Positions 1-64,000 of a DNA stretch of 64,000 nucleotides are shown piece after piece (within the stretch, counting starts at the first letter, position 1; each line of letters opens with the position of its first letter). The DNA is from Argopecten irradians (taxonomy: Eukaryota > Mollusca > Bivalvia > Pectinida > Pectinidae). The translations under genes were made by a program, and so were the position numbers. The stretch is from assembly GCF_041381155.1 (NCBI RefSeq), contig NC_091143.1, positions 27,715,331 through 27,779,330 on the forward strand, read 5' to 3'. The notes under the pieces are model-generated. The model searched no databases. It worked only from the letters and a program-made list of their open reading frames with translations, and was not told where the DNA came from.

Positions 1-392
1 CCTCACTTTTGGCATTGAGTTGAGCGTTCGCCCCTGTGAGGAAGGCTCTGGGTTTTGTCCCCTGGCTGAGACACACCAAAGTCTATAAAAGTGGTAGTTT
101 CTGCTCCTGCTTAGCGTTCAGCATACAGGGAGTGGGACGACTGGTTCGCCCGTTGTCAGTATAATGTGACCGGGTGGGGTGTGTTGCTTGGTGTCTTCGG
201 CGGCATGCTTCAGTGATATAGCACTATAAAAAGGGCAACAGTTCCACTATACAAGAAGACACAACACGAACATACCGCAGTCTCCCAGTACACTCACCTC
301 GCACAACATACACGCAACACACCGCATACATGGGAGGCCGTCCTTACATGACCATAGCCGTTAATAGGGCGTTAATAAATCAAACAAATTAT
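1..392 (+). repeat. Dispersed SINE-like repeat, copy A (left end outside window)
   Basis: This block matches 4688-5069 and 5214-5505 on the same strand and 56859-57510 on the opposite strand. Shared landmarks are a GCGTTCGCCCCTGTGAGGAA segment near the left, a TATAGCACTATAAAAAGGGC segment in the middle, and an ending in TTAATAAATCAAACAAA. Copies on both strands end at the same side in an A-rich or (CAAA)n tail, which suggests LINE-driven retrotransposition in the orientation given here. No protein is encoded. The family name is not known to me. The head seen in the 57 kb copy is missing because the window starts inside the element. Confidence 0.75.
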
Positions 393-400
393 AAGCAGTT

Positions 401-835
401 TTATATTTTTTGTATTTGTTGAAAAGAATTCATTCTCTTTCTATAAACTGCTGTACGAAGACTTGAGTTGAAAAAATGGGCATTTATGCTTTCTAACACT
501 TCATTCCTGGTAAGGGGCATGCTCATCAATGACTTCCAATGTTTCTCGTGTGCCCAGTATATATCATCTATATCATCAAAAACATATGTACAATGAAAAG
601 GGATTTTGTTTATGTCATCACTAATATGTTTAGAATCAAAGTTTTTAAAAGATCTAACTCTTTTCTTTTCTTTGGGCACTTGGGTGAGTTTACCTTTAAA
701 ACTGTACATATCATATTGTGCCAGTCACTAAGTCCACAGTTAAAAGAAAATGTATTGAATAAAAGAATATTACTATTGCTTAAAATCACATCCACTAGGG
801 ATGGGGTACAGTTCTTCATGAAACAAGTAGGTGTT
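401..835 (-). pseudogene. LINE endonuclease C-terminal part and linker to the RT domain
   Basis: In two overlapping frames the minus strand reads TCFMKNCTPSLVDVILSNS, then CGLSDWHNMICTVLK and PKKRK, followed by RSFKNFDSKHISDDINKIPF and ALxxx-like linker sequence. The LVDVILSN and SDxH-like segments are the last motifs of the LINE endonuclease. The remainder resembles the usual spacer before the reverse transcriptase. It continues the 1853-2232 fragment once the intervening ~1-kb insertion is removed. One frameshift near 700 and the right-hand truncation at 401 disable it. Confidence 0.72.
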
Positions 836-837
836 CT

Positions 838-1850
838 TATTAAGGTTGTATTCTTCTGAGGTTTCAGTCCCGTTGAAGTCTCGTTTCGACATAGATCAAA
901 GAAGTTATGAGATTTTCAAACAAAATTTATCAATATGTGTAGGAAGTTACCAGTTGCAAATTTTATCAAAAAATTACATATCTAGTTTTAGCAGATTTTT
1001 TTATATGGGGATTTTAAGAAATGGCCCATTTGGCGGCCATTTTGAAATTGTGTCTTTTTTCGCTTTGAGTAGAGCTACAATTTTACCATTTTTTACTGAA
1101 ATTGTTTTTACTTAAATCATCACTGCGTCAGTATTTTTAGCTGTATCAAGGTAATTTTTGCTGTAAATCTTTACTGGGTTCGTGGTAATTAAAATATTGA
1201 GCATTAATGTGTGATATGATACACTTTTGTCTCTTTATTTTTACATTTAATGGTAATTAGAGCACAATTATTTTTTACTCGAAAATACTGAAAAATAACA
1301 CATATTCAAATGGGGCAAAAAAGTAAGCACACGGACCCCCCATTTTTCTGCCTGATTTAGAAAGAACAACCCTTTCCCTGTTGATATGCAAAATATTAAC
1401 AAAAGTTTAATACCAGAACTCTTTCTATAAAGGGCTAAATTTGGCAAAAATGGCTGAAAATGGTGCATTTTGAAGCTCAAAATTAAGGGGTAGGGGTAGC
1501 ATATGTTGTTATTCTGAGAAAAAATGTAAGTCTTATTGATCAAAACTGGTATATTTTTAAAGAAGACTACTAGAAAATAAATTCTACAAACATCCATACA
1601 TATCAAACACCTCATTCGGAAATTATCGCTTTAATCTATTGTGTTTATGGTCAAAACGGCAAAATTCCCATAAAATCCAATATTTTGTCAATTAGGTATC
1701 TTTGAGTGACAATAGCTCAAAAAAGAGCACACGGACATATGTTTTTTCTTCTATTTTCTTTTATGGCATGAACTCCTATTTCCAAAAATCTATATGAGAA
1801 AAAAAGTTTAATACAAGAAAATTTTGACTTCTCAGAGGAGTACATCCTTA
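838..1850. mobile_element. Nonautonomous DNA transposon nested in the LINE
   Basis: The left edge reads TAAGGTTGTATTCTTCTGAG on the plus strand. The right edge, read on the minus strand, is TTAAGGATGTACTCCTCTGA. These imperfect terminal inverted repeats face each other about 1 kb apart and bound exactly the block that separates the two halves of the LINE endonuclease. No transposase is visible inside. Internal landmarks are an AT-rich region and two GCACACGGAC segments near 1330 and 1730. The insertion is younger than the LINE. The superfamily cannot be decided from these ends alone. Confidence 0.7.
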
Positions 1851-1852
1851 AA

Positions 1853-2232
1853 TTCTTAAAATCAAAAACATCGCATACATTTGTTAGGATATTTTCAGTC
1901 TCATCCTTCATGTCAATATTTAAGTCTCCTACAACCATGATGTGATCGTAATGAATACTAATTTTGTCGAGGTTGGAACAGAGATCATCGTAAACAGCAT
2001 TCTTGTTATTACTTGGTGGGTTGTATGTCCCCACTACTGCCCATTTACGATCATTTACTGTCACTTCCACCACAATGCTCTCTACGAGGCTTAGTTCCAA
2101 GTCTTCTCTTCTCCTAGATGGAATATTATAGTTTATACAGAACAGAAGGCCTTCACCTTTCCCTGTCCTATCCTTCGTGTATGAGCGATAGCCGCTAACA
2201 TCAAACAGGGACTGGTTGAAAGTGTCGTTCAA
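1853..2232 (-). pseudogene. LINE endonuclease (EEP family), N-terminal and middle part
   Basis: The fragment reads SGYRSYTKDRTGKGEGLLFC, then VVGTYNPPS and HIMVVGDLNIDM. The YNPP and GDLN blocks are characteristic of the AP-endonuclease domain of LINEs, which nicks target DNA to prime reverse transcription. The open frame continues to 1717, but LINE similarity stops near 1853 after VFDFKNL, where the inserted transposon begins. Its downstream half resumes at about 835 on the other side of the insertion. Confidence 0.85.
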
Positions 2233-2469
2233 CTTTGTTTCGCCAACTATTTAAATATCAACCAAAGTTTTACGAAGAATGTCTGACAGTTCACTGAACT
2301 TGTATCTTAAGCTGTTTATGTTCAGGTATGACATTTTTAGGGTATTTACCTCGGGTATCGGAAAGTTTCTGGAAAGGATCTCCGTCAGTAACATCACCGT
2401 CAGAGTTGTTTACAATAGAACCGGAAGATAAGTCAAGTGAGGGGAGACCTCTCTGACTCTCCTCAAGAT

Positions 2470-2917
2470 CTGGATCATCTGATATATTAAAAAATGAGTC
2501 AGTAAAATTTGGCAAAGTACACATCGTACAATACCAGTCTCGAATTAGAAACTTAGAAAGGGTATTGTATTCTGAGATGGATATGTCAATACATTTTCAA
2601 TGGAACCAAGTATCACATCAGTCATATTATACGGCCTGTTGGTTGGACCTGGTTTGTTTACCACAGTCTCCACAGGGGAATCGTATTGGTCCTGAGTTTA
2701 ACGAAACATCACCAGATAAAAGTAACACTTGAATCATCGTTGAATTAAGACCATTTTTCAAGCTGGAAGAGGTGTTCGAGTTGGTGTGTCTCAACGTCTG
2801 TTGATCGTGAGTAGTGCTCACTGGACACGAGAATCGTGAGAGTATCAAATTTTCTCCACCAAAACGACAAAAGTTCCAGTTTTCACTTACAATGTAGTCA
2901 AAGTAGCAGAGCTGCAA
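2470..2917 (-). pseudogene. LINE ORF fragment with leader and PHD-like zinc finger
   Basis: Across two frames the translation gives LLSGDVSLNSGP, then CGDCGKQTRSNQQAV, a stop, CDTWFH and finally DWYCTMC. The Cys/His spacing (CxxC ... CxxC-WFH ... CxxC) is the zinc-finger pattern found at the N terminus of many invertebrate CR1/L2-type LINE proteins. At least two stop codons interrupt it, so it is not translatable. It lies directly upstream, on the minus strand, of the endonuclease fragment. Confidence 0.75.
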
Positions 2918-3028
2918 AATATACGTCCGTCGCCCTCAGCGCCATTTTGCTGATTGAACCTCAGAATATTTGCATTGATTCGTCCATCGCAACATCCGGT
3001 AACCGTACAAAAGAGTTCACACACTGTG

Positions 3029-3250
3029 GAATCCCACACCCTGATATGAATCCTGCAAGAATTAGGTGTGTTGAGGTGATAATGACGGCCTTTAGCTACA
3101 TTCCAAGATTGTTTAGGATGAGACTTATACTTTTTAAAAAAGAGCTAGGTATAGTTTAGCATCACAGCCTCTGAATCCCACACCCTGAAATGAACCCCGC
3201 AACAATTAGGTGACCGTGTGTTGAGGTGATAATGATTTCTTTTAGCTATG
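3029..3250. repeat. Imperfect direct duplication, offset about 144 bp
   Basis: A block starting GAATCCCACACCCTGATATG at 3029 recurs with small changes at 3173. Both copies share an AATTAGG stretch followed by TGTTGAGGTGATAATGA. Downstream (3330-3420) is a GC-richer strip containing CCGTCCCCGGCGG and TCGCCTTCGCGA. No coding potential is visible. Confidence 0.6.
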
Positions 3251-3259
3251 TTTAAGTGC

Positions 3260-4219
3260 TAAGTTTGGTAGGGATTGGATTCATAGTGTTTGAGAAACAG
3301 AGCTAAACGCAAAATTTTAAAGTGAAATGTTGACGACAACGCCGTCCCCGGCGGAAAAAGTAACACCATAGTATCGCCTTCGCGATCTAGCGTTGCGGGC
3401 GATAAAACAAAGGATGTTACTCAAGGTGAATCCAGTATAGAATTGTCCATAGAATACTGACAACTTATGGGTTTTTTTTTTACAAGAATTAATATTTTAG
3501 AAAACCCATTATGAGGAAACCATATTGCATATAGATTATGGAGCAGAATTGAAAACTGGATATTCTTGAAAAAGTCGATGTCTATCAACTTTTCAAAACG
3601 TAAAATTCTATTTAGCGAATGCGGTAAACAATACCAAGCACAAAACACTGTAATGCTGATCGGTAAGTACTATATTTATAGACAGTGTGTAAAAGGCAAT
3701 ATGTTGTATATTGAAAGCGTTTGAAAGATATAAAGAATCATTGAAATTCTGAAAGGTTTTCCTCCTTATGCAATGGCAAACTTAATTCGTTTAATCTTAC
3801 ATGTAAGTGGTGTTTATCATCAAATCTGGGTGAAGATTAATCATATGTGAATAGAAATACCACTATTTGCATTTAAATGTCTACTGGTGACTGAAACCAA
3901 GGCATTCAAAATTTACTACACTATACGTGAGAAAGTGAGAGTGAAAGAGATGTTTCTCTGTATTTGTCATTGTATGCTGTGAAAAAAAACTAATAAAAAC
4001 GAGTTTCAAGTGAAAAAAGATAGATATTGTAAACAACAGAATTTGATAGTATCCTGGCGACTAAATCAAGTTACATTATTCACTTAACGAGAAACTTATT
4101 ATTTCGCAGTATTTGTTTTAAATGGTATATTCAGTTTTCCATTTGACACATGGTGATTTTAATGATGGATTTTCATTTTAGTGTCCAAAATGACATGAAT
4201 TGGTCAGCATAATATGATT
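3260..4219. other. AT-rich stretch without recognised gene
   Basis: Apart from the short GC-richer strip at 3330-3420, this stretch has only AT-rich sequence with scattered stops in all frames. I see no gene, RNA or repeat boundary. Confidence 0.5.
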
Positions 4220-4328
4220 CTATTAGTTACACAGTTTGTTAGTGACCTAATACGGAAAATATTGGGTCTAAAATAAACTTGTATCGGGTGAGGCGTATTA
4301 GGTCACTAACAAACTGTGTAACGAATTT
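4220..4328. repeat. Short palindromic element (28-bp perfect arms)
   Basis: The arm 4226-4253 is the exact reverse complement of 4295-4322, with a 41-bp spacer. Outer bases continue the match imperfectly (TTA before the left arm, GAA after the right arm). The structure fits a foldback MITE or its relic. No coding sequence is present. Confidence 0.75.
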
Positions 4329-4687
4329 AACCCGTGGAAGACCATTTCAATGAAGTAACTCACTAACTGCTAAATGCATTATGTATGGAAACCAAAACGA
4401 CTCAAAACTTAAGCAATTTTCACCTCATTGAATGCGTCGAATGCGTTGTCATGATCCAATTCTGTTAATTAATCCTAAATACGTGTTGCCGATTTCGGCT
4501 TGCTTTGAAAGTGGTCATCAGCTAGCGCTATAATTCTGTCTCAATCTCTTTGAGTGTCGTCGGCGCGAAGCGTTACTTGACCGCCATCTTGTTGCTAATG
4601 ACGTTAGGGGCAAAGAACGATAACTTTATCGTCCAAACCTGATACGATTTCTATTAACCTGATACAACTATATCTTGGATATCACTT
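4329..4687. other. Intervening sequence, nothing recognised
   Basis: Unremarkable sequence between the palindrome and repeat copy B. No open frame of note. Confidence 0.4.
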
Positions 4688-5069
4688 GAGAGTTCGCCCC
4701 TGTGAGGAAGGCTCTGAGTTCTGTCCCCTGGCCGAGACACACCAAAGCCTATAAATGTGGTAGTTTCTGCTCCTGCTTAGCGCTCAGCATACGGGGAGTG
4801 GGACGAGTGGTTTGCCCGTTGTCAGTATAATGTGACCGGGTGGGGTGTGTTGCTTGGTGTCTTCGGCGGCATGCTTCAGTGATATAGCACTATAAAAAGG
4901 GCAACAGTTCCACTATACAAGAAGACGCTACATGAATATACCACAGTCTCCCAAAACACACACCTCGCACAACATATACGCAACACACAGCATACATGGG
5001 AGGCGGTTCTTACATGACCCTAGCTGTTAATAGGACGTTAATTGATAAAAAAAAAAAAAAAAAAAAAAA
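4688..5069 (+). repeat. Dispersed SINE-like repeat, copy B with poly-A tail
   Basis: Nearly identical to copy A over its whole visible length. It starts in the GTTCGCCCCTGTGAGGAAGG segment and ends TTAATTGAT followed by an uninterrupted run of more than twenty A residues at about 5046-5069. The pure poly-A tail is the clearest sign that this family is mobilised through RNA. The long homopolymer suggests a fairly recent insertion. Confidence 0.8.
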
Positions 5070-5213
5070 TCGACGTCATTTTAACCAATAGAAGTACACA
5101 ATTCTTGTCTAAGGCGGGATATATGAAATTATAATACACTTTGGGCCACCATACACAACTTCCTTTACTTAACTACATGTTGTTATGTGCTACCGGGTAT
5201 TTTTGTGTTTTCT

Positions 5214-5505
5214 ACTGCTTAGCGTTCAGCATACAGGGAGCAGGACGATTGGTTCACCCGTTGTCAGTATAATGTGACCGGCTGGGGTGTGTTGCTTTGT
5301 GTCTTTGGCGGCATGCTTCAGTGATATAGCACTAAAAAAATGGCAACAGTTCCATTATATAAGACGACACAACACGAACATACCACAGTCTCCCAAAATA
5401 CGCACCTCGCACAACATACACACAGGCTACACATCGCATAAATTGGAGACTGTCCTTACATGACCAATGCTGTTGATAGGACGTTAATTAATCATACAAA
5501 CAAAC
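5214..5505 (+). repeat. Dispersed SINE-like repeat, copy C, 5'-truncated
   Basis: Begins inside the family at the TGCTTAGCGTTCAGCATACA segment and runs to a CATACAAACAAACAA tail. It is more diverged than copy B (for example GCACTAAAAAAATGGC in the middle). Missing the head but keeping the tail is typical of incomplete reverse transcription. It follows copy B after only about 145 bp. Confidence 0.75.
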
Positions 5506-6239
5506 AATATTGATATACAATAATACCAAATCCCAAAGCCACGAAAATGTGTCAGTTTGCAGTTAAATGTAATGCTAGTGTCTGGTATTAATTCTGTCTG
5601 TATTACATCATATGGACTGTTAATGGGTTGAGCTGGGTCTCGATCAAAATGGTCAGTTGTGGTTGTTGGGACGTTTACAAACACACTACAATTGTGTGTA
5701 ATATTGAATTACTTCAAACACGTGTGTGTATGAGCTATCCAGGTACTTTGACCACTTGAAACATCCGCTATCTAAGTCGTGTGATAGTGGGTCAACATGT
5801 GTAGGCCGGATACTGATTGCTGGGACAGTCTGTGACATGGCAATAGGGTCAAAGTTCATGTGCATATCTGTAACAGTCTAGACTTCATCATTATATATCA
5901 CTGTTTACATATAACACGTCGACAGGTTACACACTGTCGTCAAAACGTCTGACAAGATTCACCGAATTCGTCATGGAAAACTAGAATCAACATTCTATTT
6001 AAAGTGAGTATCGCTTGTTTCTTTGGCGCTAGTTTCAATTAAATGGCGATGCCCAAATATAATTCATCTTCATGCGTTGTAACTTGTACAATGACGATAT
6101 GACTACCTAATTGTAGATAGAACGGTAAATATAATGACAGCGTTGAGTCGAACAAAGTCGTACAACATTACAAGTTGTCATTGGATTAGACCTTTTACAA
6201 AATATGGTAACTTTCCCTCTATATGTTTTGCTATTTTTT
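5506..6239. other. Intergenic sequence upstream of the deiodinase
   Basis: No gene recognised. Short open frames on the minus strand near 5484-5684 have no familiar motif. Nothing else stands out. Confidence 0.4.
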
Positions 6240-6385
6240 AGTACTCTAAAATGATGCCCGAAACCGGATTCTGGAAATCGCGACTTTGATTTTGTTTTCA
6301 TAGAAATGTGGGTGAAAAATGGTCGAGAGGGGGGATGGGTTAAAAAATAGGGTCGGGAGGGTAACCTTAAACGGACTATTTGATT
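6240..6385 (-). repeat. Fragment of an inverted-repeat element related to 44029-44225
   Basis: Segments CTCTAAAATGATGCC, then ACCGGATTCTGG, TTAAAAAATAGGGTCGGGAG and GGTAACCTTAAACGGAC match, in the same order, the reverse complement of the element in a UPF1 intron at 44029-44225. The left terminal repeat is not recognisable, so this is a partial copy. Confidence 0.6.
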
Positions 6386-6773
6386 TTTTTTGCCTTACCA
6401 TACAACTGGTATTTTCCTTTTCAAATATAGCCAGTTCCAATTGCAACATAATGTACTTTCTTTCTAGCTGCATCCAAGATGATGTATATTATACCTCTAG
6501 ATATATTAACAACTGTTGACTAAAGTATCCTTTATTCTTTTTTATTGGCAAAATTATCTTTGTAGACTTAAATCATCCATCGATGTAAGCATGTGAATGA
6601 TGCGCAAAGATATCGAGATATCTTAAATTGATTTCGTTTTTCATTCTCGTGTTATTTCTGGTCCAATTCTAGAGGTATCTTCTTCGTTCTACAAAGAAGA
6701 GTCTATTTTGAGATAACAGAATATTCTCGGTCTACCCTTTGCTCAACTAATTATAACACAAATAACTACAACA

Positions 6774-7622
6774 ATGATCTCAAAATATTTGCAACTTTTA
6801 ACATTACGATCTTTCATTATAGGACTCCAGACCAGCAGGATGTTGCGGCCATTGATAAAGCTGTTACGAATAGTGATAACGATGTGTCTGATGTACGTCC
6901 TTTATCTGATCTTCAAGTTTCCGCTGTTTGGTCCATTCTTAAAGGAGTTATTGTTGTCAAAGAAACGGCGGCCGGGAGAATACTTGGACACTGATTTGAC
7001 CCCGGACACATTACGTCACTTGTGGACATGTACATACTCGGACATGTACTATAAACAAGCATTCCGGAACGTCCCCGCGCCGAACCCGGAAGTAATTGTT
7101 CCTCAAGACAGTACTATAAAACAGTTATTGGATTTCCAAATAAAAAATAGACCTTTGATTTTAAATTTTGGAAGCTGTTCATGACCCGTGTTTATGACGT
7201 CATTGCAACAATTTAAAAGCATTGTACGAGAATATAATGACATAGCTGACTTTTTGATTATTTATATCCGAGAGGCGCATCCGTTGGATGAATGGAACAT
7301 CACGGGACACCAATACTCCCATCTCCGTCAACACGTGGACCTACAGGACCGGATGTTAGCCGCGTCTTTGTTAGATAAACACGAAATTCCGTGCCCCGTG
7401 GTAGTGGACCCTATGGATAACAAAACCACTCTTCTCTACTCCGCTGTCCCTAAACGTCTCTACGTCATACAGGACGGCGTTGTTCAATATGCTGGTGGAA
7501 TGGGAACACATAGGTATCGCCTGAAAGACATCGACCGCTGGCTGTTTAAATATAAGAAACAGTTGAACTCACAAACGATGACAAATGATAACGAAACGAC
7601 AGACGCTCCGAAACAAGATTAA
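6774..7622 (+). CDS. DIO: Iodothyronine deiodinase, selenoprotein, single exon (UGA at 7182-7184 read as Sec)
   Basis: The protein removes iodine from iodothyronines by reductive dehalogenation and is usually membrane-anchored with a cytosolic or luminal thioredoxin-like domain. Reading the UGA at 7182-7184 as selenocysteine gives 282 residues, close to the family's 250-300. Residues about 28-50 form a hydrophobic signal anchor. The active site is NFGSCSU with Sec at 137, followed by PVF. The conserved downstream block YIREAHPLDEW spans 164-174, and PCPVVVDPMDN, KRLYVIQDG and THRYRLKDIDRWL follow. The start at 6774 is the first ATG after an in-frame TAA at 6714. There are no introns, and the frame continues unbroken for 145 codons after the UGA, which argues strongly against a pseudogene. 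Vertebrate type (1, 2 or 3) cannot be assigned; mollusc genes form their own group. Confidence 0.96.
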
Positions 7623-7894
7623 AACGTACATTTGATTCAAAGCATTTTGTCTGCTATTCAAAACCAAACAAACCAGATTATGTTCTAAACAATTTTATCA
7701 TCATGCGAAACCGAGTTCTAGTGTGAAGGATTTTAGCAGTCTGTCAAAACGGTACGCTAAAAAGACTCAATAATGTATTGCAATAGTTTCCGACTATTAC
7801 ATATTCTACACTTAAAGAAAATTCCAAACACTCTTGTCCAGTGGACTTTTGATTTATAGCGTGTCATATATCCCTGTATCCACATTAGTTATAA
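7623..7894 (+). other. Deiodinase 3' UTR up to the SECIS
   Basis: Transcribed 3' flank inferred from the position of the SECIS. No other motif is evident. The transcript end is not clear: A/T-rich sequence continues after 7965, with no decisive poly(A) signal that I could fix. Confidence 0.5.
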
Positions 7895-7964
7895 AACTGT
7901 ATACATGACGATCTAACGACAAACCCTTCCCGGGGGCCGCGGGATCCGATCTAATTTTACAGTT
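7895..7964 (+). promoter_or_regulatory. SECIS element in the deiodinase 3' UTR
   Basis: Lower helix: AACTGTA (7895-7901) pairs with TACAGTT (7958-7964). The non-Watson-Crick quartet is formed by ATGAC (7905-7909) and CGAT (7947-7950), giving U-U, G-A, A-G and C-C pairs. Above it GATC (7910-7913) pairs with GATC (7943-7946) and the helix continues with some mismatches. The unpaired AAA (7921-7923) lies 12 nt after ATGA, the spacing expected for the SECIS apical adenosines. The G/C-rich CCC...GGG at 7924-7943 could form a type II mini-stem. It lies about 720 nt after the UGA, on the same strand. Confidence 0.78.
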
Positions 7965-7999
7965 ATTAACATGGAAACAAGAAGGAGAAAATGGCCATT

Positions 8000-8977
8000 C
8001 AACGTTGCGACAATATCTATACATCAATTACTTTAATCTTACGTATGATAAAGGAAGATTAAAAGTCTGTTTTTCTAAGCCACCTTAATTTTGATTTTAA
8101 TTTTTCCTTAAAATAATAATGCAAAAATGTCCTAGACAGGGATCCGTTTCCTTTAGTAGCATAGGCAACGTGTACATTTTGGACTACACAAAAAATCGCC
8201 ATATCTGTACCAATACGTAACAAGTAACCATTTTCTGGCATCGATTATGATTGGTGCAATCAGATTTAAATACAGATCTTTATATTAACCACTCCGTTCA
8301 ATAGAGGATCTGAGAGCATCCCATCAGGGGTCATGTTCGGATGACTTTTTTCCACGTGTACTTCTTATCAAATACATTTTTCTGCACCTGGCTATGTCGA
8401 ATGAGAACGTCATTTCGTCCCAGTATACGTGTACTTTTAGCTTTGTTGTGCTCTTTGGACACGAAAATAATTCGGACAGCTTTTTAAAACTATTTCTTCC
8501 CCAGTCAAGATTCTGGCAAAAGCAATTTGATTGACCATTTTTCAAAGGTGACCAGAACGTGACCCCTAATTGGATGTTGTCATATCTTCCTTATCAAACG
8601 AAGTGATAATAAGGATCTGTATTTTCAATCAGATCGCATGATTGGTGGTGGCTTGTGTTTAGTGTTAGTCTGTAGAGGACAGCGTCTTAAAAGATTGGAC
8701 AATATATTGTTTCCTCCTCCAGTGAATCCACTCAAAAAGTGTGTTTTGGATGAATGAATCTTGGTATTGTTCTGAATAGCCTAATACCTTTGAATGACCC
8801 TTTCCTCCCGATCGATAATTTGTCCATCACATTTTTATGTTCATCGCCCAAATATTTCGTAACAGTCTGATTAGGATGATATAGTTTCGGGGTAATATTG
8901 CAGATGCAAGTCCCTCAACCACTTTGTAAAAGAAGATGTGTCCTTGGTGTTTCCTCCTGATCTGCATCCTCGATACT
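8000..8977. other. Region downstream of the deiodinase, nothing recognised
   Basis: Short minus-strand open frames near 8059-8241 and 8324-8545 show no known motif. I see no gene or clear repeat. Confidence 0.4.
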
Positions 8978-9185
8978 CCAGGGGTTACTATTACTGACGT
9001 AATATCGACCCCTGGACTATCTCATAGTTCAGCTGAAGGCTACATAACAGGTATGTAACAGAGTTATTTGATGCATATCAAAAGAATTGTACACTGTTGA
9101 TGACTATGTGGCATTAAAGTTCGGCGTCGGTCTCTGTGTAGTCGTCAAAGGAAGTCTGCACAAGCATGTGATTGGTCAGATTTTT
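8978..9185 (+). mobile_element. Partial MITE sharing ends with the 61.95-62.32 kb element
   Basis: CCCCTGGACTATCTCATAGT at about 9009, then CATATCAAAAGA, GGCGTCG...TCTCTGT and GTGATTGGTCA, occur in the same order and spacing at 62031-62205. The 62-kb copy has the matching inverted end; here the right end is missing and the sequence passes into the 180-bp repeats. The CTCCAGGGGTTAC at 8978 may be a remnant of an inverted arm. Confidence 0.6.
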
Positions 9186-10045
9186 ATTCCTCGCTTTCTC
9201 CGAAACGGGGATATTGATTTGGGTTTGTCCGTCTGTCTGAAACACTTCGTTTCCGTGCTATAACTGTAACAAATGTAAACCGATTTTCTTCAAACTTGGT
9301 GACAAGGTTGAATGCCTTAAGTGCTTAGTCAGATTCGATTAACTCGATATGACCCTTTAATTCACTACAAATGTCATTTTTCTGCAGTTTCCCTTAAGGG
9401 CTCGGAGTTATGGCTCTTTGAATGACTACAAAAACGTCATTTTCTACCATTTCCGTGCAATAAGTGTAACAAATGTAAACCGATTTTCTGCAAACTTAGT
9501 AACAAGGTTAAATGCTTCAAGGACTCGACCAAAATCGATCGCGACTTTCAACGGACCTTATTTAGAGGAGTTATGGCCCTTTGCGTAAAGAAAAATGTCA
9601 GTTTCTGCCACTTCTGTACAATAACTGTAATAATTATTAACCGATTTTTTTCAAACTTGGTAAGAAAGTTGAATGCCTTAAGTGCTTAGTCAGATTCGAT
9701 CAACTCTTTCAACGGATGTTATTTATCGGAGATATGACCCTTTGATTTACTACAAATGTCATTTTTCTGCAGTTTCTGTGTAATAACTAACAAATGTTAA
9801 AACTAATATTGTTAAAACTTGGTAACAAAGTTAATTGCCTTAAGGGCTTATCCAAGTTCGATCGCCACTTTTATCAGACCTTAATTAGCAGAGTTATGGC
9901 CCTTTGATTAAAAAAGGTCATTGCTGCCACTTCCGTACAATAACGGTGATAAATATTAGCCGATTTTCTTCAAACTTGGTAACAAAGTTAAATATCTTAA
10001 GGGCTCTGCCAACTTCGATCACCACTTGCAACGGACCTGGTTATG
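9186..10045 (+). repeat. Diverged ~150-200-bp tandem repeats (about five units)
   Basis: Each unit carries a TTCCGTGCAATAACTGTAAC-like start, CCGATTTTCTTCAAACTTGG, an AAGTTGAATGCCTTAAG-like middle, a TCGATCGCGACTTTCAACGG-like part and a GAGTTATGGCCCTTTG end. The CAAACTTGG landmark recurs near 9290, 9490, 9650, 9820 and 9970. Units differ by substitutions and internal deletions, so the array is old. No coding frame is conserved. Confidence 0.8.
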
Positions 10046-10227
10046 CTTGTTTTTGTACTCTCATATTTAATCTGTGTTTAGTTCGGTGTGTGGGTCCCAT
10101 ACGATAAAGCCGTAGTTCATAATAGATCGGACTAGGTTGTTATTGCAGATTTGAGGTCAGTATTGTAGGTTTCTTCAGAAGAACTGTTCCTGCAAATAGA
10201 GAGTAGGACAATAGAGAGTAGGACAAT

Positions 10228-10335
10228 GTGACGTATGCTGTCGACGAAGACACCAAACGACACACCCCATCCAGTCACATTAGACTGATGAACCAGTCGT
10301 CCTACTCATGTATGGTGAGTGCTAAACAGCATCAA
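10228..10335 (-). repeat. Fragment of the SINE-like dispersed family
   Basis: CGAAGACACCAAACGACACA, CCCATCCAGTCACATTA, GAACCAGTCGTCCTACTC and GAGTGCTAAACAGCA correspond to the middle of the family as read in the reverse copy at 57.2 kb. Both ends are missing, and divergence is higher than for copies A and B. Confidence 0.65.
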
Positions 10336-10799
10336 GTGATGATGTCAGTACTGTGACCAGTAGCTGTAAACCTGCCACAAATAACGTTATACTTAACGTT
10401 TCTAACCTATTTGACTTCAATTAATGGCAATCCCATCGGAGCTTCGAAATCAACCTTGTTCTCATTTAATGATGTTTTTAATTACAGGGAAATTGTGACA
10501 TTTAGCGTTATACATGTATCTATGGACACATAATAGAACAACAATATTAGATTTAGGACAACGACATTGACAGTCAGATGACAGATTTTACTATTGGGTA
10601 CGTTTGCCATTTTGACATAAGAAATAATAATCCATATGACCACAACTTTACACGTTTGTCCTTCTGGCTTTCTACACATTGGAGATCATGTTCTAGCTCT
10701 AGATAGTCGCAGCTCAAAGACCTTGACCTTACCATAGATTGACGACCCCTACATTGTAAGAACAAATAACTAGACCCTGCCACGAAATACTGTCAGGAG
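10336..10799. other. Spacer before the satellite, nothing recognised
   Basis: No gene, RNA or repeat unit is recognised between the dispersed repeat fragment and the first satellite monomers. Confidence 0.4.
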
Positions 10800-11139
10800 A
10801 ATCAGAAATATTGAAAATCATATGATATCGTAGAAATTGTTAAACTCGAAAGAAGAAACGGAGATATTGTGAATGAGATATTTCATAAAACTTCTTAAGA
10901 CAATATTTTCTGGGACTCCATTAAAACCGCATCGCCAGCAGAAACAGGAATGATGCAAATGAGATGATATCGTTAAACTCGTTAAGCTAAAATGGACATA
11001 AAAAATAGGGAGGCTAAAACTCATAGGATTTCATAAAACTTATTAAGCCCTCATCTCAAACGGAAACAGCGATGTTGTGAATAAGGTATTTTCTGACATT
11101 CCTAAACCAAAATCGTCTAGAACACTGAAGCCCGCATCA
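10800..11139 (+). repeat. Diverged ~60-bp satellite monomers, left flank
   Basis: Recurring blocks such as GAGATATTTC, AACTCGTTAAGC, CGCATCGCCAGCAGAAACAG and ATGTTGTGAATAAGG reappear about every 60 bp with many differences. They match the monomer-like half of the 1.18-kb units that follow. The pattern is an unhomogenised edge of the array. Confidence 0.7.
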
Positions 11140-14100
11140 ACAGGATATATATTCAGCTATGCAGAAAATGAAATAATTACGCTGAATTTGTTAGTCTCGC
11201 ATCGAAAAAAGAAACGGTCCTGTTGTGAATATGATGTTTCCTGATACTTCTGAAATCGAAATTTTCTTTGAACTCGCCACCAGAAACAAGGTAATAAGAG
11301 TGAGATTAGTTTGTTGGACTCAAAGTTCCTTGCGTTGCCAGAAGAAACATACGATATTTCTGAGACAGAAACAGAGATGCTGAGAGTGAGATGATTTTGA
11401 TGAACTTGGTGAGCCTGCATTGCTAGATTTGTATAGATAGTTTAATGAAACAGATATTGTTTTGAAACACTGCTGAGGAATATTCATCAATATGTGACCA
11501 TTGAATTGGTTTCATTTTTCTTTACATTTTCAACTTTACTGACCATAAGGAACGAGTGTGACCACCCAAAAGTAGCAGAGGCGGCTTAACTACTTCTAAA
11601 CCATGAACTTTGTGGATATAAGGGACCGCATCCAGTTCATAGCAAGGAGCTTATGGCCCTAAACATTCCAAATGATCAGGTCACGAGGCCACTAGGTTGC
11701 AACATCCGCACATGTTTATAACCTCCTTCGACATGTACAGTCGGGTAATGCTACCATCAGGAGACAACCTAGCGAAGTATTATAAAAGATCACAAACGAG
11801 AAATGTATCGTCTGACAAAAGGTCACATTTTTACAAGTATTTGTCACCAAAGCATATTTTTTAACCCGCCAGGAAAAACACATAGGGGCTTGACTTCATA
11901 GATCTCGTTAAAACAGAATCTCCAAGGGATACAAAACAGGCTGAGGAAAAGATTAATTCATGGAACGGGTTATGCCTGCATCTCCAAGAGAAACATAAAG
12001 CATGAAAAAGCGATGATTTTGTACATCCTGTTAAAACGGAATACTAAGGAGAAACAGAGGTTGAGATAGAGAAAAAGAGAAATTTCTTGGAACTGGGTAA
12101 GCCACAAGGACCGGTACAACATGGATATTGTGGATGAGATATTTTCTTAAATTCCTTAAGCCCAATTTTCTAAAACTCCATTAAGATCGCATAGGCAACA
12201 GAAACGGGAATGTTGAAAATGAGTTTGGAAAACAGTGATGTTGTGAATAAGGTATTTCCTGACATTCCAAAGCCAATATAGTCTTGAACACATTAAGACT
12301 GCATCAACAGGATATCCATATACATATACCGAAGATGAAATGATTACGCCGAATTTATTAATCTCGCATCGAAAAAAGAAACGGCTGTTTTGTGAATGAG
12401 ATATTTCCTGAAATTTCAGAAGCCGATATTTTCTTTGAATTGCTCAAAAACGCATTACTACCGAAATCAGAGGTGATGAGAGTGAGATTATTTTGTTGAA
12501 CACAACATTGTCCGCATTGCCAGAAGACAGAAGATATTTCTGAGACAGACACAGAGATGCTGAGAGTAAGATGATTTTGATGAACTTGATGAGCCTGCAT
12601 TGCTAGATTTGTATAGATAGTTTAATGAAACAGATATTGTTTTGAAACACTGCTGAGGAATATTCATCAATATATGACCATTGAATTGGTTTCATTTTTC
12701 TTTACATTTTCAACTTTACTGACCATAAGGAACGAGTGTGACCACCCAAAAGTAGCAGAGGCGGCTTAACTACTTCTAAACCATGAACTTTGTGGATATA
12801 AGGGACCGCATCCAGTTCATAGCAAGGAGCTTATGGCCCTAAACATTCCAAATGATCAGGTCACGAGGCTACTAGGTTGCAACATCCGCACATGTTTATA
12901 ACCTCCTTCGACATGTACAGTCGGGTAATGCTACCATCAGGAGACAACCTAGCGAAGTATTATAAAAGATCACAAACGAGAAATGTATCGTCTGACAAAA
13001 GGTCACATTTTTACAAGTATTTGTCACCAAAGCATATTGTTTAACCCGCCAGGAAAAACACATAGGGGTTTGACTTCATAGATCTCGTTAAAACAGAATC
13101 TCCAAGGGATACAAACAGGCTGAGGAAAAGATTAATTCATGGAACGGGTTATGCCTGCATCTCCAAGAGAAACATAAAGCATGAAAAAGCGATGATTTTG
13201 TACATCTTGTTAAAACGGAATACGAAGGAGAAACAGAGGTTGAGATAGAGAAAAAGAGAAATTTCTTGGAACTGGGTAAGCCACAAGGACCGGTACAACA
13301 TGGATATTGTGAATGAGATATTTCCTGGAATTTCTTAAGCCCAATTTTCTAAAACTCCATTAAGATCGCATAGGCAACAGAAACGGGAATGTTGAAAATG
13401 AGTTTGGAAAACAGTGATGTTGTGAATAAGGTATTTCCTGACATTCCAAAGCCAATATAGTCTTGAACACATTAAGACTGCATCAACAGGATATTCATAT
13501 ACATATACCGAAGATGAAATTGTTACGCTGAATTTATTAATCTCGCATCGAAAAAGAAACGGCTGTTTTGTGAATGAGATATTTCCTCAAATTTCAGAAG
13601 CCGATATTTTCTTTCAACTGCTTAAAAACGCATCACTACCAAAATCAGAGGTGATGAGAGTGATATTATTTTGTTGAACACAACATTGTCCGCATTGCCA
13701 GAAGACAGAAGATATTTCTGAGACAGACACAGAGATGCTTAGAGTAAGATGATTTTGATGAACTTGATGAGCCTGCATTGCTAGATTTGTATAGATAGTT
13801 TAATGAAACAGATATTGTTTTGAAACACTGCTGAGGAATATTCATCAATATATGACCATTGAATTGGTTTCATTTTTCTTTACATTTTCAACTTTACTGA
13901 CCATAAGGAACGAGTGTGACCACCCAAAAGTAGCAGAGGCGGCTTAACTACTTCTAAACCATGAACTTTGTGGATATAAGGGACCGCATCCAGTTCATAG
14001 CAAGGAGCTTATGGCCCTAAACATTCCAAATGATCAGGTCACGAGGCCACTAGGTTGCAACATCCGCACATGTTTATAACCTCCTTCGACATGTACAGTC

Positions 14101-17100
14101 GGGTAATGCTACCATCAGGAGACAACCTAGCGAAGTATTATAAAAGATCACAAACGAGAAATGTATCGTCTGACAAAAGGTCACATTTTTACAAGTATTT
14201 GTCACCAAAGCATATTGTTTAACCCGCCAGGAAAAACACATAGGGGTTTGACTTCATAGATCTCGTTAAAACAGAATCTCCAAGGGATACAAACAGGCTG
14301 AGGAAAAGATTAATTCATGGAACGGGTTATGCCTGCATCTCCAAGAGAAACATAAAGCATGAAAAAAGCGATGATTTTGTACATCTTGTTAAAACGGAAT
14401 ACTAACGAGAACCAAAGGTTGAGATAGAGAAAAAGAGAAAATTTCTTGGAACTGGGTAAGCCACAAGGACCGGTACAACATGGATATTGTGAATGAGATA
14501 TTTCCTGGAATTTCTTAAGCCCAATTTTCTAAAACTCCATTAAGATCGCATGGCCAACAGAAACGGGAATGTTGAAAATGAGTTTGGGAAACAGTGATGT
14601 TGTGAATAAGGTATTTCCTCCTGACATTCCAAAGCCAATATAGTCTTGAACACATGAAGACTGCATCAACAGGATATTCTTATACATATACCGAAGATGA
14701 AATGATTACGCTGAATTTATTAATATCGCATCGAAAAAAGAAACGGCTGTTTTGTGAATGAGATATTTCCTGAAATTTCAGAAGCCGATATTTTCTTTCA
14801 ACTGCTTCAAAACGCATCACTACCAAAATCAGAGGTGATGAGAGTGAGAGTATTCTGTTGAACACAACATTGTCCGCATTGCCAGAAGACAGAAGATATT
14901 TCTGAGACAGACACAGAGATGCTGAGAGTAAGATGATTTTGATGAACTTGATGAGCCTGCATTGCTAGATTTATATAGATAGTTTAATGAAACAGATATT
15001 GTTTTGAAACACTGCTGAAGAATATTTATCAATATGCGACCATTGAATTGGTTTCATTTTTCTTTACATTTTCAACTTTACTGACCATAAGGAACGAGTG
15101 TGACCACCCAAAAGTAGCAGAGGCGGCTTAACTACTTCTAAACCATGAACTTTGTGGATATAAGGGACCGCATCCAGTTCATAGCAAGGAGCTTATGGCC
15201 CTAAACATTCCAAATGATCAGGTCACGAGGCTACTAGGTTGCAACATCCGCACATGTTTATAACCTCCTTCGACATGTACAGTCGGGTAATGCTACCATC
15301 AGGAGACAACCTAGCGAAGTATTATAAAAGATCACAAACGAGAAATGTATCGTCTGACAAAAGGTCACATTTTTACAAGTATTTGTCACCAAAGCATATT
15401 GTTTAACCCGCCAGGAAAAACACATAGGGGCTTGACTTCATAGATCTCGTTAAAACAGAATCTCCAAGGGATACAAACAGGCTGAGGAAAAGATTAATTC
15501 ATGGAACGGGTTATGCCTGCATCTCCAAGAGAAACATAAAGCATGAAAAAGCGATGATTTTGTACATCTTGTTAAAACGGAATACGAAGGAGAAACAGAG
15601 GTTGAGATAGAGAAAAAGAGAAATTTCTTGGAACTGGGTAAGCCACAAGGACCGGTACAACATGGATATTGTGAATGAGATATTTCCTGGAATTTCTTAA
15701 GCCCAATTTTCTAAAACTCCATTAAGATCGCATAGGCAACAGAAACGGGAATGTTGAAAATGAGTTTGGAAAACAGTGATGTTGTGAATAAGGTATTTCC
15801 TGACATTCCAAAGCCAATATAGTCTTGAACACATTAAGACTGCATCAACAGGATATTCATATACATATACCGAAGATGAAATTATCACGCTGAATTTATT
15901 AATCTCGCATCGAAAAAGAAACGGCTGTTTTGTGAATGAGATATTTCCTCAAATTTCAGAAGCCGATATTTTCTTTCAACTGCTTAAAAACGCATCACTA
16001 CCAAAATCAGAGGTGATGAGAGTGATATTATTTTGTTGAACACAACATTGTCCGCATTGCCAGAAGACAGAAGATATTTCTGAGACAGACACAGAGATGC
16101 TTAGAGTAAGATGATTTTGATGAACTTGATGAGCCTGCATTGCTAGATTTGTATAGATAGTTTAATGAAACAGATATTGTTTTGAAACACTGCTGAGGAA
16201 TATTCATCAATATATGACCATTGAATTGGTTTCATTTTTCTTTACATTTTCAACTTTACTGACCATAAGGAACGAGTGTGACCACCCAAAAGTAGCAGAG
16301 GCGGCTTAACTACTTCTAAACCATGAACTTTGTGGATATAAGGGACCGCATCCAGTTCATAGCAAGGAGCTTATGGCCCTAAACATTCCAAATGATCAGG
16401 TCACGAGGCCACTAGGTTGCAACATCCGCACATGTTTATAACCTCCTTCGACATGTACAGTCGGGTAATGCTACCATCAGGAGACAACCTAGCGAAGTAT
16501 TATAAAAGATCACAAACGAGAAATGTATCGTCTGACAAAAGGTCACATTTTTACAAGTATTTGTCACCAAAGCATATTGTTTAACCCGCCAGGAAAAACA
16601 CATAGGGGCTTGACTTCATAGATCTCGTTAAAACAGAATCTCCAAGGGATACAAACAGGCTGAGGAAAAGATTAATTCATGGAACGGGTTATGCCTGCAT
16701 CTCCAAGAGAAACATAAAGCATGAAAAAGCGATGATTTTGTACATCTTGTTAAAACGGAATACGAAGGAGAAACAGAGGTTGAGATAGAGAAAAAGAGAA
16801 ATTTCTTGGAACTGGGTAAGCCACAAGGACCGGTACAACATGGATATTGTGAATGAGATATTTCCTGGAATTTCTTAAGCCCAATTTTCTAAAACTCCAT
16901 TAAGATCGCATAGGCAACAGAAACGGGAATGTTGAAAATGAGTTTGGAAAACAGTGATGTTGTGAATAAGGTATTTCCTGACATTCCAAAGCCAATATAG
17001 TCTTGAACACATTAAGACTGCATCAACAGGATATTCATATACATATACCGAAGATGAAATGATTACGCTGAATTTATTAATCTCGCATCGAAAAAAGAAA

Positions 17101-20100
17101 CGGCTGTTTTGTGAATGAGATATTTCCTCAAATTTCAGAAGCCGATATTTTCTTTCAACTGCTTAAAAAACGCATCACTACCAAAATCAGAGGTGATGAG
17201 AGTGATATTATTTTGTTGAACACAACATTGTCCGCATTGCCAGAAGACAGAAGATATTTCTGAGACAGACACAGAGATGCTGAGAGTAAGATGATTTTGA
17301 TGAACTTGATGAGCCTGCATTGCTAGATTTATATAGATAGTTTAATGAAACAGATATTGTTTTGAAACACTGCTGAGGAATATTCATCAATATATGACCA
17401 TTGAATTGGTTTCATTTTTCTTTACATTTTCAACTTTACTGACCATAAGGAACGAGTGTGACCACCCAAAAGTAGCAGAGGCGGCTTAACTACTTCTAAA
17501 CCATGAACTTTGTGGATATAAAGGACCGCATCCAGTTCATAGCAAGGAGCTTATGGCCCTAAACATTCCAAATGATCAGGTCACGAGGCCACTAGGTTGC
17601 ATCATCCGCACATGTTTATAACCTCCTTCGACATGGTACAGTCGGGTAATGCTACCATCAGGAGACAACCTAGCGAAGTATTATAAAAGATCACAAACAA
17701 GAAATGTATCATCTGACAAAAGGTCACATTTTAAAAGTATTTGTCACCAAAGCATATTGTTTAACCCGCCAGGAAAAAACACATAGGGGCTTGACTTCAT
17801 AGATCTCGTTAAAACAGAATCTCCAAGGGATACAAACAGGCTGAGGAAAAGATTAATTCATGGAACGGGTTATGCCTGCATCTCCAAGAGAAACATAAAG
17901 CATGAAAAAAAGCGATGATTTTGTACATCTTGTTAAAACGGAATACTAACGAGAACCAAAGGTTGAGATAGAGATAAAGAGAAAATTTCTTGGAACTGGG
18001 TAAGCCACAAGGACCGGTACAACATGGATATTGTGAATGAGATATTTCCTGGAATTTCTTAAGCCCAATTTTCTAAAACTCCATTAAGATCGCATGGCCA
18101 ACAGAAACGGGAATGTTGAAAATGAGTTTGGAAAACAGTGATGTTGTGAATAAGGTATTTCCTGACATTCCAAAGCCAATATAGTCTTGAACACATTAAG
18201 ACTGCATCAACAGGATATTCATATACATATACCGAAGATGAAATTATCACGCTGAATTTATTAATCTCGCATCGAAAAAAAACGGCTGTTTTGTGAATGA
18301 GATATTTCCTCAAATTTCAGAAGCCGATATTTTCTTTCAACTGCTTAAAAAACGCATCACTACCAAAATCAGAGGTGATGAGAGTGAGATTATTTTGTTG
18401 AACACAACATTGTCCGCATTGCCAGAAGACAGAAGATATTTCTGAGACAGACACAGAGATGCTTAGAGTAAGATGATTTTGATGAACTTGATGAGCCTGC
18501 ATTGCTAGATTTGTATAGATAGTTTAATGAAACAGATATTGTTTTGAAACACTGCTGAGGAATATTCATCAATATATGACCATTGAATTGGTTTCATTTT
18601 TCTTTACATTTTCAACTTTACTGACCATAAGGAACGAGTGTGACCACCCAAAAGTAGCAGAGGCGGCTTAACTACTTCTAAACCATGAACTTTGTGGATA
18701 TAAGGGACCGCATCCAGTTCATAGCAAGGAGCTTATGGCCCTAAACATTCCAAATGATCAGGTCACGAGGCTACTAGGTTGCAACATCCGCACATGTTTA
18801 TAACCTCCTTCGACATGTACAGTCGGGTAATGCTACCATCAGGAGACAACCTAGCGAAGTATTTAAAAGATCACAAACAAGAAATGTATCATCTGCTGAC
18901 AAAAGGTCACATTTTAAAAAGTATATGTCACCAAAGCATATTGTTTAACCCGCCAAGAAAAAAACAGGGGCTTGACTTCATAGATCTCGTTAAAACACAA
19001 TCTCCAAGGGATACAAACAGGCTGAGGAAAAGATTAATTCATGGAACGGGTTATGCCTGCATCTCCAAGAGAAACATAAAGCATGAAAAAGCGATGATTT
19101 TGTACATCTTGTTAAAACGGAATACTAACGAGAACCAAAGGTTGAGATAGAGAAAAAGAGAAAATTTCTTGGAACTGGGTAAGCCACAAGGACCGGTACA
19201 ACATGGATATTGTGAATGAGATATTTCCTGGAATTCCTTAAGCCAAATTTTCTATAACTCCTTTTAGATCGCATGGCCAATAGAAACAGGAATGCTAAAA
19301 ATGAGGTTGGGAAACAGTGATGTTGTGAATAAGGTATTTCCTCCTGACATCCCAAAGCCAATATAGTCTTTAACGCATTTAGCGTGCATCAACAGGATAT
19401 CCATATACATATACCGAAGATGAAATGATTACGCTGAGTTTATTAATATCGCATCGAAAAAAGAAACGGCTGTTTTGTGAATGAGATATTTCCTGAAATT
19501 TCAGAAGCCGATATTTTCTTTCAACTGCTTCAAAACGCATCACTACCAAAATCAGAGGTGATGAGAGTGAGAGTATTCTGTTGAACACAACATTGTCCGC
19601 ATTGCCAGAAGACAGAAGATATTTCTGAGACAGACACAGAGATGCTGAGAGTAAGATGATTTTGATGAACTTGATAAGCCTGCATTGCTAGATTTATATA
19701 GATAGTTTAATGAAACAGATATTGTTTTGAAACACTGCTGAGGAATATTCATCAATATATGACCATTGAATTGGTTTCATTTTTCTTTACATTTTCAACT
19801 TTACTGACCATAAGGAACGAGTGTGACCACCCAAAAGTAGCAGAGGCGGCTTAACTACTTCTAAACCATGAACTTTGTGGATATAAGGGACCGCATCCAG
19901 TTCATAGCAAGGAGCTTATGGCCCTAAACATTCCAAATGATCAGGTCACGAGGCCACTAGGTTGCAACATCCGCACATGTTTATAACCTCCTTCGACATG
20001 TACAGTCGGGTAATGCTACCATCAGGAGACAACCTAGCGAAGTATTTAAAAGATCACAAACGAGAAATGTATCGTCTGACAAAAGGTCACATTTTTACAA

Positions 20101-23100
20101 GTATTTGTCACCAAAGCATATTGTTTAACCCGCCAGGAAAAACACATAGGGGCTTGACTTCATAGATCTCGTTAAAACAGAATCTCCAAGGGATACAAAC
20201 AGGCTGAGGAAAAGATTAATTCATGGAACGGGTTATGCCTGCATCTCCAAGAGAAACATAAAGCATGAAAAAGCGATGATTTTGTACATCTTGTTAAAAC
20301 GGAATACTATGGTGAAACAGAGGTTGAGATAGAGAAAAAGAGAAATTTCTTGGAACTGGGTAAGCCACAAGGACCGGTACAACATGGATATTGTGAATGA
20401 GATATTTCCTGGAATTCCTTAAGCCCAATTTTCTAAAACTCCATTAAGATCGCATGGCCAACAGAAACGGGAATGTTGAAAATGAGGTTGGGAAACAGTG
20501 ATGTTGTGAATAAGGTATTTCCTGACATTCCAAAGCCAATATAGTCTTGAACACATTAAGACTGCATCAACAGGATATTCATATACATATACCGAAGATG
20601 AAATTATTACGCTGAATTTATTAATCTCGCATCGAAAAAAGAAACGGCTGTTTTGTGAATGAGATATTTCCTCAAATTTCAGAAGCCGATATTTTCTTTC
20701 AACTGCTTAAAAAACGCATCACTACCAAAATCAGAGGTGATGAGAGTGAGATTATTTTGTTGAACACAACATTGTCCGCATTGCCAGAAGACAGAAGATA
20801 TTTCTGAGACAGACACAGAGATGCTTAGAGTAAGATGATTTTGATGAACTTGATGAGCCTGCATTGCTAGATTTGTATAGATAGTTTAATGAAACAGATA
20901 TTGTTTTGAAACACTGCTGAGGAATATTCATCAATATATGACCATTGAATTGGTTTCATTTTTCTTTACATTTTCAACTTTACTGACCATAAGGAACGAG
21001 TGTGACCACCCAAAAGTAGCAGAGGCGGCTTAACTACTTCTAAACCATGAACTTTGTGGATATAAGGGACCGCATCCAGTTCATAGCAAGGAGCTTATGG
21101 CCCTAAACATTCCAAATGATCAGGTCACGAGGCTACTAGGTTGCAGCATCCGTACATGTTTATAACCTCCTTCAACATGTACAGTCGAGTAATGCTACCA
21201 TCAGGAGACAACCTAGCGAAGTATTATAAAAGATCACAAACAAGAAATGTATCATCTGCTGACAAAAGGTCACATTTTAAAAAGTATATGTCACCAAAGC
21301 ATATTGCTTAACCCGCCAAGAAAAACACAGGGGCTTGACTTCATAGATCTCGTTAAAACAGAATCTCCAAGGGATACAAACAGGCTGAGGAAAAGATTAA
21401 TTCATGGAACGGGTTGTGCCTGGATCTCCAAGAGAAACACAAAGCATGAAAAAAGCGATGATTTTGTACATCTTGTTAAAACGGAATACTAACGAGAACC
21501 AAAGGTTGAGATAGAGAAAAAGAGAAAATTTCTTGGAACTGGGTAAGCCACAAGGACCGGTACAACATGGATATTGTGAATGAGATATTTCCTGGAATTC
21601 CTTAAGCCCAATTTTCTATAACTCCTTTTAGATCGCATGGCCAATAGAAACAGGAATGCTAAAAATGAGGTTGGGAAACAGTGATGTTGTGAATAAGGTA
21701 TTTCCTCCTGACATCCCAAAGCCAATATAGTCTTTAACGCATTTAGCGTGCATCAACAGGATATCCATATACATATACCGAAGATGAAATGATTACGCTG
21801 AGTTTATTAATATCGCATCGAAAAAAGAAACGGCTGTTTTGTGAATGAGATATTTCCTGAAATTTCAGAAGCCGATATTTTCTTTCAACTGCTTCAAAAC
21901 GCATCACTACCAAAATCAGAGGTGATGAGAGTGAGAGTATTCTGTTGAACACAACATTGTCCGCATTGCCAGAAGACAGAAGATATTTCTGAGACAGACA
22001 CAGAGATGCTGAGAGTAAGATGATTTTGATAAACTTGATGAGCCTGCATTGCTAGATTTATATTGATAGTTTAATGAAACAGATATTGTTTTGAAACACT
22101 GCTGAAGAATATTCATCAATTATGTGACCATTGAATTGGTTTCATTTTTCTTTACATTTTCAACTTTACTGACCATAAGGAACGAGTGTGACCACCCAAA
22201 AGTAGCAGAGGCGGCTTAACTACTTCTAAACCATGAACTTTGTGGATATAAGGGACCGCATCCAGTTCATAGCAAGGAGCTTATGGCCCTAAACATTCCA
22301 AATGATCAGGTCACGAGGCCACTAGGTTGCAACATCCGCACATGTTTATAACCTCCTTCGACATGTACAGTCGGGTAATGCTACCATCAGGAGACAACCT
22401 AGCGAAGTATTATAAAAGATCACAAACGAGAAATGTATCGTCTGACAAAAGGTCACATTTTTACAAGTATTTGTCACCAAAGCATATTGTTTAACCCGCC
22501 AGGAAAAACACATAGGGGCTTGACTTCATAGATCTCGTTAAAACAGAATCTCCAAGGGATACAAACAGGCTGAGGAAAAGATTAATTCATGGAACGGGTT
22601 ATGCCTGCATCTCCAAGAGAAACATAAAGCATGAAAAAGCGATGATTTTGTACATCTTGTTAAAACGGAATACTAAGGAGAAACAGAGGTTGAGATAGAG
22701 AAAAAGAGAAAATTTCTTGGAACTGGGTAAGCCACAAGGACCGGTACAACATGGATTTTGTGAATGAGATATTTCCTGGAGTTTCTGAAGCCTAATTTTC
22801 TAAAACTCCATTAAGATCACATGGGCAACAGAAACGGGAATGTTGAAAATGAGTTTGGGAAACAGTGATGTTGTGAATAAGGTATTTCCTGACATTCCAA
22901 AGCCAATATAGTCTTGAACACATTAAGACTGCATCAACAGGATATTCATATACATATACCGAAGATGAAATTATTACGCTGAATTTATTAATCTCGCATC
23001 GAAAAAGAAACGGCTGTTTTGTGAATGAGATATTTCCTCAAATTTCAGAAGCCGATATTTTCTTTCAACTGCTTAAAAACGCATCACTACCAAAATCAGA

Positions 23101-23560
23101 GGTGATGAGAGTGATATTATTTTGTTGAACACAACATTGTCCGCATTGCCAGAAGACAGAAGATATTTCTGAGACAGACACAGAGATGCTTAGAGTAAGA
23201 TGATTTTGATGAACTTGATGAGCCTGCATTGCTAGATTTGTATAGATAGTTTAATGAAACAGATATTGTTTTGAAACACTGCTGAGGAATATTCATCAAT
23301 ATGTGACCATTGAATTGGTTTCATTTTTCTTTACATTTTCAACTTTACTGACCATAAGGAACGAGTGTGACCACCCAAAAGTAGCAGAGGCGGCTTAACT
23401 ACTTCTAAACCATGAACTTTGTGGAAATAAAGGACCGCATCCAGTTCATAGCAAGGATCTTATCGCCCTAAACATTCCAAATGCTCAGGTCACGAGGCTG
23501 CTAGGTTGCAGCATCCGCACATGTTTATAACCTCCTTCGACATGTGCAGTCGGGTAAAGC
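11140..23560 (+). repeat. Homogenised 1.18-kb tandem array (about 10.5 units)
   Basis: The anchor GCAACATCCGCACATG, or a close variant, occurs at 11699, 12879, 14057, 15241, 16419, 17599, 18781, 19964, 21143, 22329 and 23518, giving periods of 1178-1189 bp. Neighbouring units differ only by scattered substitutions and small indels in A or T runs. About half of each unit consists of degenerate ~60-bp monomers; the other half (for example 11430-11880) is unique within the unit. Conserved short open frames (for example a 60-residue minus-strand frame in most units) reflect sequence identity and vary by frameshift between units. I see no recognisable protein or RNA. The first and last units are more diverged, as expected when exchange homogenises the interior. 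Confidence 0.93.
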
Positions 23561-24625
23561 TATCATCAGAAGACAACCTAGCAAAGTATTCTAAAAAGAA
23601 ATATATCGTCTGACAAAATGTCACACTTTAACGTTAAAGCATATTGTTTAAACCGTCAGGAAAAAAAACATGTGGCATGGACTTCATGTATCTCGTAACA
23701 AAGGAATCTTCGAGACAAATATACTTATTGAGAAAAAAAGAATTCATGGAACACGTTAAGCCCGCATCTCCAAGAGAAACTGTACATCTTCTTAAAACGG
23801 AATACTAAGGAGAAACGGAGGTTGAGAAAGAGAAAATTTTATTGAACTCGGTAAGCCATATCGACCGGGAAAACATCGATGTTGTGAATGAGATATTTCC
23901 TGGAATTCCTTATGCCAATATTTTCTGGAACTCCGTTCAGTCCGCATCGCCAACAGAAATAGGGATGCTAAAATGAGCTGATTTCGTTGAACTCATTAAG
24001 CACGAAAAAACATAACCGTCATGGAGACTAAAACTAAGAACGAAGACGATTTCATAAAATCCATTAAGCCCGCGTCTCAAGGGAAAACAGTGATGTTGTA
24101 AAAATGATATTTCCTGAACTCTTTATAAAAAGGCGTCGCCAGAAGAAACAGAAGTGATGAAAACGAGATTATGTTGTTGAATTTGTTGAGCCCGTATTGC
24201 CAGAAGAAACGGCAATGTTGTGGATAAGATATTTCCTGGAACTCCTTAAGACCTCAACGCCAGTAGAAACACATCGGAGGAGCTATTGGTAATTTCATGA
24301 AACTCATTCAGCTAAAATCGAAAGGATGTCACGCTGAGAATGAGATGATTTCGTAGATCTCGTTAAAAAGGCGTATTCAGGAAAAACAGAAGTTGAGAAT
24401 GACATGATTTTGTGGAAACTGTTAAAAGCCATCTCGACAGGAAAAAACATCGATGTTATAATGACGATATTTCCTGGAACTCTTGCACTCTATATTTTCT
24501 TAAAATATTAGAGGCTCAAGATGATGTCTTAAGAACTCATTAAGCCAGTATTGCAAGAAACATATAATGAGAAGATATTGTTGAACTCGGTCCACATCTT
24601 CAGGAGAAACAGAGAGGTTGTTTGA
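23561..24625 (+). repeat. Diverged ~60-bp satellite monomers, right flank
   Basis: After the last 1.18-kb anchor the same motifs continue without the higher-order period: TCCTGGAACTCCTTAAG, GCCAGAAGAAACGGCAATG and GATGATTTCGTAGATCTCG. The distance from GCCCGTATTGCCAG (about 24189) to its next equivalent (ACGCCAGTAG near 24260) is about 61 bp. The monomers fade into ordinary AT-rich sequence near 24630. Confidence 0.75.
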
Positions 24626-25252
24626 TAATATGTACATATAAATGCATGTTCTTTAAATTTTCAAGCTAGATACCAATTATGACCACGTACAGTGTTTCTT
24701 TGTCAAATATATGGCAGAACTGATACAATTATACAATTTCAAATAAATGAAGTTGTGCTGTTAATTCTTGATGAAATTTTTAACTAGACACTTGATGCGT
24801 TTAAATATATAAAAATTTTCAAATGTCTCGTAAGTCTAATCGGGCTTGACATTTTGGTATTTCATCTATATTTTTATCCTGTTGTTAAACGTGTGACACT
24901 AATAAATGAGTATTTATTGTATTGTACTTTTCACTAGTGTGATGCTGTGTAGTATATTGTCGTACCCATGCAACCATTGGGACATAAGAATAACGTAATT
25001 TTGGAGTCCACCAGAGGAAATTGAAATTGATAACAATTTTTTTACATGTTCTTTTGATGGATCATAAATGATGGTCTCGAGTCACGTTTGCCAAAAAATG
25101 ATCGCAATTCTTTAAAATACTTGTCTATGTAATTATAACCTAGAGCGTTGTTCATCTGTTTTTATATGCCAACATGAAATTTTGAAATGAAGGTGAAACC
25201 CGATGCTTTTGATAGTGTAGCATAATTTTTGGAACACTCTTTACATTTCTAT
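24626..25252. other. AT-rich sequence, nothing recognised
   Basis: No gene, RNA or clear repeat boundary is visible. Confidence 0.4.
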
Positions 25253-25459
25253 ATACCACAGGGATCTGAGATACCGTTTATATATGTTTGGACCAAGCGA
25301 TAGACCATTATTAGTCATGTTTTTATGCACCATGTATGATATGTTTTTATCGATATTTTATCCTGACCTCTATAACAACTAAAATGTTTTATGGACACTC
25401 TGGTGGGTCCAAATATATATATGTATAAATTCTAACTTATTCTCAGATCCCTGTGGTAT
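25253..25459. mobile_element. Small MITE with ~20-bp inverted ends
   Basis: ATACCACAGGGATCTGAGA at the left edge is inverted at the right edge as TCTCAGATCCCTGTGGTAT. Weaker complementarity continues inward (TTTGGACC near 25289 against GGTCCAAA near 25407). At about 207 bp with no coding sequence, it fits a nonautonomous DNA transposon. Confidence 0.75.
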
Positions 25460-26279
25460 TTACCATGGTCATTCTTAGGTGAGAACGACTCGGACACGGA
25501 ACTCGTCCGGGCGTAACGCGATCTCGAGTTATTCGCGATATCGATCGGACTCTAGTACAACTGACATACATGTATACAAAAGTACATGTACGTATGTAAA
25601 TGTATACCAATACAGTAAATTCAAAACGTTAGTAGCATGGATAAAATGTATGTATAAACATAATTGGACTAAGAGATTTAAATGTACACGTATGGTCCAT
25701 CTTAATGTAATAAATAATTCAATATAATTTCTAATTCAAATCAACCGTACACTGTATATATCATAAATAATTAGAAACACAAATCCATCGTTCGTTTCTG
25801 AACAAACATACATGCTGTTTCAAGCTCATATAGATTATTTAGACATTATTATATATTTCATGAATACAGCAAAATCAATCGAAGAAGCAGACTTACATGA
25901 TCGCGAACTCTCTGGTTATAACGGGTCCGGGTCCATGACACAAAGAACCTCTCTCTTTATATATATACGTATAGGGTGCAAATTATATGGATCGCGAACA
26001 ACCAACGAGACAACAGCTCTCCGATGACGTGACGCTGACCACTAGGACATTTCAGACGAACACATCTAGTCTCAGCGACCCAACTCACCAAGAGAATATC
26101 GCACCCGTGCGTCCTACATGTACCTGTAAATAAAAGGAGACCATACAACCAGACATGGAATGCCATTCAACTATATATACGAATTTTACATCCGTAGTTT
26201 AATGGAACATAGAAAAAGGTCTTCGCTTTAAGGTGAATGACAGACATGGAATGTTTAGAAACTATTATATTAAGAACAA
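25460..26279. other. Unclassified sequence
   Basis: Short open frames exist on both strands (25479-25727, 25812-26027) but carry no motif I know. GATCGCGAAC occurs near 25899 and 25990. I cannot support a gene. Confidence 0.35.
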
Positions 26280-26740
26280 CGATATATTGTTATGCATTAG
26301 TGAATGTTGGGTTTCAGAAGAAGATTTGATGCTTTGATCGGTGACTATATAGTTTCGTATTTCCCAGTAAATCCGGAATGGGAGGGGAAATTGTTATTTT
26401 TCATAAACATAATTTATATAATATATCAGAGTGGAACAAAATATAAATAATTCTATAATAGTTTTTTATTTAAATATTCCAGACAAAAAAAATGTGCTAT
26501 TCAATTCATCTTTTGTTACTTTCCACCTAAAAATTGTCATTTATGCTTCAAATAATATCGACTTGCTTCAGAGTTTAGATGGAACTCTTGTCAAATATAA
26601 TGATTGAAGGTTCAGTATACGTCATTGGAGATTTCAATTCGAGAACAGAACTTAGACATGATTTTATTGAAAACGACCTACCAAATAATGTCCTGGATAC
26701 GTTAGAACGTTTTGACTATAACACAGACAGTGGCGTAGGA
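26280..26740 (+). pseudogene. LINE endonuclease fragment, broken
   Basis: Reading frames near 26300-26330 give ISECWVSEEDL, and 26610-26700 gives VYVIGDFNSRTELRHDFIE followed by NNVLDTLERFDYNTDSG. The CWV and GDFNSR blocks belong to the AP-endonuclease domain of LINE ORF2. Stops and frame changes separate them. Flanking LINE domains are not found. The fragment differs from the one at 1853-2232, so it comes from another LINE lineage. Confidence 0.7.
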
Positions 26741-27280
26741 AGATGAAACGTAATGTATTGCACAGTGGAAAGAACAGTTGTGTTGCCTATATGTTGGGCA
26801 TCCGAATGACGGTGGTAAAAAGTGCGCTTGAGCCTTTCGATATCGCTTTTCACAACAATTAAAAAGATGAGCAGGCTGCACCCCGAAACAGTATGTTGCA
26901 ATTTGTTGAACAACATCGTTATGCTGCAAAGGTATGTTGCCGAGGACCCATTACTACACATGTACTCCTCGCTAGACTGGAAATAATAGATATTTTATTC
27001 GATTTCTGTCATATTTATTCAGTAGTTTGGGTTTATTTTATTCGATTTCTGTCATATTTATTCATTAGTTTTGGTTTACGCAACGTTATTTAACACGTCT
27101 GTTATGCCTTCCCAAATTGCTCCCATATCAAATCCAAAACAGACGTAATACAAACGATTACCTCAATATACATTGGCTACAAATTACCTTAAATCCTGAT
27201 GTCGACGTACGCTATATATTTGTTTTACACACTGTCTTAGTTCGCTATTAAGCCGCAAGACCCCGTCAGTTGCGGATATG
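26741..27280. other. Nothing recognised
   Basis: A GTGGCGTAGGAAGAT segment at about 26730-26745 resembles the end of many invertebrate DNA transposons and recurs inverted near 63964. Otherwise only AT-rich sequence is seen. Confidence 0.35.
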
Positions 27281-27398
27281 TAATGGATAATTTCCGAAAA
27301 CCTGTCCATTATTAGAGAGAATGGATAGTACCGAGCCCGCAGGGCGAGGTACAATCCATTCTCTCTAATAATGGACAGTTTGAGGAATTTATCCTACT
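27281..27398. mobile_element. Palindromic foldback element
   Basis: The left arm (TCCATTATTAGAGAGAATGG at 27305) is inverted in the right arm (CCATTCTCTCTAATAATGGA at 27349). The outer parts GGATAATTTCC and GGAATTTATCC also pair. The loop contains a GC-rich GAGCCCGCAGGGCGAGG. About 50-bp imperfect arms indicate a foldback MITE. Confidence 0.75.
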
Positions 27399-28319
27399 TA
27401 AAACCCATCATACCACTACCCACTACCTTGCGTACCCTGTTAGAGAAATGGGACATCCCACTTCAGGTATTGCACAGGTGTTCACTCACCTGTGACAAAT
27501 AATGGACTAACAATGTTGAGATGCATGCACAATCATTTAGTTTTACACCTTTGGAAGTACAACAGTGTTTTTCAACATGTCGGATAGTGATATATTCTTT
27601 ACCCAGTCATTATTTAGGGATGTACCCAGTTGTGACAGATGATATAACGTTCTAACTGGAGTAATTGTTTGCCTGTTTGTTCGCACAAGGACAGGTGCAT
27701 TGTCTAACTTTACATCAAATACATACAAGCAAGGTGAGTTTTCCCTACAATTTAAAATTTACTGTTTTTTTACTGTTTTTTAAACCGATCATGCGCATGT
27801 TATATATATGATAAAATAGCTATATTTGATTGATATGGTAGCATTGCACTGGTATACGGTTAAACCTGTCTAATCCAACACCACGTGGGAACAACTTGTT
27901 TGGTCAGATTATTCAGGGTGTAGGAAAGTCAGATATTGTTGTATACTATTGTTGCTAACGGAACAGTTACAGATAGGATGCAGGGAAACCAGGTGTCAGA
28001 TTAGACAGGTTTCGCTCTAATATGATTATTATGTTATGTTTGGCCATAATTATCAGATTATATGTTATAAAGGTTGTGAGATATCTGAGCGAAAAGACTG
28101 CATATTATCCCACCTCGGTCAAGAATCTAGAATTCCTATTCCTCGTCAATTACAAGTTTTAAAAATATGTAACAAATAATAATGCAAGACTCTAATTATG
28201 TTTTTTTTTCAGAACAGTAACAGCTAGGAAGGGAAATAATAATTTCGATGGAGCAGTGAACATAATTGTAAAATTTTGGTTGGTCCAATAAACTTGTTTG
28301 GTTTTCCTTACAGCAGCGT

Positions 28320-28455
28320 TTTTTTCCTGTGTTCAAAATAGACTGTCCATTATTCTCCCGACTGTCCATTATTTTGGGGAATAATGGACAGTGACCCAAA
28401 AAAATGCAAGTTACATAATGGACTCCTAGGTGTCCATTATTTAATATAATGGTCA
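28320..28455. repeat. Cluster of inverted TGTCCATTATT motifs
   Basis: TGTCCATTATT occurs repeatedly in both orientations within about 130 bp (near 28347, 28369, 28381 reversed, 28418 reversed and 28431). The same motif forms the arms of the foldback element at 27281-27398. It may be a related, rearranged copy or an end of the same family. Confidence 0.5.
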
Positions 28456-29284
28456 TATACAACAAAGGAAACTTTGCAAGCTGGGTTTTAACGACGAATA
28501 ACAGCCGATATACAGCTCATATAATAAGCATGTATTGAGTATATATTGCGTACGAATAGCGTATCTAACAATTTTCACAATCAAAATTTTGTTCAGTTCA
28601 CAAATAATGGGAACGAAAAAACTTACTGCGGACGTGTGCAGATGTTGGTCGACCGATGCAAGTACGATTTACAAATATTGCGAACATTCGCAAATCTTCC
28701 TTAACGCCGGTGGTACCGGGTCTTAAAACTGATATTCATTTTGTGTTTAAAATTCAGATGGGTGTTTATCTTTTTTAATGTCATCTTTGATTGGCTAAGT
28801 CTTAACTTGTAAGACAGTCAGTCTTAATTAAGACCGCTTCATGATCTCAGAAGCGCACTAGTGTTTCATGTTGAATTTGCCTCTTTTCACTTGTCATTCA
28901 TATCCTGGTATAGACCACTTAAAATGGGATCATATGATAGACCAGTAATAGTGTTGCTGCCATACTAGGATCAAATTGCAGCAAACTTTGCTCCAAGCAT
29001 GCTGATTTTTTTTTTGCAGTGCCGTCACAGTATGATAGAATGATCCCATCATACTTTGCACAGTTGAAATCTCCTTAAATCATGATGCACAGTTAAAGAA
29101 ATTACACATAGATGCGAGACCTGTTGAGGACCTTGCGGTAGATAAGCCTTTGGCTTAGCATGTTATCCTTTTCAAAAAAGACTCCACGCTATACAAATTT
29201 AGTAATAAATCAGTAGGGAACATTGCAGAACCCTATATAATGTACTCAATTCCCCTTGATGTCAAGGCTCTGTGTATCAACTTT
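28456..29284. other. Nothing recognised
   Basis: AT-rich sequence with no convincing open frame, RNA or repeat boundary. Confidence 0.35.
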
Positions 29285-29385
29285 TATCTTAATCTGTCAA
29301 ATAGTTTAGGAGTTCGCGGAAGACAGACGGACACAGGAACGATTCCAATATACCCCCACATTAACTTCGTTGTGGGGGATATAAT
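29285..29385 (+). repeat. Mollusc-type repeat tail with small hairpin
   Basis: GAAGACAGACGGACACAGGA followed by TATACCCCCACATTAACTTC and GTTGTGGGGGATATAA resembles a tail seen in many bivalve interspersed repeats, with CCCCAC...GTGGGG forming a hairpin. The rest of the element is not delimited. Confidence 0.4.
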
Positions 29386-29696
29386 CTAGTTTTTCTCTCA
29401 TACCTACACGTTACACGTGTAATACTGGCTGATCTAGAGCAATACACTCATGTCGCCTGAAGCAAAGTCTCGTGACGTCACAGCGTCAACAAGATACATT
29501 ATTTTTCACAATCCAGGCTGAATTTGCTTTAAAAGATACAAACAAAGGATTATGCGTTGAAAATATCACGCAATTTTCATGAATGGAAAATTGACTTTCA
29601 GTCACGTTTTTTTTTTCTTTCTCGAACTTGATTTCAAAATGGCGGAAAATCCTAGTAGTAAAATTGCAATAAAACGTCGATGTAGGAGAGAAAAAT

Positions 29697-29858
29697 ACTC
29701 TTTTATACGTGGATATGAAGGATAGAGATATACTAACTTCTGGATCACAAAATCAAAATGTTGTATAACCACCGACAAAGCTTTGGGTTTTACAACATTT
29801 TGTAACCCTCGGTAGAATATCTCTATCCTCCATTTCCACATATGAAAAAGTCTTATAT
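29697..29858. repeat. Imperfect hairpin element
   Basis: CTCTTTTATACGTGGATATG near 29697 and CATTTCCACATATGAAAAAG near 29830 are roughly complementary. Inner blocks GATAGAGATATAC and GAATATCTCTATC also pair. No protein is encoded. It fits a decayed MITE. Confidence 0.6.
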
Positions 29859-31499
29859 AACTATAATTAGAATTTTTGATACTTGTATGCCTAAGAAAGA
29901 ATCAATGTATGTTGATATAAAAGAGAAGACAAAAATTTGAGAGCAGAAGGTTTATTGAAAGAAGGGTATAGGACAAGGTTAGAAGCAAAGTGATACAGGA
30001 AAGCAGTCTATGCACACAGTGTGCCACACTCTTAGGAACTACTAAAACACGAGTGTAAATAAAATCTGTTGTACGTGTTGGTAAAATTCCATTGATAGCC
30101 ATGCTAATCACCCAAATAGACTTCTGGTTAAAAACCAGGCGTTGTTTCAAACCAAAAATAATCTACAAATCTTTTAACTTGAAAATTATCAAAATGTCAC
30201 ACATTTCATGGTGTATAATATTCAAAATACAATCTGAACTAATGAAAATCATAAACATGAAAGAATTTCTGGTACAAAATGTACATTTACTTCAACACAG
30301 CGGTGAATCTAGCATTGTAAATCATATCTTAATTCATATTAAAACGTCTAGCAGAAACTGCACAAATAGAATCATAGTTAAAGTGAGATAACTGACACGA
30401 TTATCAAAAGGATGGAGTGAATATTGAACACATTCCTAAGTAAGTTCGCTCTTAGTTCTCTCTGCTGAGGTTCACTACCGGTTGCCTTTCTTTTTTGTAC
30501 AGATTTGTACTTTATTGCTACATGAATTGTTCAAAAGTATAACTCAAAGATGTATTTTTAAGTATATCAATCGTTATTATTTCATGTTTACCATCTTTCT
30601 GGGATTTGATACAATAAGATTCATAATATATTCAATTCTTCTCAAAATATTGTAAACTCTTTGCTTTGGTAAAATAATGGTCTTGCATCCCTTTGTTTAA
30701 ATTCCTCTAAAAAGCTAAACTAATAGAGCTAAAACAGCTTGTACATATAACCATGCCATGTTTTCTAAAAGCTTCATATATAGTTTTTTCAAAATAATTT
30801 AACAAAAATCCTTCTTTTTTTAGAAAGGAACAAAATGTAAACTGTTTTTTCACATTCCTGAAAGATGTTTTGTGAAGTGGAACTTAATGTTTAGATCGAA
30901 GATTTTGACATTTATTGGTTTATATGATAAAAAAAATACATTATGGAGAAGTGGACCAGCTGTTTATCATAAAAAATATTGGATTGTGTTCTTAATATCA
31001 AGACTGTTATGAAGGGCTACAATGACTTCATTTATTTATATTTTACTTCTTAGAACTAAAAGTTTACCAGGTAAAAAAAATTGTCATTTCGTTGCTCATA
31101 TATCATAACAATTACAGACTGTATGGTTTGGTTTTTTCGAGGAAAACACAGGCATTGGTTAACAGTTAATTGGAGCCTTGTTTTTTAGGGTTAACTCGGA
31201 GAAATACAGACAATGCTTGTTAGATGGTTACTGAAATGATTTGGTAACATGATAATTACCATAATCTGTATAATTATTCACACATAATGAATCTGGCCAA
31301 GTAACAAAGCACTGAGTAAACAATGTTTAACTTTCACCCCTGATTCCTAGGGTGTCAATGACCCTTCACTTAACCCAAGCCCTTACCATTGAGGTACATC
31401 TAGTGTCCTCAACAGCTCATCTACATATCAAGAACATTCCATCAAAACGCCCCTTTAACACTGGCTATATATCAAAGATGGAAACAAAATTAATATAAA
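29859..31499. other. AT-rich intergenic sequence downstream of UPF1
   Basis: No gene is recognised. TTTATT at about 29950 (AATAAA on the minus strand) and others nearby could serve minus-strand transcripts, but I cannot choose one as the UPF1 poly(A) signal. Confidence 0.4.
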
Positions 31500-32122
31500 A
31501 AAAAATCACCATACAATGTAAACTGAAAGAAAAAGACTATACTTCAACACAAAGATAAAGATATAAGCTTGCTTTCTAATACTCGGATGGTACCAAACTC
31601 TTTTCCCCAACACAATATTTTTGTTTAAGTGTAGTTTTTTAATTCTACTCTTACATGAAACCAGGGCTACATTGGATCTCTGATTTATATCTTGTAGTGC
31701 TACCACACATCGGGTTCACTGAACCCCCCTAGTATGGCATCAAAACCACAGGCCCAGCAGTGTCTGTCGTCTGCTAGTATTGACCAAGCAGGTGGCATAA
31801 ATCTGCCCATTCTTATCACCACCAACATGCCACGTTACCGCTGTAGATCCACATGATCGGTCATGTGAGCGGATGGCTGTGTCGGACCCCGTTGGCTGTC
31901 TCACTCAGCCCAGTGGGAGGGGACGTTTCCCTCAGGTGTGGCCGTGGGAAGCCGACGCCCGTGGTTGGTGGTAGTTCTACCTGGCAGGCCACTTTAGCAG
32001 ACACTGCTCATTGTGTGCACATCGTACTGTCAGAGACATCGTGGTAGCTAAGATCTTGTGTGATCGATCACTTAGTTTTCATTTCATCTTTCTGCCGTAG
32101 GCTGATATTGTGAGTGGCGGTC
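31500..32122 (-). other. UPF1: UPF1 3' untranslated region (extent uncertain)
   Basis: Sequence following the UPF1 stop codon on the minus strand. The segment 31715-32060 is clearly more GC-rich than its surroundings, unlike most intergenic DNA here. No coding continuation is seen in the frame of UPF1. The exact 3' end cannot be placed. Confidence 0.5.
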
Positions 32123-48680
<16,558 letters not shown>

Positions 48681-50181
48681 GTCATGGCCGTTTCCTTAGA
48701 ACTATGTAAAAGTAAGGCGAACTAAAACTGGTAGCACAAGAATAACTGTTCGAAACACGTTAAATTTTGAACTGAAAGTAGAAATGTTTTCCCGAATGTT
48801 TCACGCCATTTCGTTCTCTGGTAGTTGACGTCACGACTACACACAAATCGATGACGTATACAACAATGTGCACTTTTTACCTTGACGTTCTTCTCATTCA
48901 CAGGCAGAAATTACTCAGTGAGAGCAGTGAGTTAGTGATGATATAAGATATTTTGTACATTTTCATAATATTATAAATATTGTGGTTATGTAAATATTAT
49001 CTACAACATAACATGTAATTGTGATATTTATCCTCTTGCATGACAGAAAGGGGATCCGGATAATGACTGAAATTAATCGATGATGTCCCACCTACCTATG
49101 ACATGTAGTATGTAACTGGACCATACTCCAACAATATTATAGGTATAGCACGACGAGACACTTTTGGAACATTACGTCGACAGTCAGCAAAGTAACGTCC
49201 GATAAAAAAACGGCTGACCAGTCGACTCTCATGTTATGGGAGTAACTGTACCAGTACATATAACGTGTTACTTCGTATCATCAAAGATTTATATGAGATA
49301 AATTCGAAATCCTTGGTATCACACATAGAAATATGTCAATGTATATATTGTATTGTTGGACCCAGATGTACATGTTTTGTTTTTTTTTACATACAGCTGT
49401 ACATGCATGATTGTCTTATCAACTCTCATATACAAATGTATGACTGTCTGTTATCAACTCTCATATACAACAAGGACGTATATGAAAACGGGTCTCAATA
49501 TTAATAATAATACTTATAAATCCTTGTATACAATATTAGCTTAGAATTTTGCATTTCATTTGTAAACATGTAAATTGCATTAATTTATTGCACAACTACA
49601 TGTAGCATTGCTTAGCATTTACTGTACAGTACTAGTACTGTACAAATGTATATGTATTCTACGTTATCTATGCATTTGTATGTTATGTACATGTTTGTGC
49701 AGTAAAAGATGTTTATAATATAACTACAATAAATAATATACACACACATCAGACCTTCATCAATATAAATGTGAATGGTTGTATGTACATGCATACTAGC
49801 TGTAGCTGTAACATTAATTCAATTCCCTGCCAATTAATGTTCCTATTTATGTATGATAATAAAATGATATATTTTGTAATATGTGTAAGTTTTTATAATT
49901 GTTGCATTACATACCTGATAAAATAATAACTTTACGTAATGCTAACCATTTGATAAAAGAAAAGGAAAATTTATTTGCATTTTAATATGAAAAGGTTTCA
50001 AAATGAAATGAAATAAATCTAGAATCTCATCCGCAAAACAGTATTATGATTTTGTTACCACATGCAACCAGAACATGAATAATTCACTGTACATGTACCT
50101 GTAATTCATGTATCTCGATCAGCTACAATGCATTTTCGAATTTCATATTTGAATTTAAAGTTACTCCTTTCATTTTTCCAG
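48681..50181. promoter_or_regulatory. Shared upstream region between UPF1 and LRRC28 (head-to-head)
   Basis: The UPF1 start codon (minus strand) and the first coding exon of LRRC28 (plus strand) are about 1.5 kb apart and face away from each other. A bidirectional promoter is possible. LRRC28's first coding exon is preceded by a splice acceptor (TTTTTCCAG, ending 50181), so at least one upstream noncoding exon must lie in or near this interval. GC-richer sequence lies close to the UPF1 start (48660-48900). I cannot locate a TATA box or initiator with confidence. Confidence 0.4.
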
Positions 50182-50204
50182 ATGAAGTATGCATGGACTG
50201 AAGA

Positions 50205-53200
50205 ATGGAAGAAGGAGAATTTTCTAATATTGAAGATGAACTTGAAAATGTCAAGAAGGGAGACACCATTCTGCATCTTAATTACAAAGGACTGAAAAGT
50301 CTTCCACCATGTTTGCTGACAGATATTTGCTACAGAAATCTGAAGATTATTTATGCTAAGAGGAACCGTCTTATGTGTTTGGTAAAAAAATAAATAAATA
50401 AATGTGGTACATGTGCATGCATACAGTATATATGCCATATGTGCAATATATTTTGTTGTGAAAAGAAATGAAAATGTTATCATGACTTTATAGTGATAGA
50501 GATCGACTCTTTGGTCACAACGATAAATTGTACATGAAAGTTTTCCCCAACCAGGATCGGATCTATATATATCCCTTTATTCTCTTCACTAACTTAGGTA
50601 TACATTTACATGCACAAAAAAATATCTTTAATTAAAGGAATTGCCTAAACAGAAACAGCTTTTAATTCTTAAATGGAAATGCAAAACATGCATGATTGAT
50701 GTATAATATTGTAAAAGTTAATACTATACACTTAATTATCATCACCTTTTGAACAATCTGAATGAATCTTTATTATTACTAATAGTACATGTAACATACT
50801 AGATTACACAGTGAATCTTGCATTTGTTTGGTGTACGTTGTTTCCTCACTTTTATTGAGGAAATGTAGTGGTTCTTTCATAAATTAATGAATTAATTAAA
50901 ACTTTATTTTAATTTACATGTTCTGATTATTCTTGAATCAGTCATGCTATTAACTGCCTGATTTTGTTAAAAAGATAGTCGCTATATGTACTGTATGTGT
51001 CATTATTCAATTATCTCCCCTTCGAATACCAATAATGTTTTATTTATTTAGAACTTTTAATAAAAGTTTGGTAAATAAAGTTCTCAGTCAATGCTTTAAA
51101 ATGTTTTTGAATAAAATGTATTAATTTTTGTTGTCATACATATGTATCTATAAAAATATTTCAGATTAGGGTAGAAATGTGTATAAAACATTTTTGACAT
51201 TCTACCCAATATTTACTTTCAGCCAGAATACTTGAATCAGCTTTTTAATTTGGTTGAGTTGTAAGTATATGCTTATATTTGAAAACATAACTATTAGTAA
51301 GCTTATATTGTGATATTTTTAAGGATATCTTTATTTTGATAACTACCAATGATATGCTTGAATATCAATTTGAAGAATAAAATTGAAAAAGCATCAGGTT
51401 ATAATCTAACAAGGGCCATTTTTAACAAATAATTAATCTGAAATAACATTGTAAAATTAAAAAAGTCATTGTCTTTAAATAGGTTCAAATCTTTTTCTTA
51501 TACATGTAACTTTGTTGTTTCAGATATTTGCCAAGCAACAATATCAAGACTATACCAGATGGTAAGAGTTATTCCATTTTGTTTAGATACAGTATAAGCA
51601 TGGTATATTTATTAATTCTGTATGCTCAATGTACTACCACATTGTGGTACCGTATTCGACCCATTAAGTACCCCTGTCGATATATAAGCAACCTCTACTC
51701 CTTTTTGAGGTCTGAATTTCACTTAAAATACAAACTAAAACTATGAAAACTGTCTTTCTTTCTCTATTTGATTTCTTTTGTAAATTCATTAATTGGCTTA
51801 CACTGTGCAGTATTGTTGTGAAAGATTAGCCCAAATCTAGTCTTATTTTATGCCCCCTCATTTTTCATTTTTAACTGCCTTGGATAATTATTGGATTAAA
51901 TACATAATTCAAAATGAGTTTAAGAAATTTAAAGCACTTATAAATATTGAATTAAAAACTGAAAAGGGTACATACAATGTAGTAGTCACTGTTTTGCATC
52001 ACTCTTGGAATTGATTTTGCAGGCAGTACATTTCAGATATATGTAACTTAAATTTTATCAGGAATGCTAATTGGTAAATGTATGTTTATATTAATACAAA
52101 AGAGTATTCGGTCTTTGTATATAACAAAGTTACCCCACTTGCAGGTATAGGTACCATTGTGACGTCATTGTTTTGTGAGCAAAAATTATGTCATTGAAAA
52201 GTGTGTTGTTAAGCTCACAAACACACGTCATCACTTGTAATCAGTACCTACATGTACCCACAAGGGATATGCAAAGACGGAATATCTAATTGATAATCTG
52301 CAAAAAAGAATGGTACACCTGTGGTCCAGTAGATACATATACTCCTTAACTATAATGATTCTCATATTCTTTTTTCTAGGGATCTGTGATTTAAGGAACC
52401 TAGAATCCTTAAACCTGTGTGATAATGAGTTGAATCATTTACCTGCTGTTATTGGCAAGTTAAAAAAACTACAGAAACTACAAGTCTCCGTAAATAAGCT
52501 TAAATGTCTACTGTCATGTAAGTAAATGAATTAAAAAATAGAAAGTCATGCTAGTTAATGGTCATTTCTCCTCAGTCTGCTAGTGTAACCATGTTTTTGG
52601 GCCTAATAATTTTTTATTTAAAATTATTGTACTTTTGTCTTTTTAAAAACAAGTAAACTGATTGAAAGTGTTGTTAGACTTTAAAGCAGTATCCTTATCT
52701 ATTATATATATAGAGATGTATTAAATATTTAAATGTTTGTCTTCACAACGTCAAAATGTTAATAAAATTGATGTCATATAATTATAAAAGCAGGATTCAT
52801 GAATATTTTTAAATCATTTCAAAGTTTATATTGAGAGATAGATGAAAATAAATTTGAATTATAAGTATTCTTTAGCTAATACAAAAATGTCTTTCAATAT
52901 TTTCTTTCTTTAAACAAGGTATTGGAGATCTGTGTAATCTGAAGACATTAGAGCTGATGAGGAATGACCTGTCCACTTTACCGGTCAGTTTGTGTCAATG
53001 TGAGAGGCTAGAGACTCTAAACTTAGACTACAACAGATTGACCACTCTTCCTCGTCATTTCTGGAGATTGACAAGCTTGTCGGAACTCTCAGTCTGCGGA
53101 AACAACTTGATCAATTTACCACAAAGTAATATTCTAAAGCCAAGTCTGTACTAGGTATTGGGGGATAAGCTTTAGGGTGTCAATTTAAAAAAAAAACATT

Positions 53201-56200
53201 TTGAAAATGAAAATATAAGTTTGTAATGTATTTTCCCTGAACAATGAAAAGTAACAATTCAAATAATCTTTACCAAAACAATTGTTTGATTTAAGCCAAT
53301 TGAGTATTAAAAAAGACTATTATGTAAAAACTATATTTAATAAGTTCTCAATCCCTGTCATCATTATAATTAATTACTGATCATGTAATTTATATTATAA
53401 TCTAATACATGGACAGTATTTTGCATGAAATACTTTTAGGTGCCAGATTTACACTAAAACAGATATATTATATGCATGTAGTTTTTTTTTTCTGAAAAGT
53501 GAAAATATCATCTTTACATCTTATAAATAATTATTAGATAATCTCCTGACCATTAAAACACAATGACATGTGAATTGAAAGTTCTAAAAGTATTTGGTAA
53601 GTCCTCAGAATTCCTTATTGCAACCCATAGAATCACGTAATTAACACTAAAGATAGAAGAAAAATATTGAATTCTACTTATCTTGCAATATTCCAACACG
53701 ATTCTATTGCTGTCAGACATTATAACATTATAATATACAGTGTATATAATCAATGACATGTTTCTTGTATAAATTTTATGTTATGAATTTCAACACTTTC
53801 CTGATGTCCAGGACTTTCACTAAAGTGCATATTTGCTAAACTTTGATGGTTTGTTGTACGTAGCTCTGTTGGTTTGTTACAGCCTGTTTTTTTTGTACAA
53901 GCTCTGTTAGTTTGTTACAGCCTGTTTGCTGTATAAGCTCTGTTGGTTTGTTACAGCCTGTTTGCTGTATAAGCTCCGTTGGTTTGTTACAGCCTGTTTG
54001 CTGTATAAGCTCTGTTGGTTTGTTACAGCCTGTTTGCTGTATAAGCTCTGTTGGTTTGTTACAGCCTGTTTGCTGCATAAGCTCTGTTGGTTTGTTACAA
54101 CCTGTTTGCTGAATAAGCTCTGTTGGTTTGTTACAGCCTGTTTGCTGTATAAGCTCTGTTGGTTTGTTACAGCCTGTTTGCTGTATAAGCTCTGTTGGTT
54201 TGTTACAGCCTGTTTGCTGTATAAGCTCTGTTGGTTTGTTACAGCCTGTTTGCTGTATAAGCTCTGTTGGTTTGTTACAGCCTGTTTGCTGTATAAGCTC
54301 TGTTGGTTTGTTACAGCCTGTTTGCTGTATAAGCTCTGTTGGTTTGTTACAGCCTGTTTGCTGCATAAGCTCCGTTGATTTGTTACAGCCTGTTTGCTGC
54401 ATAAGATCCGTTGGTTTGTTACAGCCTGTTTGCTTATAAGCTTTGTTGGTTTGTTACAGCATGTTTGCTGTATAAGCTCTGTTGGTTTGTTACAGCCTGT
54501 TTGCTGTATAAGCTCTGTATGTTTGTTACAGCCTGTTTGCTTATAAGCTCTGTGGGTTTGTTACAGCATGTTTGCTGTATAAGCTCTGTTATTTTGTTAA
54601 AGCCTGTTTGCTGTATAAGCTCTGTTGGTTTGTTATAGCTTGTTTGCTGTATAAGCTCTGTTGGTTTGTTACAGCCTGTTTGCTGTATAAGCTCTGTTAG
54701 TTTGTTACAGCCTGTTTACTGTATAAGCTCTCTTAATTTGTTACAGCCTGTTTCTGTAAAAGCTCTCTTAGTTTGTTACAGCCTGTTTGCTGAATAAGCT
54801 CTGTTGGTTTGTTACTGCCTGTTTGCTGTATAAGCTCTGTTGGTTTGTTACAGCCTGTTTGCTGCATAAGCTCCGTTGATTTGTTACAGCCTGTTTGCTG
54901 CATAAGATCCGTTGGTTTGTTACAGCCTGTTTGCTTATAAGCTTTGTTGGTTTGTTACAGCATGTTTGCTGTATAAGCTCTGTTGGTTTGTTACAGCCTG
55001 TTTGCTTATAAGCTTTGTTGGTTTGTTACAGCATGTTTGCTGTATAAGCTCTGTTGGTTTGTTACAGCCTGTTTGCTGTATAAGCTCTGTTGGTTTGTTA
55101 CAGCCTGTTTGCTGTATAAGCTCTGTTGGTTTGTTACAGCCTGTTTGCTGCATAAGCTCCGTTTATTTGTTACAGCCTGTTTGCTTATAAGCTCTGTTGG
55201 TTTGTTACAGCATGTTTGCTGTATAAGCTCTGTTATTTTGTTAAAGCCTGTTTGCTTATAAGCTTTGTTGGTTTGTTACAGTATGTTTGCTGTATAAGCT
55301 CTGTTGGTTTGTTAAAGCCTGTTTGCTGTATAAGCTCTGTTGGTTTGTTACAGCCTGTTTGCTTATAAGCTCTGTGGGTTTGTTACAGCATGTTTGCTGT
55401 ATAAGCTCTGTTGGTTTGTTACAGCCTGTTTGCTGTATAAGCTCTGTTGGTTTGTTACAGCCTGTTTGCTGTATAAGTAAGCTCTGTTGGTTTGTTACAG
55501 CCTGTTTGCTGCATAAGCTCCGTTGGCTTGTTACAGCATGTTTAATGCATAATCTCTGTTGGTTTGTTACAACCTGTTTGCTGAATAAGCTCTGTTGGTT
55601 TGTTACAGCTTGTTTGCTGTATAAGCTCTGTTGGTTTGTTACAGCATGTTTGCTGTATAATTTCTGTTGGTTTGTTTCAGCCTGTTTGCTATATAAGCTC
55701 TGTTAGTTTGTTATAGCTTGTTTGCTGTATAAGCTCTGTTGGTTTGTTACAGCCTGTTTGCTGTATAAGCTCTGTTGGTTTGTTACAGCCTGTTTGCTGT
55801 ATAAGCTCTGTTGGTTTGTTACAGCCTGTTTGCTGTATAAGCTCTGTTGGTTTGTTACAGCCTGTTTGCTGCATAAGCTCCGTTGATTTGTTACAGCCTG
55901 TTTGCTGCATAAGATCCGTTGGTTTGTTACAGCCTGTTTGCTTATAAGCTTTGTTGGTTTGTTACATCATGTTTGCTGTATAAGCTCTGTTGGTTTGTTA
56001 AAGCCTGTTTGCTGTATAAGCTCTGTTGGTTTGTTACAGCCTGTTTGCTTATAAGCTCTGTGGGTTTGTTACAGCATGTTTGCTGTATAAGCTCTGTTAT
56101 TTTGTTAAAGCCTGTTTGCTGTATAAGCTCTGTTGTTGTTTGTTATAGCTTGTTTGCTGTATAAGCTCTGTTGGTTTGTTACAGCCTGTTTGCTGTATAA

Positions 56201-59200
56201 GCTCTCTTAATTTGTTACAGCCTGTTTCTGTATAAGCTCTCTTAGTTTTGTTACAGCCTGTTTGCTGTATAAGCTCTGTTGGTTTGTTACAGCCTGTTTG
56301 CTGTATAAGCTCTGTTGGTTTGTTACAGCCTGTTTGCTGTATAAGCTCTCTTAGTTTGTTACAGCCTGTTTGCTGTATAAGCTCTGTTGGTGTGTAACAG
56401 CCTGTTTGCTGTATAAACTCTGTTTGTGTGTTACAGCCTTTGCCAGTAAAGGATCCTCCAGTAATCTGCGATGTCTGTTCGTGGACAAGAACCCAGCTCT
56501 TCATGTTCTTCCTTTGTCGCTGATACATGTAGATATTGGAAATTTTCAGAGGTAGGAGTTAAATGAAACCAGGGTCTGAATGATTTCTACTACAGTCAAA
56601 TATATAAAGACCAATCAAAGAGACAAGACAAAGGGTTTTCATAACAAAATGGTCATTATTTATACATATGTATAGTAAATTGTGTTGAAATTAACTGTTT
56701 GGAGCCCTAAGAAAATTGTCTTAGTAGGCAGCTACTCTTTGAGGAAGCGGTTAATTGTTACTAAGGCAGGTTTCACTGTTAAAAACATATGCTGAAAATA
56801 TAATATTATAATATTTTGTTACACTGCAAGAGTAAGGTTAATTGCTACAATAATATATTTGTTTGTTTGTTTGTTTGATTAATTAACGTCCTATCAACAG
56901 CTATGGTCATGTAAGGACAGCCTTCCATGCATGCAGTGTGTTGCGTGTTACTGTTGTACGAGGTGCGTGTTTTTTTGGAGATATTCATGTATATTCATGT
57001 TGTGTCTTCTTGTATAGTGGAACTGTTGCCCTTGTTATCTAACAATTAAAGGATTGTTATATTGCATTTATTGGAGATATAAATGCAATCTGGGTGGCAG
57101 ATTAATAGAATAGCGCCCGTTAGGGCAAAATGGCAAAATGTAAATATAGTGCTATATCACTGAAGCATGCCGCCGAAGACACCAAGCAACACACCCACCT
57201 GGTCACATTATACTGACAACGGGCGAACCAGTCATCACACTCCCTGTATTCTGAGCGCTAAGCAAGAGCAGAAACTACCACTTTTATTGACTATTGTGTC
57301 TCGGCCAGGGGACAGAACCCAAAGCCTTCCTCACAGGGGCGAACACTCAACTCAAGGCCAAAAGTGAGGCATGCTAAGGGAGGCATAAGGAAAGATAAAG
57401 TCAGTTAGGAAGAAGAGAAAAGATAAGATCCTAAATTTAGTCGCCTTTTACGATCATGCAATAGGGGCAGCAGGTACAATTCAAACGCCCTACCTACAGG
57501 GCCAACAATAGTATACTTTTTGAATTGTGCTAATTATTGCCATAAATACAATGGTATACTTTTTGAATTTATGGCAATAATTAGCACCCTGATAACTCAT
57601 ATCTGTATCAGATTCTGTAATAATACAAAAATGATAAAATAAAAACTATCACCAAACTTTTAGTTTGTAAATTACATTATTGAATAATATATTATTTTAC
57701 ATGGAAGTATGTACATAATCATGTAATAGCACAAGAATGATAGAATTGAAAGTGCCGGTGTAGCATGGTATTTTGAATCATGGTAAATACCATACTACAC
57801 CGGTAATAGTTGGAGTCATGTAATCACTGACTCACTACTAAAATCAAATGAAGTAGATAAGTTATATGATAGAGTTCATGTGATAACAAAAGTCTCAGCC
57901 AACAATTACTAGATTATCTCCCCCTTGCTTGAAACTTGCATGCACATTCAGAAAGTGTGTAGAAACTAAAACCATACACCAAGTCATATGTTTTTAATTT
58001 TACTATAGTTCTATCAATATAAATTAATTTCATATGTTACATTCATTCCTATTGGTTAAAGCTTTTAGGTTATTTTTCCATAGAATGAAAGAATTGCACA
58101 GTCATTGGACAAACTGAACTAATAGATAACAAATCAAAGCGCCACGATCAGGTTTGTAATATCGTAAATGTAAGGAAAAGAACAGGAATTTATGCCTTTT
58201 GGTACCTCATTGAATCATTCAAATTTAATTATAAGCATTGTTCTCTCTAATGGACATCCTTGGGTCTATGAAGAATGTCCTTCCCTTTTTTTGTCTATGA
58301 CTTCATAAACCCAAAACATATTGAGAATAATGCTTAAATAGATTGCAGATAGCAAGTTTGTTCCGATTCTTTTAAGTGGCGTTTCTATTTTCAGTTGTCG
58401 TAGGAATGACCCTCTTGGAGTGTTGCCAGGTGCAGTTGAGCTTGTGGTGCCTTATAAGGAGATATTGGTTCCCATAGTAATGCCTCCAGAAGTCAGGAAT
58501 ATCACTACCCCATGGAAAAGTGTCCCATCCTTACAGGAGCTTGGTCTTAGAGCAACTGGGGCATTAAGGTCAAAGTTCATGGGTAAGTTCATTTCTGTGA
58601 CATGTGATGATAAGGTGTTGAATATATATCATTGATGATGTTTTCAAAATATATACAGAGGAATATCTTTATTTCCGAAAAAGTTACACCAACCCTGTCT
58701 TTGAATGTTTTAATCTAATTAAAAAAGATAATACTTTTATGGTATAAATATAAAAAAAATCTGTATTTTATTCTTTATAATAAGTCTTCTTATGCTTTAA
58801 ATATGTATTTGCAGCAACTATTCGTCTAAAATCTCTTTTGTAACTGAAATTGGGACTTTCAGATAAAAAATTTCACTTATCCACTTAACAATTTAACAAT
58901 AACAAAATATCATACATTAATATTTGAAGTGTATTTATTTCCACTTTTTAAAAAGTAAGTATGATTTTTTTTCTCTTTTTTGTATTGACTTGTTATTTTT
59001 GTTATGCGTATAATTATTATTATTCATTTTGAATACTTTTACAATTGCTATTCATAATGCAAAAATTCTTGTTTATAGTTGCAAATGCAGAGCATGTACT
59101 AAGGTGAATTTTAAAATTTGCTGTTTCAGATTTTAAAGATTTTGATGAAATGCTGGATTCTCTACCATGTAACCTGAAATCCCTTTTACTTGATCCGACG

Positions 59201-59383
59201 GCTTTTTGTCAGTCATGTCTCCAAGAAGTGTATGTGTCAGCCCTGCCAGAAGTAGTTCTGGACCAATCCATATTTTATTTAGGGTTTTGCTGTTCTGTTA
59301 AGTGTGCTGTACAGATTAGCTTGATGTACTCCACAAACTTTGGAATTAACATTGTGTATCCTTTATGCATGCCTGTCATCTAG
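50205..59383 (+). CDS. LRRC28: LRRC28-like leucine-rich repeat protein, 8 coding exons, 384 residues
   Basis: Cytosolic LRR protein of uncertain function. Exons: 50205-50381, 51223-51260, 51524-51561, 52380-52517, 52919-53125, 56437-56551, 58395-58582 and 59130-59383; all phases agree (1155 nt). About nine leucine-rich repeats occupy residues 20-250 (for example NLVELYLPSNNIKTIP, LETLNLDYNRLTTLPRHFWR, LSELSVCGNNLINLP). The C-terminal part carries paired cysteines, CQSC (327-330) and CCSVKC (354-359), in the positions of the CxxC and YCCSTQC motifs I recall for vertebrate LRRC28 (367 residues). The start ATG follows a splice acceptor at 50181, so the 5' UTR is spliced. Intron 5 contains a 2.6-kb minisatellite that abuts exon 6. 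Distinguishing it from other short LRR proteins rests on this cysteine-rich tail. Confidence 0.88.
53126..53844 (+). other. LRRC28 intron 5, part before the minisatellite
   Basis: AT-rich intron sequence after the exon 5 donor (ACAAA, then GTAATA). No other feature is seen. Confidence 0.5.
53845..56436 (+). repeat. 36-bp minisatellite (about 70 units) ending in the exon-6 splice acceptor of LRRC28
   Basis: The unit is 36 bp: AAGCTCTGTTGGTTTGTTACAG followed by CCTGTTTGCTGTAT. Most units are intact; variants with one deleted block (GCTTATAAG), GCATAAG, GATCCG or CTCTCTTA occur in recurring groups. Each unit contains a pyrimidine-biased tract plus TTACAG, then CC, which is the same context as the real exon 6 acceptor (TTTGTGTGTTACAG, then CCTTTGCC) at 56436/56437. 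Because 36 is a multiple of 3, long repetitive open frames appear on both strands (12-residue periods); these are by-products. The plus strand is strongly G+T-rich. Confidence 0.95.
56859..57510 (-). repeat. Dispersed SINE-like repeat, most complete copy D (reverse)
   Basis: Read on the minus strand, it begins GGCCCTGTAGGTAGGGCGTT near 57503, runs through the segment common to copies A-C, and ends (CAAA)n at about 56859-56880. It thus contains the head missing elsewhere. A half copy of the 60.7-kb palindromic element (TAACAATTAAAGGATTGTTA through GATTAATAGAATAGCGCCCG, about 57041-57115) interrupts or replaces part of it. It lies in LRRC28 intron 6. Confidence 0.8.
57511..57587. repeat. Hairpin with 20-bp perfect arms
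   Basis: GTGCTAATTATTGCCATAAA (57527-57546) is the reverse complement of 57568-57587. GTATACTTTTTGAAT is directly repeated at 57511 and 57554. It is a small palindromic insertion in LRRC28 intron 6, just after copy D. Confidence 0.75.
57755..57803. repeat. Short hairpin (CCGGTGTAG arms)
   Basis: CCGGTGTAGCATGGTATTT and AAATACCATACTACACCGG pair with one mismatch around a ~10-nt loop. It is compact enough to be a small MITE relic or a structured RNA element within LRRC28 intron 6. Confidence 0.65.
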
Positions 59384-60522
59384 TCCAATCAAAATAAGGG
59401 GAAAAGAATCAACAAATGCTTCATATTTGGAAGAATATAGAGATTAGTCATTATGAAATCAAAAAGGCCAAATATATAGGATATATATTATTGGCATATA
59501 GGGCCTTTTTTGTAATACGAATAATATATACCCTAGCTCAGGAGACACGAGTGTATTGCATTAGACCAGCCAGTATCACACATGTAGATATGAAAGAAAT
59601 AGTGTTATACAGTCGTTTTCCATCCTGTCCGATACCGTCCAGTTATAATAGGATGGAGACAATCTGTGTAAGAATTGTATCCAGCAGGGTTGCCACCCTC
59701 CAGACATTATTTCCAGGTATACAGATCTAGTTTTTAGATAGTTATTGCTACAGTATTTATATTTCTTTATTATTATAAATACTAACATCTCCATTGTGGT
59801 TCTTTTCTTTAATGTACATATGTGTATTAATATTTTCACTGAGTATTTTAAAATAAACTTTTTTGTCTGATCTAGACTTTACAATGTATCTATTCATTCA
59901 TTGTAGAAAAGTTATCGTGTCAGAGTGTACATACAGTACTATGATTTATCACGGGCATTTGCAGACTTAAACATTAATTTGACAGAATATCTCGGTTATA
60001 TACATGTACATGCACATTACTATGGACTTCAGAGGATACTACGAAGACATCTTTTATAATACAATATTTATTAATACAAAAATGTGTGCCTGTGTTCTTT
60101 ACATATATTGCATATTAAATTAAATGATTTAGTAACAAGATATTTTACAATAAAGATTAGAATATATTATTATATTTATTTGATATGTATCATGCACTTT
60201 AAATCTGATTATATTGCCCAACTATAATTCCCATGTATTTTTATTTCGTTATTTATAACTTGTTATAATTTTCATGACATATGAGAATATATATTGTTCA
60301 TGGTGCTTTCAATTCTCAATTATTTCACAATGCTGCAAATATATTATTTTTGTAATCTATTGTGAAATGTAACGGTTTTCTAATTTATTATAATAAAATG
60401 TACATGCATTGAACAATGTTGAACTGTATTTCTTTAGTCTTTGATTGGTTTCATTATGCCCACAACACCCCACACACCCATCGATTTTAAACAGATAATT
60501 CATTGTTTGGTTCTGTTTATTA
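59384..60522 (+). other. LRRC28 3' flank, AT-rich
   Basis: 3' UTR of LRRC28, of unknown length, followed by AT-rich DNA. Several AATAAA-type signals occur (for example near 59850 and 60150), but none can be preferred. The open frame at 59416-59730 has no known motif. Confidence 0.4.
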
Positions 60523-60691
60523 TAATTACGTCCTATTAGGGTCATTTAAGTACGACCTCCTTTGTGTGTGGCATCGTGTTTGTAGAAGTGCGAGATCCGT
60601 GTTCTGGGAAACTGGTACATGTATATTCGTTTTTGTGTCTTCATGTACGGTGGGACTTTTCATAGTGCATGATGTTGTCTATTTATTTAAC
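60523..60691 (-). repeat. Diverged fragment of the SINE-like family
   Basis: AATTACGTCCTATTAGGGTC, GTACGACCTCCTTTGTGTG, GTGTTTGTAGAAGTGCGAG and TTTTTGTGTCTTCATGTACG correspond in order to the tail-proximal part of copy D. It directly precedes the palindromic MITE, as in copy D, so the two may have been inherited together. Confidence 0.55.
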
Positions 60692-60847
60692 AATTAAAGG
60701 ATTGTTAGATTGCATTTATTGGAGATAAAAATGCAATCTGGGTGGCAGATAAATATTCATAGCGCCCTAACTGGCGCTATTATATTTATCTGCCACCCAG
60801 ATTGCATTTTTATCTCCAATAAATGCAATCTAACAATCCTTTAATTC
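60692..60847. mobile_element. Near-perfect palindromic MITE (~75-bp arms)
   Basis: AATTAAAGGATTGTTAGATT on the left is inverted at the right edge (AATCTAACAATCCTTTAATT). The complementarity extends through ATGCAATCTGGGTGGCAGAT and into TAGCGCC/GGCGCTA around a short loop. A single arm of the same family sits inside copy D at 57.04-57.12 kb. Confidence 0.9.
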
Positions 60848-61123
60848 TTATATTTACATTTTACTTTCTAGTTCAAAGTAAAAACATAATTTAGATGCGG
60901 CGAACATTTGAATTTCCCGCTTCAGCTATTTAACCTCAACAGCCAAGTTCAATATAATAAAAAATAGTCCCTATGAAAAATTGAAAAGATAACAAAATTT
61001 CAATGTTTTCAATATTTTTTCACTTTACTTTCAATTATCCAGACATTTAAAAATATTTTTTTATAAGTTTCATAACCAAAATGGTTCATTCAACTATAAT
61101 GTCAATTATCCCGCACGGACTAA
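60848..61123. other. Nothing recognised
   Basis: AT-rich spacer without a recognisable gene or repeat. Confidence 0.4.
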
Positions 61124-61204
61124 CCACATGTGTTCGTTTCTAATATAAATATAAGTATAATACTGGGTCAGTATTATACTTATATTAGAAACGAACACCT
61201 GTGG
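61124..61204. repeat. Palindromic element (TGTTCGTTTC arms)
   Basis: TGTTCGTTTCTAATATA on the left is inverted as TATATTAGAAACGAACA on the right, with AGTATAATACTG...CAGTATTATACT forming the inner stem. GGACTAAC flanks both sides and may be a target duplication or part of the arms. Confidence 0.75.
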
Positions 61205-61951
61205 ACTAACTTGGTGTCAGTAAACAAGACTCGCATTCATTTATGTAAATATTAGTACACCAAGTCTCGGCTGCAATTATTGGCTCATAATGCAGATCAC
61301 GATTAACATTAGAGTAATTGGAGTTGCAGTGGCAAAATATAAATATAAATGAATAATAGATACGCTTTGAATTTCCATTATTCCAACTGTCTAATTCACG
61401 GTCTTATGAGGTTTAGACTTCTATATATCCATTTGAAGAAACCCGAGTCAAAAATCCTTGAGTAAGTTACAATGCAACATGGCCCATAATGAACAAAAAT
61501 TGTTAGTTTAGTCTAAACATATGTACAATAGGATTGGGCACACGTTTTCCAACTTATATTAAGCCATTTCCATACAATAAAAAATTGTTATTGCCTAAAT
61601 TTTGAGTTCTTCAGGGTGCCTTCCTATGGCTATTAGTCTTCTTGTAATTGACATGCACATAAGATAAGTATTTTGACAATTGTCAAAGAAACAGATCTAA
61701 TATGAAAATTGACGGCATACATACATGAGATTTATACCTAACATGTACTATAGATACTCGTGTAATTTGCGCACTTTTTTATGGTTACGCAAATTACGTT
61801 GGTAGAGGTTTCAAAAAAATTACGGGAGAAACGTTTATGTCGAGGTACCGCTCTGTTTAAATGGTAGCCTTTTATATAGTGAACGCACTGGAAATAACTT
61901 ATTCCTATTGCAATTGAGTATCCCTATATATATAGCACCAAAGATCCACGA
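61205..61951. other. Nothing recognised
   Basis: No open frame, RNA or repeat boundary that I can support. Confidence 0.4.
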
Positions 61952-62320
61952 AAAACAGCCACTTAAGCTGGATACAACTTCCTTTCCCAGGGGTTCCGAT
62001 CACTTACGATCTCTACACACCCCTGGACTATCTCATAGTAAAACTGGAGGCAACAGAATAGAACAGGTAATTTAGTCATTTGATGTACATCAAAAGAGCC
62101 GTATAACGGTACACTGTGGTTGACTGTGTGGCTTAGATGTTAGGCGTCGCTCTCTCTGTAGTCTTCAAAGGAAATCTTTGCTAGCCTGTGATTGGTCAAA
62201 TGTTTTCCGCTGAGCTGCCTTCAATTTCACTATGAGATAGTCCAGGGGTGTAGAGATCGTAAAGTGATCGGAAGCCCTGGAAAAACAGCCACTTAAGCTG
62301 GATACAACTTCCTTTCCATT
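61952..62320. mobile_element. MITE with ATCTCTACAC-CCCTGGACT inverted ends and long direct flanks
   Basis: CCGATCACTTACGATCTCTA and CACCCCTGGACTATCTCATA (62000-62040) are inverted at 62228-62275. Outside them, a ~40-bp segment starting GAAAAACAGCCACTTAAGCT appears in direct orientation at both edges (about 61952 and 62279). Such a long direct flank is too large for a usual target-site duplication. The body is shared with 8978-9185. Confidence 0.75.
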
Positions 62321-62929
62321 CAGTTATGATTCGTAAGACATATTTCACGTACATATACAGTAACAAATAACAATATGTCATGTGTAATCGTTTCTTTTTA
62401 TCCATAAGATATTTTAAGACGGGTTTAACGTTTTGATTACTTTCCTGATTTATAAACGAAAGTCCAAAAAGGCGATTTAGTGAAAAACAAATGTACATGT
62501 ACATATACATGTAATATTTCGAAAAAGGCGAAAAAATGTCATGTAAATATCCAAGCAGAAAATTGATTGGATAAAACAGTTCAGAATCGCAATGCAAAAT
62601 GCACCAATGCGAAAATACGAGACCTGACAGAGCTATTTTGATATTGTGTTGGAGTGTTTGAAGAAACGGGGAGATTTATAACACAAATAACACTTGCTAC
62701 AGTTACATGGAAATGTCCAGGGTACGGTGCATTCATTGTCTTATTGAGATTGTCGTTATTGGTGATACAGCATACCATTTTCTACATTGAAGCGAACAAT
62801 TTTTCTCCATTTAAATTGCAACGGCAACCATGTATGTGACGTAGTTTCTCCCCCGTGTAATGACCATAATGTAAAAGCCACTGAATTTCAAAGCTTATTT
62901 ATATAAAATCGATTAATTTCTTTCCCGGC
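62321..62929. other. Nothing recognised
   Basis: Short open frames on both strands without known motifs. No gene is supported. Confidence 0.4.
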
Positions 62930-63440
62930 GGGCAACACACACATAGACCACTTTTAGACACGATTGGACACTCTGTCTTGACGGGAAGGTTTCGTCCCTT
63001 GGTCAAGGCACACACTAGTCTATCAAAGTGGTTGTTTCAGCTCCTAATTCAATAGCGTTCAACATGAACGGAAAGGAGACGACTGGTTTGTCAATAGCCA
63101 GTTAGCTGCGATGACGTAGCTCTGAACGAAAGACGGAAGATTTCTGACAGATGGTCGTTGCCGGGAACAGCGTGGGAACATAGTGGAGGCAGGGTATGAT
63201 TATTCGTTCTAGTAGCCATGTATATATGTGACCGGATGGGGCATATTGTTAAGTGTATTTGGGAGTACACTTCTGATAACACTATACAATCGACCATATT
63301 TATAACCTTTAAAAGACGACAAAACTAACTAACATAAGACTTCCAAAACACAGACTTGACACACACAATGGCAACCTATCGTATACGCCGGAGACCGTGT
63401 GTAAATAATGATATTAGCTGTTATTAATAAGTTTTAGGTT
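62930..63440 (+). repeat. Diverged copy of the SINE-like family
   Basis: Landmarks follow the family order: GGGAAGGTTTCGTCCCTTGG, AGTCTATCAAAGTGGTTGTT, TAGCGTTCAACATGAACGG, GTGACCGGATGGGGCATATT, CACTATACAAT and AAAGACGACAAAACTAAC, ending near GCTGTTATTAATAAG. The many substitutions indicate an older subfamily than copies A and B. Confidence 0.65.
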
Positions 63441-64000
63441 TTTTGATCGCTAAGCATGATCAACCAACCAATCAGAGAACCAGTCGAACATTTGAATAAT
63501 CTAAAGAAACCATATTAAATACAACGTGGACAAATTTTTCGATATCAGGGTGACATGTGGGATATCATAACTCTCAAAAGTACAAACCACATCGTTCTTT
63601 TCTCATTTAATTACCTTTGGTGTTCTTAATCACATTAAAAACCAATTTCCAAGTGATTTCAAAGTATGTAGTGCACCGTGGTGACGTGTATGTATGTCTA
63701 GCTATAATGACATGTATGTGGCCTTGACCTCAAAGCAGACGTCCAAACATTTACACAATACTACCTTTTATGGTTCCAGTTAAACTGTTTAATGTATCGG
63801 CGACTGCCTATTGAGTTATAAATGGGTAGACATATCGGTGTAATATTTGTTTTATGCCACACAGATACTCCAACAGAGTCTGAACAGGGCTGAGGAGGAG
63901 GGGGGTTGTTTACAAAATATTGAGGGCACCTTTCTCCCCCCTACCCCATCGCGTTTTATCTTCCTACGCCACTAATGAAGATAATAAGATGAAAATAAAT
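63441..64000. other. Window end, mostly unrecognised
   Basis: CTTCCTACGCCACT at about 63963 is the inverse of AGTGGCGTAGGAAG near 26729. This is a common transposon-end motif and may mark an element continuing beyond the window. Otherwise nothing is recognised. Confidence 0.35.

Follow-up and report, generated by a model that had tools for sequence, protein, structure and literature searches.

A 72-unit minisatellite abutting the exon 6 acceptor of an LRRC28-like gene in the bay scallop, a likely mirage-type element

The window analyzed is a stretch of 64,000 nucleotides from the forward strand of Argopecten irradians contig NC_091143.1 (positions 27,715,331 to 27,779,330); it contains no N bases, and positions below are counted from its first letter. 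An LRRC28-like gene was modeled in the window, and its fifth intron is occupied mainly by a tandem array that ends at the 3′ splice site. The gene, the intron and the array are laid out as follows.

50205..59383, + strand: LRRC28-like gene with eight coding exons, 384 amino acids (gene model, protein match and LRR domains)
50205-50381, 51223-51260, 51524-51561 and 52380-52517, + strand: LRRC28 exons 1-4 (gene model)
52919-53125, 56437-56551, 58395-58582 and 59130-59383, + strand: LRRC28 exons 5-8 (gene model)
53126..56436, + strand: intron 5, 3311 bp, 78% of it array, donor AAA/GTAATA (gene model)
53846..56436, + strand: minisatellite of 72 units, mostly of 36 bp (TRF and alignment to a cyclic consensus)
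56437..56551, + strand: exon 6, phase 1, encoding (T)FASKGSSSNLRCLFVDKNP..., with a TFAxKG start as in Pecten maximus and Ylistrum balloti

All introns of the eight-exon model are bounded by GT and AG and their phases are consistent. The translation is 100% identical over 384 amino acids to the LRRC28-like protein of A. irradians at NCBI (P0001), a reference that is itself an automatic gene model. As the two proteins are identical, the annotation uses the last unit of the array as acceptor, with exon 6 starting at 56437. The protein shares 83% identity with that of P. maximus and 79% with that of Y. balloti, and the residues at the junction of exons 5 and 6, LPQTFAxKG, are common to the three species. 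Thus, the exon model, the protein identity and the shared junction residues together define intron 5 as 53126-56436. When the best candidates in the genome were scored, the LRRC28 exons matched best at a single place, which is the locus in the window; the other genome matches were to weaker leucine-rich proteins, the best of which showed 35% identity (E 2.6e-18), with values of 32-41% among the matches examined.

Elsewhere in the window, a forward-strand open reading frame at 6717-7622 is similar to iodothyronine deiodinases (Pfam T4_deiodinase, E 1.2e-56) and consists of two parts; a single in-frame TGA, located after NFGSCS, connects them, an arrangement known from selenocysteine deiodinases. 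Neither a SECIS element nor any other Rfam family was found in the window at the Rfam gathering score. On the reverse strand, two copies of a 102-amino acid open reading frame (19379-19687 and 21743-22051) are located 2364 bp apart and are identical at 307 of 309 bases; the pair is a recent local duplication. A further reverse-strand open reading frame of 177 amino acids (1717-2250) resembles by eye part of a retroelement endonuclease and produced no Pfam match at E 0.001.

The array in intron 5 was called by TRF at 53862-56439 with a period of 36, 71.7 copies, 91% matches and a score of 4249. Alignment to a cyclic consensus divided the 2591 bp between 53846 and 56436 into 72 units, in good agreement with the approximately 70 copies of a 36-bp repeat described in an earlier note on this DNA. 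The units are 36 bp long in 58 cases and 35 bp in ten, the remainder being of 38 bp (two), 37 bp (one) and 40 bp (one). The consensus unit, CCTGTTTGCTGTATAAGCTCTGTTGGTTTGTTACAG, is present exactly in 20 units, and 35 distinct versions occur among the 72. Fifty-eight units end with TTACAG and 68 with AG, 56 start with CC, and GTATAAG is present in 44. Five-unit blocks are duplicated within the array, units 14-18 recurring as units 28-32 and units 12-16 as units 54-58, at spacings of 14 and 42 units, respectively. These recurring blocks are pointers to past turnover in which the array grew by local block duplication. The mean number of differences from the consensus is 4.3 in the first three units and 2.3 in the last three, compared to 1.7 in the interior. 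Three of the 36 positions of the last unit (56401-56436) depart from the consensus, and exon 6 follows directly; as the annotated protein also begins exon 6 at 56437, the earlier assertion that the working acceptor is the final, slightly diverged unit was borne out. The unit has a dimer-like composition of two diverged 18-mers (18+18), with a score that was reached by none of 300 shuffles and by 1% of 300 36-mers from the window.

The distribution of the repeat was examined genome-wide. A query of two units yielded 36 matches from a single candidate place, all in the array. Similarly, a 19-mer spanning the acceptor was found at 42 places exactly and at 19 with one mismatch, again all in the array; with two mismatches, nine places on other contigs were listed. 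Within three mismatches the forward strand gave 196 places, 70 of which are the array, compared to 138 for a control pattern, and the reverse strand gave an excess of 435 compared to 146. A dispersed satellite or mobile repeat was rejected, the reverse-strand excess notwithstanding, because no other locus was detected by the two-unit query or by the 19-mer with no or one mismatch.

The background frequency of tandem arrays was estimated with TRF, which was run on 20 stretches of contigs C1 and C12 totaling 200 kb; arrays with a period of 10-200 and five or more copies were counted. The 20 rows obtained, which correspond to about 18 distinct arrays after merging of two overlapping rows (L023) and two adjoining rows (L038), covered about 11% of the sampled bases. 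The sampled stretches (L019-L038) are dense in long minisatellites, including ~53 copies of a 44-mer (L038) and 47 copies of an 87-mer (L023). Splice motifs showed no supported enrichment in the sampled arrays: GTRAGT was present in 3 of 20 units with 1.07 expected (P 0.07) and an acceptor-like motif in 1 of 20 with 1.23 expected. At this density, an intron with a long minisatellite is ordinary in the bay scallop and some arrays must meet splice sites by chance. The number of chance arrays that end within 1 bp of an acceptor is tens to about a hundred if a total of 200,000 introns is assumed. The intron 5 repeat may therefore be an ordinary intronic minisatellite that reached the exon by chance and whose edge was fixed by purifying selection on the exon, an explanation that these base rates favor in principle but that is unlikely in this instance: the pyrimidine tract and AG of the unit line up with those of the working acceptor, and the identity in register continues for three nucleotides, CCT, into exon 6, for which the chance odds are 1 in 64. 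The register also implies that a functional acceptor was copied many times, however the array arose.

Judged by this register, the array likely originated at the acceptor. Further similarity between the tail of the unit and the start of the exon was assessed by gapped matching under four scorings. Depending on the scoring, 6 to 26 of 4000 AG contexts from the window matched at least as well, as did 5 to 12 of the 249 contexts with an initial CC and 2 to 12% of shuffles. An exon-derived tail is sure for CCT only; any further resemblance to the beginning of exon 6 is suggestive, and the 18+18 make-up of the unit could explain the same bases equally well. The earlier view of the array as an amplified splice acceptor accordingly holds for the fit of the unit register to a working acceptor, but its exon-derived part extends demonstrably to CCT alone.

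The behavior of the array as a set of potential acceptors depends particularly on its last two units, in which the following features were distinguished.

56365..56436, + strand: stretch that would add 12 codons (from 56401) or 24 codons (from 56365) if AG 56400 or AG 56364 were used
56365..56400, + strand: penultimate unit (71), ending TAACAG, with the lowest acceptor score of the 68 unit ends
56394..56398, + strand: GTAAC, the only TAAC in the array, with a candidate branch point A at 56397
56401..56436, + strand: last unit (72), the working acceptor, in which TATAAG is changed to TATAAA; no AG lies between 56400 and 56436

The array contains 144 AGs including the real one, hence 143 upstream, and 68 of the AGs are unit ends. 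Acceptors were compared by an approximate score with generic weights that are not specific to scallop. By this measure the real site scored 4.04, and among the 68 unit ends 12 were higher, 36 were tied and 19 were lower. The six other acceptors of LRRC28 spanned 1.94 to 9.83, and so many decoys equal real sites on the same generic score. Fifty-six of the 144 AGs share the reading frame of exon 6. The exon is left open only from 56364, 56400 and 56436; for 141 of the 143 upstream AGs, translation would meet a stop either in the inserted sequence or in exon 6 itself. As the unit corresponds to 12 codons, the two nearest decoys, at -36 and -72, remain in frame and open and would add 12 or 24 codons; the frameshifting isoforms proposed in the earlier note were therefore rejected for these sites. 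The array might be functional, its decoys either adding 12 or 24 residues to alternative LRRC28 isoforms or throttling LRRC28 through unproductive splicing. The open frames of the two nearest decoys and the parity of decoy scores with that of the real acceptor are compatible with this possibility, as is the human ABCA7 donor-site VNTR, which alters splicing in a length-dependent manner (PMC5954066). Nevertheless, the proposal is very improbable, as nearly all of the upstream AGs bring in a stop, the -36 site is the weakest of the unit ends (0.04, the next being 0.61), the peptide that would be added (TCLLYKLCLCVTA) is hydrophobic, cysteine-rich and absent from the aligned relatives, and comparable elements termed mirages are reported not to disturb splicing (PMC3087553, PMC3902484). 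A splicing buffer or U2AF sink, as also suggested in the earlier note, would be a speculative role for the array; the amphioxus cases reportedly splice normally. A 10-nt microexon, CCTGTTTGCT, which the earlier note had seen in each unit and which retains the intact layout CAG/CCTGTTTGCT/GTATAAG in 24 of 72 units, was rejected as scarcely credible on account of its short length, which would also shift the frame, and of its weak donor, GCT/GTATAA. In 29 of 29 copies this donor agrees with U1 at 3 of 9 consensus positions, compared to 5 to 8 of 9 for the seven LRRC28 donors.

The tetranucleotide TAAC occurs once in the 2591-bp array, within the GTAAC whose A at 56397 is 39 nt upstream of G 56436 and only 3 nt upstream of G 56400. 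The T-to-A change that creates TAAC is the same one that makes AG 56400 the weakest unit end. Furthermore, 36 nt free of AG precede the terminal AG at just two of the 68 unit ends, the real site and unit 51 (AG 55680), whereas the corresponding interval is 19 nt at 59 of the 68. The first AG after a branch point is preferred, and changes that generate AG in this zone disturb splicing (PMC7317903). From the features of the last two units we infer that they may mark out the true acceptor. GTAAC falls short of a complete yTnAy motif, none of which is present within the last 60 nt, and better-scoring branch-point-like strings, for example CTTAT, are found in some other units. At two of the six other LRRC28 acceptors the AG-free zone is as short as 18 and 26 nt, and thus a short zone is no bar to use. 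Divergence of the end units is frequent in minisatellites even when selection plays no part, and the pattern in the last two units was picked after it had been noticed rather than set beforehand. A more ambitious reading, to which we attach only a small probability, is that selection for splice fidelity amid decoys has shaped the last two units and that copy number tunes LRRC28 splicing in steps of 12 codons. One substitution would then have produced both a branch point and a crippled adjoining AG, and another the AG-free zone. If true, the locus would be a natural record of one acceptor kept distinguishable from 67 near-identical competitors.

The best explanation overall, which we regard as probable, is that the array is a single-locus boundary minisatellite of mirage type at the 3′ end of intron 5 in which changes in the last two units set the true site apart. 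The array most likely is passive. The pyrimidine tract and AG of the intron may have been its starting material, amplified through replication slippage or unequal exchange, which would leave the 67 upstream unit-end AGs as passive decoys. The true site would be marked by the better branch point GTAAC 39 nt upstream, the crippled AG at 56400 beside GTAAC would be too close for use, and the loss of AG between 56400 and 56436 would aid the true site. Splicing presumably joins 53125 to 56437 as a rule. If it leaked to -36 or -72, 12 or 24 extra codons would result, and leakage to any other upstream AG would bring a premature stop and probably mRNA decay. If this reading is right, intron 5 lends itself directly to testing how a 3′ splice site is chosen, with 68 near-identical acceptors and one annotated user. 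The acceptors differ by few bases, which affect the branch point, the neighboring AG and the AG-free zone.

The intron 5 array is likely a mirage-type element, a kind already described but rare. Amphioxus mirages are tandem units over a splice boundary, and splicing is reported to be normal (PMC3087553, PMC3902484). The scallop array also consists of tandem repeats at an intron-exon boundary, with 72 units ending at 56436/56437, and splice signals are present in many but not all units, 68 of the 72 ending with AG. In both cases AG or GT signals are kept in many units, the authentic boundary is the last copy and the edge units escape homogenization. The amphioxus BflGb6 gene likewise multiplies the 3′ end of an intron, and the 36-bp unit falls inside the 10-72 bp range of the amphioxus Adh3 mirage (PMC3902484). 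However, the scallop array is in a mollusc and has 72 units whereas BflGb6 has 6 and 3; the 150-160 bp units of BflGb6 plainly extend into the exon whereas for the scallop unit this is sure for CCT only; and RT-PCR results are on record for amphioxus whereas the scallop array was analyzed from sequence (PMC3902484). Literature searches by topic, on acceptor minisatellites, found no report of the intron 5 array. On the human side, the VNTR in intron 18 of ABCA7 has a 25-bp unit present in 12 to about 427 copies (PMC5954066). Like the scallop array, it abuts an exon, contains the working splice site, here in its first bases, and carries a potential splice site in each unit. In contrast, it is on the donor side rather than the acceptor side, and one retained unit shifts the frame in ABCA7 but would equal 12 codons in the scallop gene. 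The minisatellite of human IFI6 (G1P3, 6-16; Turri 1995) also has units that supply alternative splice sites, although its repeats are donor sites whose use in mRNA is reported (cited in PMC4526556). If the reading given here is right, this large molluscan example would extend splice-boundary minisatellites beyond amphioxus and human to a mollusc with a genome rich in tandem arrays.
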